A DNA stretch of 62,139 bases from a virus: positions 1 to 62,139 of the IMG/VR virus record IMGVR_UViG_3300027976_000037. One strand, 5' to 3'. Below are positions 1 to 62,139 of the stretch, piece by piece. Made by a program: the position numbers and the translations under genes. The notes beneath the pieces are model-generated. The model worked only from the letters and a program-made list of their open reading frames with translations, had not been told where the DNA came from and did no database searches. Each line of letters opens with the position of its first letter. Positions within the stretch are counted from its first letter, which is position 1.

Positions 1-44
1 AGAACAACTGAATTGGCAACTACTGGAGTTGCAATCATAGACAT

Positions 45-121
45 GTGTCCATAGCACAACAGAATAGTGCGGCGCTTTCCTAAAGCGTCAGGTGGGGGTT
101 TGAATCCCTCTGGACACACCA
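45..121 (+). tRNA. tRNA-Arg (anticodon CCT)
   Basis: The acceptor strands GTGTCCA and TGGACAC pair over 7 bp, followed by A73 and an encoded CCA. The anticodon stem GCGCT/AGCGT encloses loop TTCCTAA, giving anticodon CCU for codon AGG. The T-loop is TTTGAAT. First gene of the tRNA island. Confidence 0.93.
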
Positions 122-129
122 TTTTATTC

Positions 130-211
130 ACGGCTTGGTAACTCTGTGGTTTCAGAACATTCGTTTGTTAAACGAAAGCTTATGCAGGTTCGAGTCCTGT
201 TGTCGGTACCA
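130..211 (+). tRNA. tRNA-Asn (anticodon GTT), irregular acceptor stem
   Basis: A perfect anticodon stem TTCGT/ACGAA encloses loop TTGTTAA (anticodon GUU). The T-arm GCAGG/CCTGT with loop TTCGAGT and an encoded ACCA end are clear. The acceptor stem pairs only if one G is bulged, so the gene may be decaying. A second, better tRNA-Asn(GTT) lies at 2271. Confidence 0.78.
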
Positions 212-251
212 GTTAATTTAGAAAAAGTCTATTTATAGTCACTGGTGTTTA

Positions 252-259
252 TATTTATA
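252..259 (+). promoter_or_regulatory. TATTTATA octamer before gene 266
   Basis: The octamer ends 6 nt before the ATG at 266. The same octamer sits 3-8 nt before several other start codons in this window (2946, 5550, 10885, 20027, 41986, 42797, 53694), which suggests a shared promoter element. Inferred from position only. Confidence 0.5.
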
Positions 260-265
260 AGCATC

Positions 266-862
266 ATGAGCGTACGCACCGATAGAAACTTTAAATCATA
301 CGACGGAGTACAAGAAAACGTAAGCGACGTCACGCTGGACCCCGTGGCTCAAGGTTGGGGTGTATTTGTAGATGGAAAATTTGTCAAGCCGGATTGGTCC
401 GATACTTGTAAATTTTGGAAACGTAATAAATTGAAGTTCGAGAATTTCGTCATCATCCGTGGCGGCTTAGAAGATGTTGTTGATATCAACAACGACTGTG
501 TAGGAAACACTTTTTCGAAATTTGTTATCATGCAAGCTGGCGACACTTACGTATTAACCCTAAAAGGTGATACATCAAATAATACCTTGGAAGATTGGTT
601 GATTTACGGCAAGGGCGGCAAGACGGTTGACATCGAAATTGGCAACTGGTCATCATACAATTTTGGTCGCTGCACCGGCAACAAGTTTATTAACTGGCGG
701 CGCGAAGACGGTGAGCCAATTCGGTATGCTTACCGAATTGGTTGCAAACCAACATTCGTTCGCACCAACACCAAACACATTTGGTGGTTGAGTATTGGAC
801 TAACCTTCTACTGGTGGTTCAAGTTCGTAAAACATCGCGTCTTTAAGATTGCTGATAAGTGA
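266..862 (+). CDS. Hypothetical protein, 198 aa
   Basis: Not recognised. It is rich in Asn, Trp and Gly with alternating polar and hydrophobic stretches of beta-strand character. A hydrophobic stretch near the C-terminus (about residues 170-185, WWLSIGLTFYWWFKF) could be a membrane segment. The start at 266 is preferred over an upstream in-frame ATG at 245 because the TATTTATA element lies between them. The gene ends 2 bp before the TnpB element, whose right end abuts its stop codon. Confidence 0.7.
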   Translation: MSVRTDRNFKSYDGVQENVSDVTLDPVAQGWGVFVDGKFVKPDWSDTCKFWKRNKLKFENFVIIRGGLEDVVDINNDCVGNTFSKFVIMQAGDTYVLTLKGDTSNNTLEDWLIYGKGGKTVDIEIGNWSSYNFGRCTGNKFINWRREDGEPIRYAYRIGCKPTFVRTNTKHIWWLSIGLTFYWWFKFVKHRVFKIADK

Positions 863-863
863 A

Positions 864-2213
864 CTACCGACCCTCTAAAGAAGAGTCGGCTTCAACGTAA
901 CTTTTTATAGTATCGTTGGATTTTTTCCGCTTCATTGAATTCGGCTTGACAATCATCTTGCGAAGATCATCAGAGGTCAATTTCTCCACGGACTTAGATT
1001 CGGACGGTTCCCGTCCTATTTTATCTTTTGCCAATAAATTGACAAAAGCAAATTTCTTTATATTACCAGCGGCCAGAACATCTCGGTCATGGACTTTTCC
1101 ACAAGAACATTTCCACGTTCTATCGGATAGTTTTAGATTTTGATTGATCTTACCGCAAGAACACATTTTTGACGATGGTTCAAATCTTCCAATTGTCAGA
1201 AGATTGGTTCCATACCAATCGGATTTATAAGTTAGGAACGAAATGAATTGCCCCCAACCAACGTCTCCAATTGATTTGGATAACTTACGATTTTTCATCA
1301 TGTTTTTTATAGATAAGTCTTCGAGGCAGATCGTTTGGTTCTCACGAACTAACTTTGAACTTAATTTATGATGAAAATCTTTTCTACTATTAGAAATTTT
1401 TGCGTGGATATTAGAAACTCGTTTCTTCCACAATTCTCTCTTTTTTGACCCTAGTTTTTTCTTTGACAAAATTCGTTGCTTCTTGGACAACAGTTTTTCG
1501 TATTTTTTTAGAAGTTTTGGATTTGAATATTTGTTTCCGTTTGAATCCGTCACAAATGTTGAAATTCCAAGATCAATTCCAATTGAATTCTCCAATGTTG
1601 GAATTGATTTATCTTTTTTCTTTATTTTAGTTTCAACTCTCAATGATGCAAAATATTTCCCCCTTGAATTCTTGGATATAAAAATTGATCCAACTTCTCC
1701 AACAACTTTTCTGTGAAAAATACACTTGATTGGTTCTTTGATCTTTGGAATTGAAATATTTGATTTTGAATAATCCACATCAAATCCTTGTGGAATTTGA
1801 AACGATTTTTTAGATATATGTTTACTTTTGAAATTTGGATACTTAGCGATCTTCTTAAAAAATCTAGAAAATGCACTATCCAAATCCCACAGTGATTGTT
1901 GAACGGATTGTGAATTAACTTCCCTTAAAAACAAATATTTGGAGTGTTTAAGTTCCTTGACCATTTCCATTAATTTTGTAGCAGTTATAGATTTTCCGGT
2001 TTCTTGATAAGTCTTATTCTTTAATTCTAGTCCCAAATTGTAGACAAACCGACAACAACCAAAATGCTTCTCCAAAAGAATTTCTTGTTCTTTTGTTGGA
2101 TAAATTCTAAACTTATATCCTTTGATTATTGTGTCCACTATGATAAATAGCATAGACTTTACAAAACATTCAATTTTTTTGTAGAAAAGTGAATAATAAT
2201 TCAAATTTAGCAC
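864..2213 (-). CDS. tnpB: TnpB (IS605 OrfB-type RNA-guided nuclease)
   Basis: TnpB-family nuclease of an IS200/IS605-type element, ancestor-like to Cas12. Near the N-terminus is the family motif YKFRIYPTKEQ. RuvC residues are visible: Asp in GIDLGIST, Glu in CLEDLSI and Asp in HDRDVLAAGN. A four-Cys zinc ribbon (CSCG ... CSCG) lies between the last two. The likeliest start is an internal Met at about 2153, just before the motif. No TnpA transposase is present, so the element is an orphan that would need TnpA in trans. The last codons (SSLEGR) are written in a hairpin that forms the element's right end, as expected where the guide RNA scaffold overlaps the tnpB 3' end. Intact, but activity is untested. 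Confidence 0.93.
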   Translation of the reverse strand: MLNLNYYSLFYKKIECFVKSMLFIIVDTIIKGYKFRIYPTKEQEILLEKHFGCCRFVYNLGLELKNKTYQETGKSITATKLMEMVKELKHSKYLFLREVNSQSVQQSLWDLDSAFSRFFKKIAKYPNFKSKHISKKSFQIPQGFDVDYSKSNISIPKIKEPIKCIFHRKVVGEVGSIFISKNSRGKYFASLRVETKIKKKDKSIPTLENSIGIDLGISTFVTDSNGNKYSNPKLLKKYEKLLSKKQRILSKKKLGSKKRELWKKRVSNIHAKISNSRKDFHHKLSSKLVRENQTICLEDLSIKNMMKNRKLSKSIGDVGWGQFISFLTYKSDWYGTNLLTIGRFEPSSKMCSCGKINQNLKLSDRTWKCSCGKVHDRDVLAAGNIKKFAFVNLLAKDKIGREPSESKSVEKLTSDDLRKMIVKPNSMKRKKSNDTIKSYVEADSSLEGR

Positions 2214-2214
2214 A

Positions 2215-2249
2215 ATTCATCCCACCGACTAAAGATCGGTGGGCTTTCT
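2215..2249 (-). repeat. TnpB element left-end hairpin, copy 1
   Basis: This 35-bp unit is identical to the reverse complement of 9734-9768. It carries the stem CCCACCGA/TCGGTGGG around an AT-rich loop, typical of IS200/IS605 subterminal hairpins. Confidence 0.85.
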
Positions 2250-2270
2250 TGTGTCATTTCGGTAAAAAAC

Positions 2271-2346
2271 GGGTCGGTAGCTCAGTGGACATATCGGCAC
2301 TTTGTTAAAGTGATGTGCGTGGGTTCGAATCCCACCCGTCCCTCCA
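2271..2346 (+). tRNA. tRNA-Asn (anticodon GTT), second copy
   Basis: Acceptor GGGTCGG pairs with CCGTCCC with one U-U mismatch, followed by T73 and an encoded CCA. Anticodon loop TTGTTAA gives GUU. The T-arm GTGGG/CCCAC with TTCGAAT is canonical. Confidence 0.93.
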
Positions 2347-2365
2347 TTTTTAACCCAACACAACT

Positions 2366-2596
2366 ATGAGTAGAACAGAGCGAACAAAAGATTACTATTA
2401 TGATCCAGAACGTTCCCCATTGTGGAAACAAACAGCTGATAAAAAACACTGGTACAAACCCACTAAAGGTAAGTGGTTGGAAAGAATGCGTTCCGATAGC
2501 AGAGCCAATCATAGAAAAGCTATGGTCGGAATTGACGAAGACAATCAGATTGTTCTACCAGTAAGAAGAATGACCGATGAATGGAACTACAATTAA
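2366..2596 (+). CDS. Small basic hypothetical protein, 76 aa
   Basis: Not recognised. It is hydrophilic, rich in Arg, Lys and Tyr, with no membrane segment or signal peptide. It lies 20 nt after tRNA-Asn and before a tRNA pair, like other tiny genes scattered in the island. No strong Shine-Dalgarno sequence precedes the ATG. Confidence 0.65.
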   Translation: MSRTERTKDYYYDPERSPLWKQTADKKHWYKPTKGKWLERMRSDSRANHRKAMVGIDEDNQIVLPVRRMTDEWNYN

Positions 2597-2755
2597 TTTA
2601 CGGAAGCCTAGTTTAAGTAAAGAACACCAGCAAATACATGCTGGAGATACGTCGCGGGTAGTTTAATAAGTTGAGGAATACGTGCACTAAAACTCAATAC
2701 TGTTAACCCAGTCGCTAGGGTGAAATACCCGTGGCCTCCAGCATTTAGAATACAA

Positions 2756-2831
2756 CAGAGTATAATGTAACCTGGTAGCATACTAGCCTCGGACGCTTTT
2801 AGTTTGGGTTCGAATCCCAATACTCTGACCA
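2756..2831 (+). tRNA. tRNA-Pro (anticodon CGG), weak anticodon stem
   Basis: A perfect 7-bp acceptor CAGAGTA/TACTCTG is followed by A73 and CCA. The T-arm TTGGG/CCCAA with TTCGAAT is canonical. The loop CTCGGAC gives anticodon CGG, but only three anticodon-stem pairs form. It lies 6 nt before tRNA-Val. Confidence 0.82.
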
Positions 2832-2837
2832 ATTTAC

Positions 2838-2914
2838 GGTCCCATCTCCTAATGGTCATGGTACTTCGTCTACACCGAAGAATAATCTCAGTTCGACTCT
2901 GAGTGGGACTACCA
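2838..2914 (+). tRNA. tRNA-Val (anticodon TAC), first copy
   Basis: Acceptor GGTCCCA/TGGGACT is followed by A73 and CCA. Anticodon stem CTTCG/CGAAG encloses loop TCTACAC, giving anticodon UAC with C instead of the usual U at position 33. T-arm CTCAG/CTGAG has loop TTCGACT. A second tRNA-Val(TAC) with normal U33 lies at 8869. Confidence 0.9.
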
Positions 2915-2934
2915 TTTTTAAGTTGTATATACAC

Positions 2935-2942
2935 TATTTATA
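2935..2942 (+). promoter_or_regulatory. TATTTATA octamer before gene 2946
   Basis: The octamer ends 3 nt before the ATG at 2946, so a transcript starting just downstream would have almost no 5' leader. Same element as at 252. Confidence 0.5.
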
Positions 2943-2945
2943 TAC

Positions 2946-3362
2946 ATGACATTGGAAGACATTGAAAAAGTACTGAACGATAATGGATTCAAGAAGGTGA
3001 AGAAAATCATTAGTGATTCCACTTATGCTCGTCCTACGTCGAATTACCTCAACGGAAAATATTATACATTTTACCGCGCTTGGCTGACCGAACACAATCT
3101 CAATCGATGGAAAGCCAAGTGGGATTGTGATAATTTCGCCGCAACGTATTATGTGTTTGCTCAGATGTGTCACTTCAAGTCTGAGCGGGAGGAACAAGGG
3201 ATTGCAGTCGGTATGCTCTTTTATCATCAGGCGAACGGTGGTGGTCATGTTATAAATCTGGTCATTACAGAAAAGGGATTGACGGCAATTGAGCCACAGA
3301 CCGGTGATGAAGTCAGACTCACTGATGGTGAGAAGTCCGGCGCTTCATTAATATACTTTTAA
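2946..3362 (+). CDS. Putative cysteine-protease-like fold protein, 138 aa
   Basis: The family was not firmly recognised. The protein shows an ordered Cys-His-acidic pattern reminiscent of transglutaminase or papain-like folds: WDCDNFA at about residue 60, GGGHVINL at about 97-104, and AIEPQTGD at about 113-120. It has no signal peptide or membrane segment. It heads a short run with a lipoprotein and a two-helix membrane protein, so a role in the envelope or in lysis is possible but not shown. Confidence 0.72.
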   Translation: MTLEDIEKVLNDNGFKKVKKIISDSTYARPTSNYLNGKYYTFYRAWLTEHNLNRWKAKWDCDNFAATYYVFAQMCHFKSEREEQGIAVGMLFYHQANGGGHVINLVITEKGLTAIEPQTGDEVRLTDGEKSGASLIYF

Positions 3363-3365
3363 AAT

Positions 3366-3491
3366 ATGAAATCGAAACTATTAATCCTACTCCTGTTTTT
3401 GCTCATGTTTGCCGGTGGTTGCGTTACGGCACCGCTCACGCCAGACACAGAATTTCCTACCCCTGATTATGTGGAGGATGTCGCACAATGA
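3366..3491 (+). CDS. Small lipoprotein, 41 aa
   Basis: A Lys-containing start and a Leu-rich hydrophobic core are followed by the lipobox FAGGC, then a short Pro/Thr-rich tail. This matches lipoprotein signal peptidase substrates; the mature peptide would be only about 23 residues. Its TGA overlaps the ATG of the next gene. Tiny outer-membrane lipoproteins encoded beside an inner-membrane protein recall two-component spanins, but no coiled-coil partner domain is evident. Confidence 0.75.
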   Translation: MKSKLLILLLFLLMFAGGCVTAPLTPDTEFPTPDYVEDVAQ

Positions 3492-3772
3492 AAAAACAAA
3501 GACTTCGTGATAGTAAGAAGGTAATCGCCTTGGGCATTGCTTTACTCAATCTCAACATTATATTTTTGGTCAGTGTCTTTAAAAGCGCTGAGACTACTGT
3601 GGTCATTCAGATGATGACCGCGATTCTGTTTTTAGTTGGTATCTACACCGGTGTCCAAGGTGGCATTGATATGATACAATCAAATAAAATGGAAGTAGAA
3701 AAGTCGGATAAGACAGAAACAAAAATCACTAAAAACTATGAGCACAAGATGGACTACGTAGATGATAACTAA
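3488..3772 (+). CDS. Two-helix membrane protein, 94 aa
   Basis: Two hydrophobic segments at about residues 12-32 and 38-60 are flanked by a basic N-terminus and a charged, Lys/Glu-rich C-terminal tail. Size and topology fit a holin-like or other small phage inner-membrane protein. It is translationally coupled (ATGA) to the lipoprotein gene, so the two may act together at the envelope. The lysis role is inference only. Confidence 0.72.
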   Translation: MKKQRLRDSKKVIALGIALLNLNIIFLVSVFKSAETTVVIQMMTAILFLVGIYTGVQGGIDMIQSNKMEVEKSDKTETKITKNYEHKMDYVDDN

Positions 3773-3864
3773 TTTCAGCATAGAAGAAGAGGTTCAATGT
3801 CTCTCATCAATCTCGTAGGGATTACACATGGTGTAGAAGTTCAAGGCCGCACACTGTGCTGAAA
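3773..3864 (+). ncRNA. Closed-stem structured RNA of unknown type (element A)
   Basis: An 11-bp terminal helix forms between TTTCAGCATAG at 3773-3783 and CTGTGCTGAAA at 3854-3864, with one G-U pair, enclosing about 70 nt. It is not a recognisable tRNA. The stretch 3865-4013 holds further small hairpins (such as GGGA/TCCC) and a fragment resembling a tRNA 5' half near 3957, but no gene was recognised. Confidence 0.4.
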
Positions 3865-4013
3865 ACAATTTTAGCGTCGGCGCTGGAAGCTGGGACTTCG
3901 AAAATCCCTAGTAGAAACGCACTTGTCCGAGGTCATATCAAGGTAGCTCTGTGTAATGGTCCGGTTGGTATAAGGGACATTGGTGTGATAGTTCTTGGGA
4001 ACTCACGTGGGTG

Positions 4014-4334
4014 ATGTATGCATTGGACGCTGGTACGAAATTCAAGCGAAACACAACGGGTTTTGATTATGAGTTTGGAGGAAAGCGATTGAAATATTAT
4101 CCAGATTTTGAATTGGATGATGTTGATTATTTAGAAATTAAGGGGTACAATTCTCCACAATAGGAGGCCAAAATGACGTGGTTTCCAAAAAAATTGTCGG
4201 TCGTGGGCCGAGAAGAAATCGCGCCGTTCATTGAATACGCAAAAAAGAAACACGGAAATAATTTTGTTAGTTTATACGAGGATAGCAAAGTCGCGAGGTG
4301 CGACCGCAACTTGGAAAGTTGTAGGAGCGGCTAA
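4014..4334 (+). pseudogene. Broken homing-endonuclease fragment with in-frame TAG
   Basis: The first 49 codons encode a nuclease-like core with YYPDFEL and YLEIKGYNSPQ, the PD-(D/E)xK-type signature of many phage homing endonucleases. An in-frame TAG at 4161 interrupts it, and the same frame continues with a matching basic C-terminal region (MTWFPKKL ... FIEYAKKKHG) until it runs into tRNA-Ser at 4280. The N-terminal part is missing. I read it as an inactivated fragment. Readthrough of TAG is possible, but no CUA-anticodon suppressor tRNA was seen. Confidence 0.65.
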
Positions 4335-4370
4335 ACACCGCTTGAGTTTCGAGTACTCTGTTTTCCGCCA
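4280..4370 (+). tRNA. tRNA-Ser (anticodon GGA)
   Basis: Acceptor GGATAGC pairs with GTTTTCC at six of seven positions, then G73 and CCA. Anticodon stem GCAAC/GTTGT encloses loop TTGGAAA (GGA). The class II variable arm is AGCGG/CCGCT, and the T-loop is TTCGAGT. It overlaps the 3' end of the broken endonuclease reading frame. Confidence 0.87.
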
Positions 4371-4375
4371 TTTCT

Positions 4376-4521
4376 GAGGTAGTAGTTTAGTGGGAAAAAC
4401 GCTGATGATAGCAATACGAAAATACGCGTGAAACTTTCTTCATAAGGGGTCAATCCGCCGAGCATAGTTATAAGCCTTGAATACGATATCAGATACGGGA
4501 TTCGATTTCCCCGCCTCGACA
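4376..4521 (+). tRNA. Interrupted tRNA-like gene, 81-nt insertion in anticodon loop
   Basis: The 5' part has a D-arm (GTTT/AAAC around AGTGGGAA) and half-stem CTGAT at 4402-4406. The 3' part has the perfectly matching half-stem ATCAG at 4488-4492 and a T-arm (CGGGA/TCCCC, loop TTCGATT). GAGG/CCTC forms the acceptor core. The 81 nt between the half-stems replace a 7-nt loop. The 3' end reads CGACAA and lacks CCA, unlike neighbouring tRNAs. It may be a decayed tRNA or one needing splicing; the anticodon cannot be assigned. Confidence 0.45.
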
Positions 4522-4686
4522 ATTTTTACTTGGGTGCCTAATTAGTACCCGGAACCCCGGACATCATATGAGAGATAAGAATCCTCCACAAAATGGTGCC
4601 ACGTTAATGTGTGTTGAGTATGCCAAGCAATCTTGTGGTTGCCGCAGAGGGGCCGCCCAACGTGGAAGATACGGGTTCCGAATTTT
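4522..4686 (+). other. Non-coding stretch with a closed stem (element B)
   Basis: No gene is seen. CCACGTT at about 4608 pairs perfectly with AACGTGG at about 4658, closing a structure of roughly 57 nt that includes the small hairpin GCAA/TTGC. There is no T-arm, so it is not a standard tRNA. Confidence 0.35.
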
Positions 4687-4779
4687 GGAAGATTAATCAG
4701 CAAGGCGCTGAACTTGTTTGCTAAACAATGGGCTCGGTGTAAAAAGCCGGGTGGGCTTCGATTGCTCAGTCTTCCGCCA
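4687..4779 (+). tRNA. tRNA-Ser (anticodon GCT)
   Basis: Acceptor GGAAGAT/GTCTTCC is followed by G73 and CCA. The loop TTGCTAA gives anticodon GCU. It has a long class II variable arm around CTCGG ... GCCGG. It shares its acceptor stem with the tRNA-Ser genes at 4786 and 9964, pointing to duplication within the phage. Confidence 0.93.
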
Positions 4780-4785
4780 CTTTTT

Positions 4786-4875
4786 GGAAGATAAATTTGC
4801 CGGGGCGCAAACCGTGTCTTGAAAACACGTGGGCGGTGATGAGCCGCTAGGGTTCGAGACCTTTGTCTTCCGCCA
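4786..4875 (+). tRNA. tRNA-Ser (anticodon TGA)
   Basis: The acceptor GGAAGAT/GTCTTCC, G73 and CCA match the preceding gene, only 6 nt away. Anticodon stem CGTGT/ACACG encloses CTTGAAA (UGA). The class II variable arm is GCGG/CCGC. Confidence 0.94.
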
Positions 4876-4885
4876 CTTTATAATG

Positions 4886-4914
4886 TTGACAACGACCAAA
4901 TTTATGTCATAGTG
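4886..4914 (+). promoter_or_regulatory. Sigma70-like promoter for the 4926 lipoprotein
   Basis: TTGACA at 4886, a 17-nt spacer, then the weak -10 ATAGTG, 11 nt before the start codon. Confidence 0.4.
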
Positions 4915-4925
4915 AATGAAAATCT

Positions 4926-5234
4926 ATGAAAAAACTATTCGCTCTGTTGCTACTTGTATCAGTCACCGCTCTTGTCGGTTGTGTTGGTTGGACTTTACCT
5001 CAACTCGCTACTTCCGACGACGTAAGCGAGATTCGTGTAATCTTGTCAGAGCAAGGATACGTCCTTGCCGGAAACGTGGTCGAATTTTATGCATCGTCGT
5101 TTGCCCGTACCGACATAGTGTATGCCAAGGCTTACTTTCACGGGTCGATTGGGTTTGTTGTCATAAACAAAAGCAACAACCCTCCCACTGTCTCATGGTC
5201 GGCCACCAGAGATTTTAGGGTAGTCGAGGAATAA
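4926..5234 (+). CDS. Lipoprotein, 102 aa
   Basis: The N-terminal signal MKKLFALLLLVSVTALVGC has a consensus lipobox with Cys at residue 19. The mature part is about 84 resid ues with beta-strand-like alternation and no recognised domain. It is expected to be lipid-anchored in the envelope. Phage lipoproteins of this size often act in superinfection exclusion or lysis, but nothing here selects a role. Confidence 0.8.
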   Translation: MKKLFALLLLVSVTALVGCVGWTLPQLATSDDVSEIRVILSEQGYVLAGNVVEFYASSFARTDIVYAKAYFHGSIGFVVINKSNNPPTVSWSATRDFRVVEE

Positions 5235-5240
5235 TTTTTT

Positions 5241-5454
5241 GGGCTTGTAACTCAGTTGATAGGGTATTTCGAGTGAAGAAAAATCCAAAAATATGGAGAC
5301 CAAATTGAATACTTTTGTAGAATATTACACGGGCCATGGAATTGCATAGAGTGATTGTTTCGCTGGCAGCGAAAATACAGATGGGAGCATTACCCATATG
5401 GTCCACCAATTTAGCCACCGAAGAAGTTGGGTTCGAATCCCACCCGGTCCACCA
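5241..5454 (+). tRNA. Interrupted tRNA-like gene enclosing a tRNA-Ala
   Basis: The 5' part is canonical: acceptor GGGCTTG, D-arm ACTC/GGGT around AGTTGATA, and half-stem TTTCG at 5267-5271. The 3' part is also canonical: half-stem CGAAG at 5419-5423, T-arm TTGGG/CCCAC with TTCGAAT, acceptor CCGGTCC pairing 6 of 7 with the 5' end, A73 and CCA. The 147 nt between the half-stems contain a complete tRNA-Ala (5331-5408). If the loop comes from the 3' side (TAGCCAC) the anticodon would be GCC (Gly), with an odd A33. It may be a split relic or a spliced tRNA. Confidence 0.5.
5331..5408 (+). tRNA. tRNA-Ala (anticodon GGC), atypical T-loop
   Basis: Perfect acceptor GGGCCAT/ATGGTCC with one G-U pair, A73 and CCA. 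Anticodon stem TTTCG/CGAAA encloses CTGGCAG (GGC). The T-stem ATGGG/CCCAT is perfect, but the loop is AGCATTA instead of TTCRANY, which may weaken the elbow fold. It lies inside the interrupted tRNA at 5241-5454. Confidence 0.8.
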
Positions 5455-5536
5455 TTTACGGGCCTGTTGGCGCAAAAATTCTACGGTAACTCAGTTCGAT
5501 TCTGGGCGGGGGATCCATTTTCTTTATTATATTTAA

Positions 5537-5544
5537 TATTTATA
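5537..5544 (+). promoter_or_regulatory. TATTTATA octamer before the Mom-like gene
   Basis: The octamer ends 5 nt before the ATG at 5550. Same element as at 252 and 2935. Confidence 0.5.
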
Positions 5545-5549
5545 GAGTG

Positions 5550-6221
5550 ATGATGAATGAAACATTTAACCCACAGTCGGTAACTTTTGAAGAAGTTCCG
5601 AGAGCCAAAGTTCGTGAGTTTATTCAGACTCACTACTTGGGTTCGTTTCCAGCCGTTTCATTGGCTTATGTTGGAATACTATACAACCAAAATTTAATCG
5701 GCGTTGTAATCTACGGAAGGACGTCAGCGCCTTCAGTTCAAAAATCAATTTTTAAACCAGATGTAAATGTGGATAATAAAGATATCTTGGAATTACAACG
5801 ACTTTTCATCATAGACGATGAAACACTTCTACCAAAAGAGGATAGAAAGAATCTTGCCGGTTTTTCAATATCACACGCAAACGATTTTGTAGTGAAGAAG
5901 TTTCCAAACGTTAAAGTTATCTTATCTTATTCAGACCCAGACCACCATCTAGGAACGGTTTATAAAGCAACTAATGCAATTTACCAAGGTCGAGGTGATA
6001 AGGTTCGCATGTTTAAAAGAGCTGATGGGAAGCTTATTAGAACAAATCGAGTTCAACCTGAAGAAAAGGGAGAGTTGGTATCCATGACAGGAAAAGACCG
6101 ATGGGTTTATCCCGTTGGCTCCACTTCACAGAAGAAGTGGGTTAAACGTAATTTAATCGACAGTGAACTGCAAGAGCTGATAACAATATCAGAAGCTCTT
6201 TGGAAACAATTTTGTGGTTAA
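5550..6221 (+). CDS. Mom-like acyltransferase (DNA-modification type)
   Basis: About 223 aa. Layout resembles the GNAT-like Mom family that modifies adenine in phage Mu DNA: an early HYLGSFPAVSLAYVGILYN segment, then IGVVIYGR, ELQRLFIIDD, the substrate helix NLAGFSISHA, and the characteristic LSYSDPDHHLGTVYKATNAIYQG-like stretch (about residues 130-152). Known Mom proteins protect phage DNA from restriction. Assignment rests on motif order, not alignment; another GNAT function is possible. Two adjacent ATG codons (5550, 5553) are equally good starts. Confidence 0.68.
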   Translation: MMNETFNPQSVTFEEVPRAKVREFIQTHYLGSFPAVSLAYVGILYNQNLIGVVIYGRTSAPSVQKSIFKPDVNVDNKDILELQRLFIIDDETLLPKEDRKNLAGFSISHANDFVVKKFPNVKVILSYSDPDHHLGTVYKATNAIYQGRGDKVRMFKRADGKLIRTNRVQPEEKGELVSMTGKDRWVYPVGSTSQKKWVKRNLIDSELQELITISEALWKQFCG

Positions 6222-6396
6222 GCTAAAGTAGACGAAGCCCACCATTGTATGATGGAGAAAGTTGGTGAAAGTCCAGCAACCGCGACCAATTTATTCTTAT
6301 TAACTTGCCTACAATGTGGATATACGAGCGTCACGCTCAAACCGGGCAGAATCAATGGAAACGTTGAGAGTCCTCATTATAAAAATAAGAAAAACT
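6222..6396 (+). ncRNA. Closed-stem structured RNA of unknown type (element C)
   Basis: CCACCATTGTA at 6239-6249 pairs with TACAATGTGG at 6310-6319 with one bulged C. Inside is a hairpin closed by GTTG/CAAC around GGTGAAAGTCC. Further downstream lie GAGCG/CGCTC and other small stems before tRNA-Arg. No known riboswitch or RNA family could be assigned. Confidence 0.4.
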
Positions 6397-6472
6397 GGGA
6401 CAGTAGTGAAATTGGATATCACCTTGCTCTACGAAAGCAATATTTTGGGTTCGAATCCCGACCGTCCCACCA
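6397..6472 (+). tRNA. tRNA-Arg (anticodon ACG)
   Basis: Acceptor GGGACAG/CCGTCCC (one mismatch), A73, CCA. Anticodon stem TTGCT/AGCAA encloses CTACGAA (ACG, probably read as ICG if deaminated). T-arm TTGGG/CCCGA with TTCGAAT. Confidence 0.93.
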
Positions 6473-6534
6473 CTTGAGCACGCGTAGTCGTGAAAATCGG
6501 GTGTAAACCGACGTGCTATAAAAATATCGGATTC

Positions 6535-6610
6535 GGCTCTTTAGCTCAACGATCAGAGCAGAGGACTCATAATCCTTTGGTTGTGGGTTTGAATCCCACA
6601 GGAGCCACCA
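6535..6610 (+). tRNA. tRNA-Met or tRNA-Ile2 (anticodon CAT), copy 1
   Basis: Acceptor GGCTCTT/AGGAGCC, A73, CCA. Stem GAGGA/TCCTT encloses CTCATAA (CAU). T-arm TGTGGG/CCCACA with TTTGAAT. A paired 1-72 end argues against an initiator. Whether C34 is modified to lysidine (Ile) cannot be told. The spacer before it (6476-6524) holds a hairpin AGCACG/CGTGCT. Confidence 0.93.
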
Positions 6611-6670
6611 ATTTGCCGTCGAAGTTCATATGGGTGAACGTCATATTAAAAATTACTTTTCATAAAACAT

Positions 6671-6755
6671 GCCTAGTTGGCTCAGTGGCAACAGCACCGC
6701 TTTCGTAAAGCGGCGAAGAAATTCTCCGTGGGTTCGAGTCCCACACTAGGCTCCA
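6671..6755 (+). tRNA. tRNA-Thr (anticodon CGT), long variable region
   Basis: Perfect acceptor GCCTAGT/ACTAGGC, T73, CCA. Stem CCGCT/AGCGG encloses TTCGTAA (CGU). The variable region is about 14 nt and can form a mini-stem GAA/TTC, unusual for threonine tRNAs, which are normally class I. Confidence 0.92.
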
Positions 6756-7150
6756 TTTTTTACTGAATATTTCCTATATCGTTTCCCCTTTGTTTTGTTA
6801 AATCCACGATGTGTGGACGTCAGGGAATGACAATTTGGACAAAGCGCAGTCAGGTTACTTTCTTGTGAATTGGACGCGTCACCATCAACGTGGTCGATTT
6901 CTAAACACGGTCTATTTGAAACGGGATGTCGCTCACCCCAACCACATTTAGAACATCTGTTATCAAATTTTTCTAATACGTAGTCCCGAACGACGGGATT
7001 TAGTACTAGCGCGACACCTCGATGGCCGGGGTTTAGCCCCTGTTTCCACTGCTCTATACTAATCTGTTTTCGGTGTGTTCACTGACAAACTGCGGAACAG
7101 TATTTGCGCCGATTTTGGATTTCTTTACCACATATGAGACAATTTTTCAT
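6746..7150 (-). pseudogene. HNH homing endonuclease with in-frame TGA
   Basis: Reading the minus strand from ATG at 7150 gives an N-terminal zinc-finger-like CLICGKEI ... YCSAVCQ, then an in-frame TGA at 7081-7079 (codon 24). The same frame continues with a complete HNH core: CSKCGWGERH, LEIDHVDGDASN, NLTALCPNCHS. The frame ends inside tRNA-Thr. The TGA could come from a single CGA-to-TGA change. Probably an inactivated homing endonuclease; an internal start downstream is not evident. Confidence 0.78.
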
Positions 7151-7202
7151 ACATATAACTATATCTCATGTTAGCCTAACATGTGTTAGCACATAATAAT
7201 TT
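7151..7202 (+). repeat. Palindrome CATGTTAG/CTAACATG
   Basis: A nearly perfect palindrome lies at about 7167-7183 just upstream of the HNH pseudogene start, followed by a second GTTAGC. The role is unknown. Confidence 0.35.
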
Positions 7203-7313
7203 ACACAGGCCAAACAGAGTTGCATCTGGTGGTCGTAAACCTAGAGGCCCGGTTAAGAGCCAAGCGTACATGCAATCGCTGGTAAACTCGGGGACGAAGA
7301 CTGCGGTCTGTGT
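7203..7313 (+). ncRNA. Closed-stem structured RNA of unknown type (element D)
   Basis: ACACAGGCC at 7203-7211 pairs with GGTCTGTGT at 7305-7313 (9 bp, one G-U). An internal helix GTTGCAT/ATGCAAT and a hairpin GGC/GCC follow. It lies 5 nt before tRNA-Gln. Not a tRNA, and it lacks the conserved core of SRP RNA. Confidence 0.45.
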
Positions 7314-7318
7314 GATAT

Positions 7319-7394
7319 TGCCTTGTAGCGTAATGGTTATCGCAACTCTCTCTGAAAGAGTGGACTGAAGGTTCGAGTCCTTCCGAGGCAGCCA
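7319..7394 (+). tRNA. tRNA-Gln (anticodon CTG)
   Basis: Acceptor TGCCTTG/CGAGGCA, G73, CCA. Stem ACTCT/AGAGT encloses CTCTGAA (CUG). T-arm GAAGG/CCTTC with TTCGAGT. The U1-A72 pair and G73 are typical of glutamine tRNAs. Confidence 0.95.
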
Positions 7395-7462
7395 ATTTAG
7401 TTGTTGACATTTTATAAACGACAGTTCATTATGAACTCTTGTTATTTGACATATAAATTTAC

Positions 7463-7554
7463 GGACATGTGGTGTAATGTAGCACCGCTAGTTTTATAAA
7501 CTAGGCGCACCCGATAGGTGCCGAGTGTGGGTTCAAGTCCCTCCATGTCTACCA
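7463..7554 (+). tRNA. Class II tRNA with anticodon TAT
   Basis: Acceptor GGACATG/CATGTCT, A73, CCA. Anticodon stem CTAGT/ACTAG is perfect and encloses TTTATAA, so the anticodon is UAU, which reads AUA (Ile). It has a long variable arm GCACC/GGTGC, seen normally only in Leu, Ser and bacterial Tyr tRNAs. With A73 it looks like a leucine-type body carrying an isoleucine anticodon. The amino acid actually attached is uncertain. Confidence 0.88.
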
Positions 7555-7562
7555 ATTTTCAG

Positions 7563-7884
7563 AGTATGTGACCTTACGCGGGGCGAAAGTAAAACCTCGA
7601 GGAAGTTCGCTGCTGCTTAACTCGATGCTGGAAGAGCAATGCTGAATCGATGACAGTCATAGTGTCTGAGTCCAAATCAGAAGGGTCTATGGATCTCAAT
7701 CCTCAAGCGGTTCGTTATTACCACAAATCCGCAGTAACCTAAAAATCCTAGAGTATGTGAGTTATACGTTAATATAGGAAGGTCGGGGCCTCTTCTTGAA
7801 AAAGGAAGAACGGAATTTATTCCGTAGAGAAATGTAAGGTCAGGAGCTGAAAGGCTCTGGACAGAACAGCGGCTATAGCATATT
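7563..7884 (+). ncRNA. rnpB: Probable RNase P RNA
   Basis: Helices fall in the bacterial P RNA order. P1: AGTATGT (7563) with GCATATT (7878). P2: GACCTTAC (7570-7577) with GTAAGGTC (7834-7841), a perfect 8 bp. A P4-like 5' strand GAGGAAGTTCGCTG (7599-7612) pairs through AG-[U]-UCGCUG with CAGCGGCT (7867-7874), including the single bulged U. The conserved ACAGAA (7861-7866) precedes the P4 3' strand. A hairpin GGAGC/GCTCT between P2' and P4' sits where P19 occurs. Length (about 322 nt) is slightly below the usual 350-400 nt. The specificity domain was not modelled. It would cleave tRNA 5' leaders, alone or with host protein. Confidence 0.75.
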
Positions 7885-7950
7885 TTGAAAACATTTTAAA
7901 TATTAAGGTTTCGTTTGAAAGAAATCGTTAGTTCGAATATACTCATATAC

Positions 7951-8262
7951 ATGAAGTGTGAAAAATGTAATAATCAACACGATGGAAAATATGGTAGTGG
8001 AAGATTTTGCTCTTGTGAATGTGCTCGTTCTTTTTCAACCACAATTAAACGAGAAGAAATAAAAGTCGTGATTCTGTGGAATGGGAATTGGCATCGAAAA
8101 AAATTAATGAGAAAACATAGTGTAAAGCAGGTAAAGAACAGAGACAAAATTAAAATTTCGGAAATATTGAAAGCGGGTTATGCTGCGTACGTAATTGATG
8201 ATTATAGAAAATTCAATCGAAAGTTTGTAGAATCCGAATTTAACAAATTTATGGTGGGTTAG
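7951..8262 (+). CDS. Small zinc-finger protein, homing-endonuclease-like N-terminus
   Basis: About 103 aa from ATG at 7951; an upstream TTG at 7915 is less likely. It opens with CEKCNNQHDGKYGSGRFCSCECARSF (four cysteines; shown here in part), the zinc-binding start found in many phage and viral homing endonucleases. The rest is basic (Lys/Arg-rich), consistent with DNA binding, but no HNH or GIY-YIG catalytic motif follows, so it may be truncated. Its stop codon overlaps tRNA-Met. Confidence 0.68.
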   Translation: MKCEKCNNQHDGKYGSGRFCSCECARSFSTTIKREEIKVVILWNGNWHRKKLMRKHSVKQVKNRDKIKISEILKAGYAAYVIDDYRKFNRKFVESEFNKFMVG

Positions 8263-8327
8263 TTTATGTGGTAAAACTCTGGTTTCATAAGCCAAGATAG
8301 CGGATTCAAACGCCGCACTCACTTCCA
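8253..8327 (+). tRNA. tRNA with anticodon CAT (Met/Ile2), copy 2
   Basis: Acceptor GGTGGGT/ACTCACT pairs fully but with G-U at 1-72; T73, CCA. D-arm GTTT/AAAC. Loop TTCATAA (CAU). T-arm GCGG/CCGC with TTCAAAC. The weak 1-72 pair recalls initiator tRNAs, although those normally have C1-A72. Confidence 0.88.
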
Positions 8328-8342
8328 ATTTATAATAGATAT

Positions 8343-8418
8343 GCCTTGTAAGTTCTGATGGCGGAACAGGTTCTTGGTAAGAACACGGTGGCCAGTTCGA
8401 TTCTGACACAAGGCTCCA
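8343..8418 (+). tRNA. tRNA-Thr (anticodon GGT)
   Basis: Perfect acceptor GCCTTGT/ACAAGGC, T73, CCA. Loop TTGGTAA gives GGU with a four-pair anticodon stem. T-arm CCAG/CTGA type with TTCGATT. Confidence 0.92.
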
Positions 8419-8471
8419 CTATACGCTCGCCTGATAACTGGCATTGAGGTACTGATAAAACATGAATAACA

Positions 8472-8561
8472 ATGAAAACTGCTCACACCAATCGCAGAAA
8501 GCAACAAGTGGCCAAGTTAAATAAAGGTTGGTGTGACAGTTGCGACCGGATTATTCGATGA
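8472..8561 (+). CDS. Tiny CxxC protein, 29 aa
   Basis: Begins MKTAHTNRRKQQV and ends WCDSCDRIIR: a basic N-terminus and a single CxxC half-zinc-ribbon. No clear Shine-Dalgarno sequence. The intergenic stretch 8419-8621 shows nothing else I can name. It may be a real micropeptide or chance. Confidence 0.4.
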   Translation: MKTAHTNRRKQQVAKLNKGWCDSCDRIIR

Positions 8562-8621
8562 TAATCATTGATGCTTGTGTGGCACATCATCCAGTCTCGC
8601 TGAAAATCTAACAAACAATCT

Positions 8622-8707
8622 CCTCACATGGCGTAATGGTAGCCGCAGAGGTCTTAAAAACCTTTGGTAAATATACCGTGCCGGTTCGACTCCGGCTGTG
8701 AGGACCA
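8622..8707 (+). tRNA. tRNA-Leu (anticodon TAA)
   Basis: Perfect acceptor CCTCACA/TGTGAGG, A73, CCA. Stem GAGGT/ACCTT encloses CTTAAAA (UAA). Class II variable arm GGTA/TACC. T-arm CCGG/CCGG with TTCGACT. Confidence 0.94.
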
Positions 8708-8712
8708 CTTCT

Positions 8713-8797
8713 GGGCATGTGGATAAGGCAAGTTGGTACAACCGTCCGACTCAAAATCTTCTATCCTATATGGGTTTGAGTCCCTTCATGCCTACCA
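8713..8797 (+). tRNA. tRNA-Leu (anticodon CAA), weak anticodon stem
   Basis: Acceptor GGGCATG/CATGCCT, A73, CCA; T-loop TTTGAGT. The loop CTCAAAA gives CAA, but only two anticodon-stem pairs are evident, so the gene may be degenerate. Length 85 nt fits class II. It lies 5 nt after tRNA-Leu(TAA). Confidence 0.72.
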
Positions 8798-8831
8798 CGC
8801 ATCCCTTGGAAGGGTGTCGAAAGACCTCATC

Positions 8832-8868
8832 CAAGCCCCTCAACCCGTTTGGGCTGAGGTCATTTTAT
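8832..8868 (+). terminator. Hairpin before tRNA-Val, terminator-like
   Basis: CCTCA-ACCC pairs with GGGC-TGAGG around a GTTT loop and is followed by a T-rich stretch. It could be a weak terminator or a processing hairpin between tRNAs. Confidence 0.45.
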
Positions 8869-8944
8869 GGGAGACTGGCGCAACGGTTAGCGCAGCTCGT
8901 TTACACCGAGAAGGTTCACGGTTCGAATCCGTGGTTTCCCACCA
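8869..8944 (+). tRNA. tRNA-Val (anticodon TAC), second copy
   Basis: Acceptor GGGAGAC/GTTTCCC, A73, CCA. Stem GCTCG/CGAGA encloses TTTACAC (UAC) with normal U33. T-arm CACGG/CCGTG with TTCGAAT. Confidence 0.96.
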
Positions 8945-8973
8945 TTTAACCCACAAACTAGGAGTAAGAAAAT

Positions 8974-9155
8974 ATGACACAACTAAACGCAAGACAATAA
9001 AAATAACCGATAAGCATAGACAAGACTATAAATTGTATGAAAAATTTTCAACCATGACTATTATGTGGCCATGTAATGAAACAACTGACCCAGATGGGTA
9101 TTCGCCAATTGAGTGTTTTGTTTATAACAAAAAACTCAATTTTTCACGTCTTTAA
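8974..9155 (+). pseudogene. Possible frameshifted small gene
   Basis: ATG at 8974 opens MTQLNARQ then hits TAA. A neighbouring frame continues KITDKHRQDYKLYEKFSTM ... NFSRL to 9155. The pieces read as one protein split by a 1-nt shift; alternatively a 33-aa peptide starts at ATG 9054. Uncertain. Confidence 0.35.
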
Positions 9156-9213
9156 TGTTTTTCGGTGATATATATAGACTTAGAGACAACTCAAATTTAA
9201 CCCACCAAACATT

Positions 9214-9528
9214 ATGGAAATCGTACAAACAGTCATCGGCCTATTAGTAGTAGGAGCAGTTGCATTCTTCATCTGGAAGAACATGAAAAAGGCAGAAGCA
9301 ACAACACCAACACCGGGTCCATTCGTTCCTCCGGGTCCAGCACCAACACCGACGGGCGGCACATCAGTTTATGACGTGTTCTCACCGGGCGGAGTCCAAG
9401 GTGATGTCACCTATTATAACGCAGCTGGTCAGCAAGTCACTGATATCATCACACCTCCTTCAATCCGCATCATCGCACAAGACGGTATGCCAATCGACGG
9501 TAATTATGGTATCATCAACAAACTGTAA
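9214..9528 (+). CDS. Single-pass membrane protein with Pro-rich linker, 104 aa
   Basis: An N-terminal hydrophobic helix (about residues 4-24, ending in KNMKK) is followed by a Pro/Thr/Gly-rich linker (about 29-50) and a small C-terminal domain containing DVFSPGGVQGDVTYYN and DGMPIDGNYG. The topology predicts a membrane-anchored domain outside the cytoplasm or a virion-associated protein. Function unknown. A strong terminator follows. Confidence 0.78.
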   Translation: MEIVQTVIGLLVVGAVAFFIWKNMKKAEATTPTPGPFVPPGPAPTPTGGTSVYDVFSPGGVQGDVTYYNAAGQQVTDIITPPSIRIIAQDGMPIDGNYGIINKL

Positions 9529-9551
9529 TTGACTATTCAAGTTTAATTCTC

Positions 9552-9583
9552 AAATCCCATACCAAAAGGTGTGGGATTTTTTG
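9552..9583 (+). terminator. Rho-independent terminator
   Basis: Stem AAATCCCATACC/GGTGTGGGATTT around AAAA, followed by TTTT, ends transcription of the membrane-protein gene 2 nt before tRNA-Arg(TCG). Confidence 0.85.
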
Positions 9584-9584
9584 T

Positions 9585-9659
9585 GGACCTGTGGTGAAAC
9601 GGATATCACCTTGCGCTTCGAACGCAAAGTTCTGGGTTCGATTCCCAGCGGGTCTACCA
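9585..9659 (+). tRNA. tRNA-Arg (anticodon TCG)
   Basis: Acceptor GGACCTG/CGGGTCT, A73, CCA. Stem TTGCG/CGCAA encloses CTTCGAA (UCG). T-arm CTGGG/CCCAG with TTCGATT. Confidence 0.96.
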
Positions 9660-9662
9660 CTA

Positions 9663-9912
9663 TGAATGACGAAGAAAAATTATTAAAACAAATATTTGGA
9701 GAAAAATCAAATGCTCTTTACGACTCCGTTAGCAGAAAGCCCACCGATCTTTAGTCGGTGGGATGAATGCGTTAGCCCTGATTCTATGTGAAATTGATTG
9801 GAACACGGTATATAAAAAAGGAATTTTTTGTGAAAATGACTTGGACATGTTCTCAGAGTTAAAAAAAATAGTACAAGCGAATGAGGTTGATGATGAAAGA
9901 TATTATCGGTGA
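9663..9912 (+). pseudogene. Small gene split by a 35-bp TnpB-end insertion
   Basis: ATG at 9663 begins MNDEEKLLKQIFGEK and runs to DSVS, where the 35-bp TnpB left-end unit (9734-9768) enters and brings stop codons. Removing exactly those 35 bp restores an open frame that continues ALALILCEIDWNTVYK ... DDERYYR to TGA at 9910, 71 codons in all. The protein is acidic and unrecognised. The in-frame fit is strong evidence that an intact gene was hit. Confidence 0.7.
9734..9768 (+). mobile_element. Solo TnpB left-end hairpin, copy 2
   Basis: Identical over 35 bp to the left end of the TnpB element at 2215-2249 (opposite orientation), with no tnpB beside it. GTTAGC occurs on both sides of the insertion. 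Looks like a MITE-like or end-only derivative. Confidence 0.8.
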
Positions 9913-9963
9913 GGCTCATTCTAAGGAGGGAAGGCCATCCTCCGACGGATGATTCTCCGCATT

Positions 9964-10054
9964 GGAAGATTAACCAAGCAGGGTCTTGGAACTGTTTCGA
10001 AAACAGATTGCTCGGTGAAAGCCGAGTGGGCTTCGATTGCTCAGTCTTCCGCCA
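9964..10054 (+). tRNA. tRNA-Ser (anticodon CGA)
   Basis: Acceptor GGAAGAT/GTCTTCC, G73, CCA, as in the Ser genes at 4687 and 4786. Loop TTCGAAA gives CGA. Class II variable arm GCTCGG/CCGAGT. The T-loop region is nearly identical to tRNA-Ser(GCT). Confidence 0.93.
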
Positions 10055-10056
10055 TT

Positions 10057-10134
10057 TGGGATAACCGCTACAATGATCGGTATTTAGGTCTTATACCAAG
10101 GAATCATGACCTAGTAAATGTAAATCCTGTCCCA
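10057..10134 (+). ncRNA. T-armless tRNA-like RNA (element E)
   Basis: A 7-bp end helix TGGGATA/TGTCCCA, a D-arm-like hairpin ACCG/CGGT and a 6-bp hairpin TAGGTC/GACCTA with a 17-nt loop sit in tRNA-like order, but there is no T-arm. It starts 2 nt after tRNA-Ser. It may be a degenerate tRNA or an unrelated three-way junction. Confidence 0.4.
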
Positions 10135-10385
10135 ATTAATTTCCCCAATTCTAAAAAGAAATGTTTGACAACCAACTGATAGTGTGTATAGTTGGTGATG
10201 TTCTTTAACACTTTGAAGTTAGTTCAGTTCAAGATTATGTCGTGAAAACCCGGTAGGCTTACAGAATCGATCATTCTGGCCAAAAGGAAAGTAATTTAGC
10301 GAGAACGCAGGATTTGGAAAAGACTGTCCAAACCATCAGACATTGCGACACCCCCAAGTTAAAAGGGTGGATTAACTTCAAATAT
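10135..10385 (+). other. Non-coding stretch with a promoter-like site
   Basis: No gene is recognised. TTGACA at about 10164, a 16-nt spacer and TATAGT form a promoter-like pair overlapping a hairpin CCAACT/AGTTGG. A hairpin CAGAA/TTCTG near 10252 resembles a lone T-arm. It probably drives the following tRNA pair. Confidence 0.35.
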
Positions 10386-10457
10386 GCGGTTTTAGTGTAT
10401 TGTAGCACGGTGGGCCTCCAGTCCATAGGATCCGGTCATTCCGAGAAAACCGCTCCA
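10386..10457 (+). tRNA. tRNA-Trp-like (anticodon CCA), irregular loop
   Basis: Perfect acceptor GCGGTTT/AAACCGC, T73, CCA. CTCCAGT in the anticodon region gives CCA (Trp), but the stem pairs best as GGTGG/CCATA with a 9-nt loop. The T-loop is also irregular. Amino-acid identity is moderately sure. Confidence 0.65.
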
Positions 10458-10459
10458 TC

Positions 10460-10532
10460 TGCAGGATGGTGTAATGGTAGCACGCCACGCTCATAATGTG
10501 GAGATGAAGTTCGACTCTTTCTCCTGCACCCA
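10460..10532 (+). tRNA. tRNA with anticodon CAT (Met/Ile2), copy 3
   Basis: Acceptor TGCAGGA/TCCTGCA, C73, CCA. Stem CCACG/TGTGG encloses CTCATAA (CAU). T-loop TTCGACT. Only 2 nt separate it from the preceding tRNA, so the pair must be cut apart by tRNA-processing enzymes. Confidence 0.88.
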
Positions 10533-10534
10533 AC

Positions 10535-10584
10535 ATGTTTCCAACTGGTCAACTAAAATTACTAGAAGAAAAATATCACGTGAA
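10535..10584 (+). pseudogene. Truncated gene start cut by TnpB remnant
   Basis: An ATG 3 nt after tRNA-Met opens MFPTGQLKLLEEKYHVN and then runs into the TnpB right end at 10585. The rest of the gene was not found. Frame continuation across the junction is a chimera, not a gene. Confidence 0.4.
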
Positions 10585-10764
10585 TTACCGTCCCTCTAAA
10601 GAAGGGACGGCTTCTCTGTCTGTGACAGAGGATTTTCCGCGTTTCATAGACTTCGTATCCCTCGCAGATTGCTCTGCTACTCTTCCGAACGCCTCACCGC
10701 TTGATAGTTGTATTAAAGAGGATATGGTTAAGAACCAAGCTAGGTTAGCTAAAAACCATACATC
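10585..10764 (-). pseudogene. TnpB C-terminal remnant, copy 2
   Basis: The minus strand encodes about 59 residues ending GEAFGRVAEQSARDTKSMK ... VPSLEGR and a stop. This is the tail of a TnpB with the same SLEGR ending as the complete gene at 864, and SMKRGKSS parallels its SMKRKKSN. No RuvC residues remain. The terminal hairpin CCGTCCC/GGGACGG forms the element right end. Confidence 0.82.
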
Positions 10765-10782
10765 GTAAAATTAGGAAAGTGG

Positions 10783-10813
10783 GAGCGAAGATTGAATTCT
10801 TCGCTCTTTTTTT
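10783..10813 (+). terminator. Rho-independent terminator
   Basis: Stem GAGCGAAGA/TCTTCGCTC followed by seven T. It insulates the tRNA/TnpB debris from the genes that follow. Confidence 0.88.
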
Positions 10814-10869
10814 ATGCCTTTCGCCAAACACGTATATAAACAAAAAAACGTATTTTACGAATGAGATTA

Positions 10870-10877
10870 TATTTATA
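10870..10877 (+). promoter_or_regulatory. TATTTATA octamer before gene 10885
   Basis: Ends 7 nt before the ATG at 10885; same element as at 252. Confidence 0.5.
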
Positions 10878-10884
10878 AGAACCT

Positions 10885-11217
10885 ATGAGTCGCATCTACA
10901 TTCCATGGAAATCAATAACGTCTATTTGGAAATCCGCGTCTCAGTTGTGGAGTGAGGCTTGGTATGAAGATGCACCTACAGACGGAAATGGCGCACTTGA
11001 CCCGTCTCAGAATCAGACTCTTTGGAATGCCTGGGCAATCAACCAAAAGAAGAAGAAAAAGAAAATCGAACTCACTTGTATAATCGGTTGGGTACATTTT
11101 GTTCAAACAAAGGGTGCTGACCAAGTTGACGACATACACTTTACATTAGATAGAATGACAATTTCACAAGATACAATGCTCGCTCCAATTGAAGTGACAA
11201 TCCAACCAACCGAATAA
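10885..11217 (+). CDS. Hypothetical protein, 110 aa
   Basis: Not recognised. A Trp-rich N-terminal half (several W residues in WKSITSIWKSASQLW) is followed by a run of six lysines at about residues 55-60 and a beta-rich C-terminal part. No signal peptide. It ends 1 nt before the next gene, so the two are probably co-transcribed, and it may be a small structural protein. Confidence 0.75.
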   Translation: MSRIYIPWKSITSIWKSASQLWSEAWYEDAPTDGNGALDPSQNQTLWNAWAINQKKKKKKIELTCIIGWVHFVQTKGADQVDDIHFTLDRMTISQDTMLAPIEVTIQPTE

Positions 11218-11218
11218 T

Positions 11219-11875
11219 ATGTACAAACTCTTCACAGATAAAAACGAACATTTCACCGCTGACGTTTCAGTTAAAAATGCGTCATTAAAAAATTCAACCG
11301 CAAGACTCATAGTGGAATCGGGAGATTTGAACTTGGTGTTTAAAGGGGCAATCGAAAATCAAAAATGTTCAATCCCCATTAAAAAATTGAAGGGTATCTT
11401 GGACGAAAATACCACTGGTAAGATGTATTTGGAAATTATTGTAGAAGATATCTATTTCAAACCTTGGGAGTCAGATTTTATCGTGGAAGAACACACTTCC
11501 ATGAAAGTGGTAGTCCAAGAGCAGACAATTTCTGATAAGCCAATACTTGAAGTAGTCGTGGCTCAGCCTATACAAAAAGAGATTAAAAAAGAAGTTGTGA
11601 CAGAACATAAGACGGTGAAGAAAATTGAAAAAAAGAATGACCGTAAAGCGATACTGGAAAAAAAGAAATTGCTAGAGGCTATTAGATTGGACCCCGCCGA
11701 CGAACTTGTTGGAATTTGTAAAAAAATCGGCCTGTCTGAGGGAAACGCTTCAAAGTCTGATATGTTAGAACTATTGACTGAATATTTTAAAACAAACCCA
11801 TCGTTCGTTGATCGTAAAGAAGTAATCACCCGCGACTTTCTAAAGAAGGTTGGTTTTTCAACTCACAAAGAGTAA
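11219..11875 (+). CDS. Hypothetical protein with charged linker, 218 aa
   Basis: Not recognised. Residues 1-95 have a beta-sandwich-like pattern (ITVEDIYFKPWESDFIVEE-type strands). Residues about 115-150 form a Lys/Glu-rich linker, followed by a helical C-terminal domain with a SAP-like flavour (KSDMLELLTEYF). The order resembles phage structural or assembly proteins with a flexible linker. An inverted repeat TTTTGACA/TGTCAAAA immediately follows the stop. Confidence 0.72.
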   Translation: MYKLFTDKNEHFTADVSVKNASLKNSTARLIVESGDLNLVFKGAIENQKCSIPIKKLKGILDENTTGKMYLEIIVEDIYFKPWESDFIVEEHTSMKVVVQEQTISDKPILEVVVAQPIQKEIKKEVVTEHKTVKKIEKKNDRKAILEKKKLLEAIRLDPADELVGICKKIGLSEGNASKSDMLELLTEYFKTNPSFVDRKEVITRDFLKKVGFSTHKE

Positions 11876-11977
11876 TTTTGACAAGATTTTTGTCAAAAAT
11901 GAACAGCCGGTAAATTGATGCAGGATATTGAAAAGAAAACTGACGACAATCGGGCACTTATTTTAAGTAAATAATAG

Positions 11978-12005
11978 TTGACTGATACCCAAAGTAGTGT
12001 ATATT
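11978..12005 (+). promoter_or_regulatory. Sigma70-like promoter with TATTTATA, gene 12065
   Basis: TTGACT, a 16-nt spacer and TATATT that runs into TATTTATA. Unlike most promoters here it leaves a leader of about 50 nt with a purine-rich AAGGA before the ATG at 12065. Confidence 0.6.
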
Positions 12006-12064
12006 TATAGTTGTTCTTAATAGTTCTTCAACCCACGGGTCTAGGACTCTAAAGTAAGGATAAC

Positions 12065-12196
12065 ATGATCACTGATATATTGACCATGCTAGTTTCTTGG
12101 TTTGTTGTGGCCGCTATTGGACTCATGACATACCAAGGATATGACTTCAGTTGTGATTGCAAGTGTGATTACAATTGCAAGTGTAGCAAAAAATAA
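12065..12196 (+). CDS. Small membrane peptide with Cys-rich tail, 43 aa
   Basis: A single hydrophobic helix (about residues 7-22) is followed by the tail CDCKCDYNCKCSKK, with six cysteines in 14 residues. The alternating CxC pattern suggests metal or thiol chemistry at the membrane surface. It has its own promoter and a strong terminator, so it is a monocistronic, deliberately expressed gene. No family recognised. Confidence 0.72.
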   Translation: MITDILTMLVSWFVVAAIGLMTYQGYDFSCDCKCDYNCKCSKK

Positions 12197-12213
12197 AATA
12201 GAAAACAAAACGG

Positions 12214-12242
12214 GGAGGGTTGAAATAACCCTCCTCTTTTTT
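12214..12242 (+). terminator. Rho-independent terminator
   Basis: Perfect stem GGAGGGTT/AACCCTCC followed by TCTTTTTT, ending the Cys-rich peptide transcript. Confidence 0.9.
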
Positions 12243-12253
12243 GATCAAATTTG

Positions 12254-12281
12254 TTGACATATTAGAATAATGGTATATATT
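12254..12281 (+). promoter_or_regulatory. Promoter of the tmRNA gene
   Basis: TTGACA, a 16-nt spacer and TATATT overlapping TATTTATA. It gives a precursor with about 200 nt ahead of the mature tmRNA 5' end, containing a hairpin ATGCTAT/ATAGCAT, so 5' processing is needed. Confidence 0.62.
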
Positions 12282-12489
12282 TATAGATAGTTCTTTGATA
12301 AACAATTTTAGAAATGTGTGGATATTAAAAGACCGTATTTCATGGAAAAATGGTCAGTCCCTCGATACAAAGTAGGCATCAAGATTTTATTCTTGTTTAA
12401 AATAGCCGAACACGTAGGGATAGGATATGCTATCCGATAAATAGCATCGAAGCTGGCAATCGCTACCAGCCCACACACTTTCTTTTTAT

Positions 12490-12888
12490 GGGCCTGTTCT
12501 TGGATTCGACTTTATGAGTTGAACTTAGAACGCAAGCGCAGGTGGTAAACATCCTGCATAATCCTGATTACAAAAACATAAATGCAAAGAGAAATCTAGC
12601 AAAGCTCACAGTTCTGTCCCTCGTTCGTAAGAACGTGAACAGCGCTTACGCTGTCGCTGCCTAAGGGTAGCCCGTTTATCTATTCAACGCAGATAGAGTA
12701 GAATAAACGTCAAACATCTGCTGATATGTTCCCTATGAGATATGAGAGTCGGTAATGGGGGAGAAAGTTACAAGATTCTTAACCTTCGTAAAGCGTACAG
12801 CTAATTACGATTGTATCTACGGTACTATGCTTGTAAATGTCTAATGGGCAAATCTTAAAACACGCGGGTTCGACTCCCGCCAGGTCCA
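12490..12888 (+). ncRNA. ssrA: tmRNA (transfer-messenger RNA)
   Basis: The tRNA-like ends pair as GGGCCTG/CAGGTCC with A at the discriminator; TTGGATTCGAC follows the 5' strand and the T-arm is GCGGG/CCCGC around TTCGACT. A tag frame begins at GCA 12584 (AKRNLAK...), ends NSAYAVAA, and stops with TAA at 12662-12664, 26 codons if translation resumes there or 21 from the next GCA at 12599. The AVAA end is a typical protease-recognition tail. The mature end lacks encoded CCA (GA follows). It rescues stalled ribosomes with SmpB and tags the peptide. Confidence 0.95.
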
Positions 12889-12978
12889 GAACGCAGAGAA
12901 TGCCACCTTCACGTTGGTTGCGTTTGAGTAACGCCAAGAGCATTCACATTTTACAGTTGTTGTTTTCATATCTACAAG

Positions 12979-13030
12979 TAGTGGAGTCGAAAAGAAATCG
13001 GTAATATATCAAATCCCGTCGGCTCCACCA
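12979..13030 (+). ncRNA. Short stem structure ending in CCACCA
   Basis: TGGAGTC pairs with GGCTCCA and CCA follows, like an acceptor stem, but only about 35 nt lie between, with no T-arm. Probably a tRNA relic after the tmRNA. Confidence 0.3.
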
Positions 13031-13036
13031 AATATT

Positions 13037-13066
13037 AAATCTCACTATAAAAGGTGAGATTTTTTA
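13037..13066 (+). terminator. Rho-independent terminator of tmRNA region
   Basis: Stem AAATCTCAC/GTGAGATTT followed by a T run. Confidence 0.88.
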
Positions 13067-13165
13067 TGCTTTCTTATAGTCAAAACAGTGTTGACAAATC
13101 GACTCACGAAATACATACTGATGTTCTTAAATCCTCAAATGGGGAAGTTTAAACCAAACAAACAT

Positions 13166-13378
13166 ATGACAAAGACAAAGACAACACACAACGGTAAGAA
13201 GGTTTCTACCTTCATCAAGAATACGAACTACGAGATTTATTTTTCACGACCAGTAGCTGGCGTAAAGAGTCAATCGAGCCACCTGAACCTTTCCGGGGTC
13301 AATCCTCAGACCGGTGAACGTTCACGCGTTCAACTTGATGGTAAGGCTATCGTAGCTCTTCGCAAGGTTCTCGCCTAA
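13166..13378 (+). CDS. Small basic hypothetical protein, 70 aa
   Basis: Not recognised. It begins MTKTKTTHNGKKVSTF and has a conserved-looking NLSGVNPQTGERSRVQLDGK core of beta-strand type. Upstream in-frame starts (13088, 13139) are possible; a TTGACA-N17-CATACT promoter at about 13090 places the transcript start near 13125, which excludes the first. A terminator follows. Confidence 0.65.
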   Translation: MTKTKTTHNGKKVSTFIKNTNYEIYFSRPVAGVKSQSSHLNLSGVNPQTGERSRVQLDGKAIVALRKVLA

Positions 13379-13407
13379 TATTTCCGGCTGAACTTTTAGT
13401 TTCAATC

Positions 13408-13442
13408 GACCCTGATGGCCTAAAAATCACAGGGTCTTTCAT
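13408..13442 (+). terminator. Rho-independent terminator
   Basis: Stem GACCCTG/CAGGGTC with an AT-rich loop, followed by TTTCATTTT directly before the next ATG. Confidence 0.75.
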
Positions 13443-13445
13443 TTT

Positions 13446-13982
13446 ATGGATAAAATAAGTTACGACGATTACTTCTTGACCATGTGCTATCTAGTGGCCC
13501 AACGCTCACCTGACCCATCTACAAAATGTGGTGCGGTGTTGGTTTCGGCCGACAAGCGTATTTTAAGCACAGGATATAATGGCCCAATCAAAGGGGCCGA
13601 CGATACTCAAGTTCCACTTGAACGTCCTGCTAAATACGCACATATTCTGCATGCCGAGGAAAATTGTGTCATTGCATACAACGGCAGTTCTCAGGACTTG
13701 GTTGGTGCCACCATGTATGTTACGGGTCGTCCATGCCACAACTGCCTGCGTATCATTCTCCAAAAGGGAATTAAAATAATCACTGCCACCGATGGCAACC
13801 ACACAGTCATGCATGATGATACCGAGGAAAAACTCTGTCAACAGATGCTTGGTTATGTCCCCGGCATCACCATGACGGCGGTTCCCAACATTGATAAAGT
13901 GTTGGCCTTACTTGATACCACTAAAAAGTATATTTATGAAAAGAATCCACAACTCACGACTGCTTCCAATTGGAAGAGTTAA
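13446..13982 (+). CDS. dCMP deaminase (ComEB/T4 Cd-type)
   Basis: Zinc-dependent deaminase of 178 aa converting dCMP to dUMP, feeding thymidylate synthesis by ThyX (60997) and working beside dUTPase (39499). Zinc ligands are visible: HAEENC at about residues 68-73 and PCHNC at about 94-98. The N-terminal RSPDPSTKCGAVLV is the usual substrate-loop region. Length is normal. Confidence 0.93.
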   Translation: MDKISYDDYFLTMCYLVAQRSPDPSTKCGAVLVSADKRILSTGYNGPIKGADDTQVPLERPAKYAHILHAEENCVIAYNGSSQDLVGATMYVTGRPCHNCLRIILQKGIKIITATDGNHTVMHDDTEEKLCQQMLGYVPGITMTAVPNIDKVLALLDTTKKYIYEKNPQLTTASNWKS

Positions 13983-14033
13983 AATGTGGGATGGATTATT
14001 GACGGAAACGCAAATTTGTGTATATTTATTGTT

Positions 14034-14055
14034 TAGAGTAGGTGTAGCTACTCTA
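14034..14055 (+). repeat. Hairpin TAGAGTAG/CTACTCTA
   Basis: A perfect 8-bp inverted repeat with a 6-nt loop, just downstream of a TATATTTAT promoter-like site at about 14019. It lies in the leader ahead of the HNH gene; possible regulatory hairpin. Confidence 0.45.
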
Positions 14056-14105
14056 CAGACTGGCAATCAGCTAGTTAAAATTCAACACAAAAACAAAACT
14101 ATTTC

Positions 14106-14131
14106 TTGACACTTCTTAAAAAAAGTGTCAA
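14106..14131 (+). promoter_or_regulatory. Operator-like perfect inverted repeat
   Basis: TTGACACTT/AAGTGTCAA with an 8-nt A-rich centre, 23 nt before the ATG at 14154. TTGACA in each arm mimics a -35 box in both directions, so it could be a repressor site or part of a promoter. Confidence 0.5.
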
Positions 14132-14153
14132 AGTGATATAAATTACTACAACA

Positions 14154-14810
14154 ATGGATGTTCTAAATCAACCTGTATTGGTCCTAAACGCTAATTGGCA
14201 ACCCATCACGCCAAAAAACGTCAAGGAGGCTTTCGTCGCTATGAACGGCGGACTCAAAGGCAATAACCCACCAGCTCTGGCTTTTGACCAAGAGTTTGTT
14301 GTAGATGCTGATGGAAATGTGGATTGGTCCACCGAAGTTTATTCTTGCCCTGTGAGTTGGGATGCTTGGGTGAATCTTCCAATTCGTTCATACGATTTGG
14401 TTGTTCACACGGGTAGTAAGTCAATTCGTGCTCCACGGATCCTTCTACAACCAAGCTATTCTAAGATGCCAATGATCACGCCAAAGCCGACCAAAGAGGC
14501 AATCCGCCGCCGTGACGGTGGCATCTGCCAATACTCAGGAGATTTGCTGACTTGGAAAGAAGGTAACATCGACCACGTAGTTCCTGTGGCCCAAGGTGGA
14601 AAAAGCACCTTCGAAAACATGGTGTGGTCTCGTGTGAAAATCAATTCTGAGAAGGCTGACAGAACTCCGCAACAGGCTGGTCTAAGACTGCTCCGAAAGC
14701 CAACGGCTCCGAAAGGAACGCCTTTGAGTGCTACGCAAACAGTTGCTCACCATCCAAGCTGGGTTAATTATATGGTCCACGTGACCGAAGTTAGAGGTCA
14801 TAAGAATTAA
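14154..14810 (+). CDS. HNH endonuclease
   Basis: 218 aa. Begins VLVLNANWQPI, the start of a widespread bacterial and phage HNH family. The catalytic region is IRRRDGGICQYSGD (about 122-135), NIDHVVPVAQGGKSTFENMVW (partly shown) and NSEKADRTPQQAGL. The first zinc-type Cys pair is reduced to a single Cys, common in this family. It may be a DNA-processing or homing nuclease. Terminator follows. Confidence 0.88.
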   Translation: MDVLNQPVLVLNANWQPITPKNVKEAFVAMNGGLKGNNPPALAFDQEFVVDADGNVDWSTEVYSCPVSWDAWVNLPIRSYDLVVHTGSKSIRAPRILLQPSYSKMPMITPKPTKEAIRRRDGGICQYSGDLLTWKEGNIDHVVPVAQGGKSTFENMVWSRVKINSEKADRTPQQAGLRLLRKPTAPKGTPLSATQTVAHHPSWVNYMVHVTEVRGHKN

Positions 14811-14821
14811 CTTGACCACGC

Positions 14822-14857
14822 AGAGGATGTTTGGTATGTTCAGACATCCTCTTTTTT
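14822..14857 (+). terminator. Rho-independent terminator
   Basis: Perfect stem AGAGGATGT/ACATCCTCT followed by TTTTTT, whose last T precedes the next ATG. Confidence 0.88.
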
Positions 14858-15268
14858 ATGCGATTTTCATTTCCATTTTTATTTATAAGTCTCCTACCGT
14901 TTCTACTATTGTTTGAAAACGCATGGGTAAACATCGGCGTTATTTTTGTAGTGATTATATACTTTCGTAATAGAGATGTCTCTTTGGCGGAAAAAATTTT
15001 AGAAGAAATCGATAAAAAGGTAAAGCCTGTGGCTGACCAAGTTTCTTATAATATCAAAGCGCTACACGCTCACGATAAAGATTTAAAATCAATGAATTCG
15101 GTAGTTAAAAAGGTGCGGGATAAACTGTCCGCTGGTTCTAAAAAGATACACCGTGTAGAACACTCTCAAACAGTCTCCAATAGTCGAAAGTACTCACCGG
15201 AAGCATGGGCAGAGCCGGAAGTAAAAATGAGACGTCCGCCGAAAGATAAGCCCGATACAAAATCATGA
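14858..15268 (+). CDS. Membrane protein with cytoplasmic tail, 136 aa
   Basis: Two closely spaced hydrophobic helices (about residues 3-20 and 24-40) are followed by a charged helical tail and a Pro/Lys-rich C-terminus. The start at 14858 follows the terminator directly; an earlier in-frame ATG would lie inside the hairpin. Function unknown. It overlaps the next gene by 4 nt. Confidence 0.7.
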   Translation: MRFSFPFLFISLLPFLLLFENAWVNIGVIFVVIIYFRNRDVSLAEKILEEIDKKVKPVADQVSYNIKALHAHDKDLKSMNSVVKKVRDKLSAGSKKIHRVEHSQTVSNSRKYSPEAWAEPEVKMRRPPKDKPDTKS

Positions 15269-15504
15269 CATTAAATTCAATCAATTACGATGAACGAGTA
15301 TTTAAAAATACTGAGTTTTCATCCCTCGACAATGGAAAAAAGTTTTATACTGGCCGTCCACGCTCCGACTCTATTGGTTTAGAGTATACAAAAATTGCCA
15401 CGACTAAGAATATCAATGGTGCTTGGGTAAATGCGAAGAATAGTCTTGGCCTTACCATTTTTGTTCCTTATGATAAGAAGGTAGTAATTTTAGAATCCAA
15501 ATGA
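15265..15504 (+). CDS. Hypothetical protein, 79 aa
   Basis: Not recognised. Beta-strand-rich small protein with no signal peptide. Coupled by ATGA overlaps on both sides, so it belongs to a three-gene operon with the membrane protein and the 54-aa gene. Confidence 0.72.
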   Translation: MTLNSINYDERVFKNTEFSSLDNGKKFYTGRPRSDSIGLEYTKIATTKNINGAWVNAKNSLGLTIFVPYDKKVVILESK

Positions 15505-15665
15505 AAAAATATAATAAAATCAAAAAAATAATTACTGAACATTTCGGCTTAACTTCTCTCGAAGATTATAAGACTTGGTTGGAAAAGTGGATATCAAAAG
15601 AGTATATTCCGACGAAGAAGGATATAGCATTACTACATCCGGATAATATCAGCTGCCGGCCATAA
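15501..15665 (+). CDS. Hypothetical protein, 54 aa
   Basis: Begins MKKYNKIKKIITEHFG; basic, helical, ending in DNISCRP. ATGA overlap with the preceding gene supports translation. Function unknown. Confidence 0.62.
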   Translation: MKKYNKIKKIITEHFGLTSLEDYKTWLEKWISKEYIPTKKDIALLHPDNISCRP

Positions 15666-15691
15666 CGGATATCATTTATTTAAATCGTAAC

Positions 15692-16165
15692 ATGGCTAAA
15701 AAGAGAGTAGTTAAAGAAAAGAATAACATTGGACCAAAAGCCAAGGGTCTATTCGACCATATCAACCATATCAGAGAGGTACAGAGCCCAACGTATTTTG
15801 ATAATTTATCGGAGTCTGATAAAAAAACATGGAGCACGTATATGATACTTCGAGCGCTCAGTATGGACACTCAAATTATAGAATCGGTCAATGAGATTCA
15901 AAAATATTGGGAACTCCCACCAAAATTATTTTATCATCTATGTACTGCGGTTACGCCTAAACGTAAAGCGTTTTTTCCATTCATCAAGGGAAAGAAAGAG
16001 GATAAGTATTCTAAAGAGCTGGTTGATTTGGTAGCAAATCATTTTCTGGAGAGTAGAAGGCACGTCACAGAGTATCTTGACATGATGACGGTAGAACAAA
16101 TAAAGTCCATTGTTTCTTTGTACGGATACACCGAAAAAGAAATGAAAAAACTTATTTCAAATTGA
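15692..16165 (+). CDS. gp62-like clamp-loader small subunit
   Basis: 157 aa. The pattern YFDNLSESDKKTWSTYMILRALS, ELPPKLFYHLCTAVTPKRK and a helical C-terminus (MTVEQIKSIVSLYGYTEKEM) follow the layout of T4-type clamp-loader subunit gp62, which with gp44 loads the sliding clamp for the phage polymerase. Assignment is by motif order; gp44, clamp and polymerase are not in the window. It lies just before dNMP kinase. Confidence 0.72.
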   Translation: MAKKRVVKEKNNIGPKAKGLFDHINHIREVQSPTYFDNLSESDKKTWSTYMILRALSMDTQIIESVNEIQKYWELPPKLFYHLCTAVTPKRKAFFPFIKGKKEDKYSKELVDLVANHFLESRRHVTEYLDMMTVEQIKSIVSLYGYTEKEMKKLISN

Positions 16166-16190
16166 CAGAAAAGTAAACAGTTACTATTCT
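16162..16190 (+). promoter_or_regulatory. Leaderless-type promoter of dNMP kinase
   Basis: TTGACA, 17-nt spacer, TATTCT; the -10 ends 7 nt before the ATG at 16198, so transcription would start at about the start codon. Confidence 0.72.
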
Positions 16191-16197
16191 GTTGTGC

Positions 16198-16815
16198 ATG
16201 GTAAAAAAAATAATTGGAATTTCTGGGGTAGCTAGGGCAGGAAAAGATACATTCGCTTCTATATTAATGAAGCAACTCACAAAAAAAAATAAATCTGTGG
16301 TTAAGTTTGCTTTAGCTGATGCACTCAAGGGCGACTGTGATGAGTTTTGTAAAAAATATTTTGGGTTCTCCGCCTATACTCAAATTACAGAAGAAAAGAA
16401 TTTGATTAGACCTTTTCTCGTATGGTATGGAGATGCTCAGCGGAAAAGAACAAATGGAACTTACTGGATTAACATCGTCCAAGAAAAATTAGAAAAGATT
16501 GACACAGATTTCGCTATCATCACCGATATTCGCTACGCCCACTATCCCAAAGACGAAATTCAATGGGTTCATGAGTTGGGTGGTTTGGTTGTTCACGTGG
16601 CTCGTTTTAAAAACTCCAGTATGGAATCGGGTATTGAAAACAGACAGTTTGTTCAACCAGCCAATGACCATGAAACTGTAAATGATCCAAAAGTTAGAGC
16701 GCTAGCATCTTACTCTGTAGAGTGGGAACATATTAACAGTGAAGATTTGCTAAGGTCCGAATATTTATCAGAACACGTCTCTAAATTTGTTGAGATCACT
16801 GGACTGATTCAATGA
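16198..16815 (+). CDS. Deoxynucleoside monophosphate kinase
   Basis: 205 aa. P-loop GVARAGKDTF at about residues 8-17, the hallmark of the T4 gp1-type dNMP kinase family, then LVWYGDAQRK and ITDIRYAHYPKDE typical of the nucleotide-binding core. It phosphorylates dNMPs for DNA synthesis. The start is set by the promoter; the ATG at 16192 lies upstream of the expected transcript start. Confidence 0.85.
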   Translation: MVKKIIGISGVARAGKDTFASILMKQLTKKNKSVVKFALADALKGDCDEFCKKYFGFSAYTQITEEKNLIRPFLVWYGDAQRKRTNGTYWINIVQEKLEKIDTDFAIITDIRYAHYPKDEIQWVHELGGLVVHVARFKNSSMESGIENRQFVQPANDHETVNDPKVRALASYSVEWEHINSEDLLRSEYLSEHVSKFVEITGLIQ

Positions 16816-17255
16816 GCGTCTTCCACTTCATCTTCATCGTCATCTTCATCGTCATCTTCATCTTCATCCGGCTGCCTAAAGTCCAAATTGTTAAAATCGT
16901 GGCGTGTTAGACCCATCTCTGAAGTTAGTGACATTATGTAAATACACATTTCATCTTTTGTGAAATTACATGTTTTTAATTTTTTAGAATGATCAATTGT
17001 CATCTTAACAATTTTTTCGTTGTAAGCCGTATCGTTATAAATGATGCCCGGAATAGGGTTGGCCTTATCATGCATGTTGCCCATGATTTTCATCTCTTCT
17101 TCAAGCATTGCATCAAACTCAGCGTCAGTCTTAGTTTTTCCTCGAACCTTTTCTTTTATTTTTTCAACAACCGATGTAGGAACTACCTTAGCAATAGAAA
17201 AGTTTTTCAAGATACCTTTTTTCTGCAGCATGTGACTGAATTGATTTGGGTTCAT
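16809..17255 (-). CDS. Protein with poly-acidic tail, 148 aa
   Basis: Not recognised. The helical body (residues 1-125) ends in a tail of about 22 residues made almost wholly of Asp and Glu. Such tails often mimic nucleic acid or bind basic proteins. Last gene of a four-gene minus-strand operon with response-regulator, PAS and membrane coiled-coil genes, overlapping its neighbour by 4 nt. Its 3' end converges on dNMP kinase with a 7-nt overlap. Confidence 0.75.
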   Translation of the reverse strand: MNPNQFSHMLQKKGILKNFSIAKVVPTSVVEKIKEKVRGKTKTDAEFDAMLEEEMKIMGNMHDKANPIPGIIYNDTAYNEKIVKMTIDHSKKLKTCNFTKDEMCIYIMSLTSEMGLTRHDFNNLDFRQPDEDEDDDEDDDEDEVEDAH

Positions 17256-17623
17256 CGTTTAGCGTATAGCAGTGTGTTTATATCAGATACAATCCCCTTA
17301 AAAGATGTTGGTTTAGAATAAGTTGCCAAAACAATATTTTTTTCAATGTACTGTTGTAGTTTGTCTTTATAAGTATTAAGGTGTCCTGATATTACAATCG
17401 CGGGTGTTTTATTTTTATTTTCATCCAAATATTTGAGTAACGTGATTCCACTTTCATCCAACAATGTCAAGTCCAATAAAATAAGATCAATCCGATTCTT
17501 TTTCAATATACATTTGGCTGATTTAACTGAATCACACAGTATCACCACATGATTAAGCTCTACGAAAAAAATTTTAGCTAGAGCTGAAATATATTCATCA
17601 TCTTCGACGTATAAAACGTTCAC
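17252..17623 (-). CDS. Response-regulator receiver (REC) protein
   Basis: 123 aa, a single receiver domain. Key residues are present: acidic pocket VEDDE at residues 6-10, phosphoacceptor Asp in LILLDLTL at about 51-54, Ser in VISGH at about 78, and Lys in YSKP near 105. No output domain. It would accept phosphate from a histidine kinase; none is encoded nearby, so the donor may be host-encoded. Stand-alone REC genes are unusual in phages. Confidence 0.9.
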   Translation of the reverse strand: MNVLYVEDDEYISALAKIFFVELNHVVILCDSVKSAKCILKKNRIDLILLDLTLLDESGITLLKYLDENKNKTPAIVISGHLNTYKDKLQQYIEKNIVLATYSKPTSFKGIVSDINTLLYAKR

Positions 17624-18069
17624 GATAAATTCCTTCTTTTATAGACTACGTAATAATGATTTCCGTCAACTAGTACTGTAAAAATTAAAAGATTGATTAA
17701 AATTTCTTTTCCACTCTTTGTATAGTTTGTGACAACACCTTGCCAATAATCATTTTTTTCAAGATTTTCTTTTAACTGGCGCACGACTTCTCCTTTAGAA
17801 TTTTTACCGAAAAAAATCTCCACAGACTGACCCTTTAGCTCTTTCTCGGAATACCCCATGAGTTTACGGAGTGGCTTATTTGTGGTAAGTATGAATGGGT
17901 TCTTAGTATCATACGACACAACCATCGCGGGCGAGGTGCTCGCCTTTATACTCTTAATTAATTCCTTTTCAGTAATAACTTCGAGCCGTCCATTTTCTAC
18001 ATCGCACTCAACCTTACCCAAACACAGACGCTTAAGTTTTTCTCCCGCATCCTGTAAAAAGTTTTTCAT
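17620..18069 (-). CDS. PAS-domain protein
   Basis: 149 aa. One PAS domain at about residues 40-145: NKPLRKLMGYSEKELKGQSV, then NDYWQGVVTNYTKSGKE and a final strand HYYVVYKRR. No histidine kinase, cyclase or HTH module follows. It lacks the LOV-type cysteine motif, so it is not an obvious photosensor. Genes overlap by 4 nt with REC downstream. Confidence 0.87.
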   Translation of the reverse strand: MKNFLQDAGEKLKRLCLGKVECDVENGRLEVITEKELIKSIKASTSPAMVVSYDTKNPFILTTNKPLRKLMGYSEKELKGQSVEIFFGKNSKGEVVRQLKENLEKNDYWQGVVTNYTKSGKEILINLLIFTVLVDGNHYYVVYKRRNLS

Positions 18070-18437
18070 TATTTTCTATCCAACAACGTAACCCGCTCGG
18101 CCAACTCAGCAACCTTAATATCCTTTTTCATTAAACTAATCTTAAGATCACTAATTTTTCTATCCTTTTCAACAACTTCAGCTCGTAAGTCGCTCATAGC
18201 AGCCTGCAAATCTATAATTTCTTTATCCTTGTCCTTCATTGCTAATCGTAGTTCTTCGATTGTGTGTCGAGCATCGGCCAACTCATTCCTAATTTCTGAA
18301 CGAAACTGTTCGTTGGCACGAACTATTGAAGCAAATTCCCCCGTTTGAGCTCTTCGTTTTCCAACCAAGTAGCTGACTATGGCGGAAAGTAGAGCGGATG
18401 CTCCTCCAACGATAAGTGTTAAAAGTTCAAATGTCAT
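18069..18437 (-). CDS. Membrane-anchored coiled-coil protein
   Basis: About 122 aa. An N-terminal transmembrane helix (LLTLIVGGASALLSAIVSYLV) is followed by a long coiled coil with repeated DLKxxLxxKD-type heptads. On the minus strand TATACT lies 9 nt before the ATG at 18437, favouring this start over one 30 nt upstream. As first gene of the PAS/REC operon it may form the membrane anchor for the module. Confidence 0.78.
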   Translation of the reverse strand: MTFELLTLIVGGASALLSAIVSYLVGKRRAQTGEFASIVRANEQFRSEIRNELADARHTIEELRLAMKDKDKEIIDLQAAMSDLRAEVVEKDRKISDLKISLMKKDIKVAELAERVTLLDRK

Positions 18438-18483
18438 ATAATAATAAGTATAGTTAAATGTCGTCAAACCAGCTTCTTCTGTG

Positions 18484-18512
18484 TTGACATTTCGACTATT
18501 TTATGGTCTAAT
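18484..18512 (+). promoter_or_regulatory. Leaderless-type promoter of the PD-(D/E)XK gene
   Basis: TTGACA, 17-nt spacer, TCTAAT; -10 ends 7 nt before the ATG at 18520. Confidence 0.72.
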
Positions 18513-18519
18513 TGTCTAA

Positions 18520-19533
18520 ATGGAAGATACATCTATAAATACACCCACAATAGCGCCGACTGTCGAAAAGAAAAATAAGTCGGTAAGTTTCAGTCAATAC
18601 TCTATTTGGTTGAAATGTCCTCAACAGTGGAAGCTATCGTATATAGATAAACTTACAAAATTTGATGAAACCTTAAATACCGCTTTTGGTAAGGCTGTTC
18701 ACACTTCGCTCCAGAAGTTCCTAGAAGTACTCTATGGACAAGGTGCAATCGAAGCAGAAGCGTTAGATTCAGTCGCATTGTTCAATACAGAGTATGATAA
18801 GGAAATTGCTATTGTGCGAGAAAAGGAGACAAAGGAAAAGACATCGGCTCGTGAAGTAGCAAATTTCGAAAAAGTTAAATACGTCGAAACACCTACCAAG
18901 TTTGAACCCGATGGCGTTGAAGAATTTAGAATCGATGGTAAGAATATCATGGAATACTTCGTGTCCCATTCGATTCGGACAAAACATTTTCCGTCGAAAA
19001 AATTTGAAGTGATTGGTGTCGAACTTCCTTTGAACATTCCTATTCGAAACGGGTTGATTACTTATAAAGGGTTTCTGGACATCGTTCTCCGTGAGAAAGG
19101 AACTGGAAAGATTCGTATTTTAGATTTTAAAACATCTACATTTGGTTGGAACAAATATCAGAAGGCTGACCGCACTAAGATTGACCAACTTCTTTTATAT
19201 AAGAGATTTTACCATCAAGTCTATAAGACACCAATGACAGATATCGATGTTGAGTTTGTCGTTCTCAAACGAAAACTATATGAGGACGTGGCCTTTCCAC
19301 AACAACGGATTCAACGAATTGCTCCGCCGGATGGTAAAATGAGCATGAAACAAGTCGAAACGTCTTTTTTGGAGTTCATCAATGAGTGCTTTGATGCATA
19401 TGGTGAGTATAATAAAGACCATACATTTATGAAAAATCCTGGCAAAGCCAAGAAGAATTGTAAATATTGCGCTTTCGCAACCATGCTAACGCCAGATGGC
19501 AAGACAAAATACTGCGACGGTAAGGAAGGATAA
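18520..19533 (+). CDS. RecB/Cas4-like PD-(D/E)XK nuclease
   Basis: 337 aa. N-terminal SFSQYSIWLKCPQQWKLSYIDKL and FGKAVHTSLQKFLE (His of motif I region), then YKGFLDIVLRE ... IRILDFKTST, which supplies Asp and the D-x-K catalytic pair at about residues 185-206, and QLLLYKRFYHQ. A C-terminal Cys set (NCKYCAF ... KYCDG) resembles the iron-sulfur or zinc anchor of Cas4/AddB-type enzymes. Probable 5'-3' exonuclease in recombination or DNA turnover. Confidence 0.88.
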   Translation: MEDTSINTPTIAPTVEKKNKSVSFSQYSIWLKCPQQWKLSYIDKLTKFDETLNTAFGKAVHTSLQKFLEVLYGQGAIEAEALDSVALFNTEYDKEIAIVREKETKEKTSAREVANFEKVKYVETPTKFEPDGVEEFRIDGKNIMEYFVSHSIRTKHFPSKKFEVIGVELPLNIPIRNGLITYKGFLDIVLREKGTGKIRILDFKTSTFGWNKYQKADRTKIDQLLLYKRFYHQVYKTPMTDIDVEFVVLKRKLYEDVAFPQQRIQRIAPPDGKMSMKQVETSFLEFINECFDAYGEYNKDHTFMKNPGKAKKNCKYCAFATMLTPDGKTKYCDGKEG

Positions 19534-19539
19534 CCGCTA

Positions 19540-19878
19540 TTAAGCGTGTGTTCCCTGAAAGCCTTGTGAATTATCGTAATCGGCTGGGATTTCTTTTACA
19601 AGTCTAGCTAGGCCTGTTTGATTGAGTATCTGTGCAATCTCTTCTCTACTTAGAGGTTCGCCCACATCTTCAAAACTTGTAAGCCAGACTGGTCCACGCT
19701 TGCCAATACCATATAGGGCGAGGAGGTTATTAGAAAAAGTTAGGCCACGAGAGTAATCAATCTCAAAACGATTGTACATGTCTTTTTGACCTTCGATGTC
19801 ATCAATGGTATTTTGGACAGAATTTTCAGTTAATTTAAATTGATTACCGTCGATATTTTCGAATAATTTTCTCTTCAT
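19540..19878 (-). CDS. Hypothetical protein, 112 aa
   Basis: Not recognised. Soluble, mixed alpha/beta, containing GIGKRGPVWLTSFEDVGEPL. It is a lone minus-strand gene; TATTTATA on the minus strand at 19915-19922 sits 37 nt upstream, so it has a short leader. The intergenic region 19879-20026 holds only these promoter-like sites. Confidence 0.7.
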   Translation of the reverse strand: MKRKLFENIDGNQFKLTENSVQNTIDDIEGQKDMYNRFEIDYSRGLTFSNNLLALYGIGKRGPVWLTSFEDVGEPLSREEIAQILNQTGLARLVKEIPADYDNSQGFQGTHA

Positions 19879-20026
19879 AAAATTTAATTTAGATTGTCAC
19901 CATGACACGCTAACTATAAATATAGATTATTTCATATAAGAAACCTAAAATGGAAGAAATGTTGTAAAATTATGTGTATAATTGTATTAATGTAACGATT
20001 TATGTCGTAACGATATATTTATAAAC

Positions 20027-20173
20027 GTGGGAAGAAAAAAATTATATAGGACGGTGGAAGAACTTCGAGAACAAACTCGAAAACGTGTGGCGAAATATCG
20101 AAAATTACACAACAAAAGAATCAACGTTGAAAGGATGGATAGATATTATGCCAGCAAAAATAACAACTGTTGA
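20027..20173 (+). CDS. Small basic protein, 48 aa (GTG start)
   Basis: Begins VGRKKLYRTVEELREQ and continues TRKRVAKYRKLHNKR: a basic helical peptide of the type often encoded beside or at the front of phage homing endonucleases. TATTTATA ends 3 nt before the GTG at 20027. Its end overlaps the start of the next gene in another frame. Confidence 0.55.
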   Translation: MGRKKLYRTVEELREQTRKRVAKYRKLHNKRINVERMDRYYASKNNNC

Positions 20174-21077
20174 GTTCATCAAAAGGGCTGATAAAATTCA
20201 TGAAGGAACTTATGATTATTCGGGTGTAAGGTGCACTGGTGGAAGGAAAAAAGTAAATATCAAATGTAAAAGACACGGTATTTTTTCCCAAACTGTCGAA
20301 CGTCACCTCAGTGGAGCTGGGTGCAGATTTTGTAATGCCCATCAAAAAAAGACAACCGTTGAATTTATCGACAACTGCGTCAGCGTCCACGGAAGTAAAT
20401 ATGACTACACCAAGGTTCAATATCTCAGAGATAATAGTAAAGTTGAGATATTGTGTAAAATTCACGGATCATTTTTTCAATGTCCGAAAGATCATTTTAG
20501 GCTAGGTTGTGGGTGCCCCGAATGTAAACGTGATAAGATGAGATACACGACCGATGAGTTTATTGCAAAAGCGAAAAATCGACACGGAAACCGTTATGAT
20601 TACTCTTTATCTGACTACACCGGCAACCAAGATAAAATTACCATAGTCTGTCAAATACATGGAAAGTTTAAACAAAAAGCCAAAGATCATTTGTTAGGTT
20701 GTGGGTGCCAAAAATGCAACAGAAAAATATCCAAAACAGAAATTCAATTTTTAGATATAATTGGCATTCCAGAAGAATGTCGTCAGTATCGAATCAGTGG
20801 AACCAAATATCAAGCCGACGGATATGACAAATCAACTAACACGGTGTGGGAGTTTTTAGGAGACCATTGGCACGGAAATCCAAAAATCAAAGATCCTAAT
20901 AAACCAATATGTTTAAATAGTAATACCACATTTGGAGATTTGTATAAAAAAACTCTACAAAAATTTTCAAGATTGATAGATTTGGGTTACAATATTAACT
21001 ACGTGTGGGAATTCGATTGGAAAATTTGGAAAAAGGATACTACAAAAATTTTAAAAATTTGTAAATATAAGAAGTAG
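20148..21077 (+). CDS. Homing endonuclease with zinc-ribbon repeats
   Basis: 309 aa. Three repeats of about 65 residues, each with F...A..HG..YDYS, an IxCxxHGxF motif and a C-terminal CxxC (for example GCGCPECKR), typical of DUF723-type repeats. The C-terminal nuclease core includes QYRISGTKYQADGYD and WEFLGDHWHGNP, matching the EDxHD-like family of homing endonucleases. Start 20148 is chosen because the repeat begins right after it. Confidence 0.87.
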   Translation: MPAKITTVEFIKRADKIHEGTYDYSGVRCTGGRKKVNIKCKRHGIFSQTVERHLSGAGCRFCNAHQKKTTVEFIDNCVSVHGSKYDYTKVQYLRDNSKVEILCKIHGSFFQCPKDHFRLGCGCPECKRDKMRYTTDEFIAKAKNRHGNRYDYSLSDYTGNQDKITIVCQIHGKFKQKAKDHLLGCGCQKCNRKISKTEIQFLDIIGIPEECRQYRISGTKYQADGYDKSTNTVWEFLGDHWHGNPKIKDPNKPICLNSNTTFGDLYKKTLQKFSRLIDLGYNINYVWEFDWKIWKKDTTKILKICKYKK

Positions 21078-21145
21078 AATAATCATAAATTCCACAATAC
21101 ATCTATATATATTGGGGTAAGTTAAACAATCAAAGTAGGAAAATT

Positions 21146-21355
21146 ATGAAACTAAAAGGAATTTACCAAACCAGCTTTACTTCGGTGCATTTGTTCAAAG
21201 ATAAGTATGACGCATTCAAACACCTATCAGTAGGTAACGGAATGTCACTTCAGAAATTAGTAAATCGGTGTGTGTATCTTTACACATCCGACGAAACATT
21301 TCGATATACGGTTGATAAGACGACTGATTTGCAGATCAGCGGATCATCATTCTAA
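21146..21355 (+). CDS. Small ribbon-helix-helix-like protein, 69 aa
   Basis: SFTSVHLFKDKYDAFKHLSVGNGMSLQKLVNRCVYLY has the strand-helix-helix layout of RHH DNA-binding proteins. Preceded by AGGA. It could regulate the following glycan operon, but no operator was identified. Confidence 0.58.
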   Translation: MKLKGIYQTSFTSVHLFKDKYDAFKHLSVGNGMSLQKLVNRCVYLYTSDETFRYTVDKTTDLQISGSSF

Positions 21356-21362
21356 TTAACAA

Positions 21363-21389
21363 TTGCACAAAACACCTTAACCTTATACT
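21363..21389 (+). promoter_or_regulatory. Leaderless-type promoter of the glycan operon
   Basis: TTGCAC, 15-nt spacer, TATACT; the -10 ends 6 nt before the ATG at 21396. Confidence 0.6.
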
Positions 21390-21395
21390 GGCCAC

Positions 21396-22904
21396 ATGGA
21401 ACCAACTGAATTAACAACAATACCAATTGAGGGTTATATCCCACAAAAAGATCGTAAGAAAATCATTTTACTATGTGATGATTTGAGAATGCATTCTGGC
21501 ATAGCTACGATGGCAAGAGAATTTGTCATGGGAACCTCTCACAAGTACAATTGGGTTCAAATCGCCGGTTCTGTTAATCATCCCGAAAAAGGAAAGATTA
21601 TGAATTTGGATGAGTCTGTAAAGAAGGACACCGGCAATCCAGATCCTTATGTACGATTATATCCAGCGGACGGATATGGAAATGCTGATGTTTTGGGTCA
21701 GGTTATGGCTATGGAAAAACCAGACGCTCTATTACACTTCACCGACCCAAGATTCTGGGGTTGGCTGTACGCTATGGAGAGAGAACTACGCCAGACTATC
21801 CCAATTGGATTCTATTCCATCTGGGACGACCTACCATATCCAATGTATAATCGTTCGTTTTATATGAGCTGTGATTGGATAGGCTGTATTAGTAGACAAA
21901 CAAAAAATATCGTTGAGAATGTACTTGGTCCCAAAGCGTTGAACAATCCAACAAGAGTCACATACGTTCCACATGGTATCAATCCTAAAACATTTTATCC
22001 ATTTTCTACCGCTGAAGAGGCTGAGAAAATTGCTCAAATGAAAAAAGTTTTATTCCGAAAGGATTACAACTACGTTATTCTCTACAATAACAGGAACATT
22101 CGAAGAAAGCAAACATCTTCAATATTTTTGGCTTATCGAACATTCTGTGACTCACTAACTCCTCAGGAGGCTGCTAAATGTGTATTACTTCTCCACACTA
22201 ATCCCGTGGAAGAGGCTGGCACAGATTTATTGTCTTGTAAAGAGGCTCTTTGCCCGCAGTATGATGTAATTTTTAGCTCTGGAAAAATGTCGCCAGCCGA
22301 TATGAATACCGTGTATAACTTGGCGGATGTCACCATCAATTTATCAGACAATGAAGGATTTGGGCTTGGAACAGCCGAGAGTTTGATGGCAGGAACACCA
22401 ATCATCGTTAGCGCTACGGGTGGACTACAGGATCAGTGTGGTTTCACAGATGGCGATGGTAATGTTGTAGAATTTTCTAATGAATGGGGGAGTAACCACG
22501 ACGGAAAGTTGAAAAAACACGGTAAGTGGGTCACACCTATATATCCAGGAGCTCGTATGTTACAGGGTTCTATCCCAACACCATATATTTTTGCTGACTA
22601 TTGTAAATGGGAAGATGCCGCCGAAGCAATGATGTACTGGTACACCATTGGCGCTGAAAAACGAGTTGAATATGGTGCACTCGGGCATGAATACGTTAAT
22701 GGTTCTGGTGGATTGAATTCTAAAAACATGTGTTCAACAATGATTGAAGGGTTGGACAGTATGATGGCAAATTGGCTTGGGCGCGAAAAATTTAATATTC
22801 ACCGACACGATGAATACGTCGGGCATACGATGCCAAATAACTCACTCGGTATTACTATACCAAAAATTGACAAGGAAAAGGTATTAGAGAAATTCAAATC
22901 ATAA
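21396..22904 (+). CDS. Glycosyltransferase, GT-B fold (GT4-like)
   Basis: 502 aa, one of the longest genes here. N-terminal HSGIATMAREF acceptor-side loop; C-terminal donor site with YVPHGINPKTF, ILYNNRNIRRKQTS and DVTINLSDNEGFGLGTAESLMAGTPII, where the E-x-F-G-L-x-x-x-E pattern binds the nucleotide sugar. First gene of the glycan operon. Confidence 0.9.
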   Translation: MEPTELTTIPIEGYIPQKDRKKIILLCDDLRMHSGIATMAREFVMGTSHKYNWVQIAGSVNHPEKGKIMNLDESVKKDTGNPDPYVRLYPADGYGNADVLGQVMAMEKPDALLHFTDPRFWGWLYAMERELRQTIPIGFYSIWDDLPYPMYNRSFYMSCDWIGCISRQTKNIVENVLGPKALNNPTRVTYVPHGINPKTFYPFSTAEEAEKIAQMKKVLFRKDYNYVILYNNRNIRRKQTSSIFLAYRTFCDSLTPQEAAKCVLLLHTNPVEEAGTDLLSCKEALCPQYDVIFSSGKMSPADMNTVYNLADVTINLSDNEGFGLGTAESLMAGTPIIVSATGGLQDQCGFTDGDGNVVEFSNEWGSNHDGKLKKHGKWVTPIYPGARMLQGSIPTPYIFADYCKWEDAAEAMMYWYTIGAEKRVEYGALGHEYVNGSGGLNSKNMCSTMIEGLDSMMANWLGREKFNIHRHDEYVGHTMPNNSLGITIPKIDKEKVLEKFKS

Positions 22905-22908
22905 AATT

Positions 22909-23100
22909 ATGGCAAAAGCACTAACAAGAGACGAAGCGAAAACAAAAATCTACGAGCTGGCTAAACGGCTCCGTGAAATCGAAAAAGAAAAACGTAGTAC
23001 AATGGCCGACTTTAAGGATCGTATCAACGATGTTAAGTCTGAAATGGAAGCTATCATTGGTGAGCAAGAAGACCAAAATACCGCGGGAACTACACCTTGA
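22909..23100 (+). CDS. Small coiled-coil protein, 63 aa
   Basis: Almost entirely charged helix (ELAKRLREIEKEKRSTMADF). No catalytic motif. Follows the glycosyltransferase by 4 nt. Function unknown. Confidence 0.68.
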   Translation: MAKALTRDEAKTKIYELAKRLREIEKEKRSTMADFKDRINDVKSEMEAIIGEQEDQNTAGTTP

Positions 23101-23157
23101 AGTGTAAAATAATACAATAAAATACACTTTTGAACATTCTATCATATACTTATTGAT

Positions 23158-23310
23158 ATGACCACACTAGCCAAAAAAACTCTTCCGATAGCTTCGGCAT
23201 CGTATGAGGTTATTAAGAAATATTGTAAGGACAATAATTTAAAAATATCTGGTTGGGCGGAGGTTGTATTACTAAAGGAGATAGAAAATGCGAAAAAAAG
23301 AACAAATTGA
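23158..23310 (+). CDS. Small DNA-binding-like protein, 50 aa
   Basis: Begins MTTLAKKTLPIASASYEVIK and ends in a basic helix. Resembles a truncated RHH/Arc-like peptide. A promoter-like TATACTTAT lies 4 nt before the ATG. It overlaps the next gene by 23 nt. Confidence 0.5.
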   Translation: MTTLAKKTLPIASASYEVIKKYCKDNNLKISGWAEVVLLKEIENAKKRTN

Positions 23311-24082
23311 AAAATACTGTGCTGTCTGCGGCTCCGTCTTCTATGTTAGTAAGTATAGAGAAAAAACTGCTCGATACTGCTCCAGAAAATGTAGTAATGT
23401 AGATTCGGAAAGAAAAGCTGAGAGAATAAAAAATGCTAAAAATGGATTTTGTAAACACAATAAAGAAAATGGTCCTTGGAATAAAGGTTTTACAAAAGAA
23501 ACTCATCCTCAATTGGCTTGTCCAGGAAATGGAAAAAACTTTGGAATTCCTTGGGCGAAAGGAAAATCAAAAAAGACCGATAAAAGGCTCGCCAAACTAT
23601 CAATTAAGAATTCAAAAATCATCCAAGGTATGTATGACCGCGGAGAAATTGATTTGTCTAAACGCAAGACAGACTACAAGGCTCTTGGTCAGAAAGTTTC
23701 AAATACCATCTCAAAAATGCTCGCCAATGGAACTCTTAAAAATCAATTTCGTTTTAGAAAAGGGTGGTATACAAAATTGGATGGAACCAAAGAATTTTAC
23801 GAAAGTTCTTATGAAAAAAAATACATGGAAATCATGGACTCTAAAGGTGTTGAATGGACTAAGAAACATGGAATTCGAATTCAATATCTCGACCCAACAA
23901 CAAGAACCAATCGATATTATGTTCCCGACTTTCTCGTAAACGGAATTGAATTACATGAAGTAAAACCAAAAAAACAAACTACTCTTCCTAAAATTTTAGC
24001 AAAAACTAAAGCTGCGAAAAAATATTGTTTGACAAATAAAATGAAGTATAACATTATAACCGAAAAGAATTTAGACCTATGA
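23288..24082 (+). CDS. Homing-type endonuclease (zinc finger plus VSR-like core)
   Basis: 264 aa. N-terminal zinc finger CAVCGSVFYVSKYREKTARYCSRKC (cysteines at about 11, 14, 31, 35). C-terminal PD-(D/E)xK core: FYESSYEKKYMEIMD, then YYVPDFLVNGIELHEVKPKK supplying D, E and K. Such genes home between phages. It sits inside the glycan operon in the same orientation with a 4-nt overlap downstream, an insertion that leaves the operon readable. Confidence 0.88.
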   Translation: MRKKEQIEKYCAVCGSVFYVSKYREKTARYCSRKCSNVDSERKAERIKNAKNGFCKHNKENGPWNKGFTKETHPQLACPGNGKNFGIPWAKGKSKKTDKRLAKLSIKNSKIIQGMYDRGEIDLSKRKTDYKALGQKVSNTISKMLANGTLKNQFRFRKGWYTKLDGTKEFYESSYEKKYMEIMDSKGVEWTKKHGIRIQYLDPTTRTNRYYVPDFLVNGIELHEVKPKKQTTLPKILAKTKAAKKYCLTNKMKYNIITEKNLDL

Positions 24083-25377
24083 ATGTAGAAATAAAACCAA
24101 CGTGTGTGTTACAAGGACCGATTCAAAGTCGAGCAGGTTATGGGGATCATTGTCGTCAAATTGCAATCGCCTTAATTAAGTGGGGAAAATTTGATGTTAA
24201 AATCAATCCTATGAAATGGGGTGGCTGCCCGAATTCCGCCTTAGACAGCGATGAAGATCCAAATAATGCGATCATTCGTTCTGCTCTTCTAACAGAAAAC
24301 ATTCGTCAAAAGCCCGAATTGTTTGTTCAAGTTTCTATCCCCAATGAATTTAAACCGGCTGGCCACTATAACATTGGTATCACTGCCGGAATTGAAACAA
24401 CTGTCCCGCGGCTTGAGTGGTTGGAAGGTTTGAACCGCATGGATTTAAACATTGTACCATCGAAGTTTTCGAAAGATGTTTTCACCGCTGCTTCTTTTAC
24501 CCGTACCCATCCTGACGGAAAGAGTGAAAGAATTGCTGTTAGTAAGCCAATTGAGGTCGCCTTCGAAGGTGTAAACACTGAAATATTCAAGAAAACTCAA
24601 AAACCTAATAAAGTTCTCGATGCCGCTATTGAAAAAATATCCGAAACATTTTGTTTTTTATGTGTCGGCCATTGGCTACAAGGTGAATTGGGCGCTGACC
24701 GTAAGGATATTGGAATGTTAGTTAAAATATTTTCTGAAGTATTTAAGAATAAGAAAAATGCTCCGGCGCTTATTCTTAAATCGTCCGGTGCAAATTTTTC
24801 CCAGATTGACAAAGATGATTTGTTGAAGAAGATTAACAAGGCTCGTCACGGACTTGAAGGAACTCTCCCCAACGTATATTTGATACACGGCGATTTGAGT
24901 CTTGAAGAAATGAACCGACTTTATAATCACCCAAAAGTAAAAGCACATGTAAGTTTTACCCATGGTGAGGGGTTTGGCAGACCTCTGCTAGAAGCGTCTT
25001 TAAGTGGAAAGCCCGTCATTGCAGCGGGATGGTCTGGGCAGCTAGATTTTCTTCCAAGCAATTTAGCCGTATTACTTCCGGGTGCACTTGGACCCGTACC
25101 TTCATCAGCTATCAATGAATGGATAATAAAAGAAGCTCAATGGTTTAATGTTAACTACAGTATTGCTGCTGGCCGCTTGGACGATGTATTTCAAAATTAC
25201 ATAAACTATATTCCAAACGCAGAAAAACTTCGAGCTGAAAACTCTGAAAAATTTACTCTAGAGGGTGGTAATAAAGTGTTGGTGGATATCATTTCAAAAA
25301 ACCTACCAACCTTTGAACAGAAGGTTCAAATTGTACTACCAAAATTCAAAAAAATTGAAATTAAAAAACCAGAATGA
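24079..25377 (+). CDS. Glycosyltransferase, GT-B fold
   Basis: 432 aa. QSRAGYGDHCRQIAIAL at the N-terminus, then IVPSKFSKDVF, FEGVNTEIF and a donor-binding HVSFTHGEGFGRPLLEASLSGKP (partly quoted) with the E-G-x-G ... E pattern of GT4-like enzymes. Coupled by overlaps to its neighbours. Confidence 0.9.
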   Translation: MNVEIKPTCVLQGPIQSRAGYGDHCRQIAIALIKWGKFDVKINPMKWGGCPNSALDSDEDPNNAIIRSALLTENIRQKPELFVQVSIPNEFKPAGHYNIGITAGIETTVPRLEWLEGLNRMDLNIVPSKFSKDVFTAASFTRTHPDGKSERIAVSKPIEVAFEGVNTEIFKKTQKPNKVLDAAIEKISETFCFLCVGHWLQGELGADRKDIGMLVKIFSEVFKNKKNAPALILKSSGANFSQIDKDDLLKKINKARHGLEGTLPNVYLIHGDLSLEEMNRLYNHPKVKAHVSFTHGEGFGRPLLEASLSGKPVIAAGWSGQLDFLPSNLAVLLPGALGPVPSSAINEWIIKEAQWFNVNYSIAAGRLDDVFQNYINYIPNAEKLRAENSEKFTLEGGNKVLVDIISKNLPTFEQKVQIVLPKFKKIEIKKPE

Positions 25378-26051
25378 AACTAAGCTTTCTGATAACAGTC
25401 CACAATGAGACAACCGATCTTAAAAAATTACTAGCTCAGATTGAAAATCACATCATCGTAAATGAAACCGATGATGAGGTTGTTATTTTGGATGATTCCT
25501 CAGACAATCCAGAAACACAAGAGATATTAAAAGCTGCCGGCGAAAATCCTTTCACGAAAGTAGTCCAGCACCCTTTACATGGTCATTTTGGAGAGCACAA
25601 AACCTATGGGTCGCGACAATGTTCGGGTGATTATATTGTTCAACTCGATGCAGACGAATATTTAGCGGACATTTTATTACTAAATCTATCAGCCCTCGTC
25701 GAAGCCAACTCAGCGGTAGAACTCTTTCGAGTTCCCCGAGTTAATATTGTTAGGGGGCTTGAAGAGGCTGATGCAAAAAGGTGGGGTTGGAGAGTAATTG
25801 GATTTGATGCGTTTCCCGATTTACCAATTATCAACTGGCCAGACTTTCAATCTCGCATTTATAAAAATAATGAGAATATCCGTTGGACGAAGGCATTACA
25901 TGAAGTTATAATCGGAGCTAATATAGCAACCGATTTGCCGCTTGATGTTAACTTGGCTATCATCCACGATAAAACAATTGAACGGCAAAACGCACAAAAC
26001 GAATTCTATAATAAGAATTGGTCAAGAGCAGCAAACATGGGAAATGGATAA
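25374..26051 (+). CDS. Glycosyltransferase family 2 (GT-A)
   Basis: 225 aa. FLITVHNETTDLKKLL at the N-terminus, EVVILDDSSDNPET, and the D-x-D metal site LDADEYLADIL at about 97-107; WTKALHEVI follows. Uses a nucleotide-sugar donor to extend a glycan. Confidence 0.9.
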   Translation: MKLSFLITVHNETTDLKKLLAQIENHIIVNETDDEVVILDDSSDNPETQEILKAAGENPFTKVVQHPLHGHFGEHKTYGSRQCSGDYIVQLDADEYLADILLLNLSALVEANSAVELFRVPRVNIVRGLEEADAKRWGWRVIGFDAFPDLPIINWPDFQSRIYKNNENIRWTKALHEVIIGANIATDLPLDVNLAIIHDKTIERQNAQNEFYNKNWSRAANMGNG

Positions 26052-26052
26052 T

Positions 26053-26742
26053 ATGATATTTACAAGTCATTCAAATATGGGAGATTTTTTATTCACTTGG
26101 GCGGTAGCGTCGTGGTACTATAAGAATCGAGGAGAGAAAATACACTGGGTGTTTCCAGAGGCAAACGGTGTTAACTGCCCTGTTGAAAGGGTTCTTCACT
26201 ATAAGAAATTGGAAAATTTGCTAAGATACCAAGATTTCACAAAAGATGTTTCGTTCGTGAATCCGCCGTGGAGACCATTCTGGAATCCAGCAGACTACGG
26301 CTTCCAAGGCGAATACTGTAATTTTGGTATATGGGAACGCCCAAGAGTCTATGTTTCCAAATTTTATGCTGATAGATATAATTTAGATTTCGATAAAGAA
26401 TTTTGTATCAAGTATCGGGATATTGATGTTCCACACCACGATAGTGTGTGGATTGAGACAGCCCCATGGCGGGATAATGTCGGATCATTGAGAAACGTTA
26501 TTCCAGCAGACTGTGTGGAATTGAGCCACACCGCAGACGTAGAATTGAACATCAATTTGGCGGCAAAAGCAAAAGAGGTTTGGACAAATGGCGGCGGTTT
26601 TACCATATTGATGGATTTATGTAATAAAGGAACAACAATATACAAAACAACTGCTGAGTATCAACTTGGGGATAAGCCGGCATTTAGAAATCTGTCATAT
26701 CCGAATGAAGGATACCCCGAACACAAGTACATTTTAACATGA
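26053..26742 (+). CDS. Putative glycosyltransferase, GT-B/heptosyltransferase-like
   Basis: 229 aa, starting MIFTSHSNMGDFLFTWAVASW; GDF...W near the N-terminus recalls the GD-x-L...P start of GT9 heptosyltransferases. C-terminal KEVWTNGGGFTILMDLCNKGTTIYKTT looks like a donor-site loop. Start 26053 is chosen since it directly follows the previous stop. The family call is tentative. Confidence 0.65.
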   Translation: MIFTSHSNMGDFLFTWAVASWYYKNRGEKIHWVFPEANGVNCPVERVLHYKKLENLLRYQDFTKDVSFVNPPWRPFWNPADYGFQGEYCNFGIWERPRVYVSKFYADRYNLDFDKEFCIKYRDIDVPHHDSVWIETAPWRDNVGSLRNVIPADCVELSHTADVELNINLAAKAKEVWTNGGGFTILMDLCNKGTTIYKTTAEYQLGDKPAFRNLSYPNEGYPEHKYILT

Positions 26743-27785
26743 AAGCCGTAGTACTAACAAAATTAAATTCTCCACTGGAAATAGCAGAAGTCCACACGAC
26801 TGATCTAGGAATCGGCCAGGTGTTGGTTAAAATACTAGCTAGCGGATTATGCGGCTCCCAGCTAATGGAAATTTCTGGTCATAAAAACAATGCCAAGTTT
26901 CTGCCACATTTATTGGGTCATGAAGGGTGTGGTATTGTAAAGGAGATTGGTCCGGGTGTCACGAAAGTAAAGCCGGGAGATAAAGTAGTAATGCATTGGA
27001 TGAAGTCGGATGGAATCGAAAGCGACTTTCCCCGATACGTATATGGTGACAAAACAATTCAAAGTGGTAAAGTAACAACGTTGAGTGAGTATTCGATAGC
27101 GTCTGAAAATAGATTAACCGTGGTCCCAGTCGATACTAGTCCAGAAATCTGTGCTCTATTGGGTTGTAGTTTAACAACAGCTCTTGGGACTATTAATAAC
27201 GACGCGGAAGTAAAGTTGGGAGAAAGTGTCATGATTTTAGGCTGTGGTGGAGTTGGATTGAATCTCATCCAAGGTGCTAAACTCGTTGGCGCATATCCCA
27301 TCGTCGGAGTAGATATGACCGATGAGAAAGGTGTGGTTGCTCGAGAAATGGGATGCACACATTATATTAAAATCGGCGATGGCATAGTACCAACCGTTCG
27401 AAATCAAATAAGTAAGAGCGGTATAAACGTTATCATAGATACAACTGGCCACCCAAAAGTTATCGACACCGGTCTCGAACTACTGTCTGATTCAGGTCGA
27501 TTCATTATGGTCGGACACCCAAAGCCAGGAAATGACACTATTCAAATTTTAAATGGTAATCATATGTTTTCCGGAACAGGCAAGACAATCAAAGCCACCC
27601 AAGGCGGTCAGACAAATCCACAACGAGATATACCGCGGTATGTAAAACTGTTTTCAGCCGGACTGATACAAATAGATAAGCTTATAACTCATAGATTTGA
27701 TTTGAGCTCCATCAACGATGCTATCGAATGTCTGCGCTCGGGTAAGAGTGGAAGAATAATAATCAAATGCAATCAATATGAATAA
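26739..27785 (+). CDS. Zinc-type alcohol dehydrogenase (MDR), sugar type
   Basis: 348 aa. Catalytic zinc ligands Cys in SGLCGSQ (about 38) and His/Glu in LLGHEGCG (about 58-61). Rossmann motif LGCGGVGLNLIQGAK near residue 175, then GVDMTDEKG. The usual four-Cys structural zinc lobe after the catalytic site is absent (KVVMHWMKSDGIESDF instead). In glycan clusters MDR proteins oxidise or reduce sugar intermediates. Confidence 0.88.
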   Translation: MKAVVLTKLNSPLEIAEVHTTDLGIGQVLVKILASGLCGSQLMEISGHKNNAKFLPHLLGHEGCGIVKEIGPGVTKVKPGDKVVMHWMKSDGIESDFPRYVYGDKTIQSGKVTTLSEYSIASENRLTVVPVDTSPEICALLGCSLTTALGTINNDAEVKLGESVMILGCGGVGLNLIQGAKLVGAYPIVGVDMTDEKGVVAREMGCTHYIKIGDGIVPTVRNQISKSGINVIIDTTGHPKVIDTGLELLSDSGRFIMVGHPKPGNDTIQILNGNHMFSGTGKTIKATQGGQTNPQRDIPRYVKLFSAGLIQIDKLITHRFDLSSINDAIECLRSGKSGRIIIKCNQYE

Positions 27786-28431
27786 AGACCAACTAATCAA
27801 CACCGCCGCGCATAAAATTGGTGCTAAATCCTATTTGGAAATTGGACACGAATTTGGGAACAATTTTAAAAAAATTAACATTGGATTTAAAGAGTCAATG
27901 GATCCGGCTAATGACGGTAGAGGTTCCCCCACATACAATATATCCTCCAATGAGTTTTTTGAAAAACATGTTGGGGATAAAAAATACGATATAGTGTTTG
28001 TCGATGGTCTACACGTTAAGGAGCAAGTTATTAAGGACGTGGAAAATGCCCTCAAACATCTAACTCCAAACGGGATCGTGTTTATGCACGACTGTCTACC
28101 TCTTAATGAGGCACAACAAGACGTGGTGGACTTTGACCCAAGTGACTTCAATTTACGGCCGAATGGTCCTACAAAAAAGCTATTCGGGGACAACCAAGCA
28201 TTTTGGACTGGAAACGCATGGTCAGCATTTGCTCACTTCCGACGAACCCGATCAGACCTTTTGATGTATACCGTTGACACGGATTGGGGAGTCGGCGTTA
28301 TTCTACCAAACCGAAGTCAATCACTCTGGCAAGGCGGCGACGACAACTATCAATACCTCGACGCAAACAGAGCTGCGCTAATGAATGTGATTAGTGTGAA
28401 TCAGTACGTGGAAATTATCAACTCTCTCTAA
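27778..28431 (+). CDS. SAM-dependent methyltransferase (Methyltransf_24-like)
   Basis: 217 aa. SYLEIGHEFGNNF takes the place of motif I, with YDIVFVDGLHVKEQVIKDVENAL and IVFMHDCLP, matching the class I family often found in surface-sugar clusters. The glycine-rich loop is weak, so activity is uncertain. Overlaps the MDR gene by 8 nt. Confidence 0.77.
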   Translation: MNKDQLINTAAHKIGAKSYLEIGHEFGNNFKKINIGFKESMDPANDGRGSPTYNISSNEFFEKHVGDKKYDIVFVDGLHVKEQVIKDVENALKHLTPNGIVFMHDCLPLNEAQQDVVDFDPSDFNLRPNGPTKKLFGDNQAFWTGNAWSAFAHFRRTRSDLLMYTVDTDWGVGVILPNRSQSLWQGGDDNYQYLDANRAALMNVISVNQYVEIINSL

Positions 28432-28436
28432 ACTTT

Positions 28437-29063
28437 ATGATGGAAATAAATTTTATAGTCACCTGTTACAACCGGGAGGAGTACTGGCCATATTTAGAAA
28501 AGATTCTAAAATCATACAAGCAAATCAAAGCCAACGTTGCGTTGGTATACACCGGCACCGACGAAACATTTGATGCAACAATTAAAATATTAAACAGAGG
28601 ACACGCGAAGGGTGATTATGACTGTATTGTGGCGGGGTATAACCAGTTAAAAACAAACGGGTGCAAACGTTGGATTAAAATTGGTGTGGATTCATGGTTA
28701 CTAAATGAAGACAAGATGATTGAAATCTTTAATAAGATGGAAAGTAACAAACACGGTTATGGTGGGATATGGTGGGACTCTCATAAAGATGATATTTCGA
28801 CAGATATATTCTTCGTCGATACTACCCACGGTAATGTTTTTGAAGGAATGGCTGCTGATGATTATCCGGAAAAATATGTTCAACGTATGGAATTATACAT
28901 GGCTCATCTTCTACAAAGTATGAAAATCACAACGGAAACCGACAGTTTTATGGCGAGATGGCCCACGTGGTCAACGGGTAGATTCAGTTGTCCGGCGTTA
29001 GGCTGGACCATGAGCCACGATTTGAACACCAATATAGAGTTTGTCAAAAATTATCAACCATGA
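28437..29063 (+). CDS. GT-A-like protein
   Basis: 208 aa. NFIVTCYNREEYWPYLEKIL and WIKIGVDSWLLNEDKM resemble the GT-A N-terminus and D-x-D-like site (V-D-S-W), although the second Asp is missing. May be a divergent or inactive glycosyltransferase. Confidence 0.68.
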   Translation: MMEINFIVTCYNREEYWPYLEKILKSYKQIKANVALVYTGTDETFDATIKILNRGHAKGDYDCIVAGYNQLKTNGCKRWIKIGVDSWLLNEDKMIEIFNKMESNKHGYGGIWWDSHKDDISTDIFFVDTTHGNVFEGMAADDYPEKYVQRMELYMAHLLQSMKITTETDSFMARWPTWSTGRFSCPALGWTMSHDLNTNIEFVKNYQP

Positions 29064-30247
29064 ATAAACAACAATTAATCGACTTCAGCAATCGTATAGC
29101 TGAACTTTATGTAGAAAGAAACCTCCGTGTAACATTCCACCTGTCTGGTGGAAATGAGGACCAACTACTAGATATTTTTAAGGACATTAACGAGGACGAT
29201 TATGTTTTTGGAACACACCGAAGCCACTATCACGCACTGCTCAAAGGGATGGACCCGCAGGTTGTAGAGGACCGTATCTGCGAAGGTCGAAGTATGTATC
29301 TATTTGACCGCAAGAAGAATTTTTTTAGTTCTTGTATTATCGGTGGGAACGTAGCTATTGCTGTTGGTGTCGCTTGGGCCTTGAAGCGTAAGGAATCTAA
29401 GCAACATGTATATTGTTTCATCGGCGACGGCACCGAGGACTCTGGTCACTTTTTTGAAGCGGCGAGGTATGTTGAAGGTTGGGACTTACCTTGTACATTT
29501 ATTGTGGAAGACAATGGAGTTGCTGTTGAAGCTTCACGAAAAGAGCGTTGGGGCACAGACACTCCACCGATTCTACCCAAATGTGTGAAGCGTTATCACT
29601 ACACCGCAACATGGCCACACATTCGATCCGAGGGGAAACTAGATTTTAGTAAATCGGTATTACCAACAAATGAGTCTTTATTCCCACCATTACCGATAGA
29701 AACTCTACCGTCAAATGATAGTATATCCACGATGAATATCAGTTTTTCGCAAGCTGCGACCAATGCTATGGATTTGATTTCAGAGAACAACGGAATCCAT
29801 ATTGGATATTGTGTTAAGTTTGGTAACGCGATGGGAGCGTTAAAAAATGTACCAGATTCTAAAAAAATAGAAACTCCCGTCGCTGAAAATCTTATGATGG
29901 GACTTGCTATTGGTATGTCATTTGAAGGATTTCGGCCAGTAGTTTATTTAGAAAGACACGACTTCATGCTGTGTGCTGCTGACGCCATTGTGAATCACGT
30001 GAATCACATTGAACGGGTTTCACATGGGGAATTCACCGCTCCCGTAATTATTAGGAGTATTGTAGCCGACGGTGGACCATTTTATGCCGGGCCAACCCAT
30101 TCGCAGGATTTTACTAATGCATTTAAGTCGATGGTTGACTTCCCGGTATATGTTCCCAATACGGGTGGGGAGCTACTACAAGCGTATACCTCCGCCATAC
30201 TTTCCAATAGGCCATCGCTGATAGTCGAACATAAAAGTAAATACTGA
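29060..30247 (+). CDS. Fused E1-type thiamine-diphosphate enzyme
   Basis: 395 aa from ATG 29060 (ATGA overlap). First half is E1-alpha-like: HRSHYHALLKGMD, SSCIIGGNVAIAVGVAWA and the ThDP motif IGDGTEDSGHFFEAARYVEG ... EDNGVAV (GDG ... N). Second half is E1-beta/transketolase-like: TPVAENLMMGLAIGMSFEG, GPFYAGPTHSQDF and PSLIVEHKSKY. The fusion of both halves in one polypeptide resembles transketolase-type sugar enzymes more than heteromeric E1. Likely adds or rearranges a 2-carbon unit on a sugar. Substrate unknown. Confidence 0.82.
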   Translation: MNKQQLIDFSNRIAELYVERNLRVTFHLSGGNEDQLLDIFKDINEDDYVFGTHRSHYHALLKGMDPQVVEDRICEGRSMYLFDRKKNFFSSCIIGGNVAIAVGVAWALKRKESKQHVYCFIGDGTEDSGHFFEAARYVEGWDLPCTFIVEDNGVAVEASRKERWGTDTPPILPKCVKRYHYTATWPHIRSEGKLDFSKSVLPTNESLFPPLPIETLPSNDSISTMNISFSQAATNAMDLISENNGIHIGYCVKFGNAMGALKNVPDSKKIETPVAENLMMGLAIGMSFEGFRPVVYLERHDFMLCAADAIVNHVNHIERVSHGEFTAPVIIRSIVADGGPFYAGPTHSQDFTNAFKSMVDFPVYVPNTGGELLQAYTSAILSNRPSLIVEHKSKY

Positions 30248-30972
30248 TGAAAATATTGGTTATAGGAGATAGTTGTAAAGACAGTTTTGTATACTGTGGA
30301 GTGGACCGATTCTGTCCAGAAGTTCCCGTGCCTATTCTAAAAATAAAAGATTCTGTGGAAAATGGCGGTATGTCAAAGAACGTCCAAAAGAATATACAGT
30401 CGTTTGGGGTTGAGTGTGATTTATTAACCAATGATAATTGGGAGAGTATCACAAAATCCCGCTACGTTCACCGAGAAAGCAATCATATGTTTTTGCGTAT
30501 TGATAGTGAAAATGTAGCGACACCAATACTTTTGACCGATATAGATTTCAACTATGATGCTATTATCATATCCGACTACAACAAAGGATTTTTAACTGAA
30601 CGAGACATCCAAACCATCTGTTCCACTCATTTAACGGTGTTCTTGGACACAAAGAAGATATTGGGTCGTTGGGCTGATAACGCCAAGTTTATTAAAATCA
30701 ACAACACGGAATATACCAACTCCCTCCCAACCTTGACCAATTATCTCAAATCTAAAATTATTCACACCATGGGTTCGCGAGGCGCAGAATTTGACGGCCG
30801 ATTTTTTCCGGTAGAACAAGTAGAAGTAAAAGATGCTTCTGGTGCTGGTGACACCTTTATGGCTGCTATGGTAGTTAAATATTTGGAAACGGGTAATATA
30901 GACAAGGCTATAGAGTTTGCAAACAACTGCGCAAGAAAGGTCGTGCAGCACCGGGGAGTGGTTACGTTATGA
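30247..30972 (+). CDS. HldE/PfkB-family sugar kinase
   Basis: 241 aa. IGDSCKDSFVYCGVDRFCPEVPVPIL and GGMSKNVQKN match the start of heptose-7-phosphate kinases (HldE N-domain). IIISDYNKGFL and the catalytic DASGAGDTFMAAM follow. It is shorter than usual (about 300 aa) since the central lid is trimmed. Points to a heptose-like sugar 7-phosphate made in this cluster. Confidence 0.87.
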   Translation: MKILVIGDSCKDSFVYCGVDRFCPEVPVPILKIKDSVENGGMSKNVQKNIQSFGVECDLLTNDNWESITKSRYVHRESNHMFLRIDSENVATPILLTDIDFNYDAIIISDYNKGFLTERDIQTICSTHLTVFLDTKKILGRWADNAKFIKINNTEYTNSLPTLTNYLKSKIIHTMGSRGAEFDGRFFPVEQVEVKDASGAGDTFMAAMVVKYLETGNIDKAIEFANNCARKVVQHRGVVTL

Positions 30973-31619
30973 AAACAAAGTTTGCTATTAGTTCACACAT
31001 CAATTTTCACGAAAAAACATACTCACGTTTAGTTGATAGTCTTTTAGTATGTGGAATACCACCGGAGGATATATATTTTTTCATAGGCGGATGTGAAACG
31101 TACGAAGAAATCCACGGCCAAGGTGTCCATGTGTGGAAAGTAGATCACAACTCAATAGATTTTACCGGACTAGTATCAGTCGTTGACTTAAAAATAGAAA
31201 GTGATAGATGGTTTTTATTACACGATACTACATACGTTGGCACAGATTTTTATTGCAAGGTTAAAGAAAAGAAATCGTCCTCTAAAGTGATTGACATGTC
31301 ACAGTTATTTAGTAAGAATATGGGTTCATATTCACAGGAATACTTAAATGAAATAACACCGACTCTTTTAGAAAGATATAAGAATAAAGATTTATCTATA
31401 GAATCAACAAGAGAATTTAAAGCGATGAATGTCAAAACTGAAAACATATTCTTGAAAGCTGAGGAGTTTTTTAATATGGAAAAACCAATCATCACAGAAC
31501 ACAAAATTGATTTCTACGGAACAAATACTCCACGAAGTATCCAATACTATCCCGGTGTAGATTTGTATAAAGTTCAATCGTATTATAATTCTCCTGGAAA
31601 CTACAACATTCAAATATAA
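30969..31619 (+). CDS. Hypothetical glycan-cluster protein, GT-A-like
   Basis: 216 aa. KFAISSHINFHEKTYSRLVD and WFLLHDTTYVGTDF resemble GT-A proteins in which an H-D replaces D-x-D. No firm family. Coupled to both neighbours by overlaps. Confidence 0.62.
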   Translation: MKTKFAISSHINFHEKTYSRLVDSLLVCGIPPEDIYFFIGGCETYEEIHGQGVHVWKVDHNSIDFTGLVSVVDLKIESDRWFLLHDTTYVGTDFYCKVKEKKSSSKVIDMSQLFSKNMGSYSQEYLNEITPTLLERYKNKDLSIESTREFKAMNVKTENIFLKAEEFFNMEKPIITEHKIDFYGTNTPRSIQYYPGVDLYKVQSYYNSPGNYNIQI

Positions 31620-32329
31620 TGAATAGACTAAATTTCAAAGATATAAAGCCCGAGATTTTGAAAGGCACACGTGATGGCTCAAATTGGTATTCTGGCAAAG
31701 GACAAGACGCTTTTATAAAAAAAATATTTGATACTATCGGGACCACCAATAAGTTTTGTATTGAGTTTGGTGGAGGGGATGGATATAATGCTTCCAACAC
31801 GTTATACTTAACTTATCATGGCTGGAAGAGGTTGATGTTTGATAGGAACCACAATAATCCAAGTATAAATCTGTTTCAGGAAGTATTAACCGCTGAAAAT
31901 ATATGTGAAATATTTGAAAAATATAATACACCCGTCGATTTAGATTTCATTTCAATCGATATAGACGGCAACGATTATTGGCTATTACAGTCCATATTAA
32001 CCAAATTTTCTCCGCGAGCCATAATGGTTGAGATAAATTCACGATTTGATTTATATGATAAGAAGGTTATAAAATATGATCCAAGTTGGCGGTGGGATGG
32101 TCGTGGTTGGTATGGAGCCAGCCCATATCTATTCAAACTGCTTGGAGAAAGACGCGGATATACCGTAGTCGGAACATATAAAGACGAAGCGTTTTTGGTA
32201 CGAGATGATTGTTTACATCCGGATGACAAGCGTATACTGTGGGAAGATATTTATACACCGAATTGGGAAATATACGAAGGAACAAGCCCAACCATAGATG
32301 AAACACAGTGGATTGAAATAAATGAATAA
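31619..32329 (+). CDS. FkbM-like methyltransferase
   Basis: 236 aa. FCIEFGGGDGYNASNTLYL is a motif-I-like loop, then LDFISIDIDGNDYWLLQSIL, characteristic of FkbM-type sugar O-methyltransferases (D-I-D-G). EINSRF follows. Would cap a glycan residue. Confidence 0.8.
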   Translation: MNRLNFKDIKPEILKGTRDGSNWYSGKGQDAFIKKIFDTIGTTNKFCIEFGGGDGYNASNTLYLTYHGWKRLMFDRNHNNPSINLFQEVLTAENICEIFEKYNTPVDLDFISIDIDGNDYWLLQSILTKFSPRAIMVEINSRFDLYDKKVIKYDPSWRWDGRGWYGASPYLFKLLGERRGYTVVGTYKDEAFLVRDDCLHPDDKRILWEDIYTPNWEIYEGTSPTIDETQWIEINE

Positions 32330-33107
32330 AAAAACCATACTCCTTTGCATTGCAAATTATGAACTCACCAATCGTAATAATCTAGCCAAATGCCTTACCG
32401 AATACAACTCATTCCAAGATTATAAAATTGATTGTCATTTATTTTTGACTCAACCGATTGATATTACCCCTTATCCTAATATAAGATTTATCATTCACAC
32501 GTTTAGCGCTTTGCTTGGACAAGGGTTGGTTCTTGAACACAAAAGAGTTATGATTGATAGTGTCGGTAGATATGATTATTATTTGTATTCCGAAGATGAC
32601 ATATTCATCACAGAGAATAACATCAAGGAATGGGAGAAATTCCAATCGAAAATACCAAATCCATTTTCTTGTGGATTTTTAAGATATGAAAATAAATCCG
32701 TCAGTGATTACAAATTTCTATTTGACACCCATCCAACACACTCCGTCCACCGTCAGGGAGCGGGGAAAATCGTCAAGGAAAAGTTTTTGTTTGGTGAAGA
32801 TGAATATGTTGACTTATACAATATTCATCAGGGTTGCTATCTTATTACCAATTCAATTCTTGAGACCGTTGTCTCAAGCGGAAAGTATGATGAGTGTGTG
32901 AATCTTTACGTGGGAACATTAGAGGCAGGCGCTTCTGATGTTTATTATAAGTGTGGGATTACGCGTGTACTTCCGACAAAGAATATAAAGGGGTTGTTGG
33001 TTCACCATATGTCTGACAAGTACGTAAAAAAACTTCCAGAGTTTTATACAGAAGAATCTACGATGAACGAAGTTGTCTGGGAGAAAACAATTGACACCGG
33101 CGTATAA
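32322..33107 (+). CDS. GT-A-like glycosyltransferase
   Basis: 261 aa. TILLCIANYELTNRNNLAKCL and YDYYLYSEDDIFITENNI, where EDD is the metal site at about residue 87-89. HQGCYLITNSIL and an SDKY C-terminus follow. Substrate unknown. Confidence 0.75.
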   Translation: MNKKTILLCIANYELTNRNNLAKCLTEYNSFQDYKIDCHLFLTQPIDITPYPNIRFIIHTFSALLGQGLVLEHKRVMIDSVGRYDYYLYSEDDIFITENNIKEWEKFQSKIPNPFSCGFLRYENKSVSDYKFLFDTHPTHSVHRQGAGKIVKEKFLFGEDEYVDLYNIHQGCYLITNSILETVVSSGKYDECVNLYVGTLEAGASDVYYKCGITRVLPTKNIKGLLVHHMSDKYVKKLPEFYTEESTMNEVVWEKTIDTGV

Positions 33108-33126
33108 AGGTATTAGATATAACTTC

Positions 33127-33936
33127 ATGAATAATATAGTTCTATACACCAAGTCGTTCCGTGGAGATGTCCATAGAGCCAAAGTGCTTCTCGATTCGGT
33201 CTTTAAATACAACAACGATAGTATTCCATTCTACATCTCAGTTCCAAAAGCAGACATTGATATTTTCAAACATTCATTAGGAACGACGGGTTATATCCTA
33301 GTTGAAGATGAGTCAGTCTATAATCATAGCCAATCTGAAAGTTGGACCACTCAGCAGATTGTAAAAAGTAGTTTTTGGAAACTCGGAGTTTGTGAAAATT
33401 GGGTAAACATCGACTCTGATAGTTATTTTATTAAACCGTTCTATATTAGGGATTTTATAGTAGACGGAACGGAAAGCACACCTTATACAGTCATGCACGA
33501 ACAAAAGGATTTGTTTTCGTGGACATGTAATAAAAATTCCAAACTCGGTTTCGATCCATACGACAGCTTCAAAGAATGCCGTCAGAAAATTATGGATGTA
33601 TTTGACCGTAAGGGTAGATACTACGACTTTGGACCCAGCCCTATAATTTGGAATAAAAAAGTGTGGGAAACCTTAGAGACTGATTATCTAAAGCCAAATT
33701 CACTTGAATTCACCGACTTGATAAAATCTGTTCCAGCTGAGTTTGCTTGGTATGGTGAATGGCTGTTGACAACCGGAGTCATCCCAATCCATCCTATCGA
33801 ACCGATGTTTAAAGTATTTCACTATAAACCACAATATGAAGAATTTAAACATAATGGTTACAAGGAAGAAGACTTGGCCCAAATTTATTTGGGAATAGTT
33901 ATGCAGAGTAATTGGTCTGCGGGAGTTAAGTACTAA
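33127..33936 (+). CDS. GT-A glycosyltransferase (DUF6492-like)
   Basis: 269 aa from ATG 33127. IVLYTKSFRGDVHRAKVLLDS and VNIDSDSYFIKPF (D-S-D metal site at about residue 100) are typical of DUF6492-type proteins. EFAWYGEWLLTTGV marks the C-terminal acceptor side. Last of this operon block before the helicase. Confidence 0.8.
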   Translation: MNNIVLYTKSFRGDVHRAKVLLDSVFKYNNDSIPFYISVPKADIDIFKHSLGTTGYILVEDESVYNHSQSESWTTQQIVKSSFWKLGVCENWVNIDSDSYFIKPFYIRDFIVDGTESTPYTVMHEQKDLFSWTCNKNSKLGFDPYDSFKECRQKIMDVFDRKGRYYDFGPSPIIWNKKVWETLETDYLKPNSLEFTDLIKSVPAEFAWYGEWLLTTGVIPIHPIEPMFKVFHYKPQYEEFKHNGYKEEDLAQIYLGIVMQSNWSAGVKY

Positions 33937-33962
33937 AATAAATAGTAACGCGTGAAAACGTG

Positions 33963-33991
33963 TTGACATTTGGGGTCGTTTAAACTATTCT
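33963..33991 (+). promoter_or_regulatory. Leaderless-type promoter of the Pif1-like helicase
   Basis: TTGACA, 17-nt spacer, TATTCT; the -10 ends 8 nt before the ATG at 34000. Confidence 0.72.
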
Positions 33992-33999
33992 GTTCGACA

Positions 34000-35349
34000 A
34001 TGGCATCCGTTAATCGTTCACTATTACCTATTTTCAAGCAACGTCCTGAGTGGAAGGGGTTGACAAAATTGCAGAAGGATTTTTTTGATAAGTTTTTTCA
34101 CAAGAAAAACATCTGCCTCACCGGCCCGGCCGGAACGGGAAAGTCCTTTTGTGTGAATCTACTTTTTAAGTTTCTAAATGAGATGCAGATATTCTACGGT
34201 AAAACAGCCACTACAGGTGTTGCTGCTCTGAATATAAGCGGTGTGACAATTCATTCGTGGTCTGGTATGGGTCTGGCTGATGAAAATGGTATGGCTCTGT
34301 TGGATAAAGTCTCTTCAAACTATAAAGCAAGTGGAAGAATCAAAAGCGCTAAAGTGTTAGTGGTCGATGAAATCTCCATGGCTAAATCGGATTTGTTAGA
34401 TAAACTCGACATTTCGTGTCAATATATTCGGAATAACGGAAAGCCGTTCGGCGGAATACAAGTCATCTTTGTGGGTGATTTCCTACAACTTCCCCCGGTC
34501 TTTACTCATTTCGAAAAAGAAGTGTTTGCATTTGAATCCCAAGCATGGAAAGATGCCGGAATTACAATGGTGCATCTCACTGAGATAGTTCGTCAACACG
34601 ATGAGCCCGAGTTCGCCAAATTCTTAAATGAGGTCCGCATGGGAACATGTAAGGATTACAGTATCATTGATGAGTGCATTGACAGAGTATTTCCAGACGA
34701 CGGTATCGTCCCGGTAAAACTGTTCTGTAAGAATGTTGACGTTGACAATTATAATGAAATGGAGTTAAAAAAGATAGTCGCTCCATTAAAACGATATTAT
34801 TCAACTGATGCCGGCGGGGACCAGTGGGCCAAGTTTTTTGAAAAGAACTGTAGGGCACCTGCTTCGCTCGAATTAAAAGTGGGCGCTCAAGTGATGCTAC
34901 TCAAAAATATCGATATGGAGCAGGGTTTAGTGAATGGTAGTGTGGGCGTGGTGACAGAAATGTTGCCGGATGTGGTAGAGGTCCGATTCTCAACCGGTGA
35001 TGTTCATATGATTGAGCCAAAAAAATGGGAAGTTCGTCAGATTGAAGATGATGGTCTGGGTGGAATGAAACCTGTAGTAGTGGCTAGTCGGACACAAATC
35101 CCATTGAAATTAGCTTGGGCCTTAACAACTCACAAGAGCCAGGGTCAAACATTAGATAGAGCTGAAATCAATGTCGGCGAGGCGTTTGCTAATGGACAAG
35201 TTTATGTAGCTCTGAGTCGGGTCCGCAACCTCAAATCTCTTAGATTGAATAAATTTCACCCAAACAAAATTACAGTGAATAAAAAATGTTTAGACTTTTA
35301 CATGCAGAAGCCCGTAAATGAGGTAGACTTTTTTGAAGATGAGGAGTAA
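34000..35349 (+). CDS. Pif1/Dda-type SF1B DNA helicase
   Basis: 449 aa. Walker A LTGPAGTGKSF (about 42-52), TTGVAALNISGVTIHSWSG, Walker B VLVVDEISM, VFVGDFLQLPPV (motif III), LTEIVRQHDEPEF, and C-terminal LAWALTTHKSQGQTLDRAE and VYVALSRVRNL. Unwinds DNA 5'-3' in replication or recombination, like T4 Dda. It has its own promoter and interrupts the glycan cluster. Confidence 0.95.
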   Translation: MASVNRSLLPIFKQRPEWKGLTKLQKDFFDKFFHKKNICLTGPAGTGKSFCVNLLFKFLNEMQIFYGKTATTGVAALNISGVTIHSWSGMGLADENGMALLDKVSSNYKASGRIKSAKVLVVDEISMAKSDLLDKLDISCQYIRNNGKPFGGIQVIFVGDFLQLPPVFTHFEKEVFAFESQAWKDAGITMVHLTEIVRQHDEPEFAKFLNEVRMGTCKDYSIIDECIDRVFPDDGIVPVKLFCKNVDVDNYNEMELKKIVAPLKRYYSTDAGGDQWAKFFEKNCRAPASLELKVGAQVMLLKNIDMEQGLVNGSVGVVTEMLPDVVEVRFSTGDVHMIEPKKWEVRQIEDDGLGGMKPVVVASRTQIPLKLAWALTTHKSQGQTLDRAEINVGEAFANGQVYVALSRVRNLKSLRLNKFHPNKITVNKKCLDFYMQKPVNEVDFFEDEE

Positions 35350-35350
35350 T

Positions 35351-36196
35351 ATGAAAACTGCTGCTGTAATTTTAAATCACAATTTGCCCCACTATACAGA
35401 TATGTTGTATGAGTCTTTAAAACCATACGAACGCGGTGATTATGACTTGATGGTTTTTGACAACGGTTCGACTGACTCTGGTAAGAGTAAATATACCACA
35501 TACGGATTAGACAGAAATGTTTACTTCGGCGGCGGATTTAACGCGGCGATGCAGATGATGTTGGAAGATGAGCAGTATGATTCATTATTGTTTTTGAATA
35601 ACGACCTGACAATTCATAATACGAAAAACTTTGTTAATATTTTAAGACAATCGATGTTCAAATCTTATATCGTAGAACATTTGGCTGATGGAGTTCTTAT
35701 TAAACAAACGAGTGTAGTTGAAAAAAATCCGGAGCCCGTTTTTGACATCGTTTCTCCAACGTTTTTTAACGATGGGGAAACTGATAGACAGGGCGGATGT
35801 CATTGGAAAACAATGAAAAATCATGGAATGCAATGGCCAAATGATGTCAGGGAAGTTCCATTTATTGATTTTCAATGCCCGCTGATTAGCAAACGATTAC
35901 TCAAGGAAGTTGGTGAAGTTGACTCGTCGTTGGTATATGGCTGGGGAATTGATGCTTACTTCGCAATCGTGTGTCAACAGAAAAACTGGAAAATGGGTGT
36001 GACAGATTGCTTATCGGTCTTACACCACAATTCACTTACGGTCAAACGAGGTGTCGCTGGAATTACCATGCAACAGTATTGTCAATTAGCCGAAAGAGGT
36101 CAGTTGGAGTTCTTCACAAAAAAGAACCTTATAAAAGAATTTGCCGAAGTACGAGACCGGGGGAGTAAATATGAATACCAATATCCATCGACGTAA
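35351..36196 (+). CDS. Glycosyltransferase family 2
   Basis: 281 aa. AVILNHNLPHYTDMLYESL, MVFDNGSTDSGKS and SLLFLNNDLTIHNTK (N-N-D metal site). GWGIDAYFAIVCQQKNWKMG is the acceptor-side segment, as in rhamnosyltransferase-like GT2 enzymes. Confidence 0.9.
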   Translation: MKTAAVILNHNLPHYTDMLYESLKPYERGDYDLMVFDNGSTDSGKSKYTTYGLDRNVYFGGGFNAAMQMMLEDEQYDSLLFLNNDLTIHNTKNFVNILRQSMFKSYIVEHLADGVLIKQTSVVEKNPEPVFDIVSPTFFNDGETDRQGGCHWKTMKNHGMQWPNDVREVPFIDFQCPLISKRLLKEVGEVDSSLVYGWGIDAYFAIVCQQKNWKMGVTDCLSVLHHNSLTVKRGVAGITMQQYCQLAERGQLEFFTKKNLIKEFAEVRDRGSKYEYQYPST

Positions 36197-36199
36197 ATC

Positions 36200-37057
36200 A
36201 TGATAACACATTGTATCAGTACTTATAATAATTTACCATACCTTAAATTGGTCTTGGAAAGCATTGTAAAAAATGCTCACTATAAAAATGTTATTGTTTA
36301 TGCAGAAAATTGTACAGATGGAACAGACGATTTCCTTGTACAACATTGTTTGACATACCCGGATGTTTCTTTCTTTATTGAAAAAAACGCCGTACCACAA
36401 GGTATCGGCGGCGGCATGAACAAATGCGCAGAACGGGTTGAAACTGAATACATCAATTTCCTTCATTCTGACATGTGGGTGTCTAAAGACTTTGACAAAC
36501 CGCTCTTGGACATTGTTTCCTGTGGAAATAAGACACTGGCCTCTAGTTGGCGAATCGAACCCGACATCTTTGGTGGCTCGGATAGATTGGGAACTACGAT
36601 AGCGCCAATTGATGCATTTGGTCATCTCCACGATAATTTCAAGTCAACCGAATTTGATGAATGGACTGCTGAATTTATAAGTCAAAACTCCATACGCTTC
36701 CGTAAGGTAGAAGGAGTCAGTTTCATGATTAAAAAAACTGACTGGGATTTTATTGGGGGAAATGATAAGCTATTTGCTCCAGCTTCCTTTGACGACCATG
36801 ACTTATTTTTACGAATGTCGGCAAATGGATATGATTTTATTGAAACGTCGGAAAGTCTTGTATTCCACTTTGGAGCCAGGGGGAGTATTTTTAGAGGCGA
36901 CGATTTAACAACTAGACATCCGAGACAGGTTCAAGCGGAGCGAGATAATATTCAAAAGTGGATTTCTAAATGGAGGACACATCCACAATTTGACCAGAAC
37001 GGATTTATAGTATTGACAGACACCCTAAAACAACGTTATAGTGAACTTTACAAATGA
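36200..37057 (+). CDS. Glycosyltransferase family 2
   Basis: 285 aa. HCISTYNNLPYLKLVLESI, VYAENCTDGTDDFL and EYINFLHSDMWVSKDFD (H-S-D site). FAPASFDDHDLFLRMSANGYD gives the E/D-D acceptor motif. Follows the previous GT2 by 3 nt. Confidence 0.88.
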   Translation: MITHCISTYNNLPYLKLVLESIVKNAHYKNVIVYAENCTDGTDDFLVQHCLTYPDVSFFIEKNAVPQGIGGGMNKCAERVETEYINFLHSDMWVSKDFDKPLLDIVSCGNKTLASSWRIEPDIFGGSDRLGTTIAPIDAFGHLHDNFKSTEFDEWTAEFISQNSIRFRKVEGVSFMIKKTDWDFIGGNDKLFAPASFDDHDLFLRMSANGYDFIETSESLVFHFGARGSIFRGDDLTTRHPRQVQAERDNIQKWISKWRTHPQFDQNGFIVLTDTLKQRYSELYK

Positions 37058-37096
37058 ATGAAATAAAACAAGCTTTGGGTTGTAAATTTTACCGAT

Positions 37097-38323
37097 ATGA
37101 TGAATAAACAAAAACACTCGCTGAGTATAAGTGACATTTCAATAGCAATACCATCTTATAACACATTAGATTATTTGCTGATGGCATATCGCTCTCTGCG
37201 CAAATACTATCCCGAAAACGAAATTATTATAATGGACGACGGTAGTACCGATGGTAGTTGGGATTGGACCTCCGCCCAACTAAAACTTGACAAGAATCTT
37301 AGAACTTATCACAACGAAAGTGGAAATATACTCGGACACACAGTGACTTATAACATTGCGGCGAAAATGTGTAAAAGCCCATTGTACACAATTTTTCACA
37401 GCGATATGATTGCGTATCGAGGATACTTGGAAAATTTGGTCAAGCACTGGAAACCAAAAACTGTTGTATCTGCTACAAGAATTGAGCCAGATGGCATTTA
37501 TCCGCCCGGAAAGGAGAAAATATTAAAACCGTTTGGATTATATTTTCATGAATTTAAGCAGGTAGAGTTTGACACGTTCTGTGAATTGGAAATGACCGAA
37601 CAAAAGGATAAGACCACGAAAGGAATATTTGCTCCTTGGTTGATTTCCAAGGAAGATTATTTATACACGGGTGGGATGGAAGAGACGCTATTTGCCCCTT
37701 ACCCACATGAAGATGCATCGTGGTTTCTGAGGTTGGCGTTGGCTGGTTATAATCTAATCCAAAGCCGAGACAGCCTTTGTTGGCATTGGGTTTCGCGGGG
37801 CCATCGCTCATGGGCAAAAAATGGAATTGGCAAAGACGATGACATGTTTCAATTCTATAACACTCGGGCAAGTAGAAACTATCTCCGGAAGTGGCACAAG
37901 TGGATGACGTTTGACGAATTTCATCACCCAATCTCCCACCCGGTGTATAATATCGGCTTCGTATTGACTGATGTAATCTCCGAAGATTTTCTCCACTTCG
38001 TGGAGCCGTGGGCAACCCATATTTATGTGGATAACTGGGTCTGTGCGGAGCGATACATTTCTAAAGAACAACCAACAACCAAGCTTGACTTGAGGACTCG
38101 TATCTTCAATCACGGTTTTATAGAATCCAATGCGAATGACATCGTTCTAAGTTTCAGCCAGAAAGGATTTATGGAAAACGCTAACGAGAATTCAGCAATC
38201 GTTACCAAGCTTACGGACATTCTATCAAGCGGGGTCGATAATGACGCCGAGATGGAACTCGGGCGTTTTAAGCTGAAAACTAACACCGTCAAGGATATTT
38301 CGGAAAAATTAATCAAGATATGA
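37097..38323 (+). CDS. Glycosyltransferase family 2, long form
   Basis: 408 aa. ISIAIPSYNTLDYLLMAYRSL, IIMDDGSTDGSWDW and LYTIFHSDMIAYRG (H-S-D). YPHEDASWFLRLALAGYNLIQ follows. A C-terminal extension of about 130 residues has no recognised domain. Related to the two preceding GT2 genes. Confidence 0.88.
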   Translation: MMNKQKHSLSISDISIAIPSYNTLDYLLMAYRSLRKYYPENEIIIMDDGSTDGSWDWTSAQLKLDKNLRTYHNESGNILGHTVTYNIAAKMCKSPLYTIFHSDMIAYRGYLENLVKHWKPKTVVSATRIEPDGIYPPGKEKILKPFGLYFHEFKQVEFDTFCELEMTEQKDKTTKGIFAPWLISKEDYLYTGGMEETLFAPYPHEDASWFLRLALAGYNLIQSRDSLCWHWVSRGHRSWAKNGIGKDDDMFQFYNTRASRNYLRKWHKWMTFDEFHHPISHPVYNIGFVLTDVISEDFLHFVEPWATHIYVDNWVCAERYISKEQPTTKLDLRTRIFNHGFIESNANDIVLSFSQKGFMENANENSAIVTKLTDILSSGVDNDAEMELGRFKLKTNTVKDISEKLIKI

Positions 38324-38829
38324 TAAAATACATAATTATACTTTTGTGCTTGACGGTCGTGGGCCTCTCCACAGAGAGCAAACTCTACATCAGACACACC
38401 GAGGGGCCAGTGAAGGCCTTCGTGGATAACCGTCCGGTAATTTTGGCAGCCCGTAACACAATCCCGGCCCAGCAGGCATACATTATTACCGGCGAAGCCG
38501 CCTCGGTCACACTAGTTTACAGTAATGGGGTTGGAATGTACATTGCTCCGAACAGTGTAGTTTATGTTCGGGTATTTAGTCAAGCGGAATTTGCTTCCTC
38601 TAGGAATGACTTGGCAATTGAGCCGTCAATCTCCCACGGACAAACCGCCGTTTTAAGCGGACTTGTTGCCATATGCACGAACGAGTTGGTTGCCGGAACA
38701 AAACTCGTATACTCCACGTTTAACTCCGACACGGTCATTCGCGGAGGTAAGGTGGTTATTGAAAGCAGAGATTCACAGACCACGGTCTATCTGTTGGAAG
38801 GCGATGCATCGGCGCGGATACAAAAATAA
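38320..38829 (+). CDS. Secreted FecR-like protein
   Basis: 169 aa. Signal peptide (MIKYIIILLCLTVVGLSTES), then a beta-rich domain: EGPVKAFVDNRPVIL, ITGEAASVTLVYSNGVGMYIAPNSVVYV and TVYLLEGDASARIQ, the pattern of FecR-type domains (cue for extracytoplasmic anti-sigma modules), here free-standing. A second such protein is at 40145. Role outside the cytoplasm unknown. Confidence 0.78.
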   Translation: MIKYIIILLCLTVVGLSTESKLYIRHTEGPVKAFVDNRPVILAARNTIPAQQAYIITGEAASVTLVYSNGVGMYIAPNSVVYVRVFSQAEFASSRNDLAIEPSISHGQTAVLSGLVAICTNELVAGTKLVYSTFNSDTVIRGGKVVIESRDSQTTVYLLEGDASARIQK

Positions 38830-38841
38830 GCTTATCAAATT

Positions 38842-39495
38842 ATGAATTCTCCAGACTTTAGTTATCCAGCCCATTACACTCAACCGGAAGGTGCCCAGTT
38901 CTACTTTTCCGGCCACATCAAAACATGGTTGAACCAGATGCCCGATATGCTGGGCCGACCAAACGTGACACTTGAAATCGGCGCGCTCTTCGGTGGTGCA
39001 TCTGTATTCATGTTAGAAACATATTGTAAGGCAGCCGGCTCTCATCATTACATTTGTGATATCAATACGAATGATGCTATAGAAAATAATATCAAGCCAT
39101 ATGCTGATAAGTGTACATACTGTCTAGGAAAATCAGAGGACATACTACGAACGTTAACCTACGAAGGTAAGACCAAAGAATTTGTGGACCTCGCATACAT
39201 CGACGGAAATCACATGGCTAAGTTTGTGCTGGAGGACGCAATGAACTGCTTTTATCTAGTCAAGAATGGTGGGTATATCGTATTCGACGACTACGGTTGG
39301 GGTCGGGATGGACCAGAACACACGCGGCCCGCCACTGGTATAGAAGCGTTCCAACATGCTTATCAGAAACATTTAGAAGTTATTGATGTAGGTTGGCAGG
39401 TGATAATGAAGAAGACTGGATACGAACTAAATCCCGATGAAAAGAATAGTAACTACTATACCGGTTGGAAACACACAACGAAAACAGCTGTATAA
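38842..39495 (+). CDS. SAM-dependent methyltransferase (CmcI/Methyltransf_24-like)
   Basis: 217 aa. VTLEIGALFGGASVFML is motif I with G-x-x-x-G, VDLAYIDGNHMAKFVLEDAM and GGYIVFDDYGWG give the typical D-G-x-H and F-D-D-Y motifs. Probably methylates a sugar or related metabolite. Confidence 0.88.
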   Translation: MNSPDFSYPAHYTQPEGAQFYFSGHIKTWLNQMPDMLGRPNVTLEIGALFGGASVFMLETYCKAAGSHHYICDINTNDAIENNIKPYADKCTYCLGKSEDILRTLTYEGKTKEFVDLAYIDGNHMAKFVLEDAMNCFYLVKNGGYIVFDDYGWGRDGPEHTRPATGIEAFQHAYQKHLEVIDVGWQVIMKKTGYELNPDEKNSNYYTGWKHTTKTAV

Positions 39496-39498
39496 TTT

Positions 39499-39936
39499 AT
39501 GGTACATATAAAAATAAAGAAACTTAGAAAAGACGCAAAATTTCCAAATTATGCCACACCTCAATCGGCTGGGGCAGATTTATATTCGACAGAATTTCAC
39601 ATTCTAAAACCGGGCGAACGAAAATTGTTCAAGACCGGCATCGCCATGTGTATTCCAGAAAGTGTGTATGGTCGTATAGCACCCCGTAGTGGCCTTGCAT
39701 ATAAATCGGGCTTGGATGTGATGGCTGGGGTGATAGACCCAGATTATCGGGGAGACGTTGGTGTAATTCTCATAAATCTAGGTCAGGAGGATAAGAACAT
39801 TCTTGTCGGTGATGCCATCGCACAAATAATTTTTGAAAAGTATGAACGGGCCGGATGGTTCATCGAAGAGTCTGAATTAGACGAGACTGTTCGTGGCGAA
39901 GGTGGATATGGTTCCACCGATAACAAGGTTGCTTAA
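39499..39936 (+). CDS. dut: dUTPase
   Basis: 145 aa, trimeric type. Five motifs are in order: AGADLYS, IAPRSGLA, GVIDPDYRGDVGVILIN, DAIAQIIFEK and RGEGGYGSTD. Hydrolyses dUTP to dUMP, supplying ThyX and limiting uracil in DNA. Length is typical. Confidence 0.97.
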   Translation: MVHIKIKKLRKDAKFPNYATPQSAGADLYSTEFHILKPGERKLFKTGIAMCIPESVYGRIAPRSGLAYKSGLDVMAGVIDPDYRGDVGVILINLGQEDKNILVGDAIAQIIFEKYERAGWFIEESELDETVRGEGGYGSTDNKVA

Positions 39937-39986
39937 TTATATACTTCAAAATTCACTGTTCTCTATACTTATTATCGAAGGAACAT

Positions 39987-40148
39987 ATGAGCAAAAATAG
40001 TCATAGATACAAAAACGACATCAGAGTTGAAGTTGATGATATGGACGACCTGGACGAAATCGAAATTGAAAAGTTTGAGAAATTCAAACCAAAAAAACAA
40101 GTCGATAAACACAAGGGTAAAAAAATTAGACGAGTTGATGAAGATTGA
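39987..40148 (+). CDS. Small acidic-basic protein, 53 aa
   Basis: Begins MSKNSHRYKNDIRVEV; an acidic centre (DDMDDLDEIEIE) is followed by a Lys-rich end. TATACTTAT lies about 20 nt before the start with a GAAGGA leader. Not recognised. Confidence 0.62.
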   Translation: MSKNSHRYKNDIRVEVDDMDDLDEIEIEKFEKFKPKKQVDKHKGKKIRRVDED

Positions 40149-40822
40149 GTAAGTGTGACGACTTTATACTTATTAGTGTGAAGTTAATCACAATCCTTTA
40201 TTTTATTCTAGCAATAGCCTCAGTGGGGTTTGCGGTGGAACAACCTTTGATACTGGGCGCTTATCGTCCAACTGTAGAACAGTCATCTATTCCGTTTGAT
40301 CACGTCGTAAGACTTGAACCTGACTGGAGTCCTCCCACAACGTTTGAGTTTTCAAATGGATTAGTAATGTGGATGAAAACTATATCGGAAGTATATTTGG
40401 ACTCAAGAGCGTTAGAACACAGTGTAGACGGCGATTATTACTTCACCGTTGAGGTTGAAAAGGGTGAAGTCTTTTTTCAACTACCAGTAGCTCCACCAGA
40501 AGGTTCCGTATTCATGTTATTCACGCCTTCGGCTGAGATAGAGGTTCACAGCTCTGAATTTTCTGTGGACGTTTTTGGCGATTCAAAAACATATGTCAGA
40601 TGTTATAAGGGAACTTTAACTTTCACAAGCACAGTGGACTTTTCTGTGTTTGTCTTGAGTGAAGGTGAGGAAGCGGTTGTTGTCGGTAGAGATGGTGAAA
40701 AAAACATTGCTGTTGTTAAATATAAACTATCGTGGCGGGCCGGTAATGAGTGGGAAAAAATAAAGGGAACTCTAAGTTCCCCTTTATCCAAATGGACTGT
40801 TGTTAGCGGAAAGATGCGTTAG
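40145..40822 (+). CDS. Secreted FecR-like protein, second copy (TTG start)
   Basis: 225 aa, starting at TTG 40145 that overlaps the preceding stop. Signal peptide-like segment LITILYFILAIASVGFA, then a beta-rich domain with TFEFSNGLVMWMKTISEVYL and VEKGEVFFQLPVAPPEGS, similar in style to the FecR-like gene at 38320. The start codon is the least certain point; no closer ATG precedes the signal segment. Confidence 0.7.
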   Translation: MSKCDDFILISVKLITILYFILAIASVGFAVEQPLILGAYRPTVEQSSIPFDHVVRLEPDWSPPTTFEFSNGLVMWMKTISEVYLDSRALEHSVDGDYYFTVEVEKGEVFFQLPVAPPEGSVFMLFTPSAEIEVHSSEFSVDVFGDSKTYVRCYKGTLTFTSTVDFSVFVLSEGEEAVVVGRDGEKNIAVVKYKLSWRAGNEWEKIKGTLSSPLSKWTVVSGKMR

Positions 40823-41913
40823 GTATCTCTAATTCCCCATCGAACGTCTCGCAAGTTACCCCCGGCGTATGAGATAGCGCTTTGCAAGTCTTCTTGTATT
40901 TCAATAAGCTTTTCCTTGTAGGTCATTCCATTACACGCCAACTCAACTGTTCGTCCCTCGACGTGGTGTTTGTTGTGTTTGTTAGCTTCCGACGCGGAGC
41001 CGTAGTAAATTTTGTGTGTGGGTTTTGGCAAGGGAGATTGTGTATCTTCTATTGCTGCGGCGAGTTTAGGAAATGTAGGTCGCTTTGCCCACTCGCACAC
41101 CCTTTCACGTTGCAGCTGACCTTCCACCATCAACCTAATCGTGTAATCGTCATATTTTGACTCAGCCGGTGCATCGATACAAGCAGCAAATACACTACCA
41201 GCCATGACCATCGTGGCACCAGCGTATATTGCTTTGGCAAAGTCTCCATTCGTGCGAATACCTCCATCCGCAATGATTGGCTTATGAGCAGAATCAAAAC
41301 ATTCGTTAATACATGAAAACATCGGAGTCCCGAACCCAGTCTTTCCGTAGGTAGTGCAGGCGTCACCCTGTGCGATACCCACCTTGATAGTATCGGCACC
41401 CCAGAATCCTAAAGAATATACAGCCTCAGGGGTTGCAACATTACCGGCGATTAAAAATACATTCCGATATGTATTTGAGCCGCTCCGAATAAACTCAATC
41501 ATCTCCTTCATGCGCAGTGAGTGACCGTGAGCAATATCAATAGTGAGGTAATCAATACGAAAGTTGTTTTCGTCACACCACACCAAGAACCCCTTGTCAT
41601 CCTCACTGACACCAACGCTGATACTGATTGTTTTCCAATTATCTTCGTTTGCCAAGCGGACAAACTCACAATTGAATTGATTTGGCTTATCCTCAACGCG
41701 CTCATTGAAACGGTGCATGATGTAAAAGTACTCATTCTCACTCATGTAGTGTGCTGTGGATGCGTCGATAACACACTTCATATTGGCTGGCACCACTGGC
41801 ATCTTGAACGTGCGGGGCCCAAATTTGATTGATGTATCAACCTCCGAGCGGCTGTGAAACGTCGAGAACGATGGTTTTAAAAAAACATTTTGGTAAGAGT
41901 AGCTTTTGCTCAT
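40819..41913 (-). CDS. guaC: GMP reductase (IMPDH/GMPR family)
   Basis: 364 aa. TIM-barrel elements VFLKPSFSTFHSRSEVD, PVVPANMKCVID, FLIAGNVATPEAV and the catalytic loop KVGIAQGDACTTYGKTGFG with the active Cys, then PIIADGGIRTNGDFAKAI and AGSVFAAC. Lacks CBS domains, fitting GMP reductase: GMP to IMP with NADPH. On the minus strand TATATA ends 3 nt before the ATG. Shows phage control of the purine pool. Confidence 0.88.
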   Translation of the reverse strand: MSKSYSYQNVFLKPSFSTFHSRSEVDTSIKFGPRTFKMPVVPANMKCVIDASTAHYMSENEYFYIMHRFNERVEDKPNQFNCEFVRLANEDNWKTISISVGVSEDDKGFLVWCDENNFRIDYLTIDIAHGHSLRMKEMIEFIRSGSNTYRNVFLIAGNVATPEAVYSLGFWGADTIKVGIAQGDACTTYGKTGFGTPMFSCINECFDSAHKPIIADGGIRTNGDFAKAIYAGATMVMAGSVFAACIDAPAESKYDDYTIRLMVEGQLQRERVCEWAKRPTFPKLAAAIEDTQSPLPKPTHKIYYGSASEANKHNKHHVEGRTVELACNGMTYKEKLIEIQEDLQSAISYAGGNLRDVRWGIRDT

Positions 41914-41969
41914 TTGTATATACAGAGTAAACGACTAAAGAAAATATGTCAAATTGAAAAATCTCTTGA

Positions 41970-41977
41970 TATTTATA
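41970..41977 (+). promoter_or_regulatory. TATTTATA octamer before gene 41986
   Basis: Ends 8 nt before the ATG at 41986, with GAGG between, one of the few such sites that also has a Shine-Dalgarno-like stretch. Confidence 0.5.
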
Positions 41978-41985
41978 GAGGTAAT

Positions 41986-42423
41986 ATGCCTCAAGAATTC
42001 CCGATTAAACTGTCTAAGACTAAAAAATTACAAGCTCCAGATGAGACATCTCTGAAGCTATATGTGAAGTTTATTACGTTCGCTGCCAAGAAGCTTGGGA
42101 TTGAGGGCAAACCATTGATAGTGAGGTTTTTACACGCCTGCCCAGATGAACCAGTAACCACAGCCGCGTATGAACCAGCAACCGATCGTATCAGTATAAT
42201 TATTGAGAATCGTCACGTCATCGATTGCTGTCGCTCCATCGCACACGAAATGGTCCATGAGAGACAAAAATATCAGAACCGTTTGGGACAACCTGTTCCT
42301 GAGATTGGTGGGGAAATTGAAGATGAAGCCAACGCTGTGGCTGGTCAGATAGTGAAGGAATTTATAAAGAAAGAATTGTCTCCAGAACAGAAAAAATTCT
42401 TAGGACTAGGAACATACCGATGA
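41986..42423 (+). CDS. HExxH metallopeptidase-like protein
   Basis: 145 aa. The zinc-protease signature IAHEMVHERQ (about residues 85-94) is followed by EDEANAVAG about 20 residues later, which may supply the third ligand. No signal peptide. Start set by the TATTTATA element. Substrate unknown; may process virion proteins. Confidence 0.75.
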   Translation: MPQEFPIKLSKTKKLQAPDETSLKLYVKFITFAAKKLGIEGKPLIVRFLHACPDEPVTTAAYEPATDRISIIIENRHVIDCCRSIAHEMVHERQKYQNRLGQPVPEIGGEIEDEANAVAGQIVKEFIKKELSPEQKKFLGLGTYR

Positions 42424-42770
42424 AGTCGCCAGACCCATTAGAACATTATATAAAAAAGGCTATGCTGCAAGAAGCAACGTTGTCAGACTATGGTGCAACA
42501 CAAGGTCTGACGAGTGATATGGTGGGCAGGTGGACAATTAACTCATATGATACCGGCAAGAAAAGAGAAAAGCCGGTTGTTATGAAGGAACTTATTTTTA
42601 AGAACAACGCCGGTGTTATGGAAGTCTTTAAATTTTTTGAGGTGGCGGATATTGAGGATAAGAATAAATTTGACACTCTAATCAATTCTGGACAAGAAAA
42701 GACGGCGTGGGAGTTAATTCAAAAAGTGTTAAATGTTAAGCTCATGGGTAAGGGCCCTTGGAGTGGATAA
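42420..42770 (+). CDS. Hypothetical protein, 116 aa
   Basis: Not recognised. Helical, with SDYGATQGLTSDMVGRW and a C-terminal MGKGPWSG. Overlaps the peptidase-like gene by 4 nt, so coupled. Confidence 0.7.
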   Translation: MKSPDPLEHYIKKAMLQEATLSDYGATQGLTSDMVGRWTINSYDTGKKREKPVVMKELIFKNNAGVMEVFKFFEVADIEDKNKFDTLINSGQEKTAWELIQKVLNVKLMGKGPWSG

Positions 42771-42786
42771 AGCTAGTTGTCGTTAT

Positions 42787-42794
42787 ATTTATAG
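42787..42794 (+). promoter_or_regulatory. TATTTATA octamer before gene 42797
   Basis: The octamer lies about 3 nt before the ATG at 42797, leaving no room for a ribosome-binding site. Confidence 0.5.
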
Positions 42795-42796
42795 TT

Positions 42797-43021
42797 ATGT
42801 CATTTGACCCAATCAAAGCTCTCATGAAAAATACCGCTCCGGAAATCAAGCGGGATGACCACGAGCAATCAGTCCTCGAAAAATTCTGCAAGGACCACGG
42901 TATCGTTGGTATGAATTGTGGTAATATGAATCCAACCGCGGCTCTACGGATGCTACAAGGTCGGATGGGAATTAGGTCGCCTGAGCTAAACGAATCAAAG
43001 AAAGAAATTTTACATGGATAA
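42797..43021 (+). CDS. Hypothetical protein, 74 aa
   Basis: Not recognised. Helical, with KFCKDHGIVGMNCGNMNP in the middle. Start 42797 is set by the adjacent TATTTATA. Ends overlapping the 2H phosphoesterase gene by 8 nt. Confidence 0.7.
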   Translation: MSFDPIKALMKNTAPEIKRDDHEQSVLEKFCKDHGIVGMNCGNMNPTAALRMLQGRMGIRSPELNESKKEILHG

Positions 43022-43973
43022 AGTACCGTCATACATTGAATATTACGAAGAACTCATTATGGAAGGTGATGATGTCCATACTGTCATGATTGAGATTCCA
43101 AAGTTTCCAGAGCTGATGGAATTTATCAATTCTATTCCGGAAGAAATTCTATATGAGCCAAACGACCCAAAATACGGCCGCACACACAATCCGCACATCA
43201 CTGTTCTATATGGTATTGATAAGATGGAAGGTGAGAAAGCAAGATCTATTTTACGAAAAATCCCATCCGCTATTACAGCTACATTAGGTTCCGTCACCAA
43301 ATTCGAAACCCCTGAGTTTGATGTGATAAAGATAGACGTATCAAGCCCGTATCTATATAGGGTTAATAAATTTCTGCGGGACAACGTTGAGTATCATAAT
43401 GACTATGACACGTTTCATCCACATGTCACCGTTGCTTATGTTAAAAAAGGCGAAGGAAGCCAATTTTTAAAAGACAACCGATTCGCTGGGAAAAGATTCG
43501 CATTCAGAGCTTTCTTGTATAGTAATGAAAACTGGGATAAAGAAGTAATTCCAATGAAGGTTAGTAAACCTAAAGCGGTTGATGAAGTTGCACTTGGTTT
43601 AGGTGGCGGCTACGGTGGTTCTCCAGGTGGTCAAATCGCAGCCAGTGGTTGGGCAGCAACATACTCATCTCCACAAAGCAGCACACGCTTAGGTAACTAC
43701 AAGACGCAGAGTGGTGGTTTTCCAAAACAGACTACGCGGGATAAAGGAACAGGCAATACAGTTACAGGCATCGACCCATATGATACAGTGACCGACGAAG
43801 ATTTGAAAGACCCGCGGTTCTCTGCTGACGAAATTCGTTCTGGTCTAAGATATGAAATGGCACAGATGGAATATCCAAACAAGGACATTGCTCGTCAAAT
43901 TGTGATTCAGCGATTAAAGAAGAATCCAAAACAATACTCCGACCTTCACCAATATTTTGACACGGAGAAATAA
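43014..43973 (+). CDS. 2H phosphoesterase (LigT-like) with C-terminal extension
   Basis: 319 aa. Two H-x-T motifs: NPHITVLYG (about residue 61) and HPHVTVAYV (about residue 140), which define the 2H family acting on 2',3'- or 2',5'-phosphodiesters. A Gly/Ser-rich linker (about 195-255) leads to a C-terminal domain with EIRSGLRYEMAQMEYPNKDIA, also seen in style in the next gene (DUF5661-like). Could process RNA ends or degrade defence cyclic nucleotides (anti-CBASS Acb1 is a 2H enzyme); not decidable here. Confidence 0.85.
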   Translation: MDKVPSYIEYYEELIMEGDDVHTVMIEIPKFPELMEFINSIPEEILYEPNDPKYGRTHNPHITVLYGIDKMEGEKARSILRKIPSAITATLGSVTKFETPEFDVIKIDVSSPYLYRVNKFLRDNVEYHNDYDTFHPHVTVAYVKKGEGSQFLKDNRFAGKRFAFRAFLYSNENWDKEVIPMKVSKPKAVDEVALGLGGGYGGSPGGQIAASGWAATYSSPQSSTRLGNYKTQSGGFPKQTTRDKGTGNTVTGIDPYDTVTDEDLKDPRFSADEIRSGLRYEMAQMEYPNKDIARQIVIQRLKKNPKQYSDLHQYFDTEK

Positions 43974-43975
43974 AT

Positions 43976-44464
43976 ATGATTAACCTAAGACAAGAATTCG
44001 AACTGGGTATTGAAGTTGAAACAGAACACACTCAAGATAGACGCTTAGCAGCAAAGATCGCCAGTGACCATCTATCAGAAGACCCACACTACTACAGCCA
44101 ATTGATGTCTGCCGGTTTGGTTAATGAGCCAGAGGCTCAAGCTATGGGCCAAGAATTCCGTGCCGAGATCGGCGATGGTGGACATGTTGAAAAAGTAAAG
44201 AAGAATAACTCGATTGAATTTGGGAAAACGGCACCAAAGATTCCGGCTCCATCGACGAGGTCTACCACGGGTGGATTGGTTAATCAGACCACGGGTGCCA
44301 AAATGGGCAATCAAGTTTCAATTGACTCGGGAACAACCCCACTATCGGTTGATAACAGGTCTACCGAATTGACTCCTCCTGTAGTTATTTTACAAGTTAA
44401 AAGTAATTCTTTAGCTGACCCGACATCACATTTTATAGGTCAACTTTCGGCTGGGCCGATGTAA
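43976..44464 (+). CDS. DUF5661-like protein, 162 aa
   Basis: N-terminal FELGIEVETEHTQDRRLAAKIASDHLSEDPHYYSQL matches the style of DUF5661 (partly quoted), related to the C-terminus of the preceding gene. The rest is low-complexity Thr/Ser/Gly. It may be a virion-associated or scaffold-like protein. Confidence 0.7.
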   Translation: MINLRQEFELGIEVETEHTQDRRLAAKIASDHLSEDPHYYSQLMSAGLVNEPEAQAMGQEFRAEIGDGGHVEKVKKNNSIEFGKTAPKIPAPSTRSTTGGLVNQTTGAKMGNQVSIDSGTTPLSVDNRSTELTPPVVILQVKSNSLADPTSHFIGQLSAGPM

Positions 44465-44492
44465 TAAATCATCCTAGCCGATATTTATTCGC

Positions 44493-45584
44493 ATGAAACG
44501 TAAAGGTTATATTTTATTTTACATTGGTCTGATTGTATCAATGATCATGATGTCGGGATGTTGGGTAACAATCCCATATGAGAGAAAGTCCGAAGTTGAA
44601 AAGCAGTTAACGGAACTACGAATTGAACACCAAGCTGAATTAACGCAGACTATAAAAAATATATCGGCACAAAAACACGTCGTTATAACAAATAGAGAAA
44701 AACAGCTTCAATCGGTTGTCAATAGTCTATATGGGGCTGATATGGCTTTCTCATACTATCTGACCCCTGACAGAATTGATTTAATTATTAACAATCGGGT
44801 TAATGAGGCTATGGCAGCGGCGGGGTTCACTCCAACCTATGACGCAGTAGTTCTTGAGAAAAAACGATTGAAAGATGAGTTGGATGAAACCAAAACCTCA
44901 ATGGAACAGTTGCAGAAAAATCACGATAAAGTTGTAGAAGAAAATAAATTGATAGCACAAGAGTCGGAGGCAGAGAAAGCAAAGATTGCTGAGCTTGAGA
45001 GCATCGCAAGTAAAAAAGAGACAGAATGGCAGTCTAAGTTAGACGACAAACAAGATGAATTGAATAATGTGAACAACGACATTATTGTTGCAGAAAAAAA
45101 GAGGGGTGACAACCAAGCCTCAATCGAACGATTGAAAATGAAATTGATGTGGGCATGTGGTATTGCGGCAGTCTTATGTATTGCGGGTTCGATATATTCT
45201 CCGATTGAAAAATCTACACTAACTATGTTGGCCGCGATATTCGGCGGAGTCACCGTTGCAATACCTTTCATTGAGGGGTGGATGGTATTAGTGGCAGGAT
45301 TGGTCGGAGTGGCGATTGCTGTGGTTAAATTTTTATATACTCAAAATATTGCAACCAAGACAAGTAAAAATCTCATTGGAGCTATTCAAGAAGAAAAAGT
45401 AAAAAACCCAGAAAATTTTAAATCTTCTCTCAAGCCGATACTGCAGAGTTGGAACACCAATTATGTTAAAGACGCGAGTGGTATGATTGTAACTAAAACT
45501 GATAAGGAAGTTGAAAATTTCATATCGGGGGTCTTAATGGACACCGGCCAGCTTGACGCGAAAAGTATTGATAATAAGTCATAA
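44493..45584 (+). CDS. Membrane lipoprotein with coiled coil
   Basis: 363 aa. Lipobox MSGC at residue about 20-23, a long periplasmic coiled coil (about 35-210), then three hydrophobic segments (about 220-290) and a charged tail. Combining a lipid anchor with several membrane helices is unusual. A TATTTATT element lies 3 nt before the ATG. May span the envelope in lysis or injection. Confidence 0.75.
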   Translation: MKRKGYILFYIGLIVSMIMMSGCWVTIPYERKSEVEKQLTELRIEHQAELTQTIKNISAQKHVVITNREKQLQSVVNSLYGADMAFSYYLTPDRIDLIINNRVNEAMAAAGFTPTYDAVVLEKKRLKDELDETKTSMEQLQKNHDKVVEENKLIAQESEAEKAKIAELESIASKKETEWQSKLDDKQDELNNVNNDIIVAEKKRGDNQASIERLKMKLMWACGIAAVLCIAGSIYSPIEKSTLTMLAAIFGGVTVAIPFIEGWMVLVAGLVGVAIAVVKFLYTQNIATKTSKNLIGAIQEEKVKNPENFKSSLKPILQSWNTNYVKDASGMIVTKTDKEVENFISGVLMDTGQLDAKSIDNKS

Positions 45585-45602
45585 CTGACGGTTTATTATA
45601 GA

Positions 45603-45631
45603 TTGACAGAATGCGTGGTGTTTGAGATGAT
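45603..45631 (+). promoter_or_regulatory. Leaderless-type promoter of gene 45638
   Basis: TTGACA, 17-nt spacer, GATGAT; the -10 ends 6 nt before the ATG. Confidence 0.65.
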
Positions 45632-45637
45632 GGTGTC

Positions 45638-46174
45638 ATGGGCATTTTACATAAAACCAGGACATATCTTATCGGAGCAATGCAGTATTCCAACGGCCGT
45701 TCATGGAGAGAAGACATTGCACCAGAATTAAAGAGTATGGGTATCACGGTATTCAATCCGTATGATAAACCTTTCGTCGATGACACACCGGAAGACGAGG
45801 ATACAAGGAAAATGCTTCACGACAAACTTGAAGAGGGTGATTTTGACTTCGTAGCAGACAGAATGAAGCCAATTCGAAATTATGACCTTAGACTATGTGA
45901 TCTGTCCGACTTTTTAGTAGCCCACATCAAACCCTCAGTTGCTTCATGGGGGAGTGCTGAAGAATTAGTCACGTGCTGCCGAGCAAAAAAGCCCGTTTTT
46001 ATATCAATCGAAGGCGGAAAGAAGATGTGTCCATTGTGGTTACTTGCAATGTTTCCTCATAAATACATTTATAACAACGTTGATGAAATCCTCGATATGC
46101 TTAAAAGAATTGATTCCGGCGAAAAGCCAATTGATGGCGATAAGTGGAAGCTCTTAAAAGAAGAATATCGGTGA
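45638..46174 (+). CDS. Nucleoside 2-deoxyribosyltransferase-like protein
   Basis: 178 aa. YLIGAMQYSNGRSWREDIAPEL, TVFNPYDKP and RNYDLRLCDLSDFLVAHIKP, then WGSAEELVTCCRAKKPVF: the Rossmann-like fold with Asp and Glu positions of deoxyribosyltransferases. May salvage or interconvert deoxynucleosides. Own promoter. Confidence 0.83.
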   Translation: MGILHKTRTYLIGAMQYSNGRSWREDIAPELKSMGITVFNPYDKPFVDDTPEDEDTRKMLHDKLEEGDFDFVADRMKPIRNYDLRLCDLSDFLVAHIKPSVASWGSAEELVTCCRAKKPVFISIEGGKKMCPLWLLAMFPHKYIYNNVDEILDMLKRIDSGEKPIDGDKWKLLKEEYR

Positions 46175-46205
46175 GGAAAACCACTTCGTATATATACTTA
46201 TACAT

Positions 46206-46373
46206 ATGGCGTACACAGGACAAATTTATTACAACAATCTACCGATAACAATAGCTGAAGCTATTTCGCGCAATCTTGTTTATTTGGATGAGGACTTGGA
46301 TATGTGGCTGCTACAAGATTCTAAAAAAACAATAAAAATTAATGGTGATTTACACCTAACAGGAGAAGAATAA
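46206..46373 (+). CDS. Small acidic protein, 55 aa
   Basis: Begins MAYTGQIYYNNLPITIAEAI. TATACTTATA ends 3 nt before the ATG. Not recognised. Confidence 0.62.
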   Translation: MAYTGQIYYNNLPITIAEAISRNLVYLDEDLDMWLLQDSKKTIKINGDLHLTGEE

Positions 46374-46376
46374 ATT

Positions 46377-46694
46377 ATGTCAAATTACTACGTTGTAGAT
46401 GATACAAAACAAAAAGGTGGTCAGTCACCCGTTATCATGTTTAAAACTGTCGAGGGAATTGTCAAATACCTTGAAGACATGTGTCAAAGAAAATTTGGAA
46501 AGACCCGCCAACAGTACATGTATAACTGTTCCGAACTCGGTTTCGGCGATGATGACGCTAGAGGTCAAGCCTTCTGCGAGCAGCTTGAACAGTATTTTAA
46601 CATGGGTGTTATTCGTTCCGATTCGACGCCGATTCGGTGTAATGTGTTCCAAGCGGATAATTTTCGTAAGGGCAAAGCTGAACACGGTAATTAA
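46377..46694 (+). CDS. Hypothetical protein, 105 aa
   Basis: Not recognised. FKTVEGIVKYLEDMCQRKF and QAFCEQLEQYFNMGVIR are amphipathic helices. Follows the previous gene by 3 nt and precedes the helicase by 2 nt. Confidence 0.72.
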   Translation: MSNYYVVDDTKQKGGQSPVIMFKTVEGIVKYLEDMCQRKFGKTRQQYMYNCSELGFGDDDARGQAFCEQLEQYFNMGVIRSDSTPIRCNVFQADNFRKGKAEHGN

Positions 46695-46696
46695 CA

Positions 46697-48361
46697 ATGA
46701 GTTTGGTGGGAATGGACATAGCAATTCGATGGTCCGAACCCAAAAGGGTAGAAACTAAATTCGGCGGCAGATGGGTGAGAAGTTGGATGATTCCAGCTGA
46801 ATTTTTAGAAGGGTTTTTCTTATTTTGGGCAAAGCAAAAATTGGTTCTTAGAGCCAAAGGTTACTCCATTAGTAAAAACAATCACGGCCGGTGGATTTTG
46901 AATGAGTGGCAGCTACGGAAGGGTGAGTTTAGAGAAACCTTCGGTAAGGATAACCCCAAAGAAATAATTTCAGTTAAAGACATACCAAGTGAGTCTGTTC
47001 TACCGGAGTATAAAATGAAGGATGTATCTGGACTACGTGAGTGGCAACCAAAGTTGGCCGCCCAACTCTGTTCAGCTATTAAGGTTAACGATGCAGCCAT
47101 TGATGGCTCAGATACAGGAGCGGGCAAGACCTATGTGGCCACAGCTGTTGCCCGGGAATTAAAAATGGGAATTGGCGTCGTGTGTCCAAAGAGTGTCATT
47201 AGTAGCTGGAAACGGGTCATCGCAAACCACTTTGGGATGAAGCCTGAGTTTGTTCTAAACTACGAATCGGTCAAGACGGGAAAATATAAAGACATTGGAA
47301 CATGGAAGCCCATTAGTCGAACCAGCACCCGAGAATTTTTTAAATGGAATGCACCAAAGAACACTCTAATAATCTTCGATGAAAGCCATCGACTAAAGGG
47401 ACATGGTACACAGAACGCTGAGATAGCTATTGCTGCAAAGAAACAAAAGTATAAAATACTTTGTTGCTCAGCTACGAATGCAATTAATCCGATAGAGTTA
47501 AAAGCCACAGGCCTTATATTGGGACTGTACAAAAAAGGTTGGCCTCAATTTTTACGTGAACATGATTGTAAAAAAGGACGATTTGGTTGGGAGTTCGGCG
47601 GAGACAAGAAAATCTTAAAGAAACTACACGCTGATTTATTTTTTACTCGGGGTGTTCGTGTCCGAAAAGAAGATATCAAGGGATTTCCTGATTGTGAAAT
47701 TATCGCTGAGTCCTATAACATCGATGATATCTCTGAAAAAGAAATGAAAGCAGTTTACGCCGAAATGAATCGGGAGCTATCGGTTCTCAAAATAAAAAGT
47801 AAGTCTACCGCTGAGTGGAAAATAAATGCGATGGTAGTTCAATTGAGAGCACGGCAGAAAGCCGAACTATTAAAAGTGCCTCTGTTCGTTGAGATGGTAG
47901 AAGACTCACTACAAGATGGAATGTCAGTTGCTGTGTTTCTTAATTTTAGTGAAACCATCCGAGCATTGTCCAAGCGACTCAATACCAAGTGTATTGTGTG
48001 GGGGGAAAATAAAGGAAACGAACGTGATAAAAATATTGATGGATTTCAAGCAGATACGGAAAGAGTTATTTTAATCAATGTGAAGGCTGGGGGCGCTGGT
48101 CTTTCGTTACACGACTTAAATGGAAAATATCCGCGTATGTCTTTAATATCACCCACACCCTCAGCAGTTGATTTACGACAAGCTTTAGGTCGTATTCATC
48201 GAGACGGTGCTAAGTCAAAGTCTGTTCAAAAAATTCTATTTGTGGCTAACACGGAAGAAGAAGATACTTGTGAAAGAGTAAAATTAAAACTTGAAAATTT
48301 AGACACCATCAACGATGGAGAACTGTTGGTCGGAAGCGTATTTGAGCAATTAAAGTCTTGA
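46697..48361 (+). CDS. SNF2-type SF2 helicase
   Basis: 554 aa. GLREWQPKLAAQLCSAI (Q-motif-like), Walker A GSDTGAGKTYVA (about 137-148), IIFDESHRLKG (DESH), CCSATNAINP, then C-terminal QADTERVILINVKAGGAGLSLHDL and DLRQALGRIHRDGAKS with the arginine finger. A DNA translocase for replication restart or recombination, comparable in role to T4 UvsW. Confidence 0.92.
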   Translation: MSLVGMDIAIRWSEPKRVETKFGGRWVRSWMIPAEFLEGFFLFWAKQKLVLRAKGYSISKNNHGRWILNEWQLRKGEFRETFGKDNPKEIISVKDIPSESVLPEYKMKDVSGLREWQPKLAAQLCSAIKVNDAAIDGSDTGAGKTYVATAVARELKMGIGVVCPKSVISSWKRVIANHFGMKPEFVLNYESVKTGKYKDIGTWKPISRTSTREFFKWNAPKNTLIIFDESHRLKGHGTQNAEIAIAAKKQKYKILCCSATNAINPIELKATGLILGLYKKGWPQFLREHDCKKGRFGWEFGGDKKILKKLHADLFFTRGVRVRKEDIKGFPDCEIIAESYNIDDISEKEMKAVYAEMNRELSVLKIKSKSTAEWKINAMVVQLRARQKAELLKVPLFVEMVEDSLQDGMSVAVFLNFSETIRALSKRLNTKCIVWGENKGNERDKNIDGFQADTERVILINVKAGGAGLSLHDLNGKYPRMSLISPTPSAVDLRQALGRIHRDGAKSKSVQKILFVANTEEEDTCERVKLKLENLDTINDGELLVGSVFEQLKS

Positions 48362-48386
48362 CGAACAACAAATTCAGATGTACTAT
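48358..48386 (+). promoter_or_regulatory. Leaderless-type promoter of gene 48396
   Basis: TTGACG, 17-nt spacer, TACTAT (overlapping TATACTTAT); the -10 ends 9 nt before the ATG. Confidence 0.6.
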
Positions 48387-48395
48387 ACTTATTAA

Positions 48396-48731
48396 ATGGA
48401 GATGACTCAAAAATCAATAGAATATCATGTGGAGGGACCAGACTGGATGCATTCGGTTAAAATTGATCCTGAAATATTCGAATTCGACAAGGACCAATAT
48501 ATTGAGGCTGCGTCACGAGCCATCGAATTACAAATGAAAGTAGAGACGATAAATTTAGGTCCGATTGTGATAGTGAGAAAAGGCAAATCAAAAAAAGAAG
48601 CCATGGTCAACTCATTTATTTGTCTGAATAATATAAGTCAATTTAAAGTCGCTCAAATGCTTAGAAAAAATTTCATGAAACAGTCAAATGGCCAGGACCT
48701 TGCTATGGACAACGATGGATTTACCTCATGA
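48396..48731 (+). CDS. Hypothetical protein, 111 aa
   Basis: Not recognised. It contains FEFDKDQYIEAASRAIELQ and VIVRKGKSKKEAMV. It opens a seven-gene run of small proteins (48396-50561) linked by short overlaps. Confidence 0.73.
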   Translation: MEMTQKSIEYHVEGPDWMHSVKIDPEIFEFDKDQYIEAASRAIELQMKVETINLGPIVIVRKGKSKKEAMVNSFICLNNISQFKVAQMLRKNFMKQSNGQDLAMDNDGFTS

Positions 48732-48988
48732 GTAAAGCAATGACATCGAGGCAGGCGAGAAATTTATCGGACGACATTCGGAAAGAATTGACAGACGATA
48801 GTTATTTTACCGACAATATTTATCTGAGTATAAAAAACGTTGGAACCAAGTCGTTCAAAAATTGTAAATGTGATAGGCTAGATGGATGGTTGTTCATATG
48901 GACAAAAGATGATACATTTCTAGTTAGGGAGTCCGAAGCCGGCGACTTTCTGATAATCGACACAAACCCTTCCCCCCCTTTAATATAA
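48728..48988 (+). CDS. Hypothetical protein, 86 aa
   Basis: Not recognised. Mixed alpha/beta with a conserved-looking WLFIWTKDDTFLVRESE. Overlaps both neighbours. Confidence 0.7.
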   Translation: MSKAMTSRQARNLSDDIRKELTDDSYFTDNIYLSIKNVGTKSFKNCKCDRLDGWLFIWTKDDTFLVRESEAGDFLIIDTNPSPPLI

Positions 48989-49494
48989 TGCACCGCAATG
49001 GCAGACCTAGTCGCCCACTTTTAGAAAGTGAAATATTGGCGGCACAGAGTATATCTAAATCAGAATCGGAAGCCGCTCGTAAACTAGGTGTGTCGGAGGT
49101 TACTTATATAAAGTATGCCAAGATGTATGGTGTCTATGGTCGAGTAATGAACCGTGCTGGCAAAGGCGTTAGCAAGCCCATCAGAAACGAAGATGGTGGC
49201 AAGTATCCGCTAAGCAGAATCTTCGCAAATGAGTTTCCTGACTATCCACCACATCGGCTTCGCGTTAGGTGTGTCCGTTCCGGAAAATTGGAAGAAAAGT
49301 GTAGTATGTGTGGATTCCACGAAAAGAGATTGACAGACAATAGAGTGCCTGTCATATTAAATTTTTCCGATGGTAATGGTAAGAACATGGCACTTGAAAA
49401 CCTCGAACTACTTTGTTACAATTGTTACTTTTTATACGTGAATAATCCATATGGACAAAGAAAAGTATTTAAAATTGATCCTGATAAACTATGA
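48988..49494 (+). CDS. HTH plus degenerate HNH-fold protein
   Basis: 168 aa. An HTH-like start (SESEAARKLGVSEVTYIKYAK) precedes an HNH-type zinc fold: CSMCGF ... NLELLCYNCYF keeps the four cysteines, but the catalytic positions read LNFSDGNGKN instead of a D-H pair and Y instead of the last His. So it may bind DNA without cutting, for example as a regulator. Confidence 0.75.
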   Translation: MHRNGRPSRPLLESEILAAQSISKSESEAARKLGVSEVTYIKYAKMYGVYGRVMNRAGKGVSKPIRNEDGGKYPLSRIFANEFPDYPPHRLRVRCVRSGKLEEKCSMCGFHEKRLTDNRVPVILNFSDGNGKNMALENLELLCYNCYFLYVNNPYGQRKVFKIDPDKL

Positions 49495-49775
49495 AAGACC
49501 CGAACATGGTGGTTATAGAGCCGACACCAGAAGAAAAGAAAAAACTTCTGGAGGGATGGGTATTGATTGTCCAACAGGAATGCGACGATATTGAGTCAGA
49601 GCGAAGTAATAAATTTGAGATTTATAAGGCGCTGAAATCAAAGTATGATGGTTGGCTATCAAAAAAATTGAGATGGATAAATAAACTTGAAAAAAGACTC
49701 AACGCTCGAAAAAAGCAGCTTGAAGAAATTAAAGAGGAATTGAAAATTTTAAGTTCGTCAACAGACAATCCGTAA
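49491..49775 (+). CDS. Coiled-coil protein, 94 aa
   Basis: Mostly charged helix (KLEKRLNARKKQLEEIKEEL). Not recognised. Confidence 0.68.
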   Translation: MKDPNMVVIEPTPEEKKKLLEGWVLIVQQECDDIESERSNKFEIYKALKSKYDGWLSKKLRWINKLEKRLNARKKQLEEIKEELKILSSSTDNP

Positions 49776-49786
49776 TATATATACGT

Positions 49787-50104
49787 ATGAGAATAGACCC
49801 ACTGACACGATTTGTTGTATTAGACGATAGTAATCCAGAAAACATCATCGCCGCTGTGCAAGGGACGTATTTGTACAGAAATGGTGATATATTTTTTGCC
49901 ACCAATGGGGTTGAGAGTGAGTTGAAGAGATTTGAAGTGTCGAAGAGGGCACTAGCATACAGGTATTCAAATGAACCGTGGTGGACGAACATTGAAGAAT
50001 TTAGAATTACCTACGCTCACGAAAAAGAAATTTGGTACAAAGATTCAGGCGACGGAAGCACGGGGTGGAAATTTATTTCTTTTGACCAATCATATACTAC
50101 ATGA
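49787..50104 (+). CDS. Hypothetical protein, 105 aa
   Basis: Not recognised. Beta-rich, with AAVQGTYLYRNGDIFFATNG and GSTGWKFISFDQ. ATATATACGT lies directly before the ATG, a variant of the AT-rich start-proximal element. Confidence 0.7.
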   Translation: MRIDPLTRFVVLDDSNPENIIAAVQGTYLYRNGDIFFATNGVESELKRFEVSKRALAYRYSNEPWWTNIEEFRITYAHEKEIWYKDSGDGSTGWKFISFDQSYTT

Positions 50105-50361
50105 AAAATAATATACTATACATTGAATGCAGCTGTCATTCCCATCTACTAACAATTGAACGAGAGATTGAGGGCGTGGTGCCGATGTGGTATGTTTCAT
50201 ATTGGTCCCGCGGCCGAAGAGGCGAAGAGTCAGGTTGGGTGAACAAACTCAGACATATTTATAAAATTTTGAAAGACGGTTCTCCATACAATGACGACAT
50301 TATTCTCCAGAAGGAAGAGATGGAAAAACTTAGAGATTATTTAAATGAACAGTTAAAATGA
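50101..50361 (+). CDS. Hypothetical protein, 86 aa
   Basis: Not recognised. YIECSCHSHLLTIEREIEG and WYVSYWSRGRRG suggest a small beta-sheet domain. Coupled by overlaps. Confidence 0.7.
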   Translation: MKNNILYIECSCHSHLLTIEREIEGVVPMWYVSYWSRGRRGEESGWVNKLRHIYKILKDGSPYNDDIILQKEEMEKLRDYLNEQLK

Positions 50362-50561
50362 TGAAAACGCTATACGATTACTTAAAAAAGTATTTAGACA
50401 AAACAGAGCCATACCCCGTGATAGACCACAAAATTCGTGCCAGCAAACGGTCAGATGGAACAATTGAATTTTATATTCACGCAGACGGTGTGGATAGTAA
50501 CACTTTAGACTTTATTGTTCAACCAGATGGGCGATTGGTGTTAAAGAAAAATTATTCTTGA
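50358..50561 (+). CDS. Hypothetical protein, 67 aa
   Basis: Not recognised. Its stop overlaps the next gene's -35 box region (TTGACA at 50558). Confidence 0.65.
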   Translation: MMKTLYDYLKKYLDKTEPYPVIDHKIRASKRSDGTIEFYIHADGVDSNTLDFIVQPDGRLVLKKNYS

Positions 50562-50586
50562 CAAATTATAGTGAACATGTGAGACT
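50558..50586 (+). promoter_or_regulatory. Leaderless-type promoter of RNase Z
   Basis: TTGACA, 17-nt spacer, GAGACT; the weak -10 ends 6 nt before the GTG at 50593. Confidence 0.5.
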
Positions 50587-50592
50587 GTTGTT

Positions 50593-51462
50593 GTGAATAT
50601 AAATACACACATCCCATTTGGCGCAACCCTATTTAGTAGAGGACTTTACAGTTCTTGGTGTCATGTCCCTCACTACAACTTACTTTTTGATTGTGGAGAA
50701 GGATGCGCCACGGCTATCGGGAATGACATTTCTAACATCACCAAAATTTTTATTGGCCACGGCCATGGCGACCACACCCTCGGACTATTCAGTCTAATCG
50801 GTTGTCGTAACACAAGTCGGGGAACTTCCAAGAACCCAGAGACTCGCGACCACAACAAGCCGCTTGAAATTTTTTATCCATATGGTAGTGAGGGGATTGC
50901 TGATATCATTGACTTTGTAACTAAGCGTAATGCTGGTTGGCTGCGGTACGATCTTAAGTGGACTCCGCTAAGAATTGGCGACACTGTTAAAATTGGACAC
51001 AATACGTTTATTCGTGCATTTGAGATGCTGCATCAGCGGAATGGTCTGTCTCTTGGGTATGTTATCTATGAGAAGCGCAATAGACTCAAACCGGAGTTTC
51101 GTGGTAGAGATATCCCAGCGCTGCTAAAGTCTGGCTCAGTCAACCGAGACCACCTTAACGAATTCTATGACGTAAATCTATTTGCGTACTGCCTCGATGC
51201 GTATGAGATTCCGACTGGCCATGAAATCCACGGATGCCCACACGTTGTTATGGACTGCACCTTTATAAATCCAAAAGATAGAACAAACATGACTCACTTT
51301 ACACTTATTGAGGCTCTTCTGTTCTGCCACAACAACAGTATCACAAATATGTATGCTGCACACGTTTCTCCGCGTTATGATGGCCGGGTAATTGAGACTT
51401 CGTTTAATAGCGAAGTGACCAAGGTTCACTATCTGAGTAACACTAATACAAACCAAATTTAA
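50593..51462 (+). CDS. rnz: RNase Z (metallo-beta-lactamase fold)
   Basis: 289 aa with GTG start. LLFDCGEGC, then the zinc motif FIGHGHGDHTLGL (H-x-H-x-D-H at about residues 57-62), AFEMLHQRNGLSLGYVI, VVMDCTFINP and AAHVSPRYD supply the remaining ligands in the RNase Z order. RNase Z trims 3' trailers of tRNA precursors. Here it fits with the tRNA island, tmRNA and RNase P RNA. Other MBL nucleases remain possible. Confidence 0.86.
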   Translation: MNINTHIPFGATLFSRGLYSSWCHVPHYNLLFDCGEGCATAIGNDISNITKIFIGHGHGDHTLGLFSLIGCRNTSRGTSKNPETRDHNKPLEIFYPYGSEGIADIIDFVTKRNAGWLRYDLKWTPLRIGDTVKIGHNTFIRAFEMLHQRNGLSLGYVIYEKRNRLKPEFRGRDIPALLKSGSVNRDHLNEFYDVNLFAYCLDAYEIPTGHEIHGCPHVVMDCTFINPKDRTNMTHFTLIEALLFCHNNSITNMYAAHVSPRYDGRVIETSFNSEVTKVHYLSNTNTNQI

Positions 51463-51464
51463 TT

Positions 51465-52280
51465 ATGAATGACACAGAAAAGAAAATTGCAGAAACTATA
51501 TGTGAGGTAAAGATGTCTGCCGAAATGGAAAAAAAATTGGCAATCGTTGTGCAGTCCATAAAAACACCAAAGAATTCCTCAGACCGTCCATCACTGGCGA
51601 CCCGATTCTCTGAATGGTTGGAGTGGATTGATCCATTCGATAGATATTGTTTCATTAAGTCGTACGACGAATACGTAAATCTTTCATATTCTGAAAAAAC
51701 AGTTTGGTTTTTTCTGTATAAAGAACATTCCATTTCTGGTCGATTTTGGACTCTAACTGGGATTACAAACTCAGACGACGAGCTCATTGAAAATTATAAA
51801 AAATATAGGTGGCCTATCCAGTATTTTTTACGGAAGAATTTCGATATTAGATTTTGGAGACATACACTAAAAAACATTTGGTATACGAAAGTTAGTTGCG
51901 TCTTTAATCCTCGCCAAAAATGGTTAACTAAAAAAATACCTAACACGTGGGCTGATAAAGTCTCACTCATCCAAGAACTCAATTTCGAAATGGTGTTGAA
52001 CTTCGTCGATTACGAAAAATGTTTTGAGTGCATCAACTATGACTCCGACAAATACCACAAGAAATTTTCCAAGGAACTGAAAGAATGTTATAATTATATT
52101 TCTGTTGAACGGCCGATTTTAGTCGAGCAATATGAATCTTCTTTTCCCGATTTGGATCAATGTTCCGGTGATTACAAGAAAGACTATGGAGAAACAAATC
52201 GTTTAGAAAAACTTCTTAATGACACAGACACAAAGTATCTGACGTGGATTGTAAAAAACCGCGGCTTCTTTTGGGTGTAA
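51465..52280 (+). CDS. Hypothetical protein, 271 aa
   Basis: Not recognised. Helical, aromatic-rich (WLEWIDPFDRYCF, WFFLYKEHSISGRFW, FDIRFWRHTLKNIWY). No signal peptide or membrane helix. Follows RNase Z by 2 nt and so probably shares its mRNA. Confidence 0.72.
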   Translation: MNDTEKKIAETICEVKMSAEMEKKLAIVVQSIKTPKNSSDRPSLATRFSEWLEWIDPFDRYCFIKSYDEYVNLSYSEKTVWFFLYKEHSISGRFWTLTGITNSDDELIENYKKYRWPIQYFLRKNFDIRFWRHTLKNIWYTKVSCVFNPRQKWLTKKIPNTWADKVSLIQELNFEMVLNFVDYEKCFECINYDSDKYHKKFSKELKECYNYISVERPILVEQYESSFPDLDQCSGDYKKDYGETNRLEKLLNDTDTKYLTWIVKNRGFFWV

Positions 52281-52282
52281 CC

Positions 52283-52660
52283 ATGCACCACGACATTTGC
52301 ATAAAAACCATTAGGGCTTCCGACTACGCCAATCTGATTCTGCTAAACCGAACATACAGTATGCTCGAGCGGCGCCGGTGGTTCAAAGTGCGTAAGGAGT
52401 TTTTAGCGGAGCAGTTGATAAAAACTGGAAACTTGACGTGCTTCTATTGCAATAGGAATGATCTTACTATAGAGGGACCGAAGTCCGCCGCGACGGTCGA
52501 TCACATTATTCCAAAATCATCTGGTGGAAAAGAGTTTGACAAAGAAAATTTCGCAGTCTGTTGCTTTAGCTGTAACAGTAAGAAGGGTTCGGCGACCAAA
52601 GAAAGTTTTGAGGCGGGAAGGTATCTGACTATCAAAAAGAAACATATAAACAATCCTTGA
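52283..52660 (+). CDS. HNH endonuclease
   Basis: 125 aa from ATG 52283. CFYCNRNDLT, ATVDHIIPKSSGG and NFAVCCFSCNSKKGSAT form a complete HNH with D-H, N and four zinc cysteines. Small, similar to free-standing homing or packaging-associated HNH nucleases. Confidence 0.9.
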   Translation: MHHDICIKTIRASDYANLILLNRTYSMLERRRWFKVRKEFLAEQLIKTGNLTCFYCNRNDLTIEGPKSAATVDHIIPKSSGGKEFDKENFAVCCFSCNSKKGSATKESFEAGRYLTIKKKHINNP

Positions 52661-52684
52661 CTTTAAGTGTTGGTGTAGTATAAT
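52657..52684 (+). promoter_or_regulatory. Leaderless-type promoter of metallophosphoesterase 1
   Basis: TTGACT, 16-nt spacer, perfect TATAAT; the -10 ends 6 nt before the ATG at 52691. The clearest example of the class. Confidence 0.8.
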
Positions 52685-52690
52685 AAGACC

Positions 52691-53647
52691 ATGCGTATAT
52701 TAGTATTAAGCGATATTCATCATCGGTGGGTTCGAGCACAATCTCTGATTGACACAGTTCCTCACGATAAAGTTGTTCTGTTGGGCGATTATTTCGACCA
52801 ATTCAATGATAACATACATGATGCGCATAACACTGCCACGTGGTTAAAGGATATGGTTATACCCAATCCAAACATTGTTCAGTTGATTGGAAATCATGAC
52901 CAATATTATTTCTGGCATTGGTATCCACATTTTCGCGGCAGTGGATATTCTGATGCCAAACGTGATGCCATCAGATCGGTCCTACAACAAGACCACGTTA
53001 AACAGTTTAAATTTTTCCACATCGAAGAAAACATCGTGTTTAGTCACGCTGGAATCAGTGGTGCTCTTTGGAAAGAAATTGCTAAATACAACATCATTGA
53101 CAAAACGACGAACCTTGAGAACTTTTCAACGGTTATGACGGAAATGGTTGCCAAGAATTTAGAATGTGTTGATTTGCTTAGGCCTGCCCCCCTATTTATG
53201 GCCGGGTGGGATCGAGGTGGCACTCAACGGCACGGCGGACTTACGTGGAGTTGCTGGTCAAGCTTTGGTCCCGTCAAGGGAATTAATCAGGTGGTCGGGC
53301 ATACCCCACATTATATCCCAGAATTTCTTGTTCAGAGTGATTCTGGCTCAATTAAGAAATATTCTGCCGAAAAATTTAATTCTGAGCGGTTTTTTGGAAA
53401 TAAAAAAGTCACGAGCATAAACCTAGCTCTCGACACTCATTCAGAACACTATGCCATTGTTGAGGATGGTAGGATTGAAATCTACGATGCAAATACTAGG
53501 CTCACTATTAAAGAAATGATTGAGAAGGGTATTCCATTCTCAGAGAAACAACAGGCTGTGATTAATCCTCACCTTGCCGAAAAGTTTAGGCAGGATGCCA
53601 TCGAAGAAGCGAAAAAGAAATCGAATTACTACCGATTGAAGGGATAG
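52691..53647 (+). CDS. Calcineurin-like metallophosphoesterase
   Basis: 318 aa. LVLSDIHHRW (D-x-H), LLGDYFDQF (GDxxD), LIGNHDQYYF (GNHD), FSHAGISG and VVGHTPH. The two-metal site is complete. GDYFDQ replaces the GDxVDR of protein phosphatases. May act on nucleotides, RNA ends or phosphoproteins, as in T4-type phages. Confidence 0.92.
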   Translation: MRILVLSDIHHRWVRAQSLIDTVPHDKVVLLGDYFDQFNDNIHDAHNTATWLKDMVIPNPNIVQLIGNHDQYYFWHWYPHFRGSGYSDAKRDAIRSVLQQDHVKQFKFFHIEENIVFSHAGISGALWKEIAKYNIIDKTTNLENFSTVMTEMVAKNLECVDLLRPAPLFMAGWDRGGTQRHGGLTWSCWSSFGPVKGINQVVGHTPHYIPEFLVQSDSGSIKKYSAEKFNSERFFGNKKVTSINLALDTHSEHYAIVEDGRIEIYDANTRLTIKEMIEKGIPFSEKQQAVINPHLAEKFRQDAIEEAKKKSNYYRLKG

Positions 53648-53681
53648 GCTGGCCCACGGGGCTTTCACGTCTGAGACTTGA

Positions 53682-53689
53682 TATTTATA
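53682..53689 (+). promoter_or_regulatory. TATTTATA octamer before gene 53694
   Basis: The octamer lies about 4 nt before the ATG at 53694, inside TTGATATTTATAGGG. Confidence 0.5.
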
Positions 53690-53693
53690 GGGT

Positions 53694-53870
53694 ATGTTTG
53701 AAAAGACATATCTTATAACTGTGTACGAAGCCGATACTCCAAACGTCGTGCTCACATTTACGATTGGTGGTATCAGTATGAGGCGAATCAACGGCTACAC
53801 CCTCTCAATTGATGGAAAGTTAATGACGTTCGACCCAGCTACCTATGTTGACTTTTCTCAACAAAACTAA
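53694..53870 (+). CDS. Hypothetical protein, 58 aa
   Basis: Begins MFEKTYLITVYEADTPN; a small beta-rich protein. Promoter octamer at its start supports expression. Not recognised. Confidence 0.65.
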   Translation: MFEKTYLITVYEADTPNVVLTFTIGGISMRRINGYTLSIDGKLMTFDPATYVDFSQQN

Positions 53871-53892
53871 GGCATCCTCTTTACTACCGTCA

Positions 53893-54243
53893 ATTACCGT
53901 CCCTCTAAAGAAGGGACGGCTTGACGTTGATTGACTGTCTCAACATCATATGGTCCATTGACACGGACCTGCCCATCGAGTGCTTTGCAACACGAGTTGG
54001 GGTGTTTGGAGTATTTTTGGAGAATGTTAATTGCCGCATTTATGTCTGCGTCAAGCACAACTCCATCACTCGCGATATACCTGCAACCTTGTCTTATTCC
54101 ACCAACTAAACCTCTATGGTCTAGTTGGTTTGTGTAAGCTGGGTTAACTGTTGCAACTTTTTTTCCATAAAGTTGTGCCTTGTATGTTAATATGGTTCTA
54201 ACCGCAAAAAACGGTAAAGCCTCAATTAATGGAAAAATCGTTT
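53893..54243 (-). pseudogene. TnpB C-terminal half remnant, copy 3
   Basis: The minus strand encodes about 116 residues without a start: ALPFFAVRTILTYKAQLYGK, NPAYTNQLDHRGLV, the RuvC-III-like LDADINAAINILQKY and a tail VPSLEGR plus stop. Upstream in frame is a TAA. The zinc ribbon region reads GCRYIASDG without its cysteine pairs, so this is a different TnpB subfamily from the intact copy. The right-end hairpin CCGTCCC/GGGACGG matches copy 2. Confidence 0.87.
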
Positions 54244-54260
54244 ACGACGGATAATAGTTC

Positions 54261-54289
54261 TTGACTTTTTACAAACAATACCACAGACT
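54261..54289 (+). promoter_or_regulatory. Leaderless-type promoter of the ligase gene
   Basis: TTGACT, 17-nt spacer, CAGACT; the weak -10 ends 7 nt before the ATG at 54297, mirroring the RNase Z promoter. Confidence 0.5.
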
Positions 54290-54296
54290 TACTGTA

Positions 54297-55454
54297 ATGA
54301 ATAAAACATTCCCAATCCTATACAAACGTACCGCAACTGGTGCAACTCAAATCTGGCGTGCCGAAGTCGAAGCTGACAAGTTTCGCGTGACTTCTGGACA
54401 GCTTGATGGCAAACAAGTTATGAGTTCGTGGACTGTCTGCGAAGGTAAGAATTTGGGCAAGGCCAATGAAACTTCCCCCCACGAACAAGCCGTTTCTGAG
54501 GCTCAATCAAAGTGGGACAAAAAGGCCAAAACTGGTTACACCCAAGACATTGAGAAAATTGATACTTGCACCAAGTATGTCAAGCCGATGCTTGCAAAGA
54601 AGTTGCTTGACCGATTGGATGAGATTGACTGGAAGAAGGGTGTTCTTGTCCAAAACAAGTTCAATGGCGTCCGATGTGTCGCTACGAGTGAAAGTGGAGT
54701 GGTTTTGCTGAAGAGTCGCCAAGGTGAGGTTTGGATTTCTGTTCCCCACATCAACAAGGACTTACAAAAGTTTTTCGCTAAATATCCGAACGCTGTTCTC
54801 GACGGAGAACTGTTCAACAACGAGTTGCGTGAACGCCTCAATGAATTGAACAGCATTGCCAGCAAGAAGAAACAAAAAGAACTCACACCCGAACTTTTGA
54901 AACAGAGTGAGGAAATGGTCCGGTTCTATGTCTACGATGGATATGATTTCGACGGTAAGACTGGTCCCAAGATTGGTTATGAGATTCGTAAGGATTGGAT
55001 TGACACTAGCCTGCCAAAGTTTTCCACCTATTTCCGCTCGGTCAAAACCGACTTGGTTCATTCGATGGCTGAGGTCGATGAGATTTTCTTTAAATACGTC
55101 GCTGACGGGCAAGAGGGCATTATCGTCCGCATCCCAAACAGCGCATACAAAAACAATCGTTCTTCGGATTTGCTAAAACACAAGCCCGTAGATTCAGATG
55201 AGGGTATAATCCTTTCTCTCAGTGAGGGAACGGGCAACTGGGCTGATACGGCTAAGACCGCCACTATAAAGTGGAAGGGTAAAGTTTTCGATGCTACGTT
55301 TAAGGGAAGTTACGCTCTCGGGGAAGAACGATTGAAGAATCCGACTCCTTGGATTAAGTTGAAGGTCACGTTCCTCTACAACGGATTGACCGGGCTTGGA
55401 ACACCGAACTTCGCTCGCATCGACCCCAACAATTGTTTCGTGTGTGATAGATAA
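54297..55454 (+). CDS. ATP-dependent DNA ligase with WGR-like N-terminus
   Basis: 385 aa. N-terminal ATGATQIWRAEVEADKFRV ... SSWTVCEGKNLGKANETS resembles a WGR-type domain. Nucleotidyltransferase motifs follow: motif I LVQNKFNGVRCVA with the catalytic Lys, AVLDGELF, VYDGYDF, EGIIVRIPNSAYKNNRSSDLLKHKP. Seals nicks in phage DNA. The promoter fixes the start. Confidence 0.92.
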   Translation: MNKTFPILYKRTATGATQIWRAEVEADKFRVTSGQLDGKQVMSSWTVCEGKNLGKANETSPHEQAVSEAQSKWDKKAKTGYTQDIEKIDTCTKYVKPMLAKKLLDRLDEIDWKKGVLVQNKFNGVRCVATSESGVVLLKSRQGEVWISVPHINKDLQKFFAKYPNAVLDGELFNNELRERLNELNSIASKKKQKELTPELLKQSEEMVRFYVYDGYDFDGKTGPKIGYEIRKDWIDTSLPKFSTYFRSVKTDLVHSMAEVDEIFFKYVADGQEGIIVRIPNSAYKNNRSSDLLKHKPVDSDEGIILSLSEGTGNWADTAKTATIKWKGKVFDATFKGSYALGEERLKNPTPWIKLKVTFLYNGLTGLGTPNFARIDPNNCFVCDR

Positions 55455-55457
55455 ATT

Positions 55458-55661
55458 ATGAAAATTTCGAATACTAAAATGAAATACAATCGTGTAATCG
55501 ATTTTTGTTGGTGCTACGACGCCATAGCAGATTTTTGGACGGTGGAATACCGAATACACTATATTGCTTTCAAGTTGGCCGCGTGGTTCAGTCGAACATT
55601 TCGTGTGGCGTTAATTACCGTAAACTCGGCCCGCAACGCATATAACAAAAACATCATTTAA
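55458..55661 (+). CDS. Hypothetical protein, 67 aa
   Basis: Not recognised. FCWCYDAIADFWTVEYRIHY and a hydrophobic middle may weakly associate with membranes. Follows the ligase by 3 nt. Confidence 0.58.
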   Translation: MKISNTKMKYNRVIDFCWCYDAIADFWTVEYRIHYIAFKLAAWFSRTFRVALITVNSARNAYNKNII

Positions 55662-55668
55662 ACGAGCC

Positions 55669-56004
55669 ATGAAAAAACCCAAGTCACAAAAATTCGTATT
55701 TGAAATCTCCATCGATGCCATTCCACACACATCGGAAACGGTTGAATATGTCTTCGGCGGAAAATTTTATAACCCAGATTTTGGAATTCAAACTCATGCA
55801 AGTGAGAAAGTTTTCACGGTTCTGAATGACGCTCTGTGTGGGTTCCTTCACGCCGAACTCAAACACCTCGCCGAATGTAAATGTGAGGTTGAGGATATGA
55901 ATGAGAACCAAAAACGGTTTTATGATTATCTACATCGCAAAACTAAAAGTGCAGAAGTGGTCCGAGACTCCATGAAATTCGTTCGTTCCGAAGAAATCGA
56001 ATGA
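55669..56004 (+). CDS. Hypothetical protein, 111 aa
   Basis: Not recognised. A beta-strand start (KFVFEISIDAIPHTSETVEY) and a helical end (ENQKRFYDYLHRKTKSAEVV). Overlaps the next gene by 4 nt. Confidence 0.7.
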   Translation: MKKPKSQKFVFEISIDAIPHTSETVEYVFGGKFYNPDFGIQTHASEKVFTVLNDALCGFLHAELKHLAECKCEVEDMNENQKRFYDYLHRKTKSAEVVRDSMKFVRSEEIE

Positions 56005-56201
56005 TTCACGAATTTAAAAATCCCATACCCGTTGTTGTGGAAACCTCCAAAGAAGGCTACGCAATCTATGTTCGTGACGGCGGGACGTTTGAGAATGACA
56101 TTTGGTGCGTGACGTTGCGCGACGGCGGATACGTTAGACACTACCGAAGCGACCAAATAAAAATTCACGTTAATGCTACATTTGGTATTGACAAACACTA
56201 A
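56001..56201 (+). CDS. Hypothetical protein, 66 aa
   Basis: Not recognised. Small beta-barrel-like pattern (VVETSKEGYAIYVRDGG, WCVTLRDGGYVRHY). Confidence 0.65.
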   Translation: MIHEFKNPIPVVVETSKEGYAIYVRDGGTFENDIWCVTLRDGGYVRHYRSDQIKIHVNATFGIDKH

Positions 56202-56221
56202 CACTAACTAATAATACCACC

Positions 56222-56551
56222 ATGAATGATAATACTCATATAGAAATGACCGACACCGCAATAACGGCCATGCTGAAAATGATTGAGGGAAACCCCGGTG
56301 CCGCCTCTGTTCTCAATCTAGCTTATCGCAATAATGTGCGTATTGACCCAGATAATGTGTTTGGAGAAATTGGCCCACTTTTTAGTTTGGATACGCTTGG
56401 TATCTACGGTTCGCGTATTTGGATGCTTTACAAAGACGTGTGTGGACAAGATATTACCAACTTTTTGGGAATTCTTCGAGCCAATCAACTTGGATTCTTG
56501 GCGGAATCTGACCTCTTGCTTGCCATAGACGGTGAGAAAGAGCTCTGGTGA
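56222..56551 (+). CDS. Hypothetical protein, 109 aa
   Basis: Not recognised in detail. MTDTAITAMLKMIEGNPGAA and DTLGIYGSRIWMLYKDVCGQD form a helical protein often seen in jumbo-phage accessory regions. A GTG-started 18-aa frame (56548-56604) overlaps its stop. Confidence 0.7.
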   Translation: MNDNTHIEMTDTAITAMLKMIEGNPGAASVLNLAYRNNVRIDPDNVFGEIGPLFSLDTLGIYGSRIWMLYKDVCGQDITNFLGILRANQLGFLAESDLLLAIDGEKELW

Positions 56552-56609
56552 AGAAGGTAAAGGAAGAATTGTCAGACTTCGATAAAGCAACTCCGGTCAC
56601 ATAAACACA

Positions 56610-56912
56610 ATGAATATTATGAAAAAAATACTAATAGTTCCCGCATTTCGCGGCGAACTCCAGCCCCACGATAATTCGACGCTTTCACATATCAGACCAA
56701 GTCGCTCTATACTTGAGGCGCCCATTGTAATTGTGAAAGGAATTACACATTTTAAATGTATAAAAAATCGGTGGGGCAATTGTAGGGTAGATGAAACGGA
56801 AAAAATTCCGAATTTCCTTCTTACATCATATCTTATGAGATATGCTGAACATTTCACCAAGGAAGAATTGATGGAAATAATTGCGATAAAAAGCTTTGAT
56901 AATTTATGTTGA
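56610..56912 (+). CDS. Hypothetical protein, 100 aa
   Basis: Not recognised. ILIVPAFRGELQPH, CIKNRWGNCRVDE. The start could be the second Met (56619). Confidence 0.65.
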   Translation: MNIMKKILIVPAFRGELQPHDNSTLSHIRPSRSILEAPIVIVKGITHFKCIKNRWGNCRVDETEKIPNFLLTSYLMRYAEHFTKEELMEIIAIKSFDNLC

Positions 56913-56936
56913 CATATTATAAACAACTGTTAGATT
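56909..56936 (+). promoter_or_regulatory. Leaderless-type promoter of the DUF3228 gene
   Basis: TTGACA, 16-nt spacer, TAGATT; the -10 ends 6 nt before the ATG at 56943. Confidence 0.68.
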
Positions 56937-56942
56937 AAGAGT

Positions 56943-57509
56943 ATGAAAATTGGATGGTCAAACTTTGCACTCAAACAAAACGAAAAGGGAAAGCACAGCA
57001 CCTTCACCGGTAAGCCAGATGCTCTCATTCGGCTTGTTAAGAAACACTGGAAGAAACGGGCCGCTGGTTCTGGTCGGACAGACTTGAGCAAGGTTGTTAT
57101 TGTTCCTATCGAGGAAACCAAGCTATATCGTTGGTTTTCATCCCCTTGGGCGAACATCGCCGATGTGTCTTATCTGAGAGCAAAGATAGTTCGTCGCCAA
57201 CCTCACGAAGACCCATACATTGAAGTGCATGGCCGTGGACCAAAGCTGCCTGTCAAATATGCCAAGGTGGTTCTGTATTCCGCCGAAGCGTTGCTTGAAA
57301 ACGACGGAGAACGTTCTGGAGATTTTGATTGGGAAATCGTTGCCATCCTCGCCGGACCTTGGGACAATGAACCTATGTCACCGCTGACAATGGCTCGTAA
57401 CTATCTACAAGAAGCTGGTGGAACCTACGCTCCATATACAGCAGAGCAATTCGCTGAGAGTATCTATTTCTGGAGTCAATTTACAAAAGTTACATCAAAT
57501 ACAAAATGA
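56943..57509 (+). CDS. DUF3228 family protein
   Basis: 188 aa. ALIRLVKKHWKKRAAGSGRTDLSKVVIVPI, FFSSPWANI-like RWFSSPWANIADVSYL, VLYSAEALLENDGERSGDFDWEIVAI and MSPLTMARNYL match the layout of DUF3228 proteins, whose function is unknown. Own promoter. Confidence 0.82.
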   Translation: MKIGWSNFALKQNEKGKHSTFTGKPDALIRLVKKHWKKRAAGSGRTDLSKVVIVPIEETKLYRWFSSPWANIADVSYLRAKIVRRQPHEDPYIEVHGRGPKLPVKYAKVVLYSAEALLENDGERSGDFDWEIVAILAGPWDNEPMSPLTMARNYLQEAGGTYAPYTAEQFAESIYFWSQFTKVTSNTK

Positions 57510-57748
57510 AAATCAAACTTATAATTTTGACCATGGCTGTCCTTCTGTCGTGTTCTTGCGCATACAAGAACGATATGAGTGATATACACATCGGCGACAG
57601 GGTTGTGGTTGAATTCACTCTTGGCAAGGTGGTAGAATTTACTGTGATGGACACAGTAGAAAATGGTACTTATATCAAAATCAAACCCGTGGACACAGAC
57701 GCATACTGGTTATCGTCCGATGTTGCGAAAATTACAAAAGTAAAATGA
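57506..57748 (+). CDS. Small lipoprotein, 80 aa
   Basis: Signal MKIKLIILTMAVLLSCSC with lipobox Cys at about residue 16 or 18; then a beta-rich DRVVVEFTLGKVVEFTVMD domain (SH3-like style). Envelope-anchored. Coupled with its neighbours by ATGA overlaps. Confidence 0.77.
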   Translation: MKIKLIILTMAVLLSCSCAYKNDMSDIHIGDRVVVEFTLGKVVEFTVMDTVENGTYIKIKPVDTDAYWLSSDVAKITKVK

Positions 57749-58221
57749 ATAAATTACTCACAGATTACTTTAAGGCCAGATGTGAACACGATACTCAATT
57801 GGACAATCTCAGCAAAGAAACCAATCGCGTAGTCGGATGCATTCTCAAGTCGTTTCGGCGAAGCCGACCGTCCACCGCATCCTGGTGGGCTTATGGTTGG
57901 TATGAGGGTGACCAGTACGGCCCGGTGCCGGAGAAACCGGATTTTCAGAATGATGTGTTTGGAATTTATATTTCAGAAGCTTGTGAGACTACCAGTCATA
58001 ATTATTCAGATGGTTTCCCTGTTATATTTTTTGATATGTCAGATAGTGAGATAATGTCTTATATCAAGAAGGAAAAAGAACAAGACGCTTTTGAGCAAGA
58101 GATTAAACGCTTGAAAGCGCGGAAAGCGAAAGAGGTAAAGAAAAATCAAATCAACTACTTAAAAAGTACGGCACTCGCCAAATTGACCGCTGAGGAACGA
58201 AGAGTTTTAAAACTTAACTAA
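57745..58221 (+). CDS. Hypothetical protein, 158 aa
   Basis: Not recognised. STASWWAYGWYEGDQYGP and a basic coiled C-terminal helix (RLKARKAKEVKKNQINYL). Follows the lipoprotein with a 4-nt overlap. Confidence 0.7.
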   Translation: MNKLLTDYFKARCEHDTQLDNLSKETNRVVGCILKSFRRSRPSTASWWAYGWYEGDQYGPVPEKPDFQNDVFGIYISEACETTSHNYSDGFPVIFFDMSDSEIMSYIKKEKEQDAFEQEIKRLKARKAKEVKKNQINYLKSTALAKLTAEERRVLKLN

Positions 58222-58229
58222 CTAAATAT

Positions 58230-58739
58230 ATGCAAACACTAGACACACGGGAACTGAGCAGCCGGCTCGACGAACTCAACGACTTGAAAACTAATCTTGA
58301 GAATGTTCGAGAGGAACTGGCTGAAATCAAGCAGGAGATTCAAGAAATTGAGGCTGAAATCGAATCCACCGATGAAATCGAATCCACCGATGAAATCGAA
58401 TCCTTGGAAAATGATCTTGAAGCCAAACAAACAGAGTTGGAAGAGAAAGAGACCGAGATTGAAGATGCGGAAGCAGAATTTGGTCCCGACGAAGAGACGG
58501 AGCTTGAAGAATTGGAATATATTGCTTCTGAAATTTCTGGGTTCTCTCAAGGCGAAATAATGATAACCGAGAGTGATTTTACGGAATATTGTCAAGAATT
58601 GTGTGAAGACATTGGCGATATTCCAAGAGATATTCCGGGCTATATTGTGATTGACTGGGATGCAACAGCGAACAACCTTCGTTCTGATTACAGCACTGTT
58701 AATTATCAAGGTGAAGAGTACCTCGTAAGGAATTGTTAA
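58230..58739 (+). CDS. Acidic coiled-coil protein with tandem repeat
   Basis: 169 aa. Residues 1-105 form a highly charged coiled coil containing ESTDEIESTDEIES, produced by an 18-nt tandem repeat at about 58360-58400. The C-terminal 60 residues form a small acidic domain (TEYCQELCEDIGDIPRDI). Function unknown; repeat number may vary between relatives. Confidence 0.75.
   Translation: MQTLDTRELSSRLDELNDLKTNLENVREELAEIKQEIQEIEAEIESTDEIESTDEIESLENDLEAKQTELEEKETEIEDAEAEFGPDEETELEELEYIASEISGFSQGEIMITESDFTEYCQELCEDIGDIPRDIPGYIVIDWDATANNLRSDYSTVNYQGEEYLVRNC
58358..58405 (+). repeat. 18-nt tandem repeat within the coiled-coil gene
   Basis: The unit GAATCCACCGATGAAATC is repeated about 2.5 times, in frame, encoding ESTDEI. 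Confidence 0.85.
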
Positions 58740-58773
58740 ACGTGAATTTTCAAAAAGACAAAACAGCTTTTAT

Positions 58774-58878
58774 ATGTTCGAGAAACCTCGCCACAACCCT
58801 CACAACTTTCCCACATCCGGTGGCTACACCAGCGATGAAGCGCGAGATAGTGCAATGACCGACGCCAAGTTGTTGTGA
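58774..58878 (+). CDS. Small hypothetical protein, 34 aa
   Basis: Begins MFEKPRHNPHNFPTSGG and ends MTDAKLL. TTTTATATG precedes it. Plausible micropeptide in the 58740-58946 gap, otherwise empty. Confidence 0.4.
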   Translation: MFEKPRHNPHNFPTSGGYTSDEARDSAMTDAKLL

Positions 58879-58946
58879 CATTGCGTGGGTTCGCCAAGGT
58901 AAAGAAAACTCGGGCACGGCGTTAAACTTGAAGCGAAGAAAAGAAC

Positions 58947-59144
58947 ATGAAAAATAAAAAAGTAAAAAAACGTCCAACCGTTGTAAGTGTAATCGCTATG
59001 GACAGTTGGAATGGTCCTGAGGTATTGTTTGAAAAACGATTTGTCTACCGAGCAAACGCTCTAAAATATTGCAAAAAATTTAATTCTAAGAACACTCTGT
59101 CATACGTGCCGGAATGCTATGAGGTTGCTAAAATAAAAGAATGA
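58947..59144 (+). CDS. Hypothetical protein, 65 aa
   Basis: Not recognised. Basic N-terminus, then VVSVIAMDSWNGPEVLFEKR and RANALKYCKKF, a small alpha/beta domain. Its stop overlaps the next start. Confidence 0.65.
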   Translation: MKNKKVKKRPTVVSVIAMDSWNGPEVLFEKRFVYRANALKYCKKFNSKNTLSYVPECYEVAKIKE

Positions 59145-59218
59145 AGTCTCCTACAATAGCACAAATCATTGATGCGGCTGAAAGTGAATTGGAAAATGAA
59201 AACCGCGACCGCCGTTAA
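59141..59218 (+). CDS. Tiny acidic protein, 25 aa
   Basis: Begins MKSPTIAQIIDAAESELENE. Supported only by its ATGA overlap with the preceding stop. Confidence 0.42.
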   Translation: MKSPTIAQIIDAAESELENENRDRR

Positions 59219-59233
59219 TACCACGAAATATAC

Positions 59234-59262
59234 TTGACCAAATCATCGTTTCAGTGTATATT
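59234..59262 (+). promoter_or_regulatory. Promoter of metallophosphoesterase 2
   Basis: TTGACC, 17-nt spacer, TATATT; the -10 ends 11 nt before the ATG at 59274. Confidence 0.68.
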
Positions 59263-59273
59263 GGTCGTATATT

Positions 59274-59957
59274 ATGATTAGAATTGTTGCATTTTCCGAT
59301 ACGCATGGAAGTCACATGGAAGTAAAGCTCCCAGAGGGAGACATACTCGTTTGTGCTGGCGACATATGTCCACACGGACAACTCAAGGACGTTGAAGCGT
59401 TTATCAATTGGTTTGGTGTTCATCCACACAAACACAAAGTGTTTATCGCTGGGAATCATGATCGGCCATTTGAAAGCGACCCCGGCGTTGTTGATACTAT
59501 ACTAAAAAACATGCCGGAAGGCATGCACTACTTGCAGGACAGCGGTGTTGAGTTGATGGGCCTTAAATTTTGGGGTAGTCCGGTCTCACCAAGATTTTTT
59601 AATTGGTCGTTTAACCGCGACCGGGGAGAAGATATCAAGCGTCATTGGGACATGATTCCGAATGACACCGACGTGCTCATTACACACGGGCCACCCTACG
59701 GCGTCTGTGACGAAGCCTACAGATTCGGTTCCAATGCCACCGAGAAGGTTGGTTGTAAGGATTTGCTCGATGTTTCTTTGCGAGTCGCTCCGAAACTACA
59801 CGTGTTTGGCCACATTCACTATTCCGGTGGCACATCGTGGGTTGCACCAAAAACCACGTATGCAAACGTCTCCGTGCTCAATGAGAATTACACCGTGGAA
59901 TACAAACCACAGGTTTTTGAGTTTGACTTTGAGAACAATGTTAGTATTGTAGATTAA
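59274..59957 (+). CDS. Calcineurin-like metallophosphoesterase, second type
   Basis: 227 aa. FSDTHGSH, CAGDICPHG, IAGNHDRPF, LITHGPPYGVCD and VFGHIHYSGG: the full two-metal set in the arrangement of MPPED1-like phosphodiesterases. Distinct from the enzyme at 52691. Substrate unknown. Confidence 0.93.
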   Translation: MIRIVAFSDTHGSHMEVKLPEGDILVCAGDICPHGQLKDVEAFINWFGVHPHKHKVFIAGNHDRPFESDPGVVDTILKNMPEGMHYLQDSGVELMGLKFWGSPVSPRFFNWSFNRDRGEDIKRHWDMIPNDTDVLITHGPPYGVCDEAYRFGSNATEKVGCKDLLDVSLRVAPKLHVFGHIHYSGGTSWVAPKTTYANVSVLNENYTVEYKPQVFEFDFENNVSIVD

Positions 59958-59959
59958 TT

Positions 59960-60706
59960 ATGAACGACGAACTAGACAAGAAACTCTGCGAGAAATACCC
60001 GAAGATATTTATAAATCGTAATGCTTCGATGGTGGAATCATGCATGCACTGGGGACTTGAGTGTGGAGACGGATGGTACGACACCATCGACTTAACGTGT
60101 GCGTCCGTGTCCGCAACGTATGAGACGTCGGTATCATTGACTAAACAACAGGCAAAAGAATTGGGTGTCACGCCAATAAAAGGGAAAAACGCGAAACCCC
60201 TTTGGTGGTGGCCAAGTGATAGACGCCCCCGACAAATCATTGGTGGGAAGTTTCAAAAGCTGTCCCCACATAAACCAAATCTACGGGAGATGCTTACCTA
60301 CCCGCCTAAGTTTGCGTGGCGCAAGGTAAAACATTTTTTGTTCCCAACGTGGACGATATATTCGCTACAAATTGACCCGCCGCAGGTCGTCGCCGACCAA
60401 GTTAAGGAAAAGTATGGCACGCTCCGATTTTATTATCACCTAGAATATGAAAACCGGTTTAGAGAGCTTGCATATGGTACAGATGCGATTCCAGAGGCAA
60501 CTAAAATTGCCGAAGCATACAATTCATACATCGGCGGTATAATCCACATGGCAGAAGTGCTTTCGGATAGGACGTGTGAAGTCACCGGCAAGACCGGAGA
60601 AATGCATGTCAGCGGCGGATGGTACCGCGCTCTTAACCGGGAATATGCCCAGTCAATCAAAGACCGAAAATGGATAGCAGTTGCAGATTTACCAAAGGAG
60701 GATTAA
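59960..60706 (+). CDS. Conserved phage-type hypothetical protein, 248 aa
   Basis: SCMHWGLECGDGWYDTIDLTC at the start and DRTCEVTGKTGEMHVSGGWYRALNREY near the end, a Cys/Trp-rich layout I associate with proteins of large phages, without known function. KYGTLRFYYHLEYENRF lies between. It follows the metallophosphoesterase by 2 nt. Confidence 0.76.
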   Translation: MNDELDKKLCEKYPKIFINRNASMVESCMHWGLECGDGWYDTIDLTCASVSATYETSVSLTKQQAKELGVTPIKGKNAKPLWWWPSDRRPRQIIGGKFQKLSPHKPNLREMLTYPPKFAWRKVKHFLFPTWTIYSLQIDPPQVVADQVKEKYGTLRFYYHLEYENRFRELAYGTDAIPEATKIAEAYNSYIGGIIHMAEVLSDRTCEVTGKTGEMHVSGGWYRALNREYAQSIKDRKWIAVADLPKED

Positions 60707-60711
60707 ACACA

Positions 60712-60915
60712 ATGACAATACCAAAAAAATACAAGATTGAGATGGAAGCATCTCGCAAGGCCGTCCTTGCGCGAAATAAGGCTGATGAGAAGATGTTTTT
60801 AAAACTGTGTAAAGAGTTAGACATCGACCCAGACTCAGTTGGAGGAAATGTGGTCTATGATTACATCTTCAACGATTACAAAAGTGGCGTTAAGTTTAAA
60901 TATACCACCGCATGA
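60712..60915 (+). CDS. Hypothetical protein, 67 aa
   Basis: Not recognised. Lysine-rich helix then DIDPDSVGGNVVYDYIFNDY. Preceded by AAAGGAGG, one of the few strong Shine-Dalgarno sequences here, about 10 nt upstream. Confidence 0.7.
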   Translation: MTIPKKYKIEMEASRKAVLARNKADEKMFLKLCKELDIDPDSVGGNVVYDYIFNDYKSGVKFKYTTA

Positions 60916-60925
60916 AAATTAAATT

Positions 60926-61000
60926 ATGTTACCACACATTTATAATAAAACCCCATCTTACGCCGATTTGAAAGAATATAGAAAATCTAACAGACAATGA
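60926..61000 (+). CDS. Tiny protein, 24 aa
   Basis: Begins MLPHIYNKTPSYADLK; its TGA overlaps the ThyX start (ATGA), hinting at translational coupling. Confidence 0.42.
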   Translation: MLPHIYNKTPSYADLKEYRKSNRQ

Positions 61001-61965
61001 TAAATGCTAAAATACTACTAGACTCAGTTAATCCGGTTGGAACCCGAATAACTACTTGGATACTAAAATATCCCAGATTTGTTCACTCGGAGGTGATGAA
61101 ACACCGCGTTTACTCACGTAATGTATCGTCTTCTCGATCAATTCCGGTTAAGAAAATGTTGGCCGATGTGAAAGAGAATCCAGCCACGCCGGTCTTTTGG
61201 GGTAAGAACCAAAGTGGAATGCAGTCGGTGGAGGAATTAGATGACATCAATGCAACTATCAAGGAATACTATAATGAACCTCTCAATGGGAGTTCTACCG
61301 CCGACAGTGTTAGATACATCACACCACGAGCAGCAGCAAAGAAGGCATGGCTCGCTGCGCGAGATAATGCGGTAAAATCCGTTGAGGCCATGTGTGAACT
61401 CAATTTGCATAAGCAAGTCGCCGTCCGGTTGCTTGAGCCATGGACGCACATTACAGTCCTACTAACGGGCACCGACTTTGAAAACTTCTTTGCGCTTCGT
61501 GCCCACAAAGACGCCCAACCCGAATTCCAAAAATTAGCTTATCTCATGTTGGACTTGTATCAGCAGAATGTGCCCGAAAAATTGGAGGCCGGTCAGTGGC
61601 ACATCCCATTCGGCGATACCATAGCATACAAGCGCATTTTTGAAACAAACTCTTGGATAGAAGAAACCGACGGAGCCGCGCTTAATTTGGGTGGTGATAT
61701 GGACTCAACCTTGCTTGAATATAAACTTAAAATCGCTACTGCTAGGTGCGCTCGTGTATCATATCTTACATTTGAAGGCAAGGACGATTACAACGCTGAT
61801 ATAACATTAGCAGACCAACTCGCTTCATCCGGCCATTGGAGCCCATTTGAACACTGTGCACAGGCTATGGATTCGTCACGGCCTTCCGGCAACTTCGTCG
61901 GATGGACACCAACACACCCCCACCATAAGGTGAAGCATTTAGGATACAATATGCGTAAGTTATAA
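60997..61965 (+). CDS. thyX: FAD-dependent thymidylate synthase ThyX
   Basis: 322 aa. Signature region FVHSEVMKHRVYSRNVSSSRS carries the RHR-x7-S-like motif (KHRVYSRNVSSSRS). LHKQVAVRLLEPWTHITVLLTGTDFENFFALR and AHKDAQPEFQKLA give the nucleotide-binding C-terminal motif. Makes dTMP from dUMP with FAD and methylene-THF, completing the path from dCMP deaminase and dUTPase. Longer than usual (about 220-250 aa) because of insertions. Confidence 0.92.
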   Translation: MINAKILLDSVNPVGTRITTWILKYPRFVHSEVMKHRVYSRNVSSSRSIPVKKMLADVKENPATPVFWGKNQSGMQSVEELDDINATIKEYYNEPLNGSSTADSVRYITPRAAAKKAWLAARDNAVKSVEAMCELNLHKQVAVRLLEPWTHITVLLTGTDFENFFALRAHKDAQPEFQKLAYLMLDLYQQNVPEKLEAGQWHIPFGDTIAYKRIFETNSWIEETDGAALNLGGDMDSTLLEYKLKIATARCARVSYLTFEGKDDYNADITLADQLASSGHWSPFEHCAQAMDSSRPSGNFVGWTPTHPHHKVKHLGYNMRKL

Positions 61966-61981
61966 CAGGTCTGCAGGCCTA

Positions 61982-62043
61982 GGAGTGGTTAGGTTAAAGT
62001 CGTGCGTAGTACAGACACAAGGTTCGAATCCTTGCACTCCACA
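61982..62043 (+). tRNA. Degenerate tRNA-like gene
   Basis: GGAGTG/CACTCC and a perfect T-arm CAAGG/CCTTG with TTCGAAT are tRNA-like, but only about 30 nt lie between the 5' acceptor and T-arm, so the D-arm is missing. The end is ACAA, not CCA. The anticodon is unclear. Probably a relic. Confidence 0.42.
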
Positions 62044-62139
62044 AAATGAGTTGGGTTTCCTAGTAGTAACGGTGTTAACCATGGTAAGTAAGCTACAAAA
62101 TTCTAGTAATAAGCGGTAGATGGATTCACCGCGACTCAT
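62044..62139 (+). other. Further tRNA-like fold at window end
   Basis: ATGAGTTG at about 62045 pairs with CGACTCAT at the window end over 8 bp, with GCGGT/ACCGC as a T-arm-like hairpin. It may be an atypical tRNA or structured RNA, cut by the window edge. Confidence 0.3.

Follow-up and report, generated by a model that had tools for sequence, protein, structure and literature searches.

The window, by which we mean the whole 62,139-nt viral stretch analysed here, carries at positions 7561-7886 (P1 to P1') what is probably a true RNase P RNA, phage-borne and of bacterial class A descent, that would act on phage pre-tRNAs together with host RnpA and alongside a phage RNase Z. We give this reading a probability of roughly 0.7. 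RNase P RNA is the ribozyme that trims tRNA 5' ends in nearly all cells, and it is among the few near-universal ribozymes. Sequence comparison gives strong support for the identification of the phage RNA as an RNase P RNA, namely through covariation, topology and two-way profile matches to bacterial rnpB. Covariation, a core-motif scan and reciprocal models support the gene at 7561-7886, where any overlapping ORF is at most 72 codons long (stop to stop). If the reading is true, phage autonomy in translation would reach tRNA maturation, and a phage ribozyme without a recognisable specificity domain (S-domain) would be a natural test of the parts needed for tRNA recognition.

Genomic setting

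The gene lies on the plus strand, as do all elements of the RNA described below and the tRNA-Ile, tmRNA and RNase Z genes. The tRNA island around it holds 16 tRNAs and a tmRNA. Upstream is a tRNA-Ile(UAU) found by ARAGORN (7463-7554), whose CCA ends 6 nt before the RNase P RNA gene, and this adjacency is kept in the related locus L010/L017. The tmRNA (12490-12891) was identified by both RF00023 (88.6 bits) and ARAGORN. Its tag reads AKRNLAKLTVLSLVRKNVNSAYAVAA, whose AKRNLAK start is shared by relatives, among them a phage contig of 297 kb.

Several other genes have places in or near the island. A small Cys-rich ORF (7915-8262) separates the RNase P RNA from tRNA-Met in the window; it is missing at the L010 site, where the two RNA genes are ~10 nt apart, and is possibly a mobile (homing-type) gene. 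A transposase (864-2213, minus strand; phrog_506, 1.3e-122) is inserted within the island, which also contains a Mom-like DNA modification protein (5547-6221; PF25680, 1.8e-22).

Homologues and covariation

Taken alone, the window copy has an ordinary plain fold energy (z = -1.2), and Rfam cmscan gave no RNase P family match at the locus or its homologues, either at the gathering threshold or at E 10. The case therefore had to rest on comparison. A pattern search around CR-V retrieved two copies that are near-identical, from the viral contigs L002 and L003, and a diverged one (69% identity) from another phage tRNA island (L004). A third version (77% identity; L010/L017) was reached via the phage RNase Z, on a collinear relative of 80 kb that has over 30 tRNAs as well as a tmRNA. 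The occurrence of near-identical copies in two viral contigs and of diverged copies in two more, all of them in tRNA islands, supports the view that the RNA is phage-encoded.

A blastn search of INPHARED with the window as query gave no match, and blast and the phage-based model R1 (see below) returned only chance matches across relatives. Five loci retrieved with a relaxed pattern (L014-L016, L018 and L019) are unrelated and were set aside as chance. No homologue was found in the related phages G006 (297 kb) and G010 (185 kb), both with tRNA islands and a tmRNA, so the RNase P RNA is dispensable in the wider group.

The covariation set consisted of three distinct sequences only (window, L004 and L010/L017), and the fold was drawn by hand on the class A topology, pseudoknots included, with 77 pairs. 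Over these pairs and the three homologues 97.4% of the cells are paired, as against 35-45% when the partners are slid by 1-3 columns. Double-sided changes were seen in 25 pairs compared with 8.7 +/- 2.4 in shuffles, and 0/500 shuffles reached as high. Such compensatory changes occur in P1, P3, P4, P6, P16, P17, P18 and P19 and in an extra hairpin. The original prediction had named, as jointly telling against it, the lack of a covariance match and the lack of compensatory support; an Rfam match is indeed absent, and compensatory changes are present, P4 included.

Secondary structure of the phage RNA

The order of the elements is that of bacterial P RNA, with the P2/P4 pseudoknot inside P1. This order within a tRNA island had been predicted from the letters, together with P1, P2, P4, the ACAGAA before P4' and a P19-like hairpin, all of which are found in place. 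P3, P5, P6, P15/L15, P16, P17, P18, J18/2 and the homologues come in addition.

P1 has 9 bp (7561-7569/7878-7886), within which the predicted 7 bp are contained, and three double-change pairs; its strands read AGAGUAUGU/GCAUAUUUU versus GAAGCAAGU/GCUUGCUUC among homologues. P2 (7570-7577/7834-7841) has the eight perfect pairs proposed for it and shows no change in the three homologues, so this pairing is without covariation evidence. The P3 hairpin (7579-7599; two double changes) is followed by CR-I, GAGGAAGU (7599-7606), in which P4 begins and the bulged U (7606) lies; this CR-I has one A fewer than the bacterial GAGGAAAGU. P4 (7604-7612/7867-7874) pairs AG[U]UCGCUG with CAGCGGCU. Between homologues UCGCUG/CAGCGG becomes UCGAUG/CAUCGG, the double change from C-G to A-U being found in L010. 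P4 with its diagnostic bulged U joins CR-I and CR-V as in the universal core, with one double change and zero core mismatches.

P5 (7613-7618/7705-7710) is the weakest helix, having two one-sided changes and one mismatch; an alternative pairing of its 3' strand (GCGG/CCGC) was dropped because it is broken in L004. The P6 pseudoknot (7619-7623/7759-7763) reaches into the P17 loop with the partner topology of class A, and the change of AACUC/GAGUU to GACUC/GAGUC in homologues is an A-U to G-C double change. P15 (7738-7740/7785-7787) varies on one side only, P16 (7746-7750/7775-7779) has one double change and P17 (7753-7756/7764-7767) has three. The L15 GGU (7781-7783) is found in all three homologues. 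Between P15 and P18 lies the extra hairpin (7791-7809), which is P15.1-like and has double changes in 6/7 pairs.

The P18 hairpin (7810-7825) has four double changes and leads into J18/2, UAGAGAAAUG (7825-7834), which is invariant across the phage homologues and has the same letters as J18/2 of a Candidatus Pelagibacter rnpB (L177). The P19 hairpin (7843-7848/7853-7858) has two double changes. The last block (7861-7874) comprises the CR-V ACAGAA (7861-7866) and the 3' strand of P4; it reads ACAGAACAGCGGCU in the phage versus ACAGAAnnnGGCU in bacteria, with one extra nt in the phage P4. Those features that are typical of class A, i.e., the P6 pseudoknot with the P17 loop, P16/P17, the L15 GGU and P18, are all present.

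Similarity to bacterial RNase P RNA

The phage RNA does not reach the RF00010 gathering score, and RF00010 searched over 48 related records gave no RNase P match at the locus or its homologues; weak matches elsewhere (L126, L128 and L130) look protein-coding on inspection. Annotation of large phages that is based on Rfam would thus miss such genes. We instead built a core motif from the RNase P consensus (GAGGA..AGU with a paired P4, UAGANNAAUG, and ACAGAA..GGCU), which is found with 0-2 mismatches in 68 of 70 bacterial rnpB genes. The scan was gapped, in place of an ungapped PSSM, because the lengths of P4 and J3/4 differ by one. All three phage RNAs have 0 mismatches, compared with 4 for the next best site on either strand of 2.67 Mb of phage DNA; one shuffle reached 2. 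This result and the excess of compensatory pairs set the predicted RNA apart from a chance likeness.

Profile models were then compared in both directions. Model R1, made from the phage sequences alone, was searched against bacterial and phage loci totalling 544 kb. Its top match is the 3' half of the Acetobacter pasteurianus rnpB, in register through J18/2 and CR-V (E 0.0012, where R1 and R3 E-values are rough, coming from short calibrations), and the third is the Shimia thalassica rnpB; both lie at the known rnpB position. Model R3 was made from 20 bacterial rnpB 3' halves, mostly alphaproteobacterial, with a structure assigned by hand. With filters off its top site in the window was 7798-7876 (16.4 bits, a rough E of 0.0015), with the runner-up at 7.3 bits (a rough E of 0.68), and in 840 kb the phage locus came fourth, behind three true RNase P RNAs only. 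The alignment takes in P18, J18/2, P19 and CR-V, so that the phage P18 aligns to bacterial P18 and the phage P19 to alphaproteobacterial P19. A cruder bacterial model, R2, with an RNAalifold structure that includes a doubtful GAGC/GCUU pair, did not single out the locus. The roughly calibrated E-values between the phage RNA and bacteria are modest (0.0012, 0.0015 and 0.019).

Of the types seen, alphaproteobacterial rnpB is the nearest, judging by the P19 region and by the R1 and R3 matches, and we infer that the phage RNA may descend from it. By descent and core the RNA would be an RNase P RNA, while falling below the RF00010 cut-off and lacking a recognisable S-domain.

The region in place of the S-domain

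At the position expected for P7-P12 (7624-7704) no S-domain can be recognised. The segment is ~80 nt long with one covarying hairpin (7665-7669/7677-7681), and is tens of nt longer in L004. CR-II and CR-III were found neither in 7624-7704 nor in the homologues. J5/15 is ~27 nt and has no clear GAGCAA for CR-IV; it holds UACCACA..AUCCGCA.UAACC, conserved across the phage homologues. The enlarged region in L004 (9175-9280) has a T-arm-like hairpin, GCUGG UUCAAUU CCAGU, suggesting that a part of a tRNA was inserted or mimicked, and this tRNA-like piece (CUGGUUCAAUUCCAG) gave no ARAGORN call.

Compared with bacterial class A RNA (RF00010), the phage RNA shares the order P1-P2-P3-P4-P5-P6 ... P15-P16-P17-P18-P2'-P19-P4'-P1' as well as CR-I, CR-V, the bulged U, the L15 GGU, J18/2, the P6 pseudoknot and P19. 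It differs by being phage-borne, by having no Rfam match and no recognisable P7-P12 or CR-II/III, by a P4 3' strand longer by one nt, a J3/4 shorter by one A and an expanded J5/15, and by the extra hairpin before P18. Nearly the whole S-domain is also lost from the archaeal type P/T RNase P RNA of Pyrobaculum (PMC4919922), which keeps its catalytic domain. The phage RNA resembles it in S-domain loss only; it has a bacterial-type P18, P19 and L15 GGU, and a short non-homologous domain stands in for the S-domain. RNase P RNAs of the Candidate Phyla Radiation have likewise lost helices and are missed at standard Rfam cut-offs, but they are cellular and lowered thresholds sufficed to find them (PMC8172020), unlike the phage RNA at E 10.

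RNase P RNAs in other phages

The original prediction knew of no common precedent in phages. This holds for the literature, as we found no report of an RNase P RNA encoded by a phage or any other virus in open-licence full texts, although earlier reports may exist elsewhere. For two megaphages only tRNAs and tmRNA are reported as RNAs, in a study that uses RNase P RNA to judge whether cellular genomes are complete (PMC8172020). At least in parts of the report on huge phages, tRNAs, tmRNA, synthetases and a CCA-adding enzyme are listed with RNase P RNA unmentioned (PMC7162821); the tmRNAs and tRNA arrays described there are, like the present RNA, RNA components of the translation apparatus that phages carry.

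Databases do contain further phage RNase P RNAs. We scanned viral contigs for the J18/2 and CR-V of ordinary class A, which gave 20 loci, and used RF00010 for confirmation. Class A RNase P RNAs were identified in a 463-kb contig (L293, 4030-4350; 208 bits), a 100-kb contig (L295, 4462-4786; 209 bits) and a 19.7-kb contig (L307, 3890-4207; 182 bits). In all three the gene is flanked by tRNA-Cys and tRNA-Gly with 6-nt spacers on either side. A 190-kb contig (L303, 10596-10802; 118 bits) has a class A RNA of 207 nt in its tRNA array with an apparent internal deletion that joins CR-II straight onto L15/P18; this RNA could be a relic, a minimal enzyme or a decoy. A fragment of a class A RNA was found in a 155-kb contig (L308). 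Terminase matches support a phage origin of the 463-kb and 190-kb contigs.

Like the window RNA, the RNAs of L293, L295 and L307 and the L308 fragment lie in phage tRNA arrays, with no RnpA detectable on these contigs or on that of L303. Unlike the window RNA, those of L293, L295 and L307 are readily matched by RF00010 (182-209 bits), and they are evidently a separate acquisition. Phage tRNA arrays have therefore probably gained an RNase P RNA on more than one occasion.

Other candidates were rejected. A blastn search of INPHARED with the Escherichia coli rnpB matched a Salmonella chromosome, contigs named as Acinetobacter phage but bearing bacterial genes, unverified faecal scaffolds and, marginally, a single short sequence. 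The rnpB-bearing 'Microcystis phage MaAM05' (L167, MW495066.1) also carries fliM, fabI, engB and glyS and so looks like a bacterial contig.

Proposed role in tRNA maturation and alternative readings

A phage RNase Z, the tRNA 3'-end nuclease, is encoded at 50593-51462. It is of the Thermotoga type (TIGR02650, 5.5e-34; PDB 1ww1 tRNase Z, 2.4e-34), is closest to the Thermotoga maritima enzyme, and keeps the HxHxDH motif as HGHGDH; related phages retain this enzyme at 70-73% identity. The Thermotoga RNase Z cuts after CCA. CCA is encoded in all 16 window tRNAs and in 29 of the 30 L017 tRNAs, which is what a GGU in L15 expects.

In the proposed mechanism the RNA would be co-transcribed with the tRNAs of the island. 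Its 5' end could be made by an RNase Z cut after the encoded CCA of tRNA-Ile and, where a tRNA follows (L010, L293, L295 and L307), its 3' end by an RNase P cut of the leader of that tRNA. The mature RNA would retain the catalytic domain (P1-P6, P15-P19, L15 and P4 with its bulged U) with a short unrelated hairpin region for a specificity domain, and would bind host RnpA. RnpA (PF00825) was not found on any phage contig searched; these contigs are fragments, and the subunit could come from the host. The catalytic domain alone can cleave pre-tRNA with or without RnpA, at a slower rate and with lower affinity (PMC4919922). With the L15 GGU pairing to the tRNA CCA, metals bound at P4 would cleave the 5' leaders of phage pre-tRNAs. 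It is thus plausible that the phage brings its own RNase P catalyst, and the benefit may be a supply of RNase P while dozens of phage tRNAs are made. From the replaced S-domain only, we infer that the RNA may also be tuned to the phage's odd tRNAs, as originally suggested.

A wider version of this reading is tentative, and we hold it at slightly worse than even odds: large phages may own a self-contained kit for maturing tRNAs, made up of an RNase P RNA, an RNase Z and tRNA arrays that encode CCA. In it tRNA end processing would cut a remodelled ribozyme with a new S-domain out of the polycistron, with the ribozyme itself taking part in lineages where a tRNA follows it.

The RNA might instead be a non-catalytic mimic that titrates host RnpA and slows host tRNA maturation, to the advantage of phage tRNAs or of takeover. 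Loss of the S-domain with retention of the catalytic domain and its RnpA site (PMC4919922) would suit such a decoy, as would the internally deleted RNA of L303. We nevertheless consider it unlikely, as the bulged U, CR-V, J18/2, L15 GGU and P6 are active-site elements that RnpA binding does not need and yet all are kept. A block of RNase P would also harm the phage because it has its own tRNA island, and the gene has tRNAs for neighbours in a genome that also encodes a phage RNase Z.

Still more doubtful is an active RNase P RNA whose new S-domain is specialised for the phage tmRNA or for mRNAs. The bacterial S-domain reads the D and T loops of tRNA (PMC4919922), the corresponding phage region is unrecognisable and variable, and the tmRNA is only 5 kb away. 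However, the L15 GGU is kept, CCA is present in all window tRNAs, and the gene is embedded beside tRNAs.

A decaying relic taken from a host would explain why the RNA falls under every Rfam threshold and why CR-II/III/IV are not recognised, but it is largely refuted by the 25 compensatory double changes and the invariant J18/2, P2 and CR-V blocks, which call for ongoing selection on structure, and we regard it as very improbable. A chance likeness of an unrelated structured RNA, for which the modest individual E-values might speak, is hardly credible given that both profile searches agree in register and that the P2/P4 and P6 pseudoknot topology coincides with CR-I, J18/2 and CR-V. The preferred reading is that of a phage-carried RNase P RNA acting in tRNA maturation. 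Elsewhere in the window (43014-43973) there is a protein of the 2'-5' RNA ligase superfamily that weakly resembles Acb1, an anti-CBASS protein.
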